Shown piece after piece: positions 1 through 46,226 of a DNA stretch of 46,226 nt. The DNA lies in the IMG/VR virus record IMGVR_UViG_3300032287_000541, positions 1-46,226 of that record. One strand, written 5' to 3'. This stretch comes from a virus. Made by a program: the position numbers and the translations under genes. Under the pieces are notes generated by a model that did not search any database, was not told where the DNA came from, and saw only the letters and a program-made list of their open reading frames with translations. The first letter of the stretch is position 1, and the number at the start of each line of letters is the position of its first letter.

Positions 1-101
1 ACCACGAGCTCTTGCGTCTCCATCAGAGAAGAAAATGTTCCCTCCGGCGGTAGAACCGGAACGAATGTCAACCGCAGTCGAAGAACTGCTTTCAATGGCA
101 A
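1..101. repeat. Terminal direct repeat, left copy (contig closes into a circle)
   Basis: Bases 1-101 are identical to the last 101 bases of the window (46126-46226). The tail-fibre reading frame continues correctly through the join. This is the usual sign of an assembly-graph overlap of a circularly permuted or terminally redundant phage genome. It lies inside a gene, so it is unlikely to be the packaged terminal repeat. Confidence 0.95.
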
Positions 102-414
102 GGAAATCGTTAGCGTCGGCACTCCAGGATTTTGTTAGTGCAGTTCCAACAATACGAGTTCGTACATCTGGACTCGTGGTGCCGATGCCTACGCGACCAC
201 TTGCATCAACGAACAGGCGCCCCACACCACCTGTAGATACACCAAGAACATCTTCACTAACTCGATAGATTCCTGAGTTAGGATCACTTGTGAAGGAAAT
301 GCCAGGCGCCGCAGCTGTACCGTCACCAGCAGCAGATACTGTACCCGTATCTCCTGTATCACCTTTAACGGTAACGTCAAACGTACCAGTAAATGGGTTA
401 AATTGTAGTGCCAT
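1..414 (-). CDS. Repeat-rich tail fibre, N-terminal part (continues at the other end of the window)
   Basis: ATG at 414 opens a frame that runs off position 1 and resumes in the same frame at 46126-46226. Joined, the protein has 491 residues and ends at 45064. The N-terminus (MALQFNPFTGTFDVTVKG) is followed by a short collagen-like GDTGDTG run. Fibre repeats of the type GVGRLFVDASGRVGIGTTSP come next. Such GIGTTSP blocks are typical of phage fibre or adhesin stalks that touch the host surface. Base composition becomes visibly more GC-rich than in neighbouring genes from about position 200 downwards, suggesting a swapped-in distal part. It follows the T7-type fibre and its accessory genes, so it is probably a second receptor-binding protein. 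Confidence 0.85.
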   Translation of the reverse strand, partial: MALQFNPFTGTFDVTVKGDTGDTGTVSAAGDGTAAAPGISFTSDPNSGIYRVSEDVLGVSTGGVGRLFVDASGRVGIGTTSPDVRTRIVGTALTKSWSADANDFLAIESSSSTAVDIRSGSTAGGNIFFSDGDARARG

Positions 415-416
415 AA

Positions 417-674
417 TTAGGTCCTTTGAACAGAAGTCAAGTTTCCACTACCGTCATAGGTAAGAGTCAACTGTGCTACAATTACACCAGATGCACCACC
501 ATTGCGGTATACGATAAGCTGTGGGTTACCACCGGCTGTATAGTTAGACAAAAAGATATAGTCATGTTTAGGGATGCTAAGTCCCGCTGCTACTTGAGTC
601 AAGGAATACGTACCTACATCCAACGTAGTAGAAGTAGATAGACCTGTCGAGTAGTCTGGTTTAGATACTGGCAT
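417..674 (-). CDS. Small putative virion/tail accessory protein (85 aa)
   Basis: ATG at 674; stop two bases before the next gene. The 85 residues are Thr/Ser/Gly-rich with alternating beta-type segments (TLDVGTYSLTQVAAGLSIP, then IFLSNYTAGG, then QLIVYRNGG). They end in a hydrophobic-polar strand pattern (VIVAQLTLTYDGSGNLTSVQ). There are no membrane segments or catalytic motif. It lies between two fibre genes in a tightly packed run, so a fibre chaperone or small beta-structured tail protein is plausible. I do not recognise the family. Confidence 0.7.
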   Translation of the reverse strand: MPVSKPDYSTGLSTSTTLDVGTYSLTQVAAGLSIPKHDYIFLSNYTAGGNPQLIVYRNGGASGVIVAQLTLTYDGSGNLTSVQRT

Positions 675-694
675 GGTAATAGATGTGATTATGT

Positions 695-868
695 TTATTC
701 AGTGGGAGGTAGTACTTCTTCCCATGTAGAGCCTGTCCAACGTTTGCCAAGTACTGACTCATCGTAGGCAGAAATGGTAATCATATGCGGCTGATTAATT
801 GGAGCATATGTCTGCAAGATTGCAAAGCAAATGGAATCTTGATTAATTTGTGCGTAGTAATAAGCCAT
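695..868 (-). CDS. Small tail-region protein (57 aa)
   Basis: Reads MAYYYAQINQDSICFAILQT and ends with a KRWTGSTWEEVLP tail. Proteins of this style (a short aromatic start and a 'W-x-G-S-T-W' end) are frequent beside cyanophage fibre genes; I infer a tail accessory or assembly role. The start is ambiguous: ATG at 868 lies one base beyond the stop of the upstream gene, and an ATG nine bases earlier (877) overlaps that stop. The longer reading back to 916 begins inside the upstream gene and is not preferred. Confidence 0.65.
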   Translation of the reverse strand: MAYYYAQINQDSICFAILQTYAPINQPHMITISAYDESVLGKRWTGSTWEEVLPPTE

Positions 869-869
869 A

Positions 870-1160
870 TCAGTCATACTCGACCAGTTCGTAGGAGACA
901 GTAAATGCAGTAGCATTACCAGCAGCAGCTACTGCTGCGGTTATAGTTGTTGCATTTGTAAGTGATATCCTGACATTACCAAGACCATTAGTGCTACTTA
1001 TACTATAATAACCATTCTGACCTAAATGCGTAAGAAGACTTTTTGCTGTATTGACTGATGTTACAGTTGCGGTAGCAGATGCAGCACCAGTATTAATAAC
1101 AATAGTACCACGTTGAATACTCTTAATCCCACCACCACTAAATTGAGTAAGCGTACTCAT
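870..1160 (-). CDS. Small virion-associated protein (96 aa)
   Basis: ATG at 1160 shares an ATGA overlap with the stop of the upstream tail-fibre gene, the coupling seen throughout this genome. The protein begins MSTLTQFSGGGIKSIQRGTI and is rich in Ala, Thr and Val with short beta-strand patterns. The start (GGGxKSIQRG) resembles small phage proteins found downstream of tail fibres in many podo- and siphoviruses. Function is unknown; a fibre or head-tail accessory is the likeliest role. Confidence 0.75.
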   Translation of the reverse strand: MSTLTQFSGGGIKSIQRGTIVINTGAASATATVTSVNTAKSLLTHLGQNGYYSISSTNGLGNVRISLTNATTITAAVAAAGNATAFTVSYELVEYD

Positions 1161-2098
1161 CAGATAATCCTCCAGCCACGTGTGGCATCAACATAAAACA
1201 ATGTCACTGAATAATTAGGTAAGTTAAGAGTCATATTTTCAGCAAGACCCATGATATTTGCTCCGTTGCGTGCAATGATAGTGTCAGTAAATGTACCAGC
1301 GGTTGCAATAGTTACTTCCCAACCCGGTTGTGGTGATGCTGGTAGTGTGATGGTCTGGAGACCTAGTAGAACTGTACAACGTTCATGGTTAGCAAGCGTC
1401 TTACTAATTGAAGTAGTTGTTACCGTAAAGCTAGGTAGGTAACCAGTAATGGTTTGACCATTAGCAAATGTAATCAGACCAGTCATTGTACCGCCACTCT
1501 TGGGCAATGCAGCATTAGCAACACCAGAGATGCTATTTGCTGTATTAACTGCGTTAGTAGCGTTTGTATTAGCTGTAGCAGCTGTAGCATTAGCTGCATT
1601 AGCAGTACTCAATGCACTAGATGCTGTACCAGCAATACCGTTAGCAGTTGTTTCAGCAGCCTGTGCTGTTGCTAGTGCTTGCTGGGAGTTGGCTAATGCA
1701 TTGTTGGCAGTAGTAGCGATGGTAGACGCATCAGTATTCTCAGCAAAGTTCTGTGTTTCCTGTGCTATATAGAGAGACTGTAGAAAGTTTTCATTCAGAT
1801 CTTGTGCTCTAATAGCAGAACCAGACAGGAAGGTAGCGGATAGAGCAGTATCATCAGTTTCTCTATAGATACGGATGTTGTCAGTACCAACAGCTGGAGC
1901 ATTACCAGCAGTAAATAGCACTTGCCCACCTGACCTAGTGGTGTAATTGAGAGCTTGTAGGTTATAATGAGTGCCAGCTGTTTTCAGTACACCATCAACT
2001 GAAACCTTAATGTCTGTAGACTCTAACCATGAAAAGGTGAAGGTAAATGGACCTAGATTAGACCCATTACCATTAAATGTATTTTCTGTAATTGCCAT
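1160..2098 (-). CDS. 17: T7-type tail fibre protein
   Basis: 312 residues. The first ~130 match the T7 fibre N-terminal domain that anchors the fibre to the tail: NTFNGNGSNLGPFTFTF, then VDGVLKTAGTHYNL, VLFTAGNAPAVGTDNIRIYRET and AIRAQDLNENFLQSLYIAQE. Residues ~120-200 are an Ala/Thr/Asn-rich heptad region (repeated TANNA, ATAQAA, STANAA) expected to form a trimeric coiled stalk. The C-terminal ~110 residues are a short beta-rich tip. This is shorter than T7 gp17 (about 550 aa). Receptor-binding functions may be shared with the following fibre gene that crosses the contig ends. Confidence 0.92.
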   Translation of the reverse strand: MAITENTFNGNGSNLGPFTFTFSWLESTDIKVSVDGVLKTAGTHYNLQALNYTTRSGGQVLFTAGNAPAVGTDNIRIYRETDDTALSATFLSGSAIRAQDLNENFLQSLYIAQETQNFAENTDASTIATTANNALANSQQALATAQAAETTANGIAGTASSALSTANAANATAATANTNATNAVNTANSISGVANAALPKSGGTMTGLITFANGQTITGYLPSFTVTTTSISKTLANHERCTVLLGLQTITLPASPQPGWEVTIATAGTFTDTIIARNGANIMGLAENMTLNLPNYSVTLFYVDATRGWRII

Positions 2099-2106
2099 CT
2101 CTAGGG

Positions 2107-5100
2107 TTATCGATACATTTGATTTAGTCGTTCTATTTCAGCTTTACGTCGATCAGCTGCTCTTGCAGCATCATCAATGCGACCTTGCCTCATCATATTT
2201 TTATTGATCAGTGATTCTTGAATAGAACGCCACATCGGTTCATTCTCTTGCTGCATACGCAGTTCAGCTGCTTTCTGAGCTTGAGACATGATATCATTCA
2301 TTACAGAATACACTTCACTTTGAGCTGCTTGAATCTCTTCAGAAGGACGACCTTGAACACGCATAGCACGAATACGATCTAATTGATCGTTGTACTTCTT
2401 GTTCTTACTGAGTTTATCAAACTCCTTCCACAGTTGTTGCTCACCGATGTACCGATACAAAGTCTCACGTTCCTGTGGTGTGTACTCATGGTTACCAGTA
2501 CTATCCTTACGAATCATCTGTACACCATCCCAACCAGTATCAATAAGCCACTGCCTCCAAGGCTCAGTACCTTCACTGATCTTAACTGGGCTAATAGCGT
2601 TAATAGCACGCAGTACAGGATTATCGATGTCATTAAGTGGTTGACCAGTGTAGATATCAATCTGCTCTGGAAGCTGACTGGAGAAGCCTGGTACCTTGTT
2701 TGCTACATAACCAATCATATCCTTGTAGATGTCCTTCTGGGAGCTTGTGATAGCGTTAGAGACAACACCAAGAGCACCTGACAATGGGATAGCAGATCGT
2801 GCTTCATTAGCAAGGAACCTAGAGATTGCAGTCTCATCACCATTGGCAACAGCTACAACAGGTTCAAGACCAGCAGTCCAAGACTTATTAACAAAGGTAG
2901 CAGAGATAGTCCAAGCAAGCTTATCTACAAATGACTCAGTAAGGGTAGAGCCAATATCACGTGAGTAAAAAGCAAGGTCACCTACAAGAGTAAGGATGGT
3001 ATCAAGAGGTTCATAACCAGCATAGCTAACCCAGTTACCAGCAACGTTAATGGTCTTAGGTTGCCATCCAAAGTTATCCCTGAGCTTTTTACGCTCACCA
3101 GGATTAACAGGACCATTGCCACGAATATTACCACCAAGAGCGTAATTAAGCATGGATGTTGCAGTTAATGCACCAAATGCTACACGACCACGATACTCAG
3201 CCTCAAGACCCTTAAAGATTGCCATACCATTAGGCACACCATCATAAGCGATACCGTGCTCCATCAATGCATCTTTGATCTTATCGATGTCATCACCAGC
3301 CCACAGTACTTTAGAGTACCTATTCATACCAGGTAGGGTAGCGATAGGTGTGTACGACATAGCCATCTTAACACCATTAACACCAGTCTTGGGGAACATG
3401 AAGAATGGCTTCAGGATAGGCAGTCTATTAACACCACGAGTCAACCACGTAGCAGTCTCATCATCCAAGTTAAGTGCAATCTCACCAGTAGCATTTTTAG
3501 CAGCTGCATCAGTGAGGTTACCCATAGCATCAAATGATTCGCTATAAGCAATCTTCTCAGCCTTGGCTAGCTGTTGTGCTAGTTCAGATCCCTTGTAACC
3601 AATACCGAATACTTCATCCCAAGCCCTAGCACGAGCCATCTGGGATGCTACAGTAGTCTGTACAAAGGCATCAGCACTAATCATTGCATTAGTACCGTAC
3701 TTAAACCAACGCCAGTTACCAAGGTCATACAGGAACCTAGCAGATCTATACTGAAAGAGACGACCCCAGTTACCATCCTTTTCCCACACTTGCTCCATAT
3801 CAGCAAGAGTATCCCAAAGGTTAGGGTTATAGTCAGTGACAAGATCCTCACGTGCTAATTCACGGAAGTCAGTAGTAGCATCATTACCCCACTTACCGTT
3901 ATTCCAGGTACGCTTAAAGGTATCCCATGAATCACCAAGGGCACGCTTGTTAGTCTGTAGGAATGAACCATAGACATAGGTAGCCTTACGTAGATCATCT
4001 ACAGTATTACGACCCATCAATGCACCGATACCAGTACCAATAAAGGCATTACTAGTACGCAGTGAAAGGGAGATAGTGTTACCAGTAATAGCTTTAAGTG
4101 CTGAGATACCAGACAATACGTTATTATAACGCACTGCCCACACACCTTGTGCAAAGGCATTAAGACCTTCATCACCACTCTTTAGTAGACCAGTAGGGCT
4201 AAGTTGCTTAGCACTCCACTTCATCAACTTATCAAGTGTATCTACATCACCCTTGGTTAGTGCGAATGCATCAATCAAAGGTTGAGCAGCATCAGGACGA
4301 TCACGAGCGATGGTACGAATCATCTCTCGATAACTCTGTGCCTGAGCATTCTTCTCTTGTACCTTAAGGTTAAACTGTTCAGTCAGTTGCTTAAGTGCTA
4401 CTTCTTTATCGGGTGTTTCCTGTAAGAACTTCTGCCAACGATCTTGGTTCTTAAGTGCCCAACCTGCAATGTACTTATTGAGAGCGTACTCTTCCATAAG
4501 GAATGCAAGACGATCACCAATCATCTCAGTAGTACGGCTAAGATCAGCAGTCTCAGGGAATGCCTTATAACCCTCAGCGATATCTGCTATTTCACGTCCT
4601 ACTGTATCCATAGCACGAGCTGATGTCTCAGTAACAACTTGACCGATGTACTTATCAGTCAACTCACGCATAGCATAACCAATGGCTTCTGCTTGGACAT
4701 CATTAACGTACTTAATCTTACGACCATCAAGTAAAGTCTTTACATCACGGTTATCAAGGAACAGTGTCTTGAGGTCAGATACCTTATCTGTACCAATGAT
4801 GTCGTTGTAGATCTTCCACGCTGCATCACTCATCTGTGCTTTAGTGTATCTAAAGCCCTCTACCATTGCATCAAAGTTACCAGTCTCCCTAGTAGCTTCT
4901 GCTAGATTTTCAATGATGTTACGAGAGACAACATTACCTTTACTAAGGTCATGGTAAGCCCTCTCTGACAGGATAGGTGCAGGAGTACCGCTACTTGTAC
5001 CCATCTTAATGGCAGTAGTATCAGCCATATTCCTGGCTACATTACCAGGAGGTACACTAAGAGCAGCAGTAGAACCCTCTGGGAACATGTTAGGAGTGAT

Positions 5101-6339
5101 CATAGGATCAACACCACCAGCCCCTTCAGGATCGTCTAGAATACGCCCCTTACCAACCTCATCTACTTGTAGATCTCTACTGATCTGTTGACGCTCTACA
5201 AACGATTCTAGGGGGCTATCAGTGAGTTCTGATGCACCTGTGTTGAGGTACTGTGAGGATAGCTTCTTTGCTTCACCATCCAACCCCTTTAGTTGTGCTT
5301 CAAGGTCACCAATACGTACACTCTGTTCAATCATCTGTGCCTCATCAAGTGGAGCAACAGAAGATAGTTGAGTCAGTTCTTCTTGTAGTTGAACACGTTG
5401 TGTATCAATCTCAGACAACCTGGTAGCAGTGGCAGCATCAGCATTGACCATAGCCTCTGATGACTTATAAGCTTGTGCAGTAGCATCATTAGGCTTGAAC
5501 CAATCCATCACTGAACGACCAGCAGAAGCTGAATAGCCAATGATATCACCAACAATACTAATAGCACCTGATTCATAGATGTTACGTTGACGACGTACCT
5601 CAGGAGAGTCAGTATCCTTAACAACAAGTGCATCAGGTACAGGCAGCCATGGTGCAGCTTCCTTTACAACAGTAGAGATTGTTTCACCTTCAGACTGGTC
5701 ACTGATAGCATTAACAGCTACATCACCCGCAACGTTAATACCAAGTGCAGCAAGACCACGTGCTACAGGACCACCAGCCATACCAGCAGTAGCAACACGT
5801 GACCCAGCACCAACACCAATACTAGGAACAAGGATAGAAGATACCTCCCTTACCTTTTGAAAGGCAGGGTTCTTATACTTTGTTTTAGCATCCCATGCAT
5901 CATCAATCCACTCAGCACCTGGAATACGACCAACTGCATCCATACCAAAGTCAATGATGCCCATACCAGCAGCACCAATACCTTCCAGTGTACGTTGGGC
6001 ATACTGGCCTACATCTTCAGCAAGAGTAGCACCAGGTTTATCACCACCATAGATAAAACCTGTACCACTACCCTTTTGATATGGTGCTGTTAATTGCTGC
6101 TTGATACCTTCAAGAAACCCAGGCTTTAGTTGTGCTTGTGCTTGATTAGTAGCACCTTTAACAGGTTGTACATTACCAGCAGCTTTATTCTGTGCTGGTG
6201 TAGCCTCCCGATACATTGTCTCAGGAGCATTCTTTGGATTATAAGCTGGAGCAGCCTGCTGTAACGCTTGCTCTTCAGCCAACGCTTCAGCTTCTAGGCG
6301 CTTCAGTTCTTCTTCATCAACGTAGGGGCTTTGTGTCAT
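2107..6339 (-). CDS. 16: Internal virion (ejection) protein, gp16-like
   Basis: 1410 residues, the largest gene here, in the position of T7 gene 16 after gp14- and gp15-like genes. It starts with ATG overlapping the upstream stop by four bases. The N-terminus is charged, then there are Gly/Ala-rich hydrophobic segments (about residues 175-210). A helical middle and a C-terminal part with a motif around NRLPILKPFFMFPKTGVNG complete it; such motifs are common in cyanopodovirus gp16. It ends in a basic coiled-coil (RRKAEIERLNQMYR). Such proteins leave the capsid first and help form the channel for DNA entry across the cell envelope. I see no lytic transglycosylase motif, unlike T7 gp16; wall-cutting domains are in the preceding gene instead. 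Confidence 0.9.
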   Translation of the reverse strand: MTQSPYVDEEELKRLEAEALAEEQALQQAAPAYNPKNAPETMYREATPAQNKAAGNVQPVKGATNQAQAQLKPGFLEGIKQQLTAPYQKGSGTGFIYGGDKPGATLAEDVGQYAQRTLEGIGAAGMGIIDFGMDAVGRIPGAEWIDDAWDAKTKYKNPAFQKVREVSSILVPSIGVGAGSRVATAGMAGGPVARGLAALGINVAGDVAVNAISDQSEGETISTVVKEAAPWLPVPDALVVKDTDSPEVRRQRNIYESGAISIVGDIIGYSASAGRSVMDWFKPNDATAQAYKSSEAMVNADAATATRLSEIDTQRVQLQEELTQLSSVAPLDEAQMIEQSVRIGDLEAQLKGLDGEAKKLSSQYLNTGASELTDSPLESFVERQQISRDLQVDEVGKGRILDDPEGAGGVDPMITPNMFPEGSTAALSVPPGNVARNMADTTAIKMGTSSGTPAPILSERAYHDLSKGNVVSRNIIENLAEATRETGNFDAMVEGFRYTKAQMSDAAWKIYNDIIGTDKVSDLKTLFLDNRDVKTLLDGRKIKYVNDVQAEAIGYAMRELTDKYIGQVVTETSARAMDTVGREIADIAEGYKAFPETADLSRTTEMIGDRLAFLMEEYALNKYIAGWALKNQDRWQKFLQETPDKEVALKQLTEQFNLKVQEKNAQAQSYREMIRTIARDRPDAAQPLIDAFALTKGDVDTLDKLMKWSAKQLSPTGLLKSGDEGLNAFAQGVWAVRYNNVLSGISALKAITGNTISLSLRTSNAFIGTGIGALMGRNTVDDLRKATYVYGSFLQTNKRALGDSWDTFKRTWNNGKWGNDATTDFRELAREDLVTDYNPNLWDTLADMEQVWEKDGNWGRLFQYRSARFLYDLGNWRWFKYGTNAMISADAFVQTTVASQMARARAWDEVFGIGYKGSELAQQLAKAEKIAYSESFDAMGNLTDAAAKNATGEIALNLDDETATWLTRGVNRLPILKPFFMFPKTGVNGVKMAMSYTPIATLPGMNRYSKVLWAGDDIDKIKDALMEHGIAYDGVPNGMAIFKGLEAEYRGRVAFGALTATSMLNYALGGNIRGNGPVNPGERKKLRDNFGWQPKTINVAGNWVSYAGYEPLDTILTLVGDLAFYSRDIGSTLTESFVDKLAWTISATFVNKSWTAGLEPVVAVANGDETAISRFLANEARSAIPLSGALGVVSNAITSSQKDIYKDMIGYVANKVPGFSSQLPEQIDIYTGQPLNDIDNPVLRAINAISPVKISEGTEPWRQWLIDTGWDGVQMIRKDSTGNHEYTPQERETLYRYIGEQQLWKEFDKLSKNKKYNDQLDRIRAMRVQGRPSEEIQAAQSEVYSVMNDIMSQAQKAAELRMQQENEPMWRSIQESLINKNMMRQGRIDDAARAADRRKAEIERLNQMYR

Positions 6340-9300
6340 ACTGATTTACCATGTAAGAAACTGAAACGCCGTCCATCCGGCAATTGAATAACCAACTTAT
6401 CACCATGTTCTGTGCGAGATTTAGAAACAATACGGGCACCATTCTGTAGATATACTTTAGATCCTTTAGCAGTACCGTAATCAATACCATGTGAACCACG
6501 TGCCATATGTCCAGCAAAAGTATCAGTAACAGGTACTCTGCTCAATGGTACACGTCCAAATTGTGGATCATCAACGACAACAAAGTTATCAAGTGCTTTA
6601 ACAGCAAACTCCTTGGCGAACTCATTAACAGGTGTATTAGGGTTATCCTGTTGCTTCACATCTAGGTGTGGGCCAGTAGAAGTAGGCCCAATGTTATCTG
6701 TGATGTAAGCCAATGTAGGACGCATGAATGCTTGGTTACGAGCAGGAGGAGCAGGAGTGTAAGGTTGATCTACATTAACACCCATACCTTGCATGATCTT
6801 AACGACCTTTGAGGTGTACTGGGGATCAGTAGCATAACCACCAGCAGCAATAGCTTCAACAGCTTGACGTGGTGTCTTAGCTTGTGCTAGACCCTGTGCA
6901 TACCGTGAGTTATTCATCAAATTAACATAGTCCTTAGCAGACTCTAACGGTGATGCATAGTCCTTAAAGCTAGCATTAACTCGAATCCTTTGACCGTTAA
7001 CAACCTCTTCAGTGGATACAGAGCTACCAGCACCCTTAATACCAAAGACATTGTTCTTACCACTGTGGTAGTTACCCCAGCCACTTTCTAGTGCCCACAT
7101 AGCAGCCATTACCTGTGGGAACTTAAAGCCAGCTGCATTACCAAGAGACATCACATCAGTGAATCCATTGTTACCTGTACGTACAGTAGCAGGTGCATTA
7201 CCACTGCCAATGATAGTAGTGTTAAGACGATCTTGAGTAAGTGGTTGATCTAAGATACGACGTAATGCAGGGTCATTGATTTGGTTGAGTTGATCCCTAA
7301 AACCAGGTTGCACTTGAGTACTAAGACCTGCTGCTTTAAGTTGTGCATTAAGGATCTGAGTAGGCGACATACCAGGTAGAGCCCTAGACAAATCAGTGTA
7401 GATTTGTGGGATAGAGATAGGCTTACCAGAAGTGATACGATTGTTAATATCCTTAAGCAGTGCAGGGCTAGCCAGTACTTCTGTGTTAACCACATTACTG
7501 TTAGCTCTTACCTTCTTAATTACCTCAGAAGAGTTAATTACATTAATAGCAGTAGGAGCACCGGGATGCTTACCAGGAGTAAACGCAGCATAGAATGCTT
7601 GTGTTTGACCTGCCTTAGCTTGAGAGGAAGAGATAACAGCAAATGCTCCCTTCTTACCTTCAATAGCAGTCAGTACATCAAGTCTTGCTTTAGCAGCAGC
7701 AGTAGCTGGTTCCATGGTTTTAGCGTACCGTTGGAACGACTTATTGTACAACTTTAGCGCATAATCAGATGCACCACGTAAGCTATAGTGAGCACTACGA
7801 TTAGTACTATCACCAATCAAGTTTTGCTTAAGAGCATCAGTCAGTTCAGCTTTAATGGTCTCTGATGAAATACCAGAATCAGAACGCTTTTGATCTAACT
7901 GCTGAGCACGTGTTCTCCATGTCTCACGTACCTCAAGTGGCACATTAGGTTGATCTACATCATCAGCAGTAAGTGTACCTAGTTCGTACTGTTCTCTAAA
8001 CTGTTTCGTCCAGAAGTCAGCATTCTGTTGCTCAGTAGTAAATGCAAGATAAGCTTGAATACGATCAGTGGCAATTCCTTTTGTCTTGGCTTCTTTGATG
8101 ATAGAAGTGAGAGTTTCTTCATTAGGGTTATTGTTCTTGATCCAATCAAGTAGTTGTTCTTCTTGCCTTTTATTCTCTCTACGTTCTTGAGCATCAATGA
8201 TTTGGAACTCAGCTTCCTTATCCTTCTGACGATCAGTAAGGAGTTGATCATACTCACTACTAAAGCGATCTTTCATGCTACCCTGATCGGTCATAGCATT
8301 AGACCAAATCTGCTCTACCTGTTGATCAGAGAACAGTGTAGTATCAGAAGTAAGCTTAATCAGTTCATCTCTAGCGCCCCTACGACCAAGTGGAGTAGCT
8401 CCATCATCAGCGTATGTGGTAGCAATCATATTGAATGCTTCCATAAAGGACTCACCAGTAGGATTCTCTACCAGTAATCGCTTTGCTTGAGACCTGATAT
8501 CATCAGACTTATTACGGATATCAGACTTCCTAGCAGCTTCTACAAGACCACTGTAGGCTTGATTAGCACGCTGTAGGGGCTCCATGATGGCCTTTGGATT
8601 GACATCCAGTAGACCATTCTCCTTAAGGAAGTCACCGAGCAACTGAGGGGCAGCAGCTAACCTTTGTTCAGCTGTATTAAGACCTTGTTCATCTAGTTTA
8701 GTTTGTGCCCATGCAGTATAACCACTAAGGGTTTGCCTAGCATAGGCTTCCATCATACCAACATGAAGTGCCTTGTTACTGGCTGCAAGGTTACTAACAA
8801 GATAGGGGTTAGCATTACGTTGCTGTAGACCACCAACGATCTCATTAGTAGCTTGTCCAGATGACTTAAGTAAAGTCTTGGCGATAAGAGTATTTCTGAT
8901 CTCCTCTTGAGAGATCTGACCAGATGCTACAAGGTATGCACCTTGGATCTTATCAGCTTCATCCTTTTGCTTACGGTACTCAGTAATACCATCAGCAATA
9001 GTAGTACTGAATTTAGCAAGGCTTTCTAAAGCAGCAGTAGTGTTCTTACCTTGTTGTAGTTCATTTTGAATGAGAGTTTGGGCATTTACATTGATAGCCT
9101 TTTGACGGTTATCAGCTAGCTTTGATTCCCATTGATAATTTTGATCACGATCTCTAGCTTCAATGCTGAGCTTACGTTCAAGTCCAGCACCATACTCGTC
9201 TCTTACCTCCTTAACAGCCCTACGGTTTTCTTCCATACCACGTATGATACGGCTATCTCGTTCTTGCATTCTAGCAAGACCTTCCGTCGGTGCTTTAATA

Positions 9301-9350
9301 GGATCGAAACCTATACTCCGGGCGTACCCTCTGTAACTTACTTGATCCAT
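6336..9350 (-). CDS. 15: Internal virion protein with C-terminal GH73 glucosaminidase and M23-like domains
   Basis: 1004 residues. Residues 1-700 are a long, mainly helical region as in gp15-type internal core proteins. Residues ~728-858 form a GH73 N-acetylglucosaminidase domain: AAMWALESGWGNYHSGKNNVFGIKG with Glu755 as likely catalytic acid, then FKDYASPLESAKDYV and GGYATDPQYTSKVVKIM. Residues ~885-1004 hold M23 (LytM) signatures in permuted order: TGPHLDV first, then HGIDYGTAKGSKVYL and a final GRRFSFLHG. The classic HLH is HLD here, so metal binding may be altered. Expected role: wall digestion during DNA ejection. The GH73 domain closely resembles the endolysin at 43906-44472. Confidence 0.88.
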   Translation of the reverse strand: MDQVSYRGYARSIGFDPIKAPTEGLARMQERDSRIIRGMEENRRAVKEVRDEYGAGLERKLSIEARDRDQNYQWESKLADNRQKAINVNAQTLIQNELQQGKNTTAALESLAKFSTTIADGITEYRKQKDEADKIQGAYLVASGQISQEEIRNTLIAKTLLKSSGQATNEIVGGLQQRNANPYLVSNLAASNKALHVGMMEAYARQTLSGYTAWAQTKLDEQGLNTAEQRLAAAPQLLGDFLKENGLLDVNPKAIMEPLQRANQAYSGLVEAARKSDIRNKSDDIRSQAKRLLVENPTGESFMEAFNMIATTYADDGATPLGRRGARDELIKLTSDTTLFSDQQVEQIWSNAMTDQGSMKDRFSSEYDQLLTDRQKDKEAEFQIIDAQERRENKRQEEQLLDWIKNNNPNEETLTSIIKEAKTKGIATDRIQAYLAFTTEQQNADFWTKQFREQYELGTLTADDVDQPNVPLEVRETWRTRAQQLDQKRSDSGISSETIKAELTDALKQNLIGDSTNRSAHYSLRGASDYALKLYNKSFQRYAKTMEPATAAAKARLDVLTAIEGKKGAFAVISSSQAKAGQTQAFYAAFTPGKHPGAPTAINVINSSEVIKKVRANSNVVNTEVLASPALLKDINNRITSGKPISIPQIYTDLSRALPGMSPTQILNAQLKAAGLSTQVQPGFRDQLNQINDPALRRILDQPLTQDRLNTTIIGSGNAPATVRTGNNGFTDVMSLGNAAGFKFPQVMAAMWALESGWGNYHSGKNNVFGIKGAGSSVSTEEVVNGQRIRVNASFKDYASPLESAKDYVNLMNNSRYAQGLAQAKTPRQAVEAIAAGGYATDPQYTSKVVKIMQGMGVNVDQPYTPAPPARNQAFMRPTLAYITDNIGPTSTGPHLDVKQQDNPNTPVNEFAKEFAVKALDNFVVVDDPQFGRVPLSRVPVTDTFAGHMARGSHGIDYGTAKGSKVYLQNGARIVSKSRTEHGDKLVIQLPDGRRFSFLHGKSV

Positions 9351-9363
9351 TTTTTAAATGATT

Positions 9364-10212
9364 TTATTTACCAGCAGCATAAATACTTGCTGCACTACTT
9401 GCTAGGCTACCAGCAGCTCCAATCCATGAACCAGCAGAAGATGCCATAGCACCTTTAATAGGTCTTGGACCGAAGTCATATTTCTTAGGTTTACGTGGTT
9501 GAAGGAATTCAGCACGTGGTGTAGTGAGAGGCTTGGGTGGTGCAGGAAGACGATCAGGTTGAAGCATACGGCTAGCTTCTGCTGCAAGATCAGCACCGAA
9601 TCTATCGTTAGCAATCTTACGAAGAGCAGCTCCAGTATCAGCCTTAGCACTAAGTAACGATTCAGCAAGGATTGCTTGGTTACGACCTAATGCAGCAAAC
9701 TCAGCTTGTTCTGCTTTCTCTGCACTCCTACCTTGTTGACCTTTAACAGCAGCAGCTCCTTCAGACTGTAGAGCACGAATAACGATATCTTGATTCTGGA
9801 AGGCAAGTTCCTTCATAGAATCTTCTAGCTTACGGTATTCAGCTTCATTGGCAGCAGCTTGTGCCATTTGGTTAAAGGTAAGCTGTTGCTTAAAGATCTG
9901 CTCAGACTTAGCGTATTGCTTCATCTGAGAAGCATATTCAAAGTCTTGAATCCTTAGTTCTTGCTGCCAGTTCTGAAGGTTAGTAGCATCTTTATAAGCA
10001 CCTAGCGTCTCTTCATTCTTTTGATTAAGACGCCATTGCTTATTACTATGCCTCCAATCAGCTTTAATGCGTTGTTTACCGTATTGCCATGACTGAAGGT
10101 TTTGTTTGTATTGAGCTTCAATAGCTCTATTCTGTGCATTAGTATCTGCTTGACCACCTATGCCACCAAGGATAGAGCTAACGCCTGCAATACCAAGACT
10201 AACTAGATCCAT
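9364..10212 (-). CDS. 14: Internal virion protein, gp14-like
   Basis: 282 residues. The N-terminus is hydrophobic and Gly-rich (LVSLGIAGVSSILGGIGG). A long Gln/Lys/Glu/Ala-rich coiled-coil fills residues ~25-190. A Pro/Lys-rich linker and a small Ala/Gly/Ser hydrophobic C-terminus follow (MASSAGSWIGAAGSLASSAASIYAAG). Size, composition and position directly after tail tube B match T7 gp14 and its cyanophage counterparts, which enter the outer membrane during ejection. The stop-start overlap with the tail tube gene is a single base at 10212. Confidence 0.85.
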   Translation of the reverse strand: MDLVSLGIAGVSSILGGIGGQADTNAQNRAIEAQYKQNLQSWQYGKQRIKADWRHSNKQWRLNQKNEETLGAYKDATNLQNWQQELRIQDFEYASQMKQYAKSEQIFKQQLTFNQMAQAAANEAEYRKLEDSMKELAFQNQDIVIRALQSEGAAAVKGQQGRSAEKAEQAEFAALGRNQAILAESLLSAKADTGAALRKIANDRFGADLAAEASRMLQPDRLPAPPKPLTTPRAEFLQPRKPKKYDFGPRPIKGAMASSAGSWIGAAGSLASSAASIYAAGK

Positions 10213-12887
10213 CAGGTCCTCCTATAGAAACCAGGTGAGTATTGTCCTTCCCATTGCATAGACACAAGACTAACAGGGAATGGAGTATTAGATGTTACTT
10301 TCATCGTATAGTTATCAGGCCTTTGATAAATGGGTACTTTATAAACAAAGGTATCACGGAATGGTGCTGTATTAGCTTGGTAGAAGTCAGCAATCTGTGC
10401 TCCACTAATACTAAACCATTCAGGTCTACTGCGATCTTTAACACTGAAATAGATAGCACCACCAAGACCTGTGTAGAATGCCATACGTGATGTTGTAGTA
10501 ATAGCTGTGAAGTCTACACCTTGTTGACCGAGTGAGTAGTAGTACCTTGGTAGTGTTAGTTCCATGTTGTACTCATAACCAACATAGATAAAATTACCAG
10601 TTACATCACCAGGGATGTTAAAGTAAGCACCACCACCATCAGTAAGTATGTTTGCTACATTTGTATAACCAGATTGAACGCCGGTACCACCTGGTTTAAT
10701 AAGACCTACAACAAATCTGATAGTTTTAGTGGTGTTGAAATATGTGGGTAGGTAGACCTTTGTTACAACTGTAGTGTTGCTATAACTAGGAGCAGTAGGT
10801 GGTACTGGTGATACCATAGCTGCATCAGTTACTTCACACCATGTATCAAGATTAGGATCTATCTGGTTACCAAGACTATTAACAAGTCCACCTGTGCTGG
10901 GTGCTAGTACTAGCTTATACTGACTTACAATGTAACCCTTTTGAGCATCACTAGTAAGGACATAAAGTACATCACTTTGGATAGCTATGTGGATCACATT
11001 AGATGGCATCAACCAACGTACCCATGCAGCCATAGGACGCTCATCACCTTGCTCATAGAACCTATGCATATACATATACTTAGACGTTCTACTAGAGGCC
11101 ACCCACAGGCCATTCTGGGCACTACCTACGGCATCTGTGATTCCTTGTGGCATCCACTCAGGGACGATCTTAGTCGTTTCAGTAACAGTAGGGGATTCAC
11201 GTTGTCCTCTGGTAAAGATCTCAAACGCTCTAGTCCAGCTTTGGTTACGACTGACATAAAGTACAGTAGAGCCTAAGTCAGCTGGTTTAATGTACCTATC
11301 ACATTCGTAGTTAGCAATAGTACTAATGGTTACGTTAGCAGGTGTCCAAGCTCCATTCTCAGCTTCCATAAGGAACTGCTGACTATCACTAAACAGCAAT
11401 AGACCTTGAGTAATAGGTACAACTGAACGTACAATAGCTGGTTTAATACTAGCACAACTCAAGTCAATTGGATCAGCTGCTGTTTGTGTGGTAGCTGATT
11501 TATTATAAAAGTTATAGTAGTCACCAGCTTGGGACATGGAGACATTGTCTTCAGTTAGGAAACCAAGCCTATTGTTATATAGGAAGATATCTTGAATTGT
11601 GTTATTAACAAAGGTAGGTTGACTATTGGACTCCTCATCACCAACAAGTCTAGGTTCCCAAATAAGTGGTAAGCTGTTAATCGTCTCTGATCCATCCAGA
11701 AAGGTAGCCCTGAATGTAAGGGGACTAGTTCCTGTGCGAATCAAGGCAACTGGCATTGTGTTTTCATTGAACCCAGTGCTCACATTAGGAGCAATAGTTT
11801 CTTCCCAGTACCCAGCAGAAGCGGCAGTAAATATATTAGCATTGCCACTAGTTGTTTGACTAGCTGCAGTGTAGGTAAATGCAGTAGTACTTGTTACAGT
11901 AACCTTGTAGTTACCACTTACACCAGTACCACTTGTGATGACAACATTAACTAAGTTGTTAGTTGTAAGGCCATGTGGTGTGGGCGTTGTTACTGTTACT
12001 GTAGTGCCAGTTTGACTGTAGGTACTTGCAATACCATTGGGTTCAATGTACTTCAGATAGAAGTCATCTTTATCAGCTGATGTATTGTTGATTCTTACAA
12101 CTTGTCCAGGAAAGGCCTGTTCAGGTAACCTAGAAAATGTATCAACTGAATCTTGGAATACACGAAGGTCCTTACCAGTAACACCAGCATAACCAGATAC
12201 ATTGGTATCAGTTGTGAAGGTAAGGTATAGTGTGTTATCAATGATAGTTTTAGTATTAAAGTTATTAGTAATAGCAGCAAAGATACCAGCAGTAACATCA
12301 CCAATCCTTAAGTTACCGCCACCTGCAGATGGTGATGTGTAATCATAATTGGTGCCATTAATGGTTACCCTGTACAGCGTACCATGTTCAACACCAGTAA
12401 TGATAACAGTAGCCTGCCTTTTTGCGTTCCATGTAGGAGCAGCTTTAGCAGTTACTTGTTTTTCACTGTTGACAATATAAGTAAAATCGTTGATTGTGAG
12501 AGTTTTGATGCTACGGTAATCAGCAGCAGCAAGATAGCTTTCAATAGATACCTGCTTACCAGCTGGATACGACACAGTAGCAGCAGCTCCAGTCAATAGG
12601 TTCCATACCTTAGGAACACCAGCAGAGGAGATGTTAGCAATATACTTCTCTTGGTTATCACGAAAGATACTGAACCATGCATGTGTATCTCCATTATCAG
12701 GAGTTGCATTAGCAGCAAGTCCAGCTAACTTACCAAGGAACTTACCACCAGGTCTTTTGAGCATACCAAGAGTAATATCAGGGTAGCAGTTAAGAGCATC
12801 TTTGACTTGACCCAACAGCATCTTCTCATCAGCCTGCTGGGAAACACCACCAATGAAGTTAGGTATACGTTGAGAAACTGAAGTCAT
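10212..12887 (-). CDS. 12: Tail tubular protein B (nozzle)
   Basis: 891 residues. The N-terminus VSQRIPNFIGGVSQQADEKMLLGQV...NCYPDITLGMLKRPGG is the hallmark of T7 gp12-family nozzle proteins. Further family segments are NNRLGFLTEDNVSMSQAGDYYNFY and RSVVPITQGLLLFSDSQQFLM. It forms the distal tail tube. An internal stretch near residues 310-360 (TVTTPTPHGLTTNNLVNV...TSTTAFTYTAASQTT) looks like an inserted Ig-like or fibre-like beta module, a common embellishment. ATG overlaps the tail tube A stop by four bases, so the two are probably translationally coupled. Confidence 0.95.
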   Translation of the reverse strand: MTSVSQRIPNFIGGVSQQADEKMLLGQVKDALNCYPDITLGMLKRPGGKFLGKLAGLAANATPDNGDTHAWFSIFRDNQEKYIANISSAGVPKVWNLLTGAAATVSYPAGKQVSIESYLAAADYRSIKTLTINDFTYIVNSEKQVTAKAAPTWNAKRQATVIITGVEHGTLYRVTINGTNYDYTSPSAGGGNLRIGDVTAGIFAAITNNFNTKTIIDNTLYLTFTTDTNVSGYAGVTGKDLRVFQDSVDTFSRLPEQAFPGQVVRINNTSADKDDFYLKYIEPNGIASTYSQTGTTVTVTTPTPHGLTTNNLVNVVITSGTGVSGNYKVTVTSTTAFTYTAASQTTSGNANIFTAASAGYWEETIAPNVSTGFNENTMPVALIRTGTSPLTFRATFLDGSETINSLPLIWEPRLVGDEESNSQPTFVNNTIQDIFLYNNRLGFLTEDNVSMSQAGDYYNFYNKSATTQTAADPIDLSCASIKPAIVRSVVPITQGLLLFSDSQQFLMEAENGAWTPANVTISTIANYECDRYIKPADLGSTVLYVSRNQSWTRAFEIFTRGQRESPTVTETTKIVPEWMPQGITDAVGSAQNGLWVASSRTSKYMYMHRFYEQGDERPMAAWVRWLMPSNVIHIAIQSDVLYVLTSDAQKGYIVSQYKLVLAPSTGGLVNSLGNQIDPNLDTWCEVTDAAMVSPVPPTAPSYSNTTVVTKVYLPTYFNTTKTIRFVVGLIKPGGTGVQSGYTNVANILTDGGGAYFNIPGDVTGNFIYVGYEYNMELTLPRYYYSLGQQGVDFTAITTTSRMAFYTGLGGAIYFSVKDRSRPEWFSISGAQIADFYQANTAPFRDTFVYKVPIYQRPDNYTMKVTSNTPFPVSLVSMQWEGQYSPGFYRRT

Positions 12888-13543
12888 CGTGCAAGTGCCT
12901 TGAATGGTTTATAGCTATTGTAAAATCCATCACCTTGTTTGAAACCAAACATAGTGTAATCACCTTCATTGCATTCATATTCCATTACATTAGCTCTACG
13001 CCATGTCTCAAATGAAGCTAATGTTTGAGTTAAGTTCACATCACCCACTAGCCTAATAGCACAACGTGTTGCTGCTCGTGATGTGATATAATCTTTAAAG
13101 ACTTGTGGTAGGTCAATGAAGTCATAATACCAGACAACATCAGCCTTATAAGTTTTAGTTGTATCCCATACATCAGTATGTCCTACCCTATCGTACAGTC
13201 TGCCGTTTCTAACAACAGTATCATAGTCACTGTTTTCAAATATATCACTTAGGTCAATCTGTAGCATACTACCAGTTAGTGTTAGGTAGCCACTAGAGTC
13301 TGGAGTGAGTGGATACTCAGCCTCTCGGTTAAATGTCCAACCCTCTGCCTGCACCTCCCGAGAGACTTGCATTAAGGTCTCATATGCAATTGCAACTTCC
13401 GGGTTGATTACAGCTTCGACAGTAGAACCATCTTCATACGTGACGGTCTGTGCCTCAATGGTGGTAACAGGCGCCTGACCAATAGACGCCAGAATTTCAT
13501 TAACAGCTTGTAGCTCAGCCTGAGCGTTATTGGTATACGGCAT
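12884..13543 (-). CDS. 11: Tail tubular protein A (gatekeeper)
   Basis: 219 residues. It begins MPYTNNAQAELQAVNEILASIGQAPV, the conserved opening of T7 gp11-type proteins, followed by YETLMQVSREVQAEGWTFN and FIDLPQVFKDYITSRAATR. It forms the ring between portal and nozzle. It is the first gene after the terminator at 13567-13596, so it should depend on read-through or its own promoter. Confidence 0.95.
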   Translation of the reverse strand: MPYTNNAQAELQAVNEILASIGQAPVTTIEAQTVTYEDGSTVEAVINPEVAIAYETLMQVSREVQAEGWTFNREAEYPLTPDSSGYLTLTGSMLQIDLSDIFENSDYDTVVRNGRLYDRVGHTDVWDTTKTYKADVVWYYDFIDLPQVFKDYITSRAATRCAIRLVGDVNLTQTLASFETWRRANVMEYECNEGDYTMFGFKQGDGFYNSYKPFKALAR

Positions 13544-13566
13544 AACGATGACGTTATAAAAGAATT

Positions 13567-13596
13567 AAAAAAAGGGACCCCAGTGAAGGGATCCCC
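13567..13596 (-). terminator. Rho-independent terminator after the capsid gene cluster
   Basis: On the minus strand a GC stem (GGGA-CCC arm, loop TCACT, GGGG-TCCC arm, with one bulged T) is followed directly by seven T residues. It lies between the last small head gene (stop at 13605) and the tail tube A gene, matching the place of T7's terminator after gene 10. It should raise capsid mRNA relative to tail mRNA. Confidence 0.9.
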
Positions 13597-13604
13597 GTAT
13601 TAAA

Positions 13605-13880
13605 TTAGGCAGCAGTACGAGTAGCGTCAAGAGCCGGAGAATCGGCCTCAACACCAGCGTATGCAGTACGAAGACCTTGGGTCTCCGAGAACACACCAGA
13701 GAAGACTCCAGCTGTGCGATGGGTCTTAGCAACGGAACGACGAACAGCATGGTTGTCAGAGACAGCCAGGTTACCGTTATCGTTCAGGAGGTTGCCATAT
13801 GCACCAGTGATAGTGCGGGTAGCGAAGTTTACAGTACCAGCTACACCGTTACCACCAGCATTAACAGTAGGGTTTGCCAT
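13605..13880 (-). CDS. Small head-region structural protein (91 aa)
   Basis: ATG at 13880, two bases after the upstream stop. 91 residues rich in Ala, Gly, Asn and Thr: MANPTVNAGGNGVAGTVNFA, then NGNLAVSDNHAVRRSVAKTHRTAG and a short Ala-rich end. It is the last gene of the capsid cluster before a strong terminator. Base composition is somewhat more GC-rich than in the tail genes, like the capsid gene, as expected for a highly expressed product. Likely a minor head or decoration protein; not recognised with certainty. Confidence 0.75.
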   Translation of the reverse strand: MANPTVNAGGNGVAGTVNFATRTITGAYGNLLNDNGNLAVSDNHAVRRSVAKTHRTAGVFSGVFSETQGLRTAYAGVEADSPALDATRTAA

Positions 13881-13882
13881 GA

Positions 13883-14368
13883 TCAGAAGTTCCGATATTC
13901 ACAGAAAGAACCAGCACGAATGATTGCCGACTGGCTAGCAGTAGCAGTGTTCTGTGCAAACTGGAAGATAACGTTGCCAGCGGTAGAACCGTTCTGGAGC
14001 ACACCAGTCACACGAATAACACCATTTGTACCAGAAGCCAGAAGAGCAGTGCTATCAGCTTCGGCAGTGATCACAGAAGTCACAGGAGCAGCCACATCAT
14101 CAGCCACGTTTTCAGTGGCCAGACGATACAAAGTCGGGCTAGCAGGGACATCAACGCGATACTTAACGTCGCCAGTAGCAGTACTGGTATAGAAAAGAAC
14201 AGCACGGAAAATAACGCGCTCGTTGATACCAATAGGTATTACCAACTGGGGAATATTTACCAGGGTTGCACTATTGGTAACAGTTTGGTCGGCGTCTACA
14301 ACAGCACTAACAACGAATTGGTCAGGCTGATATACGGCACCGAAGTTACCATTAAGAGTGATAGACAT
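13883..14368 (-). CDS. Putative head decoration/structural protein (161 aa)
   Basis: 161 residues, ATG at 14368. The sequence is beta-rich with many Val, Thr and Ala (FVVSAVVDADQTVTNSATLVNIP, VIFRAVLFYTSTATGDVKYRVDVP, GVIRVTGVLQNGSTAGNVIFQF). It ends SIIRAGSFCEYRNF-like, a style seen in small phage surface proteins ('...I..GSF...'). It lies directly downstream of capsid in a three-gene set that shares the terminator, which supports an abundant virion role such as capsid decoration. Homology is not certain. Confidence 0.75.
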   Translation of the reverse strand: MSITLNGNFGAVYQPDQFVVSAVVDADQTVTNSATLVNIPQLVIPIGINERVIFRAVLFYTSTATGDVKYRVDVPASPTLYRLATENVADDVAAPVTSVITAEADSTALLASGTNGVIRVTGVLQNGSTAGNVIFQFAQNTATASQSAIIRAGSFCEYRNF

Positions 14369-14385
14369 TTGTTAGTTCCTGAAAA

Positions 14386-14607
14386 TTAAGTTGCAGCAGT
14401 ATTGCCAGCAATAGAGCTAGCAGAGGAGGCCCGAGAAAGTTCACCAGCACCACTCAAAGCACGACCATACTCCAAAGGAGTGGTGGGGTTAAGAGTGAAG
14501 CTTTTGACAGTATTTGTCGAGCTAAAAAGTTTACCATTAGGTGCATTAGGTGCGGCAGATGCACCACCAATGGTTACAACACGCGAAGAGCCAGGAGCAA
14601 TAGACAT
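14386..14607 (-). CDS. Small capsid-cluster protein (73 aa)
   Basis: 73 residues, ATG at 14607, following the capsid stop by about 18 bases. Low-complexity Ala/Ser/Gly/Thr composition (VVTIGGASAAPNAPNGKLFSS, then RALSGAGELSRASSASSIAGNTAAT), with no membrane segment or catalytic motif. The location between capsid and the decoration candidate indicates a small virion protein or assembly factor. I do not recognise the family. Confidence 0.65.
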   Translation of the reverse strand: MSIAPGSSRVVTIGGASAAPNAPNGKLFSSTNTVKSFTLNPTTPLEYGRALSGAGELSRASSASSIAGNTAAT

Positions 14608-14625
14608 TACTCAGTACCTCACTTA

Positions 14626-15642
14626 TCAGGAACGAGCCGACTGCAGCTCAATAGCAGCAGCGGGGTTCAGAGTGCCACAACCCATAGCAAGACGACCCAC
14701 GATCAGGTCACCTTGGTACATCACGGACACATCACCAGAAGTGGTCTGCACGGAGGGAGCCATTGCTTCCACAACACCAGCAGCATCCTTATGGTAGATG
14801 AGACCACAGTGGGTGCTGAAGTCACCGCCGTAATCATTGTTCTCACCAGACACACGACCCACAGTACCAGCCAGGAAGGGCAGGTTGTTGGAACGCTTAA
14901 TGGGGATACCAGCGATCTCATAGAGACCTTCACCGCTGTTCAGGTTACCTTGGGAGTTACCATAGTCACGGTTCAGGATGTTGGTATCAACTTGAGACAC
15001 CAGTGCATAGTACTGACGCGGGGACAGCACAGCCATGCGACCTTGCTTAGGAAGATCCTTTTCATCCATGATAGCAGCAGCTTCAAAGAAGCCATCCACC
15101 AGAGCTTGTGCATCATACTCCTTCTGCACACCCAATTGGATCACGCTACCGCCGGGCTCAGGGCCAGGAGCGGCAGTGATGGGGTGAGCTTCACGAGCAG
15201 CCTTAGCGATCTGACGGAAGATCTTCTTATCATAGGACTCAGCAAGAGCGTGACCGATCTTCTTAGCGATCTCGCTACGCAGAGAATAATGAGCAAGAGT
15301 CTCATCGAGATCATACACGAAAGCAGAGCTGATCAGAAGGTCGTCACAGACGATGGTCTTCTCTGCCACCGGAGGATCACCACTACCAAGGATAGGGGTG
15401 CCAGGGGTGTGGTATGCAGCTTGCATACGACCGGTGAAGATGAACTGCATAGCTTTGCCGTTCTTAAGAGTACGGCTTTGCACAGTTCCTTTGGCCATAG
15501 TGGCCGATTCATAAGCCTTAAACATCTCTCCCGAGAACAGTTTAAGGTAAGTTGCATACTTGGTATCGTATGCATAAGAGCCTGCGGTACTGGCAACAGC
15601 TTTATTAAGCGTACCCAGTACGGATTGAGTTACGTTAGCCAC
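14626..15642 (-). CDS. 10: Major capsid protein
   Basis: 338 residues, T7 gp10-type. Family features include MANVTQSVLGTLNKA at the start, YLKLFSGEMFKAYESATMAKGTVQSRTLKNGKAMQFIFTGRMQAAYHTPG, then DDLLISSAFVYDLDETLAHYSLRSEIAKKIGHALAESYDKKIFRQI. The C-terminal GDLIVGRLAMGCGTLNPAAAIEL also fits. It builds the icosahedral shell on the scaffold protein. The start is GTG (15642) with no clear Shine-Dalgarno in the short leader, unusual for the most abundant virion protein. There is no in-frame ATG before residue 37. The leader carries inverted repeats (see 15643-15768). Confidence 0.97.
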   Translation of the reverse strand: MANVTQSVLGTLNKAVASTAGSYAYDTKYATYLKLFSGEMFKAYESATMAKGTVQSRTLKNGKAMQFIFTGRMQAAYHTPGTPILGSGDPPVAEKTIVCDDLLISSAFVYDLDETLAHYSLRSEIAKKIGHALAESYDKKIFRQIAKAAREAHPITAAPGPEPGGSVIQLGVQKEYDAQALVDGFFEAAAIMDEKDLPKQGRMAVLSPRQYYALVSQVDTNILNRDYGNSQGNLNSGEGLYEIAGIPIKRSNNLPFLAGTVGRVSGENNDYGGDFSTHCGLIYHKDAAGVVEAMAPSVQTTSGDVSVMYQGDLIVGRLAMGCGTLNPAAAIELQSARS

Positions 15643-15768
15643 AATAGTAAAGAGAGAGTTGTTGTGTGTAGTCTCTCTAAGCGCTTAGAATTTGTTTAAT
15701 CTGTTATTGTTGTCTGTCTCTCCAGACTGTCATGACTAAAGGGTGTCGGTCGTAACCGGCCAATAGTC
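15643..15768 (-). promoter_or_regulatory. Capsid gene leader with palindromes
   Basis: The 126-base stretch between the psbA-side terminator and the capsid start holds a perfect 12-base palindrome (CTAAGCGCTTAG, 15677-15688). AGAGAG and CTCTCT arms just upstream of the GTG could pair. A GTCTG...CAGAC stem lies at 15713-15728. I infer a transcript start or RNA-stabilising leader for capsid mRNA. No recognisable promoter consensus is present. Confidence 0.4.
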
Positions 15769-15801
15769 AAAGAAAAGGAGGTCCTACTCTGAGGTGCCTC
15801 C
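15769..15801 (-). terminator. Probable terminator between the psbA block and capsid
   Basis: Minus-strand GGAGG/CCTCC stem extended by an inner CCT/AGG stem, followed by TTTTCTTT. It lies just after the stop of the small basic gene downstream of psbA. It would partly separate the psbA transcript from the capsid transcript. Confidence 0.6.
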
Positions 15802-15807
15802 AGTCCG

Positions 15808-15957
15808 TTATTTCTTTTTAGCAGTCCTGGCTGCTTTCTTAAATTGTGCTGCTGTAGGAGCCCCACTTGAGCCAGGCTTCCTCATCTTCTCACCACTACC
15901 AGAAGCGATGCGCATACGCTTAGCATGAATGTTAGCGTACAGTCCAGGTTTAGCCAT
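15808..15957 (-). CDS. Small basic protein downstream of psbA (49 aa)
   Basis: 49 residues: [20 protein letters not shown], then SGEKMRKPGSSGAP and a Lys-rich end (FKKAARTAKKK). ATG overlaps the psbA stop (TGATG). The [17 protein letters not shown]...SGEKMRxPG pattern recurs as a small protein in many unrelated phages. It is strongly basic and so probably binds nucleic acid or acts in the virion, but no function is established that I know of. Confidence 0.8.
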   Translation of the reverse strand: MAKPGLYANIHAKRMRIASGSGEKMRKPGSSGAPTAAQFKKAARTAKKK

Positions 15958-17039
15958 CAGCCAATCACCGGGGCTACCAGAGCAACAGGAGTTACTTCAG
16001 CAGTTGCAAGGTCAAGTGGGAAGTTATGAGCATTACGCTCGTGCATTACCTCAAAACCAAGACCAGCTCGATTAAGGATATCAGCCCAAGTGTTGATCAC
16101 TTTCCCGTCAGACGATACAAGAGATTGGTTAAAGTTGAAACCATTAAGATTGAAAGCCATGGTCGAAACGCCCAAAGCAGCAAACCAAATACCAACAACA
16201 GGCCAAGCAGCAAGGAAGAAATGAAGGCTACGGCTATTATTGAAAGATGCATATTGGAAGATCAAACGTCCAAAGTAACCATGTGCAGCTACAATGTTAT
16301 AGGTCTCTTCCTCTTGCCCAAACTTGTAACCATAGTTCTGGCTTTCCTGCTCAGTTGTTTCACGAACAAGAGAGGACGTAACCAGCGAACCGTGCATTGC
16401 ACTGAATAGCGACCCACCGAACACTCCAGCAACCCCAAGCATGTGGAAGGGATGCATGAGAATGTTATGCTCAGCCTGGAAGACAAGCATGTAGTTAAAG
16501 GTTCCCGAAATACCAAGAGGCATAGCATCGGAGAACGAACCTTGACCAAACGGATAGACGAGAAAGACAGCGGACGCCGCTGCGACAGGGGCACTGTATG
16601 CAACACAAATCCAGGGCCTCATCCCTAGTCGATAGCTAAGTTCCCACTCTCGTCCCATGTAAGCATAGACGCCAATGAGGAAGTGGAAGACAATGAGTTG
16701 GAAAGGGCCGCCGTTGTAGAGCCATTCATCAAGTGAATTAGCTTCCCAAATTGGGTAGAGGTGAAGTCCGATGGCATTGCTGCTCGGAACGACGGCTCCC
16801 GATATGATGTTGTTTCCATAGAGAAGACTTCCTGACACTGGTTCACGGATGCCATCAATATCAACTGGTGGAGCCGCAACAAAAGCGATGATAAAACAAA
16901 TGGTGGCTGCAAGGAGACACGGAATCATCAGTGTCCCAAACCACCCTACATAAAGACGGTTATCGGTACTGGTTACCCAGCTACAAAAACGCTCCCAAGA
17001 ATCATTCCGAGAGCGTGAGACTGCAATAGCAGAAGTCAT
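15957..17039 (-). CDS. psbA: Photosystem II reaction-centre protein D1
   Basis: 360 residues, full length. It carries the canonical D1 segments: five transmembrane helices, [30 protein letters not shown] with the TyrZ tyrosine, [19 protein letters not shown], and the C-terminal [13 protein letters not shown] before the processed tail. The residue at canonical position 130 is Glu (131 here because of one extra N-terminal residue), the form linked to high-light D1 in cyanobacteria. Known role in cyanophages: replaces turning-over host D1 to keep photosynthetic electron flow during infection. The gene is visibly more GC-rich than the tail and replication genes, consistent with host origin. It sits between RlpA-like and small basic genes, upstream of capsid. 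Confidence 0.99.
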
Positions 17040-17044
17040 TGAAG

Positions 17045-17374
17045 TTAGTTAAGTCGAGTTACTTTTACCCGTCCAACTCCAGAGGCAGTGAGACCGATTA
17101 CATCAGCCGCACCTTTACTGAGATCTAAACCCCTACCATAAATATAGGGACCGCGATCGTTGACCGTCACTACGGCACATCGTTGGAAACATACACGAAG
17201 TCGTGTTCCAAACGGGAGTGTCTTATGAGCAGCAGTAAGGCCGTGTTGATTGTATCGAGATCCACTCGCAGTAAGATGTCCATGGAAACCAGGACCATAC
17301 CATGAGCTAATCACCGACAGAGTAGTTAGAATTGGTAACATAATAGTAAAGCAAGGAACTTTAATATTACTCAC
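17045..17374 (-). CDS. RlpA-like double-psi beta-barrel protein (possible wall-cleaving enzyme)
   Basis: 109 residues. Residues ~25-105 match the RlpA/expansin-like barrel: [36 protein letters not shown] with His50, [26 protein letters not shown] with Asp73, and [10 protein letters not shown]. Bacterial RlpA proteins are septal lytic transglycosylases acting on peptidoglycan. Residues 7-22 are hydrophobic and may act as a signal peptide. The start is uncertain: GTG at 17374 gives the full signal-like segment, while ATG at 17341 shortens it. It is placed immediately before psbA, not with the lysis genes near 44 kb. Possibly an accessory lysis or envelope-remodelling factor acquired with psbA. 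Confidence 0.8.
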
Positions 17375-17382
17375 GCCTACAA

Positions 17383-17413
17383 TTCCGCCAATACACGCGC
17401 AGTATTAGCGGAA
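17383..17413 (-). promoter_or_regulatory. Strong 12-bp stem-loop upstream of the rlpA-like/psbA genes
   Basis: On the minus strand TTCCGCTAATAC and GTATTGGCGGAA pair over twelve positions (one G-T) around a seven-base loop. No T-run follows, so it does not look like a simple terminator. It lies in the short gap between the small Lys-rich gene and the RlpA-like gene. It may be an RNase processing or mRNA-stabilising site separating the psbA message. Confidence 0.6.
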
Positions 17414-17422
17414 CTACTAATA

Positions 17423-17545
17423 CTAGTAACCCTTCTTAGTAGAGGGTTTCATCTGCATCTTCTTACCAGTCTTTGATGCTGCCTTTTTAGCTGCAGCTTT
17501 ACCAGCGGGAGTATAGGGAAACTCCTTATTACCGACTTTAGGCAT
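17423..17545 (-). CDS. Small Lys-rich phage protein (40 aa)
   Basis: 40 residues: MPKVGNKEFPYTPAGKAAAK, then KAASKTGKKMQMKPSTKKGY. ATG at 17545. The MPKVGxKxFPYTxxG start followed by a Lys/Ala tail is a recurrent small-protein pattern in many tailed phages. It is very basic and may be a nucleic-acid-binding or packaged minor protein. Function unknown. Confidence 0.75.
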   Translation of the reverse strand: MPKVGNKEFPYTPAGKAAAKKAASKTGKKMQMKPSTKKGY

Positions 17546-17550
17546 GATAG

Positions 17551-17691
17551 TTACTTTTTCTTTTTGGGTTTAGATTTACCAGCACTATTAAGTGCAGCAG
17601 CAACAGCTTGCTTTTGAGGATAACCTTCTGCTTTCATCTTGCGGATGTTAGCAGATACAGTCTTATCCGATGATCCTTTCTTAAGAGGCAT
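17551..17691 (-). CDS. Small basic phage protein (46 aa)
   Basis: 46 residues: [20 protein letters not shown], then [20 protein letters not shown] and a Lys-rich tail. ATG overlaps the hli stop as TAATG. The MPLKKGxSxKTxSxNIxxxxxxGxPxKQAVAxAL pattern is widespread in phages and is a compact helical basic motif. Role unknown; its link to hli is by operon structure only. Confidence 0.75.
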
Positions 17692-17864
17692 TAGAAGATA
17701 CCAGGGATGATCTGACCAGTCAAAACATAAGCGCCAATAGCAGCCACGAAGCCAAGCATAGCAAGGCGACCGTTGAGGAGTTCAGCACGCTCATTATGGG
17801 GAACAGTGTAATCTTTATCAGTATACATGGGTGGTTCTTTAGCGAAGATGTTGGTGTCGTTCAT
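17691..17864 (-). CDS. hli: High-light-inducible protein (single-helix chlorophyll-binding)
   Basis: 57 residues. It contains the chlorophyll-binding signature [20 protein letters not shown] in one predicted membrane helix, followed by [10 protein letters not shown]. Hli proteins bind chlorophyll/carotenoid and protect photosystem II assembly and repair from light damage in the thylakoid membrane. ATG overlaps the scaffold stop (TAATG), so it is co-translated with head genes and expressed mid to late. Together with psbA about 650 bases downstream it forms the usual cyanophage photoprotection set. Confidence 0.96.
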
Positions 17865-18616
17865 TAGAATTGAATGTTGGATCGTTCCAGTTTATCTGCA
17901 ATATCAGAACGATAAGCTGGATCCCTATCGTAGCGTGGATCACTCATAGCTGCTACCAGTTCTGCTTGAGAGCGGAACACATCAGCTGTGTTACGTGGTG
18001 ACTGACCAGTAAGTAGTTCACCTTCATAACCAGTAGCATCTTGATAACGTGCATTCAGTGCTTGTACAGCAAAGAACATAGCAAGCGGATCACCACGATC
18101 CATTACTGTATCATACATTCCAACTTCTTGCTCAGACAAGTTTTGACTTGCCCATTGGATCATGCTTTGATACTCTTCAGTACCACCAACTGATGCTTGG
18201 ATCTGTTCAATGTCAGATGATGTAGCTTGTACTGTTTGGGTGTTACCCTTTTCAAGGAACATGTTAGCCACATCAACAGGGCTCATGCTCTCTACTTTAT
18301 TAACAAGCTCAGGATCCCATTCACCAGTACGGTAGGACTCCATGATAATATCATAGAGATCTACCTCCTCACTCTGTTCCTCCTCTTGAGGTTCCTCATT
18401 GGGTTGCTCTTGCTCTACTTCCTCTTGCTTACCACTGAGGCGCTTCTGTAGTTCAAGGTAACCACGTTCTAATTCTTCAGCTGAACGGTACTTACCAGCT
18501 AACAGTTGTTCTTCTTGTTCAGCTAGACGTTCACCAACTTCCAGTGAATCGAGTTCTTCAGCAGAGAGTTCACCCTCCGCTTGATCGTAAGGATTAATCG
18601 TAATTTCGTTTGCCAT
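17864..18616 (-). CDS. 9: Capsid scaffolding protein
   Basis: 250 residues, strongly acidic and helical: long Glu/Gln runs at residues ~15-90 (EEQLLAGKYRSAEELERGYLEL, then QEEVEQEQPNEEPQEEEQSEEVDLYD). The C-terminal part is AELVAAMSDPRYDRDPAYRSDIADKL, typical of T7-like scaffold proteins. It sits between portal and capsid, the expected location, and is needed for procapsid assembly before it leaves the shell. It overlaps the upstream small ORF by 23 bases and hands over to hli by TAATG. Confidence 0.9.
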   Translation of the reverse strand: MANEITINPYDQAEGELSAEELDSLEVGERLAEQEEQLLAGKYRSAEELERGYLELQKRLSGKQEEVEQEQPNEEPQEEEQSEEVDLYDIIMESYRTGEWDPELVNKVESMSPVDVANMFLEKGNTQTVQATSSDIEQIQASVGGTEEYQSMIQWASQNLSEQEVGMYDTVMDRGDPLAMFFAVQALNARYQDATGYEGELLTGQSPRNTADVFRSQAELVAAMSDPRYDRDPAYRSDIADKLERSNIQF

Positions 18617-18827
18617 TTGCTGTGATAACGGTTAGATTTCCAAGACCAATTGTCTTGACAAAATCGGGGGAACGACCGATGGTGGGTTCACCAATCTTAC
18701 TACGCTTCATGTAAGGCATTTCAGATTGGGTTGTTTGCTCATCAACCTGGTCAACCGAAGGGACTTCCTCCGGGGATGTTTGTTTCTTGCTCGATTTCTG
18801 GGTTCTCGTTGGTGATTGTTTGTCCAT
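18594..18827 (-). CDS. Small protein overlapping portal and scaffold genes (77 aa)
   Basis: ATG at 18827 lies inside the portal 3' end in another frame (77-base overlap). The frame ends 23 bases inside scaffold. The first ~36 residues are Ser/Thr/Glu/Gln-rich and disordered. The remainder (YMKRSKIGEPTIGRSPDFVK, then TIGLGNLTVITANGKRNYD) looks like a conserved short module, so an alternative start is the ATG at 18719. The portal-scaffold gap is otherwise unexplained. Function unknown. Confidence 0.6.
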   Translation of the reverse strand: MDKQSPTRTQKSSKKQTSPEEVPSVDQVDEQTTQSEMPYMKRSKIGEPTIGRSPDFVKTIGLGNLTVITANGKRNYD

Positions 18828-20376
18828 TTAATTGATTCATCATTTGTGGATTCTTGGTGGGATCCAACAGTGGAGCCTTTGCCATGTTAGGAGCCTGTCT
18901 AATAAGCTCCATCTCTTGCTCCTGTTGCTGCATACCATCTTGCTCTTCTTGTACCTGAGCCATTGACTTAACAAGGTTCAGTACATCAATACCTTGAGCA
19001 GCAGCAAGACGCTTCACTGCCTCATCTACATTAAGGTAGGTAGCAAGTGCTTCAGGTCCAAGTGTTTGTGCAATAGTAGTGAAGAACTGAGTCAACGATT
19101 CCCTATCTTGTCCTCTACCAAGTGCATTGATACCAGCAACAATAGTAGGACGTACAAGATCCTTAGGTATCTTAGGAATGTCGTTGTTCTTTTGCAGTAC
19201 AGAAAGCTTACGGTTCAGGTATGGTACCAGGAACTCAACAGTCAACAGGGAGAATAGCCCACCCAGCTGTTGCTCTAGTTCCATCTGTGTCATGCGTACC
19301 TCTTCTGCTGTAGTACGCTCACTGTTCCTTACATTCAGGATGAGGAATGCTTCACTCAACCTACGTTCAAGAACACTAGCCATCTCCATTGCAGTCCTGA
19401 AGTCAGCTGTCTTACCAACTTGCACAACACTGATATCATCAGGACGGCCCTGAATGATGGCTCCGTTGCCCGCAGAGGCCAGTGTTTGTGGCTTGGTAGT
19501 ACTAGAGGGGGATACGGTGAAGACCACCTTAGCGGCGACTGCAGAGCCCTCTACGAGCGCTTGCATGAGAGCCTCCAAGGAGCGGAGATCACCAAGGAAC
19601 TCCTCTACCCTACCTCTACCAAACGACTCACCATCAACTACATTAAACCTCAACACTAACCATGGGTTAGCATCAATAGGTGCCTTGCCTTGTGAACCAG
19701 GAATGATCTTATCTGATACCTCTTGGTGCCAGATGAAGCGATTGTTGTCTCGCCTTACATGTGTGTAAACATCTACATCCTCATCATTCTCTGAACCATC
19801 CTCACCTGGTGAGTTAACCGGTAAGATAGTATTGAGAACTGGAGCAAGTAGTTTACGACTGATGCGTTCTCGTGTGACGATCTCTAGGACCTCACCGTTA
19901 CCATCTCTATCTACGACATACCTATTTAATGGATATAGCTTAAGTCCCTTAGGACCCATGTAGATCAACGCATTACCACCAACAACCAAATGCTTTAGTG
20001 CTTGGTGTACTGTAACGCGATCACTAGATGCTGCTATGATCTCCATCACTGATCTCTCCATCTTAGCGAAGGAGATGTCTAGGTCTGAACGTGCTTCTGC
20101 AGGTAGGTCTACACCGATCTTTGAATCATCGATCTGTAGCTTAAAGAAACTGGTTTGAGGGGGCAGTAGTGCTAGCATCAACTTAGATGCCAGAGTAACT
20201 ACTCCCTTTGCACCAACGCTTTGCCATGGTGTAACCAACCTTAGATTAGTTGACCTACCTACATCATCATCCTCTTGGATTAAGGTAGGTAGTGTCAACT
20301 CAGAGCACTGTACAGCTGTGTCTAGAAACGTGGAACGATACTTACTTAGATAATCGTATCTTGATTTAGCTGTCAT
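18751..20376 (-). CDS. 8: Portal (head-tail connector) protein
   Basis: 541 residues, T7 gp8 family. Recognisable segments: RYDYLSKYRSTFLDTAVQCSELTLPTLI near the start, then LVTPWQSVGAKGVVTLASKLMLALLPPQTSFFKL, HLVVGGNALIY and ILNVRNSERTTAEEVRMTQMELEQQLGGLFSLL. It forms the dodecameric ring through which DNA is packaged and ejected. The C-terminal ~70 residues are Gln/Asn-rich and variable. Gene order portal-scaffold-(hli, psbA)-capsid fits cyanopodoviruses. Confidence 0.97.
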   Translation of the reverse strand: MTAKSRYDYLSKYRSTFLDTAVQCSELTLPTLIQEDDDVGRSTNLRLVTPWQSVGAKGVVTLASKLMLALLPPQTSFFKLQIDDSKIGVDLPAEARSDLDISFAKMERSVMEIIAASSDRVTVHQALKHLVVGGNALIYMGPKGLKLYPLNRYVVDRDGNGEVLEIVTRERISRKLLAPVLNTILPVNSPGEDGSENDEDVDVYTHVRRDNNRFIWHQEVSDKIIPGSQGKAPIDANPWLVLRFNVVDGESFGRGRVEEFLGDLRSLEALMQALVEGSAVAAKVVFTVSPSSTTKPQTLASAGNGAIIQGRPDDISVVQVGKTADFRTAMEMASVLERRLSEAFLILNVRNSERTTAEEVRMTQMELEQQLGGLFSLLTVEFLVPYLNRKLSVLQKNNDIPKIPKDLVRPTIVAGINALGRGQDRESLTQFFTTIAQTLGPEALATYLNVDEAVKRLAAAQGIDVLNLVKSMAQVQEEQDGMQQQEQEMELIRQAPNMAKAPLLDPTKNPQMMNQLNGQTITNENPEIEQETNIPGGSPFG

Positions 20377-20381
20377 TGTTA

Positions 20382-21581
20382 TTAAGCTCTAAACCTCCAT
20401 GCACCAAGTGGGTTGATGCGTTGTGATGCGAGACCTTGTGCTTCTCGACCAGCCATCTTACGACGACTTCTTTTAGCTTTGAATCCAGTTGCCCAGTTGG
20501 AAAGATCCTCACCAATACCGGGCATGTTAATGTTAATATCAGATGATGCAGCTGCCATCTCTTCTGGAGTCATTGGCATAGTATCCATTGGTTGCTGTTG
20601 AGTAGATGCAGTAGCACCCATGTCAGCAGCACCACCACCGGCCATACCAGCACCACGACGACGACCGCCACCACCTGCACCAAGTGGATTGGCACCACCG
20701 CTACGTGCCTGAACAATCGGCATAGTTTGGTCATTGAGTTGGTAGGAACCAGAATAGATCTGACCTTTACCAGCTCGTACTCCACGCATATCAGCGAGAG
20801 GATCTATGGCAAGTGGATTCATTGATGGCCTGAATGCCCTGTTCGATTGGTTAACAAGGTTACCACCAATACCAAATCCAGAACCAAGTGCTTTAGCAAT
20901 GACTTGATCTTGTGTCCTACCAGTTGCTCGGGAGATCTTACGTGCCTCTCCAGCTCCAAGGATGTTATTACCACCGATCTTCAGACCACCTTTAATCGAT
21001 TTAATGTCGTTCATTTTACGAGTAGTTTTAGTTGAAGTGGAAGAAGATGTGTTGCCAAACCCTCTATCAATCGGAGAAGTAGTTGGCATACCAGCTGCCC
21101 ACTTATTGTAGTCTGCACCTTGAACAAACGGTGAGTTGTTAGCCTTAGCAGCAGCCAGTGCTTCTGGGCTAAACGTTACACCATCAATGTCTTGGTAACC
21201 AGGTGTTGCCTTAGTTCCGTAGCGGGAAGTATTAGTAGGGTTAGTTTGACCGTAATAGAACTGATCCATTGCAGCAATGCTGCTAGCATTCTGACGATCA
21301 ATAGGACCACCAGTGTAGCCACCAACCATTCTACCTGCAGCAAAATCACTAGCAAGTTTCTGCTTTAGTTGATCTGCTGTTGTCCCTTTACCAAGCGCAG
21401 CCCATCCACCGCCGCCATACTGTGCATTATAAGACGGCATTCCAGGTGAATACAAACCAGGAATATACGTAGCACCCTTGATATTGTTCTGGGTAAACGT
21501 ACTAGGCAATGGTGCCTGTGTAATCTGTGTGGTTTGGTTGGTACCTTTATTTTTATTTTTGTTACTATTTCTAGGAGCCAT
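20382..21581 (-). CDS. Gly/Ser/Asn-rich putative virion protein (399 aa)
   Basis: ATG at 21581 overlaps the upstream stop by 11 bases; a TTG further upstream (21620) is less likely. The N-terminus is disordered and basic (APRNSNKNKNKGTNQTTQ). Repeated short aromatic-Gly segments follow (TYIPGLYSPGMPSYNAQYGGGGW, DQFYYGQTNPT), and a Gly-rich patch lies around residues 300-330. It lies directly upstream of portal, where cyanopodoviruses often carry an uncharacterised structural protein. No enzyme motif seen. Confidence 0.75.
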   Translation of the reverse strand: MAPRNSNKNKNKGTNQTTQITQAPLPSTFTQNNIKGATYIPGLYSPGMPSYNAQYGGGGWAALGKGTTADQLKQKLASDFAAGRMVGGYTGGPIDRQNASSIAAMDQFYYGQTNPTNTSRYGTKATPGYQDIDGVTFSPEALAAAKANNSPFVQGADYNKWAAGMPTTSPIDRGFGNTSSSTSTKTTRKMNDIKSIKGGLKIGGNNILGAGEARKISRATGRTQDQVIAKALGSGFGIGGNLVNQSNRAFRPSMNPLAIDPLADMRGVRAGKGQIYSGSYQLNDQTMPIVQARSGGANPLGAGGGGRRRGAGMAGGGAADMGATASTQQQPMDTMPMTPEEMAAASSDININMPGIGEDLSNWATGFKAKRSRRKMAGREAQGLASQRINPLGAWRFRA

Positions 21582-21771
21582 TGTTCTCTTCGTTAAGTCG
21601 GTGTTGAATCCACTCGACAACAGAACGTTGACCCGAGCGGTACATTATGAGATTAGTTGGATCATCCGGGTGGGGATTAGTTGGTGGAAAGTTCTCATCA
21701 AGTTCAGTGATGAGTGAACTGAGCTGGAGACCGTGTGTCTCAAGCGTACTGAGGTAAATTGGGGTTGGCAT
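21571..21771 (-). CDS. Small conserved-looking protein between nrdB and the head genes (66 aa)
   Basis: 66 residues from ATG at 21771, overlapping the nrdB 3' end by 32 bases. Sequence YLSTLETHGLQLSSLITELDENFPP, then LIMYRSGQRSVVEWIQHRL. The 'NFPP...P' and 'MYRSGQRSVVEW' elements look constrained; similar short proteins occur beside cyanopodovirus portal genes. Function unknown; it may be a small assembly factor. Confidence 0.7.
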   Translation of the reverse strand: MPTPIYLSTLETHGLQLSSLITELDENFPPTNPHPDDPTNLIMYRSGQRSVVEWIQHRLNEENNGS

Positions 21772-22456
21772 GTTCAAAGAACGCTGGCATACGGGCTCGC
21801 TTTGTATCAGAAAGTTCTGGGGCCTTACCCTGATACATCAAAGCATCACTTTGATCCAGCCAAAATTTTTTACTCAAATATTTATTGGGGTTAGATGCAC
21901 TAAGTGGTTGCACTACCCAGTTGATAGTTGCTTTACGCAGTTTATCAAGAGAAGGACTGATGTCAAGCCCCAACTCACGACAAACAAGGCTATTGGTAGC
22001 AACATGAACTTGTTCGTCACGACTTATATCGGCAGATACTGTACGTAGTCCAGCGTCACCATTAAACCGAAAGAATGGGAGTAGAACGAAGAAAATTGCA
22101 CGCTCGGCCACCAATGCTTTGAGGATAGTGTGATCAGGATGCGCAATCCATGCCTCTCGCAACTTAAGGGCTTCTTGCTCAGCTTGCGGATCAGTACCAA
22201 TAGCATTGGCGACATAGCCAAGAGCCAAGTCGTGTTTTTCTTCGTCTTTAATGTTTGATTCAAGTAACTCCCGTGCCAGAACTGGAACGTCAGAGGCAAT
22301 GGCATCTCGAATAAACTCACCCACAGGTAGTTCCATGTGGCGGATAGCGAGTGCCCGGTAGATTGCTTCTTCTGCACCTTCATTCAGTTTACCAGCAGTT
22401 GTTTGTACAGGAGTCCAGGTACGTTTTCTATTAAGTAGTTTTTGATAGGGATTCAT
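21740..22456 (-). CDS. nrdB: Ribonucleotide reductase class I small (beta) subunit
   Basis: 238 residues, ferritin-like helical protein. Metal-ligand style motifs: ESNIKDEEKHDLAL (E..xxH) and VAERAIFFVLLPFFRF, followed by ISRDEQVHVATNSLV (DE..H). It would hold the metal centre that generates the radical for NrdA. ATG overlaps the nrdA stop as ATGA, so both subunits are coupled. It is shorter than E. coli NrdB (about 375 aa). The Tyr expected near the first ligand is not obvious, in line with unusual cyanophage class I beta subunits. Confidence 0.85.
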   Translation of the reverse strand: MNPYQKLLNRKRTWTPVQTTAGKLNEGAEEAIYRALAIRHMELPVGEFIRDAIASDVPVLARELLESNIKDEEKHDLALGYVANAIGTDPQAEQEALKLREAWIAHPDHTILKALVAERAIFFVLLPFFRFNGDAGLRTVSADISRDEQVHVATNSLVCRELGLDISPSLDKLRKATINWVVQPLSASNPNKYLSKKFWLDQSDALMYQGKAPELSDTKRARMPAFFEHANPNLPQYA

Positions 22457-23835
22457 TCGCCGCAATTACAATCAGGAGCTTGTGTTTCATTAAGAATAGA
22501 CTCCAGGTAATCGTCAACTTCAGCTTCATCCAGTGCTGCATATGCGCTGGATTTATCCTGAACGTCTCCCATCACTTGGAGTGAGTAGTAAAGAGATGTT
22601 TGGGGGCTATCCAGCCACTCCTCAATGAATGCCTCATCATAGGTGACCACATCGGACCAACTATTGAATGAGTATCCATGAAGAAGACCCGTTTTATCAA
22701 GCATACGGACAATCTCATCCGTTACTCGCTTGTAGTTATCCCAGCCAACTTCAGATGCGATCTCAACAGGACCGTAATCAAAGCTCTGGACACCAAACGT
22801 ACCACTATCACGGTCTACTTGGCGGGCAATAGGAGGTGCAATCTCAGGGCAGGTAGTGTACCCATCCAGGTCGGTATAACGGTAGCTACAGGACGCTGTA
22901 GGTGCAATAGCAAACGCTCGATCCATGTTATTGATGCGAGCAGTATGCGCTGCTGTGATGATACCAGCATTGAGTTCTGCTGCAAGGATATGAGCAGGAG
23001 TCTGTGCCATCAACCCATCATTAATATCCTTGAGTGCTTTACCAAACACCTCATAGGTTATACTGTAACGCCTCAAAAGGTTGGCAAGTCCCAGCATTCC
23101 GAGACCGACTTGGCGATCAGTGCTTGAAGGCAGATATTCCCCGCTTTCTCCAACATTTGTTTTTCCGTGAAGTGAGCACAATTCGGACATTCCGTTGATG
23201 AACGCACTTTGAATGTCATTGAGTTCACATCCACCGAGGTTGACATGTTGAAGTAGACAGGTACCCCGTGAGGGCAGGTAGACTTCCAAGCATACGTTAC
23301 CCCTGATTCGATTTCCATTTTTGTCTACTTTAGTTTTGTTGAGCCAGATGTCACCCTTCTTGATGCCTTCAAGTAGAACAGTCTTTACTTCTTGTGTTGC
23401 TTCGTCCCACCAATGTTGGTTAATATTGATGCAACGCTTAACCCAAGGTAGGTCAGCCCTACTAACACTGATAAACTCAAGCACATCAGGATGGCTGAGA
23501 TCAAGATGGCATACAACTGCGCCATTCTTGTAAACACCCCCACGTCTTAGGATTTCATTGAGGGTAGAGTAGATCTTTGCAAACGAGACTGGACCAGAAG
23601 CAACCAGGCCTTTGCCGTTCTCAGCTCCCTTGGGTCGGAGTTTGGATAGGTGGACCGCCACTCCTGCTCCATATCGGAGAGCATGGCTAACAAATCGCCA
23701 AGATGCTTCAATTCCATTGGGTCCCTCCATGGTGTCTTCAACAACGAAGACAGTACAGCTCACAGGCAGTCGTGAGTTAGGGTCGTCAATCCAAGATTGC
23801 ACTCGACCTGTGCGAGCAATAAGTTCAGTGGACAT
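22453..23835 (-). CDS. nrdA: Ribonucleotide reductase class I large (alpha) subunit, compact form
   Basis: 460 residues from ATG at 23835. Catalytic cysteines are visible: SCTVF (Cys27), NVCLEVYLP with the Asn-x-Cys-x-Glu triad (Cys182 thiyl site), and GGCEL (Cys203). The radical-path tyrosine pair is in SLYYSLQ. A C-terminal CNC (456/458) would be re-reduced by thioredoxin or glutaredoxin. No N-terminal ATP-cone is present and the protein is far shorter than cellular NrdA, as in cyanopodoviruses. It converts ribonucleotides to deoxyribonucleotides for phage DNA. The upstream GTG (23850) is less likely because it lies inside the previous gene. Confidence 0.93.
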   Translation of the reverse strand: MSTELIARTGRVQSWIDDPNSRLPVSCTVFVVEDTMEGPNGIEASWRFVSHALRYGAGVAVHLSKLRPKGAENGKGLVASGPVSFAKIYSTLNEILRRGGVYKNGAVVCHLDLSHPDVLEFISVSRADLPWVKRCININQHWWDEATQEVKTVLLEGIKKGDIWLNKTKVDKNGNRIRGNVCLEVYLPSRGTCLLQHVNLGGCELNDIQSAFINGMSELCSLHGKTNVGESGEYLPSSTDRQVGLGMLGLANLLRRYSITYEVFGKALKDINDGLMAQTPAHILAAELNAGIITAAHTARINNMDRAFAIAPTASCSYRYTDLDGYTTCPEIAPPIARQVDRDSGTFGVQSFDYGPVEIASEVGWDNYKRVTDEIVRMLDKTGLLHGYSFNSWSDVVTYDEAFIEEWLDSPQTSLYYSLQVMGDVQDKSSAYAALDEAEVDDYLESILNETQAPDCNCGE

Positions 23836-23836
23836 A

Positions 23837-24226
23837 TTAGACAAGATCACTAAGGTTTGGTGGTTGATAGTTTGGTCCCTTTAGGACCTTCCCATCTTCT
23901 CGGTAGATAGGATTACCGTCTTCCCCAAGCTTTGACATATTGCTCAGGTGTACTCGGTTGAGTGCTTCATCTAGATCCCAACCAAGGTTTTCTGCATATT
24001 GGTAGCAGACATAAACAAGATCAGCTAACTCTTTAAGAGCATCGGTAGCGTTGACTACGTACCCTTTAATGAGTTGGTTCTCAGCGTCTAGGAACTCTTT
24101 AAACTCTTCAACGATCAAAGTCCGCTGCAAAGTCCGTGAAGCTGGACTCGTACTGTTCGTCACTTGGAAACCAGCTCTGAACTCTTTTGCTTGTTGGCTC
24201 AGGAAGGATTTCATTGTCGAGTTCAT
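23837..24226 (-). CDS. mazG: MazG-like nucleotide pyrophosphohydrolase
   Basis: 129 residues. It has the all-alpha NTP-PPase signature: LIVEEFKEFLDAENQLIKG (ExxEF) and DALKELADLVYVCYQYAENLG (ExxD). It would hydrolyse (d)NTPs or alarmone-type nucleotides in the cytoplasm. It lies next to RNR in a nucleotide-metabolism run. Its first 40 codons overlap the 3' end of the DUF3310 gene by 119 bases in another frame, an unusually long overlap. The overlap includes the start of the MazG fold, so both frames appear to be used. Confidence 0.85.
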   Translation of the reverse strand: MNSTMKSFLSQQAKEFRAGFQVTNSTSPASRTLQRTLIVEEFKEFLDAENQLIKGYVVNATDALKELADLVYVCYQYAENLGWDLDEALNRVHLSNMSKLGEDGNPIYREDGKVLKGPNYQPPNLSDLV

Positions 24227-24431
24227 TCTGTAGATAGTGGATAGCTTTAGTAAGATCTTGGATGTACGATTCGGTCATGCTTTTACCGTCTACACCTTTA
24301 TAACCTGCACGGCAGATGTATTTGATAGCATTGCCCAGGTGGAAGTTTAACTCTTGGTCTCTGATGAAGTCCCAAACTTCAATGTTTCCTCGTTTGTAGT
24401 AGGTTGGGTTTGTGGAATTGGGGTGGGCCAT
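24108..24431 (-). CDS. DUF3310-family protein
   Basis: 107 residues. The motif YYKRGNIEVWDFIRDQELNFHLGNAIKYICRAGYKG, then ESYIQDLTKAIHYLQNEL, is diagnostic of DUF3310 phage proteins (sometimes called nucleotide kinase-like, though activity is not established). The core ends by residue ~78. The remaining ~30 residues coincide with the beginning of mazG in a different frame. Its own start overlaps the previous gene by 85 bases. Confidence 0.88.
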   Translation of the reverse strand: MAHPNSTNPTYYKRGNIEVWDFIRDQELNFHLGNAIKYICRAGYKGVDGKSMTESYIQDLTKAIHYLQNELDNEILPEPTSKRVQSWFPSDEQYESSFTDFAADFDR

Positions 24432-24634
24432 TTCTTGACTAAATTAGATACAGTGTTACAGAGAGTAAAGTTCTGACGTTGTAAAGCCATGAAGATAGTG
24501 ATAACATCCTCTAACCTTGTACCTTCAGAACGTAAAGCAGTTTCAATTTGTTTTAGTTTGAACTGCTGTTCCATTGTTAGCTCAATTACTGGAGCTGGGA
24601 GACCATAGTCTTGGTTCTTGATTGGTGAAATCAT
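24347..24634 (-). CDS. nblA: NblA-like phycobilisome degradation protein (95 aa)
   Basis: Residues 16-69 read VIELTMEQQFKLKQIETAL, then LEDVITIFMALQRQNF and a LVKKWP end. This fits the NblA pattern: a (F/I)EL(S/T)xEQxF opening, two helices, and a C-terminal basic/hydrophobic stretch used to contact phycobilisomes and the Clp protease. NblA triggers breakdown of the light-harvesting antenna, and phage versions are known in cyanophages. The ~25-residue C-terminal tail is extra and overlaps the DUF3310 gene by 85 bases. The 5' end overlaps the exonuclease gene by 53 bases. The alternative is an unrelated two-helix protein. Confidence 0.68.
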   Translation of the reverse strand: MISPIKNQDYGLPAPVIELTMEQQFKLKQIETALRSEGTRLEDVITIFMALQRQNFTLCNTVSNLVKKWPTPIPQTQPTTNEETLKFGTSSETKS

Positions 24635-25310
24635 AATCAGTTACTTGTAAGATCTTAGCAAGTCTAGCATTAGTAAGTGCGACATCTTCACTAAGATCTT
24701 TCTCAGCAAATGCCTTTACTACGGTATCCCAAGTGTAACCATCTTTCTCAAATAGAGCAACAGCTCGTTTGATTCCAATACCAGGTACACCAGCATAACC
24801 ATCAGTTTGATCACCAGACATTGTTTGAATGAGGTGCCAGCGATAACCTTCTTCTTTGGTGATTGTGACAACACCAGTAGATAGGTCGTATAGGTCACCA
24901 GGGATCTGTCGCATGTCCTTATCAGGGCTGCAAACTATGTTACCTGGTTCTTTAGTGGCGTAGATACCAATGGCATCATCAGCCTCTAGCTTAGGCATTA
25001 CTACAACGTGGTAATCTTCCTTGAGTTTGTTGATGACTCTTTTGTAACCGCACGGTTTCTTTCGGTTTCTATGTCCTTTATACTCTGGATCAATAGATTT
25101 ACGAAAGTTGATGTTATCAGAAAAGAAAAGAGTAGTATCATCAAAGCATCCCAAGTCAGTGGCAATGCTGAGGAGCTCTCGCTGTACTGCTTCGTAAGCT
25201 TCATTGAATCGGGAGGTGACAACGATAAGGTCTTCACCGAAATCGATTTCTGTTTCAGCTGCTGCACAGCACTTATAGACGATATAATCAGCGTCGATTA
25301 GCAAGGTCAT
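24582..25310 (-). CDS. 6: 5'-3' exonuclease, T7 gp6-like
   Basis: 242 residues with FEN/PIN-type acidic clusters: LLIDADYIVYKC (first Asp pair), MPKLEADDAIGIYA, CSPDKDMRQIPG, and SGDQTDGYAGVPGIGIKRA (helix-hairpin-helix). It degrades RNA primers and host DNA, feeding nucleotides to replication. ATG overlaps the upstream small gene (ATGA). Size is close to cyanophage homologues and a little shorter than T7 gp6 (about 300 aa). Confidence 0.93.
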   Translation of the reverse strand: MTLLIDADYIVYKCCAAAETEIDFGEDLIVVTSRFNEAYEAVQRELLSIATDLGCFDDTTLFFSDNINFRKSIDPEYKGHRNRKKPCGYKRVINKLKEDYHVVVMPKLEADDAIGIYATKEPGNIVCSPDKDMRQIPGDLYDLSTGVVTITKEEGYRWHLIQTMSGDQTDGYAGVPGIGIKRAVALFEKDGYTWDTVVKAFAEKDLSEDVALTNARLAKILQVTDYDFTNQEPRLWSPSSSN

Positions 25311-25444
25311 TTACCTTGTCCTCGTCGCAATTTTTTGGTACCTTTTGGTAAGGAACGAGTACCATTTCCTTGGTGAGTATGCTTGAACTTAGCTCGGGAT
25401 TGAAACTCAACACGACCGAGTGCGGTTTTAGATTTGACAGCCAT
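25307..25444 (-). CDS. Small basic protein upstream of the exonuclease (45 aa)
   Basis: 45 residues: MAVKSKTALGRVEFQSRAKF, then THQGNGTRSLPKGTKKLRRG and a QGK end. ATG at 25444 overlaps the upstream stop. The pattern 'GRVxFQ...RxGxGxxSxPxxxKKxxRGQG' recurs in short cyanophage proteins at this site. Strong positive charge suggests RNA or DNA binding. Function unknown. Confidence 0.75.
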   Translation of the reverse strand: MAVKSKTALGRVEFQSRAKFKHTHQGNGTRSLPKGTKKLRRGQGK

Positions 25445-25629
25445 TAGTTGTTGGTGGAATGTTTATCCATAGAGTCAAGCCAGCTGAATGTGTCAGCCAC
25501 AACAGCAGCAGTAGCAGCTGCCATTGTGTAATCAGCTTGTTTTGATTTATCATCAAATCTTGAGCTTATGTAGAGTTGCCACTTGAGTTGTTTTTCAAGG
25601 TCATCTCTACGAATCATTTGTAGTTTCAT
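25444..25629 (-). CDS. Small hypothetical protein (61 aa)
   Basis: 61 residues, ATG at 25629 (a second ATG lies 12 bases further in, at 25617). It overlaps the methylase gene end by 23 bases and the next gene by one base. The sequence is amphipathic helical (DDLEKQLKWQLYISSRFDDK) with a short Ala-rich segment (YTMAAATAAVVADTFSWL). It joins the restriction-modification pair to the replication genes. Not recognised. Confidence 0.6.
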   Translation of the reverse strand: MKLQMIRRDDLEKQLKWQLYISSRFDDKSKQADYTMAAATAAVVADTFSWLDSMDKHSTNN

Positions 25630-26428
25630 TTACGGGAGTGGATAGGTACTCATTTAATAAATAATTTATTTCATGCAGGGATAGCGCCTGTGTGTAAGCA
25701 ACATTGGTTGAGAACTTGCTATAATCGACAGCTTTTAATGCTTCAAGAGCTTTTGGATGATTTAACTTCAAGAACATTTTTGTTGTATTTGGTACTCTCT
25801 GGAAGTCAGATAGAACTTGACCACAGCCATGACCAAACACTGTTAAAGCTACATCAGCTTCTTTAGGGTCTTTAACTTTGATGATTATTTTGTTATCAGG
25901 TACACTCGTTAGAGGACGTAATTGTTCACGTCTCTGCCACACTTGGAATACAGTGGCAAGGCGGCCTTTACTAGCTTTAGTGTCTGTGATGTAGTCAATT
26001 TTCAGCTCTTCATCATGTATCTTCCAGAAGCGTTGATCCAGTCGGTTCTCAACTGACCATTTACGCCAACTTTTAGGGATGATAAACGCTATGTAATCTG
26101 ATACATCGGCGCACTTATTAAAGAACGGGATGCACAAACTATTTGCCCTACCAAACGGGGGGTTAGTGATTGTGATTACATTATGCAAGTGAGAGATGTC
26201 TTGAGTTAAAAAGTTGTCGGTTCTCAGCACAGCTTGATGTTTAGGCTCGATGTCGTACGACACGATGTCACGGTTACCAAGAGCTTCTATAAAGCTTCCA
26301 GTGCCTCCACAGGGTTCTAAGTAAGTGGGACGGGTAGTAATAGCATCCATCACTGCTACACAATGTTTAGCAACAGTAGACGGTGTGTAGTACTGTTCGG
26401 TCCCAGTTTTTCGGGTTCTACTCACCAT
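25607..26428 (-). CDS. Probable N6-adenine DNA methyltransferase
   Basis: 273 residues. SAM-dependent methylase motifs in gamma-like order: TGTEQYYTPSTVAKH (motif X region), YLEPCGGTGSFIEAL (motif I, residues 36-50), ITNPPFGR (motif IV, 87-94), then a target-recognition-type C-terminus. NPPF predicts N6-adenine methylation of duplex DNA. It starts inside the last codons of the upstream nuclease-like gene (7-base overlap), so the two form one translational unit. This pair sits where most cyanopodoviruses go straight from DNA polymerase to exonuclease. The DNA appears more AT-rich than surrounding replication genes, suggesting recent gain. A stand-alone methylase is the alternative. Confidence 0.88.
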   Translation of the reverse strand: MVSRTRKTGTEQYYTPSTVAKHCVAVMDAITTRPTYLEPCGGTGSFIEALGNRDIVSYDIEPKHQAVLRTDNFLTQDISHLHNVITITNPPFGRANSLCIPFFNKCADVSDYIAFIIPKSWRKWSVENRLDQRFWKIHDEELKIDYITDTKASKGRLATVFQVWQRREQLRPLTSVPDNKIIIKVKDPKEADVALTVFGHGCGQVLSDFQRVPNTTKMFLKLNHPKALEALKAVDYSKFSTNVAYTQALSLHEINYLLNEYLSTPVNETTNDS

Positions 26429-27030
26429 GCTTTGTGGAATTTAATTAGTGATAACTCTTCCAGCATCTCTTGAATGCCAAACTCATTACTTGTGTTACAA
26501 TTACAAGTAATCTGCTTGAGTCCAGAGGACCCTTCTCCAGTATGACCATTTTTGTATGTAGATAACATCTGTAGATTTTCCCTACTGATTAGATAGAAGT
26601 TGATGCCATTTGTTTGGACAAAGGTCAAAGCTACAAATGTGCTTTTGTCATTACGTATTTGATTTACCCATCCATTAGAAACAATGGAGAGAACATTTTC
26701 TTTGTAAGTAACAAAGCAAGTTTTAACTTCAATGTGCGCTCCTACTAGAACTTGGTATTCTGGTGGAGCTTTAAACACTTTAATGTCTCCTTGATTGGAG
26801 ATTTTTTTCCCATGAACATCAAAACACAAAAGACCTTTTAACCACGCTTTAGTGCCAAACAAACCCTTACTTTGGTTTGATGATCTACGTTGCTCATTAA
26901 CCCAATTTGGTGCATTTTGTTTCCAGTAATCATTGTTAAATTTACTGTCACTTACTGCACATTCTTCTAAATCAAAATCTACGTGGACGCTTGACTCCAC
27001 GGGCTTTTGCTGATAAACTTTTTTCGACAT
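26422..27030 (-). CDS. Putative restriction endonuclease, PD-(D/E)XK type, paired with the methylase
   Basis: 202 residues, ATG at 27030 with GAGGAA just upstream. A plausible nuclease core is present: NQGDIKVFK (Asp82), AHIEVKTCFVTY (Glu101-x-Lys103), then WVNQIRNDKSTFVALTFVQTNG and INFYLISRENL. These match the D...ExK arrangement followed by a beta-strand common in type II restriction enzymes. Adjacency to an adenine methylase in a coupled arrangement is the strongest functional clue. No obvious specificity can be read. Alternatives are a Vsr-like or Holliday-type nuclease. Base composition is AT-rich relative to neighbours. Confidence 0.65.
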   Translation of the reverse strand: MSKKVYQQKPVESSVHVDFDLEECAVSDSKFNNDYWKQNAPNWVNEQRRSSNQSKGLFGTKAWLKGLLCFDVHGKKISNQGDIKVFKAPPEYQVLVGAHIEVKTCFVTYKENVLSIVSNGWVNQIRNDKSTFVALTFVQTNGINFYLISRENLQMLSTYKNGHTGEGSSGLKQITCNCNTSNEFGIQEMLEELSLIKFHKAW

Positions 27031-27117
27031 TGTTCCTCAATGTCACCGGGAGGAAGCGCCACCACGCTTTCTTCCACCCGACGACTTATACGTTAGTGGA
27101 TAGGTTTGTGATTGTGA
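27031..27117 (-). promoter_or_regulatory. Leader with strong hairpin before the restriction-like gene
   Basis: The 87-base gap after the DNA polymerase stop holds a GC-rich inverted repeat on the minus strand (GGGTGGAAG ... CTTCCTCCC, with an inner AGCG/CGCT stem). It lies about 15 bases before a clear GAGGAA ribosome site. It may be a processing or attenuation site for the restriction-modification pair. No terminator T-run follows. Confidence 0.5.
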
Positions 27118-28368
27118 TTAGTGAACATCTGCCCAGGTGTTGCCAATCTTTCCTTCTGCTGCAATAGGGATTCGGAGGTTGTAGTATTCGCCAGCCATTA
27201 CAGCTGACAGCTCTAGCTTGAACTTCAAGTCCTCAGCTAGCTCAGGTGTGGTCTCCCACTGAAGCTCGTCGTGAACGAACGCTAATTGGTGCCCAGGAGC
27301 GTCTGCAGCAAGCACCATCCACCTCTTGGCTATAACACCCGCAGATGATTGCAAGAGGTAATTGAGAGCCTTGTGGGGGCTATCTACAGCGATCCTTCTA
27401 CTATCTACTGACTTGATAAAGCCCCGCTCACCAGCTTGACGAACAGCGGTAAGAAGACTATCCAGGCCGTCAATGGCAGCAACATAAGCGGCTCGTATCT
27501 CAGCGCCTTTTTCTTTTGCCTTGTTCGGGGAAAGGCTTGGGTCATAACTGAATCCGATTTTCTGATCACCCGCTCCATAAAGAAATGCATAAGTTACTGT
27601 TTTAACTAAGCGTCTACTGATACCAATCTTGTCTGCGTTCTCCTGATGAATGTCACCGTTGAGAAGAACATCTCCGTACCTGCCTCCATCATATCTAGCC
27701 AGATAATGGGCAAGCATTCGCAGTTCAATCCCTGAGAGGTCAGCACCAACCATGACATAGCCAGGGCTAGCGATGAATAGCTTTCTAAAGTTAAGATCAC
27801 TGGGTACTTGAGCAAGGTTCGGGTTACGATGAGCACACCTATGTGTGTTCGTAGCTACTGAACAATGGTGATGAATACGGTTACCTTTGACAAGCTTTAG
27901 CCAGGCATTCTTGCCCTCAGACAACATGCCAAGTTGTTTAGTAAGCTCAAGGCATCTGAAGAACTGCAGGGCTTCCTCTGTGCCGATATCCTTGAGTACA
28001 GTCTCATCAATGGCAGTCTTGCCACTTGCTGTCTCTTTATCGGGCACCCAGCCATGATGGTTCTTCATGATCCATGCAATGTGATCACGACTGGTAGGAT
28101 TGAACTCCTTTAATTTAGTTAGCGTAGCACCAGCTACATAACCTTGGGTTTTGTTAGGTCGCTTAGGAGTGAACTCTTGCCCTGCAACGTAAGGGTACCG
28201 CTTGCGTAGTAATTGATTAAGGTTGTCAAGTTCTGAGTAGAGAGTTTGTGCAAGTTCCCGTGCAGCATTCTCGTCAAAGTACCATCCATGTAATTCTTGG
28301 GTGGTGAGGATGGAGGCGACATCATGTTCTAATTTGATGAAATCAGGTAGGGGTGGAAGTGTTGCCAT
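27118..28368 (-). CDS. 5B: DNA polymerase, polymerase-domain ORF
   Basis: 416 residues with family-A polymerase motifs. Motif A is VMVGADLSGIELRMLAHYLARYDGG (Asp210). Motif B is SRRLVKTVTYAFLYGAGDQ (Lys256, Tyr260). Motif C is AFVHDELQWE (His366-Asp367-Glu368). It is the synthesising half of a T7-like gp5. The ATG (28368) has no convincing Shine-Dalgarno and overlaps the exonuclease ORF by 40 bases in the -1 frame. Reading one extra C in the CCCC run at 28350-28353 would join HFHP to LPDFIKLEHDV and make a normal ~585-residue polymerase. So this is a true split gene, a -1 frameshift product, or a one-base sequence error. Confidence 0.93.
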   Translation of the reverse strand: MATLPPLPDFIKLEHDVASILTTQELHGWYFDENAARELAQTLYSELDNLNQLLRKRYPYVAGQEFTPKRPNKTQGYVAGATLTKLKEFNPTSRDHIAWIMKNHHGWVPDKETASGKTAIDETVLKDIGTEEALQFFRCLELTKQLGMLSEGKNAWLKLVKGNRIHHHCSVATNTHRCAHRNPNLAQVPSDLNFRKLFIASPGYVMVGADLSGIELRMLAHYLARYDGGRYGDVLLNGDIHQENADKIGISRRLVKTVTYAFLYGAGDQKIGFSYDPSLSPNKAKEKGAEIRAAYVAAIDGLDSLLTAVRQAGERGFIKSVDSRRIAVDSPHKALNYLLQSSAGVIAKRWMVLAADAPGHQLAFVHDELQWETTPELAEDLKFKLELSAVMAGEYYNLRIPIAAEGKIGNTWADVH

Positions 28369-28847
28369 AGTTTACGTGTTACTTGTACATCCTGCAGGCA
28401 ATAATCTTGCATCTCTTGTGACCAGTTCTTCCAATCAGCCTCCTTACCAAACTCACCCTTATACTCACCTAGCCTATGTCCATACGCTTCTAGTGAGTGG
28501 CGACCATGTAGATTCAATGGCATATCCTTCCATTTACGCTTCTGATCTGTCTTCAAAATATCAGCGTGGTAAATACGAGATAACACCAAAGTATCCATAA
28601 TGGTAGCACCGGTGGTGAACCATGGAAAAAGCTTACGGATAACAGGAAGATCGTAGCCAATAATGTTGTGGCCCACAAGACAACAGGCATCCTCAAGTAG
28701 TTGAACACCTTTTGTAATAGGCTGCTCGTTGCCTTCATCATTATATACGAGAGTTTGCTTGGTGTCAAGATCGTAGATGCCAATGCAATGGATCTTGGAG
28801 CAATCATCGTATAGTCCGTCTGTTTCAATATCAAAAACTAGGTTCAC
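28329..28847 (-). CDS. 5A: DNA polymerase, 3'-5' exonuclease-domain ORF
   Basis: 172 residues. DnaQ-like proofreading motifs: VFDIETDGL (Exo I), VGHNIIGYDLPVI (Exo II) and YCLQDVQVTRKL (Exo III). It is the N-terminal third of a T7-like DNA polymerase and by itself would lack synthesis. The start is GTG overlapping the previous small gene (GTGA). It ends at TAG 13 codons after the point where the polymerase frame takes over. The 40-base out-of-frame overlap with the polymerase ORF suggests frameshifting or recent splitting. Confidence 0.92.
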   Translation of the reverse strand: MNLVFDIETDGLYDDCSKIHCIGIYDLDTKQTLVYNDEGNEQPITKGVQLLEDACCLVGHNIIGYDLPVIRKLFPWFTTGATIMDTLVLSRIYHADILKTDQKRKWKDMPLNLHGRHSLEAYGHRLGEYKGEFGKEADWKNWSQEMQDYCLQDVQVTRKLWQHFHPYLISSN

Positions 28848-28957
28848 TTACCCGTCCACTTGTAGGTCTTATCAACGAATTGCGCTCGCTTGATTGCCTC
28901 AGGTGTGGGTGGGTTAGGACGCTTTACTTTAGAAGTCGGTTGTTGGGTCGAAGTCAT
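28844..28957 (-). CDS. Tiny protein between primase-helicase and DNA polymerase (37 aa)
   Basis: 37 residues: MTSTQQPTSKVKRPNPPTPE, then AIKRAQFVDKTYKWTGK. ATG lies inside the end of the primase-helicase gene (29-base overlap), and its TGA overlaps the GTG of the polymerase exonuclease ORF. The tight coupling on both sides argues for a real gene. It is Pro/Lys-rich; function unknown. Confidence 0.6.
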   Translation of the reverse strand: MTSTQQPTSKVKRPNPPTPEAIKRAQFVDKTYKWTGK

Positions 28958-30512
28958 TAGCTTCAGTCTCTGTAAATTTACAAGTATCTAGATCGTACAC
29001 TAGTTGGCAGGCTACTCCCACTTCCCCACTATAACGGTTTTTGAGGACTCGCACAGTCGTTGCAGAGCCTCCTCTATCCGCTTGCTGGTTCCGTTCAAGC
29101 GCAATAACTCCATCTGACAGTTGAGCAATAGCTGCCGAGCCTCTGAGTTGTCCAAGGGTGACTCTTGCGCCTTCTTCGTGGTTGGTGTCATTAGATGTTC
29201 TTCGTAGGTGGGATACAAGAAATAGTGCAATGCCCGTCCTCTCTACAAGAGAGCGGAGTTTAGTCATGGTTGTATCAATCATCCTCCGTTCATCACCATC
29301 CAATCCAGACAACAGGATTGACAAGTGATCTAGGAAGACAACCTTGGTATCTAAACCACAGGCTAGGTACTCAATGCGATTGTAGATAACATCGGGGTCA
29401 AAACTACCGAACCCATCAAATAGAAATAAGTTCCAATTAACAAGAGTGTTTTGATAAGCATCGGTAAGAGTAGATCTGTCATGGTTACCCAGGTGAAGTG
29501 ATTTGCCGACAGCAGCCGACATTAAACCGAGAGCAGTACGCCTGTTTGATTCTTCAAGAGCAAGGTAGCCGACCCGTTCTCCGCTTTGTAGAAGTGAAGT
29601 TGCAAGCTCCCTGCAGAAAGAGGACTTTCCGATACCAGATCCTGCAGTGATCGTGACAAGCTCTCCATATCGTATTCCATGTAGAAGGTGCTGTAAGCCG
29701 TCGAAGGGGTAGTCATGATCACAAGGTGGGTTAGGTGTTGTTACTAAGTCAAGAAGGGATTTACCATCTACAATCCCATCTGGACGGTAGGGTTTGGCAT
29801 CCCAGATAGCACGACGTATTGCTTCGCTATCATTTACTTGGAGGGCATCTGAAGCATCCTTATAGTCGCCACTGATCTTAGCGATCTTGCACTTGCTAGG
29901 TGGTAGGACGCTTGCTGCTTCCTCCGTTGCCTTACGGCCTGCCTCGTCATTGTCGAAGAACAGGACAATCTCCTCATAACCCTGGAGCCATGGGAGAGCC
30001 CGTTGAATCGATTTCCTTGCCGCTGCGGCACCGCTAGGTAAAGATACCATCGGCCACCCCGGCATAGCTTCACAACACGAAGCTGCATCGAGCTCTCCCT
30101 CAGTGATGACAACTCGTTTTCCAGTGGAGGGAAACAAATGTTGTCCAAAGAGAGTCCCTGGTACATCTCCTTCATACTTAAATTCCTTGCTCTTTGTTTT
30201 TACTTTGCAACCTGAAAGTATTCCAGCATCGCTGTAATAATAGAAGCGTAGGACGTCTCCATCTCTGTAGATTCGGTATTGTTGACATACCTTTTCTGAG
30301 ATGTTTCGTTTTTGCAGCCGTTCGGCTGAACCTCGAAGTTGGACATTGGTGTACATTTTATGAGTGTGAACATCACCTTCCGATTTGGAATAGGTGTTAC
30401 ATGAGAAACAAAAGATGTGGCCATCTGTATACAAACTAGCTGCATCAGATGAACCACAATTATCACACGGTAAGTGCCTGACGAACTCGCTGTTCGACTC
30501 GGTTACATTCAT
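28929..30512 (-). CDS. 4: Bifunctional primase-helicase, T7 gp4-like
   Basis: 527 residues. The N-terminal zinc finger has Cys16, Cys19, Cys35 and Cys38. The Toprim primase core has VVITEGELDAASC (Glu138) and LFFDNDEAGRKA (Asp187/Asp189). The DnaB-type helicase has Walker A TAGSGIGKSSFC (291-298) and a KVVFLDHLSIL Walker B (Asp395). It unwinds DNA ahead of the polymerase and lays RNA primers. Length is near T7 gp4 (566 aa). The acidic C-terminus (EANDFDPTTDF), usual for contact with the polymerase, is present. Confidence 0.97.
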   Translation of the reverse strand: MNVTESNSEFVRHLPCDNCGSSDAASLYTDGHIFCFSCNTYSKSEGDVHTHKMYTNVQLRGSAERLQKRNISEKVCQQYRIYRDGDVLRFYYYSDAGILSGCKVKTKSKEFKYEGDVPGTLFGQHLFPSTGKRVVITEGELDAASCCEAMPGWPMVSLPSGAAAARKSIQRALPWLQGYEEIVLFFDNDEAGRKATEEAASVLPPSKCKIAKISGDYKDASDALQVNDSEAIRRAIWDAKPYRPDGIVDGKSLLDLVTTPNPPCDHDYPFDGLQHLLHGIRYGELVTITAGSGIGKSSFCRELATSLLQSGERVGYLALEESNRRTALGLMSAAVGKSLHLGNHDRSTLTDAYQNTLVNWNLFLFDGFGSFDPDVIYNRIEYLACGLDTKVVFLDHLSILLSGLDGDERRMIDTTMTKLRSLVERTGIALFLVSHLRRTSNDTNHEEGARVTLGQLRGSAAIAQLSDGVIALERNQQADRGGSATTVRVLKNRYSGEVGVACQLVYDLDTCKFTETEANDFDPTTDF

Positions 30513-30672
30513 CTACTTGTTTAGCGTGGTAATCGCGCCATTCATAAAGGGCAATCATGAAGCCTTCTACAATAGCATCACCATAGGAGTGGTCACTATG
30601 ATCGATGTCAGCCATGATATCAGCGAACATGTCTGCATAGTACTCAGCAGTGCCGTAGGTCAAGTTAGCCAT
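30463..30672 (-). CDS. Small protein between endonuclease and primase (69 aa)
   Basis: 69 residues: MANLTYGTAEYYADMFADIM, then DHSDHSYGDAIVEGFMIALYEWRDYHAKQVDECNRV. It overlaps the endonuclease by 13 bases and the primase by 50. Acidic, helical, possibly a dimeric helical hairpin. Similar short MANLTYGTAEYY proteins occur at this locus in cyanopodoviruses. Function unknown. Confidence 0.75.
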   Translation of the reverse strand: MANLTYGTAEYYADMFADIMADIDHSDHSYGDAIVEGFMIALYEWRDYHAKQVDECNRVEQRVRQALTV

Positions 30673-31013
30673 GAGATAGGAATCGAGTGGAATGAACAGT
30701 ACTTAAAGCCGTGCTTCTCACACCATTTAGCGTAAGTAGTCTTAGATCCCTTGTAGATCTTATTGTGGGGTGATTGAAATACGAATCGAATGTCAAGGTC
30801 AGGATGTGCAGCCTTGACAGCCTTCATCTTACGACGATCCTCCTCCGTTAGCTGACCTTTAGTCTCTAGGTAAATGCCATTAGGCAGGAGGAAGTCTGGT
30901 GTGTAGTTGCACTGTAAGACGTAGGGTACTTTAGTTGATTCGTATTCGTACTTAACCCCAAGGTTGGTGAGAAGATCAGCGACCTTCTCTTCAAGCCCTG
31001 AGCGGAATGCCAT
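30660..31013 (-). CDS. 3: Endonuclease I, Holliday junction resolvase, T7 gp3-like
   Basis: 117 residues. It has the PD-(D/E)XK arrangement of T7 endonuclease I: Glu8/Glu9 in SGLEEKVADLL, Asp40 in NYTPDFLLPNG, and Glu50-x-Lys52 in YLETKGQLTEEDRRKM. It resolves branched phage DNA and breaks host DNA. The start overlaps the stop of the SSB gene by one base. Slightly shorter than T7 gp3 (149 aa). Confidence 0.93.
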   Translation of the reverse strand: MAFRSGLEEKVADLLTNLGVKYEYESTKVPYVLQCNYTPDFLLPNGIYLETKGQLTEEDRRKMKAVKAAHPDLDIRFVFQSPHNKIYKGSKTTYAKWCEKHGFKYCSFHSIPISWLT

Positions 31014-31585
31014 CAGAAGTCATCATCGTCTACTGCGGTGTCATCAACAACACCGGCTTCAGAGGATGATGCCTTAAAACCTGATGTCTGACCAAACAAT
31101 GCAGCGACTTCAGTATCACCGAGATCACTGCGATCAACACCAGCAGCACCGTTAAGTTCAACGACCTGCACACCTACAAGCTTTAAGCTAGTTCCATACG
31201 TGACACCATCCTTGAGGATGTACGGCTTCTGTTTGAATGCAAGCTTTACCTTGCTGCCACTATACAAGGGCAGGTCAAGGTTAGTAATTGGTGTCCCTTC
31301 ACTGTCAACAACAGGAGGGCGATTAGTTTCATTCCAAGAGAACTTGGTTTTGTATTGCCCTTCGCTTACCTCTTCCCATGGTTCAGGCTTGAGGACACTA
31401 CGCTTAGGATTCTTAAGCTTTGACTCAGCCCACTTGAGCGTTTCTTTACGATCCTCCTCAAGGACTTCAATGAGACGTGTATCGAGTAGTGCAGACAATG
31501 AGTAGCCAAACTTACTTGGTTTCAGTACGGCTTGATAACCTTCAAGGACAACAGGCTGTTGGGTAACGTGGATGGATTGTGCCAT
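31013..31585 (-). CDS. 2.5: Single-stranded DNA-binding protein, T7 gp2.5-like
   Basis: 190 residues. An OB-fold-like beta-rich body (KLAFKQKPYILKDGVTYGTSLKLVGVQVVEL) is followed by a disordered linker and a strongly acidic C-terminus ending DDTAVDDDDF. That tail, with terminal Phe, is the hallmark by which gp2.5 contacts polymerase and primase-helicase. ATG overlaps the RNAP stop as TAATG. Position RNAP-SSB-endonuclease-primase matches T7-like cyanophages. Confidence 0.93.
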   Translation of the reverse strand: MAQSIHVTQQPVVLEGYQAVLKPSKFGYSLSALLDTRLIEVLEEDRKETLKWAESKLKNPKRSVLKPEPWEEVSEGQYKTKFSWNETNRPPVVDSEGTPITNLDLPLYSGSKVKLAFKQKPYILKDGVTYGTSLKLVGVQVVELNGAAGVDRSDLGDTEVAALFGQTSGFKASSSEAGVVDDTAVDDDDF

Positions 31586-33924
31586 TAACAAAAGAAATAA
31601 GTGGATTCGATCACGGTCTCTGGTTCTAGATCACCAATGATCGGTGGTTCGGACTCTGCACCAATGTGTTTGGCAAAGTCTCGTAAGTAATCATGCTCTG
31701 CAAAGAGGTGCATGTAGGTCTCTCGTACAAGAGAGGACAAGGTGGGCATGTCCGTTGCACGACAAAGGACAGAATCATGAATGAGAGCAACAGGGGCATC
31801 AAAGCGTAGGACACTCAAGTGTAGCAGACTAGCATCCAGACTGTGGATTAGATTGGGTGCTGTTGCATTCTTGTGGTGGTTGAGATCTACCTGATCGGTT
31901 TCACCAACTGCAACATTCATCTTACAACGACCCAACAACTTAAGTTCCAAAGACTGGTATTGCTTCTTGTTTAGCTTCTGGTGTACTACAAACCCAGATG
32001 GTGTTACCCATTCCAAGTATTGTACACCACGCTTCACAGCAGCTGCTACCTCAGTTTCAATCCATTTCATGACAGCCATAGGACCTGGTACGACCACATC
32101 CATAGCTGCACGTATAGCTTTTACAACTTGACTTAACTCGTCCTTATCTAGCTCTAACCCATCCTCCAAGAAAGCCTCTTTGATGTATCCCCTGTTGGAA
32201 TAAGGCTTTGCATTGTAAGGGATGGTCATGACACATCTCTTGGTCTTCTTTCTATCAAGATGATCACGTAAGCGTTCAGGTACTGAATCACGAGCTACTT
32301 CAGCTACTACCTTGTATGCATCTTGTGGCTTATCACCAGGTAATACATTAACCAGCTTAGCAGTTGACTTATCTCGTGCGAGTCCAGCCAAGATCTGAAG
32401 ACCACTACATGTTGCATCTACAGCAATAGGTAATGATGTGAATTGTTTATCAGCAGCAATAACGCAATGATAATACTCATCACAACTTGCTAAGAATTGC
32501 CATGGTTCTTCTGCTACTTCCCACTCAGGTAATGAATCAATAGGATCAGTAGCAATACGGCTGATGAGTGTGATGTTATTCCTAACCCACTCTAACCTCT
32601 CAGCCATTGGTGCTTTATCTAAACCATAACAAGTTGCTACATGAAATGCTAACCAAGACTCAGCTTCAGGTGTCATATAAGCACCGTCAGAGAACCTCAG
32701 TAATGATTTACCAAAGTCAGTATCTTGTGGTGTAAGAAAAGCAGGGATAGGGTAAGCTCTACCTCTATAGTCAAATGACCATGGACAATAGAATCTATCC
32801 CTATCCTTGAAACGATTAGCAGCCTCCATTGTCATACGTGTTCTGCATGACTTCTTAGGCTCTTGTGCTTGTATGTTCAAAACCTCTGCTGCTCTTCTAC
32901 GATAATCCTTACGGCTATCATAGTTAGTATCTATATCAGCAGGTTTAACAGGTAATGGATGATGAACAATAGGAAGAAACTTACCTACAGCACGTTCCAT
33001 CCTCATCAGCTCTTCAGCTACATGATAGATAAACGGGTTTATTTGGTAAGCTACCTTTTGGATCTTGTTCAAGAACTCAATTGGTACCTCCCCCTGTATA
33101 CGGGTGGGATCTCCCCTACGCACTAGATCATTGCCTCTCATCACCTCATTAAGGAGATAACCACCAGCACGATCATTAGTCCAATCGTTTGGTTCGATAA
33201 GCATTGGCCATGCAAGTGGTGCAAATAGTTCAGCATCACTCATGACCTTATCCCTGATCTTAAGGAACTCAGGAGTAGGTATAACAAACGTAACAGTTAC
33301 CTTGCCCTGCCTACGTAGATCCTTAGCGAACCAACCACTCGTTTGCATGATGCAATCAAGTAGCCATGCACCTAACTTAACACGATCAGCTCTGTTCCAT
33401 GCCTTCCACTCATTGATCTCATACCTGTTCATCAATGTACGGATGACAACAAGCTTTTGGTGAGTACCAATAGACCTGTGGAAGTAGTTCTTCTTGATCG
33501 TTGCTAGTAACCCTGGTGCTTCTTTCTCATAGTGGCGGATCTGACATTCAGCCTCTATCGCTTGACCAATGCTATCACATACAGCCTGCAATTGATCACT
33601 ACCTTGCTTAGTTGAGAATACCTTATCAAAGGTTATCTTGAGTGCAATGGTAGCAGATGCTAATGGTTCAAGCTTTGATACATAGTTTTTAATTATGTCA
33701 AAGTTATGACCAGTTCCTCTATTGAGGCGATACTCAGATGTCTTCTCAATGTGTTCAACAAGCTTTGGTAGTAATGCATCAATACTGGCTACACCATATA
33801 CCGTAGCACTTGCATAGCTCTGTTCCTGTAGCTTCCTAGTGTTATCTCTAAGGCGCTGTAGGCCTTGTCTGATCTGTTCTCGCTCTAGTGCTACTTGTTC
33901 GTCGATCTGTGCAGGTGTAGGCAA
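31585..33924 (-). CDS. 1: Single-subunit RNA polymerase, T7-like
   Basis: 779 residues. Catalytic motifs: PIAVDATCSGLQILAG (Asp503), KKTKRCVMTIPYNAKPYSN (Lys562, Tyr570) and VALIHDSVLCR (Asp717), with HSLDAS before it and YFFC at the C-terminus. It transcribes middle and late phage genes from phage promoters. The only possible start near the conserved N-terminus is TTG at 33924, eight bases after AGGA. An in-frame stop lies two codons upstream, so the start codon is unusual and probably lowers expression. It is about 100 residues shorter than T7 RNAP (883), as usual for cyanophages. Confidence 0.97.
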   Translation of the reverse strand: MPTPAQIDEQVALEREQIRQGLQRLRDNTRKLQEQSYASATVYGVASIDALLPKLVEHIEKTSEYRLNRGTGHNFDIIKNYVSKLEPLASATIALKITFDKVFSTKQGSDQLQAVCDSIGQAIEAECQIRHYEKEAPGLLATIKKNYFHRSIGTHQKLVVIRTLMNRYEINEWKAWNRADRVKLGAWLLDCIMQTSGWFAKDLRRQGKVTVTFVIPTPEFLKIRDKVMSDAELFAPLAWPMLIEPNDWTNDRAGGYLLNEVMRGNDLVRRGDPTRIQGEVPIEFLNKIQKVAYQINPFIYHVAEELMRMERAVGKFLPIVHHPLPVKPADIDTNYDSRKDYRRRAAEVLNIQAQEPKKSCRTRMTMEAANRFKDRDRFYCPWSFDYRGRAYPIPAFLTPQDTDFGKSLLRFSDGAYMTPEAESWLAFHVATCYGLDKAPMAERLEWVRNNITLISRIATDPIDSLPEWEVAEEPWQFLASCDEYYHCVIAADKQFTSLPIAVDATCSGLQILAGLARDKSTAKLVNVLPGDKPQDAYKVVAEVARDSVPERLRDHLDRKKTKRCVMTIPYNAKPYSNRGYIKEAFLEDGLELDKDELSQVVKAIRAAMDVVVPGPMAVMKWIETEVAAAVKRGVQYLEWVTPSGFVVHQKLNKKQYQSLELKLLGRCKMNVAVGETDQVDLNHHKNATAPNLIHSLDASLLHLSVLRFDAPVALIHDSVLCRATDMPTLSSLVRETYMHLFAEHDYLRDFAKHIGAESEPPIIGDLEPETVIESTYFFC

Positions 33925-33927
33925 TGA

Positions 33928-34065
33928 TTAATTCCTGATGATTGTGAACTCAGCCTCATCAATTAGTTGCTCTTTGGCAAGCTTGATGATCTCATCACGA
34001 TTGGGATGATTCTTTACTTGCTTGATCAATTGATACAAACGACGTGAGAAGGTGGTGTCAGTCAT
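33928..34065 (-). CDS. Small protein immediately upstream of RNAP (45 aa)
   Basis: 45 residues: MTDTTFSRRLYQLIKQVKNH, then DEIIKLAKEQLIDEAEFTII. ATG overlaps the upstream stop by 8 bases. Its last codons hold the AGGA that serves the RNAP TTG start, so its translation is probably coupled to RNAP. Helical, charged; function unknown. Confidence 0.7.
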   Translation of the reverse strand: MTDTTFSRRLYQLIKQVKNHPNRDEIIKLAKEQLIDEAEFTIIRN

Positions 34066-34369
34066 TATCGAAATCAGATGGTGTTAGGAAATGAATAGAG
34101 TCGTGGTCAACTACAGTGAACTCAACATTAGGAGTGTTAATCAATGCATTGACCTTTGCTTGTGCAGCACTATGCTTTTGATACACAAGCTCAGTAACCT
34201 TCTTGGTCTCAATGTTAGAGACACGAATGATACAGCATACAGAACTAGGTAGCTCCCATCCTGCAACCTTCCAAGACATGATCTCTTCAAAGGTATGAGG
34301 GATGAAGTGCTCATCCTCTAAGTCTTTGTACTCTTGCCAGTTGTTGGGAAAATAATCTTTCTTAGCCAT
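34058..34369 (-). CDS. Early hypothetical protein (103 aa)
   Basis: 103 residues, ATG at 34369. It starts MAKKDYFPNNWQEYKDLEDE and has a mixed alpha/beta body with two Cys (SVCCIIRVSNIETKKVTELVYQKHSAAQAKV). It ends acidic (PSDFDND). Located in the early region upstream of RNAP, where phages keep host take-over functions. Not recognised. Confidence 0.75.
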   Translation of the reverse strand: MAKKDYFPNNWQEYKDLEDEHFIPHTFEEIMSWKVAGWELPSSVCCIIRVSNIETKKVTELVYQKHSAAQAKVNALINTPNVEFTVVDHDSIHFLTPSDFDND

Positions 34370-34522
34370 TTACCACTCATCGGTTTGTCTGACATTAACT
34401 AATCGCTGGTCTTTGTCAGCAGCTAAATCTAAAGCTGCCCATGCTGCAGCTTCAACACTGGTGGCAAGGACATACCATACACCACCTGATAACGTGACTT
34501 CATACTCACGCATTGGTGCCAT
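34370..34522 (-). CDS. Early small protein (50 aa)
   Basis: 50 residues: MAPMREYEVTLSGGVWYVLA, then TSVEAAAWAALDLAADKDQR. ATG at 34522; the stop abuts the next ATG. The beta-beta-alpha look (YEVTLSGGVWYVLATSVEAAAWAAL) resembles short phage proteins of unknown role. It shares 94 bases with the membrane-protein ORF at 34429-34638 in another frame. This reading looks the more constrained of the two over that stretch. Confidence 0.65.
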   Translation of the reverse strand: MAPMREYEVTLSGGVWYVLATSVEAAAWAALDLAADKDQRLVNVRQTDEW

Positions 34523-34638
34523 AGTTGTTTAACCTCAATGGTAACGGTAATTATGAATGCAACAACAACAGCCAGTGCTGCTGCTAGTTGATATAGGAAT
34601 AATCCTACATCATCAGAAGTTGGAATGGATAGTTTCAT
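34429..34638 (-). CDS. Early single-span membrane protein (69 aa)
   Basis: 69 residues, ATG at 34638 overlapping the upstream stop as ATGA. One clear membrane helix at residues ~12-33 (LFLYQLAAALAVVVAFIITVTI) follows a short polar N-terminus. The C-terminal third overlaps the 50-residue gene out of frame and has no evident structure. A short inner-membrane early protein is plausible. Function unknown. Confidence 0.6.
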   Translation of the reverse strand: MKLSIPTSDDVGLFLYQLAAALAVVVAFIITVTIEVKQLWHQCVSMKSRYQVVYGMSLPPVLKLQHGQL

Positions 34639-34820
34639 GTTCCCTCATTAAGTGCAACATCACAGAAGTAATCAAGCCACTCATTAAGTGCTGACCACTC
34701 ATCACCAGTAAGTACTTTACGTGAATCATCACACAATAGTGAATATTTGAGTGCCTTCATAATGGGCTTGAACTCATCAGGATAGACATCAACCTTGATT
34801 GCAGTGCTGTGTTCAGTCAT
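34635..34820 (-). CDS. Early small protein (61 aa)
   Basis: 61 residues: MTEHSTAIKVDVYPDEFKPI, then ALKYSLLCDDSRKVLTGDEWSALNEWLDYF. ATG overlaps the upstream stop (TGATG) and its own stop overlaps the next ATG. Acidic and helical. It belongs to a run of overlapping tiny early ORFs. Not recognised. Confidence 0.7.
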   Translation of the reverse strand: MTEHSTAIKVDVYPDEFKPIMKALKYSLLCDDSRKVLTGDEWSALNEWLDYFCDVALNEGT

Positions 34821-34978
34821 CAGTTAAACATCTCCTCATTAAGTTTGATCAAGTCTTGATTGATCTTGGTTGCACGATAGTAACGGTTGGTTACTCGGTT
34901 GGCACGTTGGTAGATGGTAGCTGTAGCAAACAACCCAATCATACCAATGACAGCCAGGATGATGTTAGTCTCAGTCAT
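34820..34978 (-). CDS. Early small membrane protein (52 aa)
   Basis: 52 residues: MTETNIILAVIGMIGLFATA, then a basic helix (TIYQRANRVTNRYYRATKIN) and an acidic end. Residues ~5-23 form a membrane helix; N-terminus probably outside, basic tail inside. Start chosen at 34978 because GGAGG lies seven bases upstream. The ATG at 34984 is too close to that site. ATGA overlap with the upstream gene. Confidence 0.68.
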   Translation of the reverse strand: MTETNIILAVIGMIGLFATATIYQRANRVTNRYYRATKINQDLIKLNEEMFN

Positions 34979-35091
34979 TCGCATTCCTCCATCAAGTTAA
35001 TCATATCAAAGAAGTCATCACAAAGATCGGGATCGTCATCAATACGTTCCCATTCCTTGATGACTTGTTGCATATATTCTTCGTCGGTCAT
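34975..35091 (-). CDS. Very acidic early peptide (38 aa)
   Basis: 38 residues: MTDEEYMQQVIKEWERIDDD, then PDLCDDFFDMINLMEECE. About a third of residues are Asp or Glu, a composition often found in early phage inhibitors and DNA mimics. It lies directly after the ArdA-like gene and is coupled to the next gene by ATGA. Function unknown. Confidence 0.62.
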   Translation of the reverse strand: MTDEEYMQQVIKEWERIDDDPDLCDDFFDMINLMEECE

Positions 35092-35093
35092 GA

Positions 35094-35675
35094 TCAGTTG
35101 TTACGAAAGAAGAACGTACCGTTGTTGGTCTCGATGTAGTTGAAGTCATAACGTAGGTTATGATCCCACACATCCTGCCAATCAACAGCACTGAGGACAC
35201 ACTCTGGGATCTCAGCTCCAAGGACATCAATGCACCAGTACTCAGCGAACTCCTTCTCAGCATACGATGAGTAGCTATCGTGGGTATACTCGTATGCCTC
35301 TTCGAAGTCATTAGCACTGGTGATGCCAATGTCATCTAGTTCCTCCATGAACTCAATCGTCTCCTCATGTGTCCACTTCTCACCAAGCATCTCAGTGATC
35401 TTGTCATACAGGTCCTTGTCATCATTACTGAGATCATCATACTCCTGTTCCATAGTGTCAGTGTCAGTGGTCGGTACTACACCCTTAGCATTGAGGAGCT
35501 CTGTGTAGAACTGTACATACATCGCCTTACCATTGTCATAGACATAGCCAGCATCCTTGATCATATCAGTGCGTGTTAGCTCACCGCGATCAATGAGTTC
35601 TTTACGCTCATCGACGAATGCAACAAGTGAATCACCGCGTAGCATAACAGTAGGGATAGGTGTGGTAGTAGACAT
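35094..35675 (-). CDS. ArdA-like anti-restriction protein
   Basis: 193 residues from ATG at 35675 (an upstream TTG at 35714 is less likely). Strongly acidic. The C-terminal part resembles ArdA: ANDFEEAYEYTHDSYSSYAEKEFAEYW, then LGAEIPECVLSAVDWQDVWDHNL and NNGTFFF. ArdA family proteins mimic DNA and block restriction enzymes, mainly type I, and are made early in infection. The N-terminal domains are less canonical. Its presence in the early region and the restriction-methylation pair at 25.6-27.0 kb suggest restriction matters for this phage. Confidence 0.65.
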   Translation of the reverse strand: MSTTTPIPTVMLRGDSLVAFVDERKELIDRGELTRTDMIKDAGYVYDNGKAMYVQFYTELLNAKGVVPTTDTDTMEQEYDDLSNDDKDLYDKITEMLGEKWTHEETIEFMEELDDIGITSANDFEEAYEYTHDSYSSYAEKEFAEYWCIDVLGAEIPECVLSAVDWQDVWDHNLRYDFNYIETNNGTFFFRNN

Positions 35676-35715
35676 AGTGGAAGGCCTCGTGATTGTGAAT
35701 GAAATGTTGGACAAG

Positions 35716-35865
35716 TTACTCAGGACTGCTGATGATATCTACATAAGAACCTGGATACATATCACAGTATGCATCAAACACCATCTCTGCATCTGAGTAA
35801 GTAGGGACATTATCTAAATACTCCCAATTACCATCATCAGTCATGCGTGCAATGTAATAAATCAT
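35716..35865 (-). CDS. Early small acidic protein (49 aa)
   Basis: 49 residues: MIYYIARMTDDGNWEYLDNV, then DAEMVFDAYCDMYPGSYVDI. ATG overlaps the upstream stop (ATGA). Short beta start with aromatic residues, acidic overall. Not recognised; placed just upstream of the ArdA-like gene. Confidence 0.65.
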   Translation of the reverse strand: MIYYIARMTDDGNWEYLDNVPTYSDAEMVFDAYCDMYPGSYVDIISSPE

Positions 35866-36083
35866 TTAGACACAAGCTCATAAAGGTACACATCAACCTG
35901 GTCATTGTTACGGATGAAGTCCTCTACATCAACAAGATCATAGAACGGATCACCATCCTCATCACCATACGGATCAATCAACACATACTCCTCCTCCTCC
36001 TCACCACTAAAGCGTTGGATGAGGTCATAGCTGGTGCATTCCTGCACAGCACTGCGTAACTGGTCAAAGGTAAATGTTGTCAT
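35862..36083 (-). CDS. Early acidic protein (73 aa)
   Basis: 73 residues: MTTFTFDQLRSAVQECTSYD, then a five-Glu run, and PYGDEDGDPFYDLVDVEDFIRNNDQ. Strongly acidic throughout. GGAG lies 6 bases before the ATG. Likely one of several small acidic early proteins, possibly host-protein inhibitors or DNA mimics. Not recognised. Confidence 0.7.
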   Translation of the reverse strand: MTTFTFDQLRSAVQECTSYDLIQRFSGEEEEEYVLIDPYGDEDGDPFYDLVDVEDFIRNNDQVDVYLYELVSK

Positions 36084-36144
36084 TGATCTCCTTAATAGCG
36101 AATGTAGTACCAGTAACTAAAATGATTAACGCAAATGTAAACAT
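36064..36144 (-). CDS. Tiny hydrophobic early peptide (26 aa)
   Basis: 26 residues: MFTFALIILVTGTTFAIKEI then NDNIYL. One membrane-type helix. ATG overlaps the upstream stop as TAATG, and the 3' end overlaps the next gene by 20 bases. Coupling suggests it is translated, but its size makes it uncertain. Confidence 0.45.
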   Translation of the reverse strand: MFTFALIILVTGTTFAIKEINDNIYL

Positions 36145-36296
36145 TAGAACTCAATCTCCTCCAGTGTAGGTGTAGTGTTGACAGCTGGTTTGGTGAAGCT
36201 ACTAACGATCATATCAAGAACTGACATGATCTCATCACCAGTGTTAGCTTTACCAAGAAGACCAGTGGCAATCTTACGGTCAATAGTGATGGTCAT
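36144..36296 (-). CDS. First small early gene (50 aa)
   Basis: 50 residues: MTITIDRKIATGLLGKANTG, then DEIMSVLDMIVSSF and TPTLEEIEF. ATG at 36296 is the first gene after the ~815-base gene-free stretch. The fold looks like a short beta-alpha unit. Function unknown. Confidence 0.65.
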   Translation of the reverse strand: MTITIDRKIATGLLGKANTGDEIMSVLDMIVSSFTKPAVNTTPTLEEIEF

Positions 36297-37111
36297 AGTT
36301 AATAATGCAATGGGACGTGTGCCATGATCTATTATTTAACGTGCATGTGGCTCTGCACACTAACAATAACGTGGTCGTAGTGTCAGGTCGGGTTGCAACC
36401 TATAACACATCGCGGGATCGCTCGCACCGCTAAGTCCGTCTTGTGACGACCATACATATTGAATTGTCGAGGTGCTGGTGAAGAGCGACGGTCACGCCTC
36501 CCTCACCGATGTACCTAAGATACCAGACCCCATAGATCCCCGTAGTTCGCCCTGATACCAAACCACTAAGTTTACCCATCAGTGTTCCTTATCGGTATGC
36601 CTACCGTGCCTGTGCTGTGTGATGCTGTGCGTGAGTGTGAACATGGTGAGTACTGCATAACTGCTGTCTATACGCCTCTACAGGGCGCTGTACATCATGT
36701 ATGCCTCCTACTACCTAATACTTATTACACAGCCCTTCTAGCGCCTTCTAGCGGCCTCTGGTGAGCGTTTAGCTGCATTGCCATGTTGCTATAGGCTATC
36801 GCTACAGATAAATCCATATATGCTGATCCCCTGATATGCATTCGTATCACTGTACTCACCTGCTAACAATTAGTAATACCCTGCTACCCGTTATACTAAT
36901 ACTTATCCCCCAGTACTCCCAGCACTAACAGTTAATAACAGTAATTACTGGATAACACTATAACACAGTACTAACTATTGTTATCACGTGAGCGTCCTTG
37001 ATCGCAAGAGGGGGGCACTGGGGGTGATTACGAGGCCCACTGTCGATATAAGGATTGAGAAATTTATGTTAAAAATTTAAGACCCCCCTTAGCAACCAGT
37101 AGTAACCAGTA
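36297..37111. other. Gene-free stretch at the head of the early region
   Basis: About 815 bases without a convincing ORF. It contains a perfect tandem 10-bp repeat CCTTCTAGCG at 36734-36753. TGTGTTATAG occurs twice on the minus strand (near 36405 and 36960), each an extended -10-like element. A TTATGTTAA / AATTTAAG-CCCCCC block lies at 37064-37088. GC-rich inverted pieces lie near 36400-36440. It probably holds host-RNAP early promoters and perhaps the replication origin. No tRNA fold was found. Confidence 0.5.
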
Positions 37112-37420
37112 TTACCCAGTCTCATCAGTATGCCACGGTGCAGACAGTCGTATCTCAGAGAAGCCCAGTACCTCACTAGCAGCCACTGTAGGGCTTGGTG
37201 GTGTCTCAGTATAGATTGGTGTCACCATATCCGGTGGGGGCTCTTCTAGGGCCTTGTAGGCCTCTATGGCGGTGTCTACGGTGTTAACGGTACGCTCCCA
37301 TATTACCCGTGACTCTATCCACACCAGTGCTGCTAGTAGTAGGTGATCGTACCAACCGATATATCTACGGTAATACCTATACAGGGTACGGAACTCATTT
37401 AACTTTAGGGACTGTTCCAC
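37112..37420 (-). CDS. Hypothetical protein after thyX (102 aa)
   Basis: 102 residues from GTG at 37420, overlapping the thyX stop by 16 bases. The first half is helical and aromatic (FRTLYRYYRRYIGWYDHLLLAALVWIESRVIW), possibly membrane-associated. The second half is Pro/Thr/Glu-rich and likely disordered. The only gene between thyX and the early gene-free stretch. Not recognised; the C-terminal half may not be conserved. Confidence 0.5.
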   Translation of the reverse strand: MEQSLKLNEFRTLYRYYRRYIGWYDHLLLAALVWIESRVIWERTVNTVDTAIEAYKALEEPPPDMVTPIYTETPPSPTVAASEVLGFSEIRLSAPWHTDETG

Positions 37421-38043
37421 ATTGCCTCACATGTACTGGGGAGGTGTTGGTAGAGGAGGTCTTGTATTTGTCCAGCAATAACGGCGTGTTCTTTTTGTGT
37501 ACCATTACTAGTCCTGAGGTCACAATAGTGAAGCCAAGATCTGATGGTACCATTCATGTATAGTCGAGTTGGTGTTGCTAATGGTAACACCTCACGGGCA
37601 CATTCCTTAGCTACGCCACGTGCTATCATGTCTTTATAGATATTATACGCATCACCATACAACTGACCAATACGGTACTCAAACTCATCCCGTATACTTT
37701 GATCTAAATCATCGATACTGTTCTGTCTGTTCTTGATGTCCTGTCTACGGAGCTCTGGTAACTCTGCAGGGATAGGTACCTCAGCGTATCTTTGGGAGAA
37801 CTCCTGAAAGCTAAAGGACCTATGCCGTAGGATTTGTGCTGCTATACTCCTTGTTGTCTCAATAGATACACACATGTTAACCATCTCAAATGGTGACCAA
37901 TGGTTATGAGTAATGAGGTACTTAATTAGTTTAGCACTGGTCTCAGTGTTTGACTGGTTAGAGGGATTACTAACACGTGCCATGTAACTAATAAGTCCTT
38001 CAGCATTAGGTGTGATGTGTACTAGAGATACTTGGTGGGTCAT
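37405..38043 (-). CDS. thyX: FAD-dependent thymidylate synthase
   Basis: 212 residues from ATG at 38043 (the TTG one codon upstream is not needed). ThyX signature RHRSFSFQEFSQRY is complete; VSNPSNQSNTETSAKLIKYLITHNHWSPFEM and LPLATPTRLYMNGTIRSWLHYCDLR also match. It converts dUMP to dTMP using FAD and methylene-tetrahydrofolate. It stands apart from the RNR/MazG group, at the presumed left end of the genome, so it should be expressed very early. Flanked on both sides by repeat- and hairpin-rich gene-free DNA. Confidence 0.97.
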   Translation of the reverse strand: MTHQVSLVHITPNAEGLISYMARVSNPSNQSNTETSAKLIKYLITHNHWSPFEMVNMCVSIETTRSIAAQILRHRSFSFQEFSQRYAEVPIPAELPELRRQDIKNRQNSIDDLDQSIRDEFEYRIGQLYGDAYNIYKDMIARGVAKECAREVLPLATPTRLYMNGTIRSWLHYCDLRTSNGTQKEHAVIAGQIQDLLYQHLPSTCEAMWNSP

Positions 38044-38317
38044 CAATTAGTGGAGGTAATGGGAGAGTTAATAACAGTAGTAACAGTAATAAGAACCTCG
38101 CTACGCTCGGTTACTTATACACTATTCACAGTATTAACTTAGTAATAGTGTGGGTTAGTGGAATGTTTGTGTCTTTTGGTTATACAGTACTTACAGTAAT
38201 AACCGCCTACGGCGTGTTATACAGTAAAGAAAATTTAACCCCCTCTAGAATGACTTATGTTAACTTCCCCAAGGTTAACTGTCTAGAGAGTAATAGTAAC
38301 TGGTGGACGTAGATAAA
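38044..38317. other. Gene-free stretch between terminase and thyX with hairpins and short repeats
   Basis: Contains four or more copies of ACAGTAATAA/CAGTANTAAC-like words. Hairpins lie at 38089-38118 and 38199-38220 (ATAAC-CGCC-TAC-GGCG-T-GTTAT). A nested inverted repeat at 38243-38288 has CTCTAGA ... TCTAGAG outside and GTTAAC ... GTTAAC inside. An AATTTAA-CCCCC block with TTATGTTAA nearby repeats a pattern also seen near 37064-37088. In T7-like phages the physical genome ends lie between terminase and the early genes, so this is the best candidate for the packaging/terminal-repeat region. Confidence 0.5.
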
Positions 38318-38353
38318 GAGGAAGATGTGTCTTATTAAAGACATGTCTTCCTC
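38318..38353 (-). terminator. Hairpin terminator downstream of the large terminase
   Basis: GAGGAAGA and TCTTCCTC arms (8 bp), a 2x2 internal loop, a further 6-bp stem and a TAAT loop, followed by TTTATCT on the minus strand. It is about 80 bases after the terminase stop, at the end of the late transcript. A second weaker CCACCC/GGGTGG stem lies at 38371-38400. Confidence 0.75.
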
Positions 38354-38432
38354 CCTTTGGCAAATGTGATCCACCCTTCACATCTGCCTATACGGGTGGG
38401 ATCTCAAAAGCCATTGCACTGTAAAGGTTTTA

Positions 38433-40241
38433 TCAATTAACCCAAGTTGGTACACCTTTGGTTGTTTTCTTACCTCTTGCTTGTCTACGTTGTTCTAAGT
38501 TAAACCCCAACACCAAATGGTTGGTAGCAGCTTGTGGGTCATCCATGAATGTCTCTAGGATGTCATTCCAGTCTTCTTGTTTACGCTGTTTAACTGCTTC
38601 ATATGCACTAATACCCATTGCATCTGTGAAGTACTTAACACCTTGTGCTAGTGAGTCTAATCTGTCGTCATGTTTAACTGCACCTTTTTCACGACACATC
38701 CTACTCATTTGGTAGAACAGCATATACAGTAGTCTCTCCTCTGGTGCTGCATCCTTGTTGGAGTTATAGTCCCACTCTACAACAGCTCTATCAACAATTA
38801 ACTTATGTTGATTCATAACAGGTTCTAATGCATCAATAATACGATCTTCTTTACGTACATTAGCTCGTACCTCTTCTACATCAATAGCTTGTTTGGTCTG
38901 TTGTAGGTGCTTCTTGAATAGTTCTGCTACAATACCATCACCAAAGTTAGTCTCAATGAGTAGTTTGGTAACATTGTACTTCTTACACCCTCTCAGGATG
39001 TCAAGAAGTGTAGCATCACTATAACCATCCCGATACGCTCTTACTTCGTGAACATAGAGGAAGCCATTCTTTTGTGAGATGTATGTAGCTGCCGTCTCGT
39101 CACTACCACGACCACTAGGGTCCACAGAGCATATAGTTTCACTGTATGGTCCCCAGTCACCTTGTAGTTGCATGGGACTGTAGAAGTAATCCCCAGGTAA
39201 TCCAACTGTCGGTAGATCCTTTAGCATGTTACGTGGATCACTACACCACACCACAGCATCAGGTGCTTGAGTGGGGTTAACAGACGTTACTACTAAATCG
39301 CTAAATTTGAGTGGGAACTTTTCTGCATCACTAAGTGCCGTATCTAATTGGAATTGTAACATGAAGTTACTACGACCCATAGCAGCTTCACGTTCTACTA
39401 GATCTTCATCAGTAAAGCGATCTGGGTCTGTTGGTGTCCATTCATCTGCACCCATCTCAATGTCTTCCATGATCTGTGGAGCAAGGAGGCTTTCATATTG
39501 AGATAGTTTATCTTTGCGTGGATAACGTGATGGCCACACAAAGGGACGGTAATTACGTTCTGCTAACTTACGGTAGACAGTAAAGGTAGTCTGTGGTGTA
39601 CCGAGGTACATAATCCTACTGTCTTTCTTTGGTGTAAGGATGGATTCAGCCTCCGTACAAAGTTGTAGTAGCTTCTCTCGCATCAGTTCTGTCATTGAGT
39701 TACCTGGAACCTCAACGTCATCAAGAATCATCAGGTCAGCACGGCTACCTGTTAGTTGACCTGTGATGCCTACACTCTTCACGGATGGTGCTTGGTGTGG
39801 GCTACAGTTAACATCAAAGCTAATACGTGACCATCGTGCTTCATCCGACTTAGGTCTTAGATGACAAAGCCACGGTGTCTCAATAATTAACTTCTGTAGG
39901 AAGATGGACATGTTATCAGCACGTTCTTTTGAGGCACTAATAATCATGATCTTCTTTTCTGCATCATTGAAGAGTGTCCACAACACAAACGCTCCAGTAA
40001 TCCAGCTCTTACCGACTCCTCGGAAGGCTTGGATCTGTAGTCGCTTAGGACCATGTTGTAGATAATCAGCAATAGCGTACTGTGCTCTCGTTGGAGAAGG
40101 AAGGTCAAGCTGATTCCATAGTGCTTGAAGGAAGAGCTTAAAATCACCTCTAAGGGCTGTTAAAGTGTCCATATAGGGAAACATACTGTGGTGGGAAGAG
40201 AGGCACCTTGTAGGGGCTTCTAGGTACCTCTCATGGGGCAT
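38433..40241 (-). CDS. 19: Terminase large subunit (DNA maturase B)
   Basis: Up to 602 residues. ATPase motifs: AFRGVGKSWITG (Walker A, 73-80) and DLMILDDVEVPG (Walker B, 170-175). Nuclease motifs are SVDPSGRGSDETA (Asp374) and HDDRLDSLAQG. It cuts concatemers and drives DNA into the procapsid. Family members usually begin at the residues aligned with MDTLTALRGDFKLF, so the ATG at 40172 (579 aa) may be the real start. Neither ATG has a convincing ribosome site. It is the last late gene before the terminator. Confidence 0.97.
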   Translation of the reverse strand: MPHERYLEAPTRCLSSHHSMFPYMDTLTALRGDFKLFLQALWNQLDLPSPTRAQYAIADYLQHGPKRLQIQAFRGVGKSWITGAFVLWTLFNDAEKKIMIISASKERADNMSIFLQKLIIETPWLCHLRPKSDEARWSRISFDVNCSPHQAPSVKSVGITGQLTGSRADLMILDDVEVPGNSMTELMREKLLQLCTEAESILTPKKDSRIMYLGTPQTTFTVYRKLAERNYRPFVWPSRYPRKDKLSQYESLLAPQIMEDIEMGADEWTPTDPDRFTDEDLVEREAAMGRSNFMLQFQLDTALSDAEKFPLKFSDLVVTSVNPTQAPDAVVWCSDPRNMLKDLPTVGLPGDYFYSPMQLQGDWGPYSETICSVDPSGRGSDETAATYISQKNGFLYVHEVRAYRDGYSDATLLDILRGCKKYNVTKLLIETNFGDGIVAELFKKHLQQTKQAIDVEEVRANVRKEDRIIDALEPVMNQHKLIVDRAVVEWDYNSNKDAAPEERLLYMLFYQMSRMCREKGAVKHDDRLDSLAQGVKYFTDAMGISAYEAVKQRKQEDWNDILETFMDDPQAATNHLVLGFNLEQRRQARGKKTTKGVPTWVN

Positions 40242-40242
40242 T

Positions 40243-40264
40243 AGTGTGCGCTAGCACGCACTAG
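40243..40264 (-). promoter_or_regulatory. 22-base imperfect palindrome at the terminase start
   Basis: TAGTGCGTGCTAGCGCACACTA on the minus strand folds into a hairpin with one mismatch and one G-U pair. It spans the stop codon of the upstream 98-residue gene and ends just before the first terminase ATG. It might block that ATG, favouring the internal start, or act as an RNA cleavage site. Confidence 0.45.
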
Positions 40265-40557
40265 TCAGCCATCTTCATTCTTATGTTACCGAAGATGTTG
40301 GTAAGACGTTCTGTTTCACCAATACGCATGTTATTAGCACGTAGCCGTTGTTGAGGGTCATCAGGCCTAATACGCATCTCTGGATCATACGGCATGTTCA
40401 TCATGATCTTACCGTAATTGAGAGCAGCATTCTTAGATGGAGTAAACCCACGACTAGCCATTGCACTAGTTACTGGATCCTTACCAATAGCATATGCAAT
40501 CTTGATTTTACGAATCAGTTCTAGTAGTGGATTAGTTTCTTGTTCCTTTTTCTCCAT
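40261..40557 (-). CDS. Hypothetical protein upstream of the large terminase (98 aa)
   Basis: 98 residues: MEKKEQETNPLLELIRKIKI, then YDPEMRIRPDDPQQRLRANN and RLTNIFGNIRMKMAD. Helical and Met-rich. Immediately before the large terminase, a place sometimes used for a packaging accessory protein, but the small terminase candidate is at 43413-43667. Not recognised. Confidence 0.7.
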   Translation of the reverse strand: MEKKEQETNPLLELIRKIKIAYAIGKDPVTSAMASRGFTPSKNAALNYGKIMMNMPYDPEMRIRPDDPQQRLRANNMRIGETERLTNIFGNIRMKMAD

Positions 40558-40560
40558 ATA

Positions 40561-42564
40561 TTAAATTCCCTGTATTAGTGAATTAGATGGTAGGCTCATA
40601 CCAGGTTGAATACGCAATACATCAGGTGCTGTGTTTTGCATAGCTCTGATTTGCATGCTAGCACTAGCTGGTTTAGTTCTGGCAGGTTTAGCAGCAGACA
40701 CAGCTGGTGTGGTACGTGCAGGTTTTGGTTTAGCTGCTGGTTTTGCTTTAACAACAGGTTTAGTCTTAGCTACTGGTTTAGTAGAAACAACAACAGGCTT
40801 AGGTGGCTTTACTGGTTCTCTGTTAGCAATAGCAGCAGCTTTTTGACCAAGTGATTGACTGGTAACTTGAGTAAATCTATAATTAGGTACGGTGCCACCA
40901 ACTTTTGGACTAAAGATTTCATCTACTGATTCTAGTCGATACTGTGCCCCAGGTTTTTGTAAAAATTCAGACTCATCGAACTCCATAACAGGTCCAATGT
41001 TTTTACCTTCAGCATTTTGTACTGTAATTAAAGCACTAGGAGCGTCCTTTTTAATAAACCTTAATGCAGCTTTTTCATCAGCAGAAAAAGATCCAAAACC
41101 TTTATCAGTATATATGTCACCAATTTTAAGGTCTACCAAGCCCTCCCTGACTGGATCTTTAATTGCCCGATAAAGGTCCCTCTGTTCACTGGGAAGAGTA
41201 TCAAGAGCTCTACTTAAATTACTTTGTAAAAACTCATTAACAGCTATTTGTTGAGGTGTTAAATTGGCACTACTGCCAGTCCTAAGTTGCTTATTTAAGT
41301 CAGCATAGTACTGTTTGACGTTCTCCCCATATAGACCCAAAGCAGCTTTACTTGCTTCATCTAAATCTATAAATTGTTGATACTTGCCAATGTTTTCTAA
41401 GTACTTTTGCGAAGTAGTATCTAAAGTTTCATCAAATGGAGATTTGCCTAATCTACGATCAATCCTGTTACCAATCTGCCTACTAAATTGAGATACTAGT
41501 TCTGGGTCAATGTTAGAAACAGCTGAAGGTTTTTGACCCAAGGATTGACTTGGTGTTAGAACAACTTGCGGATTACGTACAACAGCAGAAGCTTGTTGTT
41601 GCACCTCTTGACTAGGTTTCATACCAAGCGGTACACGTGTCCCAACGTTAGTCATAACATCAACGTTAGGTACTGCACCAGATTCCATTAACCCAGGATA
41701 TCTGCTATAAGCTTTTGAAATAGTTGTGGCATTAATGCCCATAGCTTTAGCTGCTTTATTCTGAGATTGAATATCAGCACCTTCGCCACCCATCCACTTG
41801 ATTGGTTTACCAACTAATCTTTCAGCAACAGCTCGCATTTGCTGTTCAACTGGATGATTGTATGCAGCAGTGTTAAGGGCAATTTGTTCATCTAACATTG
41901 GTTTCATTGCCGCTACCGCTTGTTCTGCTGTAGCGTTTTTAGGCAAAGCCGTTCCTTTAAATCTACCAGGATCGGATTCAACACCTTCTTTACCAACGTG
42001 AGCAAATGCTCTACCCCAACGTTCACCACCACCTAAATGAGCAGGACCAGATAAAGGAATAAATCCTTTAGCTTGCGATCCAACTGTATAACCTTGCTCT
42101 ACTAAAAGATCCAAAGCTCTACGCTGTTCAGCCATTGGCATATTACGCAAATAGCTTTCAACTGAAGATACAGAAGCTGGGTGATGAGCTTGAGTACCAG
42201 GAATTGGTTTAGATATTTTACGCTGCTTAGCTTCGGTTTTAGTGATATCTAAAAGACCGCCAGAACCAATAGCATAATTTCTAAGATCATTTTCAAACAA
42301 ATAAGATTGTTCGCTAACAACATCTCTATATGCACGTTTGATCTCAGCGTGTTTATTAGCCAAAAACTCATCAAATCCTTCTACATTTACCCCACTGTTT
42401 GCGTACGCTTTTTGTATTTCAAGTAGTTCTGCTTCTTTAGTGCGCAGATCATTGTTGGCAATACCCATAGCCCCTTGATATTCCAATTCTCGCTCTTGTA
42501 GTATTCTTTCTACAGGATCTAGTTTTGGTTTATTTTTAGGCATTGGTTTATTACGTGGAGCCAT
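40561..42564 (-). CDS. Multidomain protein: His-rich nuclease-like, HTH and ADP-ribosyltransferase-like regions
   Basis: 667 residues. N-terminal coiled coil (16-100). Residues ~118-195 resemble an AHH/HNH nuclease core: GTQAHHPASVSS (His127-His128), GFIPLSGPAHLGGG (His176), AFAHVG (His189). Residues ~265-290 (QNKAAKAMGINATTISKAY) look like a helix-turn-helix. Residues ~455-567 match an R-S-E ADP-ribosyltransferase: DLYRAI (Arg466), GFGSFSADEKAALRF (Ser492-x-Ser494), FDESEFLQKPG (Glu531-x-Glu533). The element SQSLGQK flanks the transferase domain at ~339 and ~569. A Lys/Pro/Ala tail (580-640) follows. The DNA is AT-rich. It may be a virion-delivered effector that modifies host proteins, comparable in principle to T4 Alt. 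This is inferred from motifs only. Confidence 0.65.
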   Translation of the reverse strand: MAPRNKPMPKNKPKLDPVERILQERELEYQGAMGIANNDLRTKEAELLEIQKAYANSGVNVEGFDEFLANKHAEIKRAYRDVVSEQSYLFENDLRNYAIGSGGLLDITKTEAKQRKISKPIPGTQAHHPASVSSVESYLRNMPMAEQRRALDLLVEQGYTVGSQAKGFIPLSGPAHLGGGERWGRAFAHVGKEGVESDPGRFKGTALPKNATAEQAVAAMKPMLDEQIALNTAAYNHPVEQQMRAVAERLVGKPIKWMGGEGADIQSQNKAAKAMGINATTISKAYSRYPGLMESGAVPNVDVMTNVGTRVPLGMKPSQEVQQQASAVVRNPQVVLTPSQSLGQKPSAVSNIDPELVSQFSRQIGNRIDRRLGKSPFDETLDTTSQKYLENIGKYQQFIDLDEASKAALGLYGENVKQYYADLNKQLRTGSSANLTPQQIAVNEFLQSNLSRALDTLPSEQRDLYRAIKDPVREGLVDLKIGDIYTDKGFGSFSADEKAALRFIKKDAPSALITVQNAEGKNIGPVMEFDESEFLQKPGAQYRLESVDEIFSPKVGGTVPNYRFTQVTSQSLGQKAAAIANREPVKPPKPVVVSTKPVAKTKPVVKAKPAAKPKPARTTPAVSAAKPARTKPASASMQIRAMQNTAPDVLRIQPGMSLPSNSLIQGI

Positions 42565-42567
42565 TAC

Positions 42568-42846
42568 TTAGCTCCCAACGACAGCCGACTCACCATTCTT
42601 ACGACGCTTACGCTCTTCTTCCATCTTAGCCATCATCCGTTCTTTACCAGAACCAGGACGTTGACGTGGCTTTTCATCACGCTTAGGAGCTGGTTTATAC
42701 TCACCACGAGCAGGACCCATGTACTCCTTACCATTAGGTGCTTTCATTGCAGTACCACCACCAGTAGTCCTTTGGCGACGTTTAGATGCTTCAACCATTT
42801 GTTTGATCTCTTCACGCATCTCTTTAATTGTTTTCTTTTTATCCAT
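42568..42846 (-). CDS. Small highly charged disordered protein (92 aa)
   Basis: 92 residues, mostly Lys, Arg, Glu, Gly: KKTIKEMREEIKQMVEASKR at the start, then Gly/Pro-rich GKEYMGPARGEYKPAPKRDE and a Lys/Arg/Glu helix. No fold motif. It may bind nucleic acid or act as a packaging/assembly helper. Sits between the HNH nuclease and the multidomain gene with 3-5 base gaps. Confidence 0.65.
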   Translation of the reverse strand: MDKKKTIKEMREEIKQMVEASKRRQRTTGGGTAMKAPNGKEYMGPARGEYKPAPKRDEKPRQRPGSGKERMMAKMEEERKRRKNGESAVVGS

Positions 42847-42851
42847 GATGG

Positions 42852-43178
42852 TTAATTAATGTGTGATAGAATAAGTGTTTCCCTACTTGTGATACCAAAT
42901 GTATCTCTCATCCATTGTAACCAATTTCTACTGCCTTTAGCCTGATTACACTTCCTACAACTGGGTACAAGGTTGGATGTAAGATCTTCTCCCCCATAAC
43001 ATTTGGGGCGAACATGATCAAGTGTAAGTTCATGTAATTCATAAGTTTCTCCGCAATAAACACATTGACAATTGAAGTATTCCTTAATTGCACGACGGTG
43101 TAGCCTTTTTGCTTCAGAGCTTGTCATCGTTATTAGGTTATGGAGATAGTGATCAGGGCTAGGCAGTAATGGCGTCAT
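42852..43178 (-). CDS. HNH endonuclease
   Basis: 108 residues with a complete HNH module: QCVYCGETYELHELTLDHVRPKCYGGEDLTSNLVPSCRKCNQAKGSRNW (two CxxC zinc pairs, DH, N, K-GSR). Next to the terminase genes, HNH proteins often help the packaging nuclease; free-standing homing is the alternative. The start overlaps the upstream stop by four bases, so it is built into the operon and not inserted. Confidence 0.92.
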   Translation of the reverse strand: MTPLLPSPDHYLHNLITMTSSEAKRLHRRAIKEYFNCQCVYCGETYELHELTLDHVRPKCYGGEDLTSNLVPSCRKCNQAKGSRNWLQWMRDTFGITSRETLILSHIN

Positions 43179-43432
43179 GATGCGTACTTCTTACCCTTAC
43201 GTGGGCGTGTACGGTTTGCCTTAGGAGACTCTAGTTTACCTTTGGTAGCACTTGTATGAGATGCATCCATTCCATCTCCATTACCATAGGTACCAAGCCG
43301 TCTATTAAGCTTATTGGCATTGGTGCGGATCTTCATACCTTCAGCTGTTTTGTTGTATTCGGCTTGTTGCTTAAGACGACGCTTACGGGCTTCAGGATTC
43401 TGTTTGTAGTAATTAGATGTACGACTTGCCAT
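43175..43432 (-). CDS. Basic phage protein upstream of HNH (85 aa)
   Basis: 85 residues: YYKQNPEARKRRLKQQAEYN, then LNRRLGTYGNGDGMDASHTS and an Arg/Lys end. The motif 'NPEAR...K...YNKT...R...LN..R...GNGDG.D.SH' is a recurring phage pattern, often beside small terminase genes. Positively charged, so probable DNA contact. Coupled to HNH by ATGA. Function unknown. Confidence 0.75.
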   Translation of the reverse strand: MASRTSNYYKQNPEARKRRLKQQAEYNKTAEGMKIRTNANKLNRRLGTYGNGDGMDASHTSATKGKLESPKANRTRPRKGKKYAS

Positions 43433-43667
43433 ACAACCTCTTACTAATTAATTCAGGATCTACTTTAGGCATGATGGTGGCAAGTTTATCAAGAGGGTTA
43501 CCTTCAAACTGTACGCCTGTAATGTCATTAGTCTTTAGCCACTCTATCGCGGCTTTAATATCAGCTGTAGAGGCTTCACCAGAACGAATGCGATTAGCAA
43601 GTTCCGTAGTGACCATATCGTGCAATTCCGAAAATTGGTCCTCAGTCGCCTTTTTGAATTTTCCCAT
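43413..43667 (-). CDS. 18: Probable terminase small subunit (DNA maturase A)
   Basis: 84 residues: FSELHDMVTTELANRIRSGEASTADIKAAIEWLKTNDITGVQ, then PLDKLATIMPKVDPELISKRLYG. The pattern 'LH...T.EL..RI..GEA..ADI.AA..WLK.N.I' is typical of short phage small-terminase proteins that recognise packaging DNA. Its position among lysis and packaging genes as in T7 (17.5-18-18.5-19) supports this. Not certain without a profile search. Confidence 0.6.
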   Translation of the reverse strand: MGKFKKATEDQFSELHDMVTTELANRIRSGEASTADIKAAIEWLKTNDITGVQFEGNPLDKLATIMPKVDPELISKRLYGKSYI

Positions 43668-43913
43668 TTAGTTATTACGTAAAGCTATCTGATCGAGCTT
43701 CGACTCGATCCTAATCATGTGATCCTCCATCTTTTGTAAGGCAACAGCTAGTTCCTGTCTTGGTACATATTTCTCAGCAAGGCGGAGTTCTATGTCATCA
43801 ATACGTTTGTCTATGTTATCCATACGTGTTGCTGACCGTCCACTGACACCAATTACTCCTCCACCAATGCCAAGAACAAGAGTGATAGCTCCTGTTACAA
43901 AGGCTTCAATCAT
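43668..43913 (-). CDS. Membrane-anchored coiled-coil protein, holin or spanin candidate (81 aa)
   Basis: 81 residues. One N-terminal membrane helix (AFVTGAITLVLGIGGGVIGV) is followed by a heptad-rich coiled coil (RMDNIDKRIDDIELRLAEKY ... ALQKMEDHMIRIESKLDQIAL). This resembles small inner-membrane lysis proteins (spanin- or holin-type) near endolysins. It overlaps the endolysin stop by 8 bases. The assignment is by topology and location. Confidence 0.65.
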   Translation of the reverse strand: MIEAFVTGAITLVLGIGGGVIGVSGRSATRMDNIDKRIDDIELRLAEKYVPRQELAVALQKMEDHMIRIESKLDQIALRNN

Positions 43914-44472
43914 GTTGCTCCATCAGTCGGATGAGCTTTTGTGCATAGACTGGATCAGTAGCGTAACCTTCACGCTTAAGTAGGTATGCACAGTCCTCAC
44001 GAGTGTTAGCTCGGTTAACACCCTTGTAACCCTTGTAGTCCTTATACCACTGGTTAACAAGGTGTTCTACACAGTCGTATGGTGTAGCAAAGTCCTTAAA
44101 CGATGCACGAATGGTAACAGGACCATTACCGTAGTCTTCCCAGGTAGTCTTTACTGTACCTGGTGTACCTTTGATACCAAAGAAGTTATTCTTACCACTT
44201 ACAGCAGTACCAAATGCTGATTCAAGTGCCCATTGTGCAGCAACTACCTCAGGGAACTTAGCACCGGCAGCCCTAGCAGCAGCTTCAATTCCATCCCAGG
44301 TATTAGTAAATTGTTGTGGGGTTGAAGGAGTAGGTGTACGCCACAGCTTTACCCACTCTGCCTCATCAGATACACCATAAGGCCCAAGTAAACGTTCAAG
44401 GGCCTCAATGGCAGTACGTTGATGTGGTAACCCCTTGTAGTTTTTAATAACGTCAAGGAGTTTAATGCTCAT
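43906..44472 (-). CDS. Endolysin, GH73-type N-acetylglucosaminidase
   Basis: 188 residues. Residues ~55-185 form a glucosaminidase domain: VVAAQWALESAFGTAVSGKNNFFGIKG (Glu84 as likely catalytic acid), FKDFATPYDCVEHLVNQWYKDYKGY, and REGYATDPVYAQKLIRLM. It cuts the glycan strands of peptidoglycan to release progeny. No signal peptide; it would rely on a holin, and short membrane proteins are encoded on both sides. It shares striking similarity with the GH73 domain of the internal virion protein at 6336-9350, suggesting duplication. T7 uses an amidase here instead. Confidence 0.9.
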   Translation of the reverse strand: MSIKLLDVIKNYKGLPHQRTAIEALERLLGPYGVSDEAEWVKLWRTPTPSTPQQFTNTWDGIEAAARAAGAKFPEVVAAQWALESAFGTAVSGKNNFFGIKGTPGTVKTTWEDYGNGPVTIRASFKDFATPYDCVEHLVNQWYKDYKGYKGVNRANTREDCAYLLKREGYATDPVYAQKLIRLMEQHD

Positions 44473-44666
44473 TTCAGAGTATCCTTAATGCGTTGGATTT
44501 GATCATCCTCTTTACGCAGTGGCTTAAGTGCATTAATACCACTCAGGATGAGTTGGGCAATACCGTTATCTTTCAGTTTAGATGCACCGATTACTTCAGA
44601 TGCAAGGAAAAGACCCATGAAGACAAGTGTCTCATAGGTAAGTTTAATACCAAGGATGGTGATCAT
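44469..44666 (-). CDS. Small membrane protein, holin candidate (65 aa)
   Basis: 65 residues: ILGIKLTYETLVFMGLFLAS then EVIGASKLKDNGIAQLILSG and a charged C-terminus (KPLRKEDDQIQRIKDTLK). One hydrophobic helix (residues ~10-26) and a second weaker one (~36-46), with charged tail, as in class II/III holins. ATGA overlap with the endolysin. Holin function is inferred from size and neighbourhood. Confidence 0.65.
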   Translation of the reverse strand: MITILGIKLTYETLVFMGLFLASEVIGASKLKDNGIAQLILSGINALKPLRKEDDQIQRIKDTLK

Positions 44667-44668
44667 GA

Positions 44669-44974
44669 TTAGCTCCAGGGTAGGCCAGCGGCTTTAGTAG
44701 GGTTACGTTGTTCATCAAGTTGACCTTGCAGTGCAACTTCAATCTCAGTTACTTTCTCAGTGCCAAGTGCATCTTTGACCCAACCAACAACAGTCTCTTT
44801 AGTAAGGTCAGAGAACGGGATCAGTGTTTCGGGGCGTTCAAATCCGATAGAACCGTATGCACCTGCGCTGTAGGTATCATCCTTTGCGTCAATCGTATAG
44901 TGAGCAGTGTAGACAAACCCATCAGCGACTTCGCGCTCAAGGTTGGCAATATTCCAAGTAAAAGTGGTAGACAT
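44669..44974 (-). CDS. Conserved phage protein of unknown function (101 aa)
   Basis: 101 residues: FTWNIANLEREVADGFVYTAHYTIDAKDDTYSAGAYGSIGF, then PFSDLTKETVVGWVKDALG and a GLPW end. This 'W.I..LERE..DG.V...H' plus 'ygs.gf...' plus 'LTee.vi.WV...lG' pattern is widespread in phage genomes, commonly near tail or lysis genes. No function is established. It is the first gene after the fibre terminator. Confidence 0.85.
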   Translation of the reverse strand: MSTTFTWNIANLEREVADGFVYTAHYTIDAKDDTYSAGAYGSIGFERPETLIPFSDLTKETVVGWVKDALGTEKVTEIEVALQGQLDEQRNPTKAAGLPWS

Positions 44975-44995
44975 GAGTAGTGGTTAAATGTATGT

Positions 44996-45030
44996 AAAAA
45001 AAAAGAGCCCACCGTGTTTGGTATGGGCTC
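44996..45030 (-). terminator. Rho-independent terminator after the repeat-rich tail fibre
   Basis: GAGCCCA ... TGGGCTC (7-bp GC-rich stem, 12-base loop) is followed by nine T residues on the minus strand, 34 bases after the fibre stop. It ends the structural-gene transcript before the lysis genes. Confidence 0.92.
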
Positions 45031-45063
45031 AATGGTGGTGGGGTAGTGGAGGTGACTAGTGGC

Positions 45064-46226
45064 TTACCAAGTGGCAATAGCCGTCCGCTTCCAAGTGTTA
45101 GTAGCGGTGCAGACATAGATGTAATTTGCGTCCCAGCAGATTTCGCCAGCCGATCCAGTGTCTGTAGCTGATGCCGGCGTCTTGGCAGTAGCAATACGGA
45201 CGCGGTCCCCATTAACTTGAAGAAGAGCTCCTCCTGTGTTGGCACTCGTCCCCACCAACAGCCGACCGGATGAGTCCAGGCGCATCCTTTCGGCTCCGCC
45301 TGTCCCAAAGCGCAATAAATCCGACGAAGCGTTAGTACCGGGGTTGGTACCTATAAATGCACCATTGCTAAAAAGTCCGAAATCTAATCTTCCATAAGTA
45401 GCAAGATCGCTTGTATTAACGGTTATCTGATTTGCATTACCTTGGACATTTAATAAACCATTGGCCGGACTTGTGGTACCTATGCCGAGGCGACCAGTAC
45501 TATCAATCCTGGCTACTTCTGTACCACCTGAACCGTAGAAAGTAGTAACAGCATTAGTTCCACCAACCGTGGAAGCAGCAATCCTTAGTTCACTGTTGAT
45601 ACCTGCGATGTATTGATTGCCGTATGTACCAGAGAAGCCAGGCTTGAAGTTGAGACGAAGATCCGAGCCCGTAGTACCGGAGGATTCAAGCTGAATAAAT
45701 CCGTCTGATACGGTTAGCTTTTGCCCCGGATTTGTGGCGCCGATACCTACGTTACCATTTGCAAGGATACGCAGGCGTTCTCCAGTTCCGCCTCCACTTC
45801 CAGTGGCAAAAACTAAATCTGAATCATTTGAAACAGAATTGGTAGTGTTGATCGATCGAATATACGCGCCAGTAAGCGCGCTCGATGCATAATCCGCGTT
45901 GTTGGCAAATTCTATACTTGTGTAATTACCAGCAGTGCGAGCGCTGTAGTTTGTTAGGCGTAAAACTCCGCCACTACCACCAGCCGTATTTGTATTTATA
46001 TGTAGATTTTTTTGTGGGCTTAACGTACCGATGCCGACGCGGCCAAATGAGTCAAGAACTACCCTTGAATATGTTCCGGCTGTGCCAAAGCGTAGTTCGT
46101 CCTCTAAATGACTATATTCAATGCGACCACGAGCTCTTGCGTCTCCATCAGAGAAGAAAATGTTCCCTCCGGCGGTAGAACCGGAACGAATGTCAACCGC
46201 AGTCGAAGAACTGCTTTCAATGGCAA
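45064..46226 (-). CDS. Repeat-rich tail fibre, C-terminal part (joins 1-414)
   Basis: C-terminal ~387 codons of the 491-residue fibre whose start is at 414. It carries repeated blocks with the consensus GRVGIGTxSPxxxLxV: VVLDSFGRVGIGTLSPQKNL, ILANGNVGIGATNPGQKL, IDSTGRLGIGTTSPANGL, LDSSGRLLVGTSANTGGAL. Each is preceded by a variable beta-rich segment (LRFGTAGT, FRFGTGG types). It ends GEICWDANYIYVCTATNTWKRTAIATW, a common cyanophage fibre tip. GC content is clearly higher than in most of the genome. Function: host-surface contact. The internal repeats explain how length variants could arise. Confidence 0.88.
   Translation of the reverse strand, partial: AIESSSSTAVDIRSGSTAGGNIFFSDGDARARGRIEYSHLEDELRFGTAGTYSRVVLDSFGRVGIGTLSPQKNLHINTNTAGGSGGVLRLTNYSARTAGNYTSIEFANNADYASSALTGAYIRSINTTNSVSNDSDLVFATGSGGGTGERLRILANGNVGIGATNPGQKLTVSDGFIQLESSGTTGSDLRLNFKPGFSGTYGNQYIAGINSELRIAASTVGGTNAVTTFYGSGGTEVARIDSTGRLGIGTTSPANGLLNVQGNANQITVNTSDLATYGRLDFGLFSNGAFIGTNPGTNASSDLLRFGTGGAERMRLDSSGRLLVGTSANTGGALLQVNGDRVRIATAKTPASATDTGSAGEICWDANYIYVCTATNTWKRTAIATW
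46126..46226. repeat. Terminal direct repeat, right copy
   Basis: Exact copy of bases 1-101; see the left copy. Removing one copy gives a circle of about 46,125 bases with the fibre gene intact. Confidence 0.95.

Follow-up and report, generated by a model that had tools for sequence, protein, structure and literature searches.

Two virus groups with complete restriction-modification (R-M) systems are among the described parallels to the locus studied here. In marseilleviruses, the host DNA was not degraded and exclusion of rivals was proposed as the role of the system (PMC7253447). In chloroviruses, degradation of host chromatin was proposed, and the restriction enzymes were not the cause of exclusion there (PMC7019647). 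Both roles have therefore already been put forward for viruses. Here we describe a locus in a viral DNA of 46,226 nucleotides (IMG/VR record IMGVR_UViG_3300032287_000541, the whole of which is called the window below). Judged from sequence, this locus very probably is a complete type II R-M module of predicted enzymes that was horizontally acquired by a T7-like cyanopodovirus, and the R-M interpretation of the original prediction is supported.

Both genes were found on the minus strand where they had been predicted. R, a putative type II restriction endonuclease resembling PD-(D/E)XK enzymes (26422..27030, 202 aa, P0001), overlaps by 7 nt the gene M for a predicted DNA adenine-N6 methyltransferase (25607..26428, 273 aa, P0002). 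Read along the coding strand, the polymerase gene comes first, then R and M, then orf61, orf45 and the exonuclease gene. The DNA polymerase gene (27118-28368) adjoins R and the gp6-like exonuclease gene (24582-25310) lies beyond M on the far side from R, as predicted, with two small ORFs separating M from the exonuclease. The first of these, orf61 (25444..25629, minus strand, 61 aa), has no assigned function and shares 23 nt with the 3' end of M; it had no homologue among phage records and might be a third gene of the cassette. The second, orf45 (25307-25444), lies between orf61 and the exonuclease. Ribonucleotide reductase genes are also found near the pair, along with the polymerase and the exonuclease.

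The R and M genes are separate and adjacent, no helicase or specificity subunit is present within the cassette, and R has just 202 residues, which is the arrangement of a type II system. At 36% GC, the probability that a frame stays open over 202 codons by chance is about 5e-7. The locus had been described as more AT-rich than its surroundings, which is true of R (36.1% GC, window 44.2%) and only mildly so of M (41.4%); the polymerase and exonuclease genes have 47.5% and 42.1% GC. No tyrosine integrase was found in the window, an IMG/VR record for which completeness is not given, and this fits a lytic life style but is no proof of it. Elsewhere in the window, the minus-strand gene at 35097-35669 shares 69% identity with a protein of Synechococcus phage DSL-LC07 annotated as 'antirestriction protein'. 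The phage thus seems to carry an anti-restriction gene in addition to its own R-M pair.

Relative to four related phages, the window contains a clean insertion of about 1.67 kb (25445..27116) that comprises R, M and orf61. When aligned with DSL-LC07, the window matched up to 25444 and again from 27116, and DSL-LC07 has 12 bp between the two flanks. In S-CBP1 the two flanks abut directly. The gene orf45 adjoins the polymerase in S-CBP3 and S-CBP4, as in S-CBP1 and DSL-LC07, and none of the four carries the cassette. In the S-CBP1 interval (L002, 11411-13503) the polymerase and orf45 are present yet unannotated, and the same holds for S-CBP3 and S-CBP4. A gain in the window is favoured because the alternative, loss in four relatives, is less simple. 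The R-M pair is flanked by an imperfect direct repeat of 17 nt (25631..25647 and 27089..27105, 15/17 identical), the weight of which is limited by the occurrence of several repeats of about 17 nt in the inserted segment. Other imperfect direct repeats of 17-18 nt lie near the cassette edges (26161-26178 and 27103-27120). The edge repeats are possibly recombination footprints.

Family membership and modelled fold both mark M as a methyltransferase. The two methylase motifs noted originally are both present, EPCGGTGSF as motif I (E38-P39-x-G41-G42-T43-G44-x-F46) and NPPF as motif IV (N89-P-P-F), and they were invariant in eight homologues. The SAM-binding motif I precedes the catalytic motif IV, which is the order of the gamma group and makes M a predicted gamma-class N6-adenine methyltransferase; the NPPF motif and the family point to adenine N6 as the methylation target. 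M matched the PADLOC model MTase_II (5.8e-29) and PHROG 5172 (3e-41), and its AlphaFold model (pLDDT 82.6) matched class I methyltransferases, with KsgA-like adenine methylases among the first. Homologues share up to 59% identity in viral contigs, and many actinobacterial ones (Rhodoluna, Aquiluna, Blastococcus) share 46-57%. M is under purifying selection in the related contigs L008/L015 (dN 0.090, dS 0.64, dN/dS about 0.14). The N6-adenine methylases of Phapecoctavirus/phAPEC8-type phages are homologous to M (about 30% over 91%); unlike the paired M of the window, they are annotated as stand-alone methyltransferases or as 'DarB-like anti-restriction'.

The assignment of R as a nuclease was the weak part of the original prediction. 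It is now well supported by sequence, and R can be taken as a predicted PD-(D/E)XK type II endonuclease. The residues D82, E101 and K103 were confirmed at the predicted positions, and their motif and spacing fit the PD-(D/E)XK active site. All three were kept in 14 of 14 aligned homologues, so that the catalytic D ... (D/E)-x-K pattern is conserved across the family and the loss of these residues that would have spoken against a nuclease did not occur. W36, G56 and G59 were likewise invariant. Further motif elements of R are K55-G56-x-x-G59, W121-x-N-Q-I-R126 and H163-x-G165. A profile HMM of the family from which P0001 had been left out scored R at 50.7 bits (E = 2.8e-15) among the 306 stop-to-stop ORFs of the window, the next-best ORF reaching 2.6 bits and 500 shuffles of P0001 at most 5.7 bits. 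Purifying selection also acts on R in L008/L015 (dN 0.059, dS 0.52, dN/dS about 0.11), and the nuclease is therefore maintained in those relatives.

The family is hard to reach by direct search. P0001 alone had no significant match in curated libraries (Pfam, NCBIfam, PHROGs, PDB sequences, PADLOC), and therefore none to a non-nuclease family in Pfam, NCBIfam or PDB sequences, while its relatives matched a type II restriction endonuclease model. Neither direct tblastn with R on phages and plasmids nor a direct scan of viral contigs yielded anything useful, and the R profile found none in the genome collection. Homologues were reached solely via the neighbour gene of M homologues, followed by profile iteration. 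The starting point was a 178-aa gene upstream of an M homologue in the viral contig L003, which was 32% identical to P0001 over 102 aa (E = 2e-8 as a single comparison). Structure added no support: the AlphaFold model of R was poor (mean pLDDT 59) and Foldseek gave no match in PDB or BFVD. In this model the predicted elements H52-68, E73-76, E83-87 and E99-105 would place D82 and E101/K103 on neighbouring strands.

By profile-profile comparison, the R family is related to a group of proteins from cyanomyoviruses and marine viruses (S-ShM2, P-SSM7, S-SSM4, ACG-2014f, AG-345-E15; probability 98.1, E = 9.3e-14). Members from S-ShM2, P-SSM7, S-SSM4 and ACG-2014f matched the PADLOC restriction endonuclease profile REase_II PDLC03515 at 1.4e-22 to 2e-7. 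The individual values were 1.4e-22 for P0006 (S-ShM2), 3e-10 for P0020, 6e-10 for P0021, 2e-7 for P0019 and 1e-4 for P0022; P0003 gave 0.0085 over most of its length. The R of the window, which differs by an extended N-terminal part and by extra residues inserted ahead of E101, fell below the threshold of this profile. A search with the profile was silent on the window and equally on its control genomes, and is thus uninformative. Homologues in S-ShM2, S-RIM14, S-SSM4 and ACG-2014f belong to the same nuclease family by profile, and so does S-BM3 WDS61094.1, already annotated as 'restriction endonuclease'; no annotated methyltransferase is adjacent in those of their records that were covered. 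A complete R-M system in a lytic phage had been called unusual. This has to be tempered, as related nuclease genes are known in several cyanomyoviruses, mostly under the name 'hypothetical protein'.

Like the window, P-SSM7 and AG-345-E15 have an R-family nuclease gene directly before methylase genes, a few nucleotides apart or with a 7-nt overlap. Two PF01555 methylases come after the R-family gene in P-SSM7 (PSSM7_054 to 056; 2456-4729 of L132, which is P-SSM7 37440-39713), whereas AG-345-E15 has a single similar methylase there, with the 7-nt overlap. The methylases differ from the M of the window, to which they are unrelated: they have the beta-class motif order and M has the gamma order. 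One nuclease family therefore partners two methylase classes of differing motif order. At both loci the R gene is annotated as 'hypothetical protein' and the methylases as 'DNA adenine methylase' (dam in P-SSM7). The P-SSM7 locus is a probable, unrecognised R-M system in a well-known Prochlorococcus phage.

Besides the window, R lies beside M in six independent contigs (L003, L008, L015, L029, L045 and L022). The two genes overlap by 1-26 nt in the first five, and in L022 the order is reversed, with R downstream of M. A further pair is present in L130, a metagenome-assembled genome (MAG) contig labelled Opitutia (1513-2936). Scanning by R-family patterns alone gave seven distinct contigs, six of which (6/7) had M adjacent. 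Among these, L045 was absent from the M scan and new in the R-pattern scan, so its linkage is not a search artefact. R-like genes without the window type of M (A7 type) in the same record were found in S-ShM2 and L041, and the nuclease may therefore also serve alone.

The two partners differ in their divergence. L130 and L029 share an M that is 83% identical and an R that is 25% identical, and R appears from this comparison to have been replaced while M was retained. Between the window and L003, R is 31% and M 59% identical, which would fit an R that changes fast or has been replaced. With R diverging far more than M, the R of the window may have changed specificity or be slowly decaying. A second nuclease-like family, with a GGQG..PD..E-like pattern, overlaps the start of M homologues in L026 (2273-2959), L028 (2298-2972) and L035 (2384-2959); it had no significant Pfam or PADLOC match and is apparently unrelated to R. 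A third candidate nuclease, with the pattern DL(V/I)D..YE(V/I)K, is beside or convergent with M in L085 (4851-5429, minus strand), L094, L099, L092, L117 and L027 (3919-4515). It occurs in Blastococcus and other Actinobacteria, and L027 is a viral contig. The second and third candidates are motif-level calls only. The R family pairs with methylases of either the gamma or the beta class, and at least three unrelated candidate nucleases accompany the M family. This suggests a tentative picture, to which we give somewhat less than even credence: miniature type II R-M modules may circulate as a common pool among marine and freshwater phages, with R and M swapped independently, and may serve as weapons between phages in the infected cell.

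A hairpin had been proposed in the leader of R (27031..27117, minus strand). A potential GACAUUG-AGGAA-CAAUGUC stem-loop can be drawn there, but the predicted fold (-26.5 kcal/mol over 98 nt) had z = -1.6 and 12 of 200 shuffles were as good, which is no more than chance; we rejected the hairpin as a significant element. The 7-bp stem-loop takes in the start codon of R and the AGGAA that resembles a Shine-Dalgarno sequence, and one could speculate that this structure slows R translation. Sigma-70 promoters were not above chance.

We infer that the two enzymes are active, recognise a common target site and are co-expressed. While phage DNA is replicating, M would methylate adenine within a short target sequence on it, and R, presumably made from the same transcript, would cut unmodified copies of the target. 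Phage DNA would bear the modification by the time it is packaged; after replication it would be hemimethylated and then re-methylated. Cleavage would thus fall on unmarked DNA, that of co-infecting or superinfecting phages, and also on the host chromosome where that lacks methylation at its sites. In our view the most likely role, held with moderate confidence, is to destroy competing DNA, and this role is not exclusive with host DNA breakdown.

Ranked second, and rather unlikely as the main role, is an R-M pair in the service of the replication module, in which R would recycle the nucleotides of host DNA and M would shield phage DNA. That genes for polymerase, exonuclease and ribonucleotide reductase surround the locus agrees with this, as do the chlorovirus systems proposed to degrade host chromatin (PMC7019647) and the R-like genes that cyanomyoviruses carry without the A7 type of M. 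However, the pair is missing from four close relatives that share this replication module, which argues for an optional trait and not for something that the group requires to break down host DNA, and a complete marseillevirus system left host DNA undegraded (PMC7253447).

It is improbable that M alone is functional, as an anti-restriction methylase against host restriction, with its neighbour a degenerate or functionally different leftover. Many M homologues in phages and Actinobacteria do occur without a window-type R alongside, phage methylases of this family annotated as stand-alone are common, and R is far more diverged than M. Against this, the catalytic D/E/K residues of R are intact, its frame is open and overlaps M, and purifying selection acts on R in the relatives tested (L008/L015). 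A free-standing homing-type endonuclease spreading the cassette among phages is highly improbable and was rejected: the clean insertion between two conserved genes, the 17-nt repeat at the flanks and the existence of a PD-(D/E)XK homing family (PMC6083498) would suit it, but relatives of R match a restriction-enzyme profile, and R homologues lie not at one conserved target but beside M at varied loci in unrelated phages and beside different methyltransferase classes, which fits R-M and not single-site homing.

A compact, complete R-M system would be of interest here in several respects. Its carrier, a T7-like cyanophage, belongs to a type of virus that can be cultivated, so that what a lytic virus gains from restriction, recycling of host DNA or exclusion of rivals, can be tested. 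The family of R is spread by phages and nearly unrecognised in public protein databases; its study provides proteins called 'hypothetical' in several well-studied cyanomyoviruses with a probable function as nucleases and offers a source of small new restriction enzymes. Like the type II systems of chloroviruses and marseilleviruses (PMC7019647, PMC7253447), the window has adjacent complete R and M genes in what may be a lytic virus, a likeness of gene arrangement to these viruses of eukaryotes, with host DNA degradation or exclusion of rivals as proposed roles. As type II R-M is already known in both groups, the kind of system is familiar, and the interest of this locus lies in a phage lineage whose R and M partners are exchangeable.
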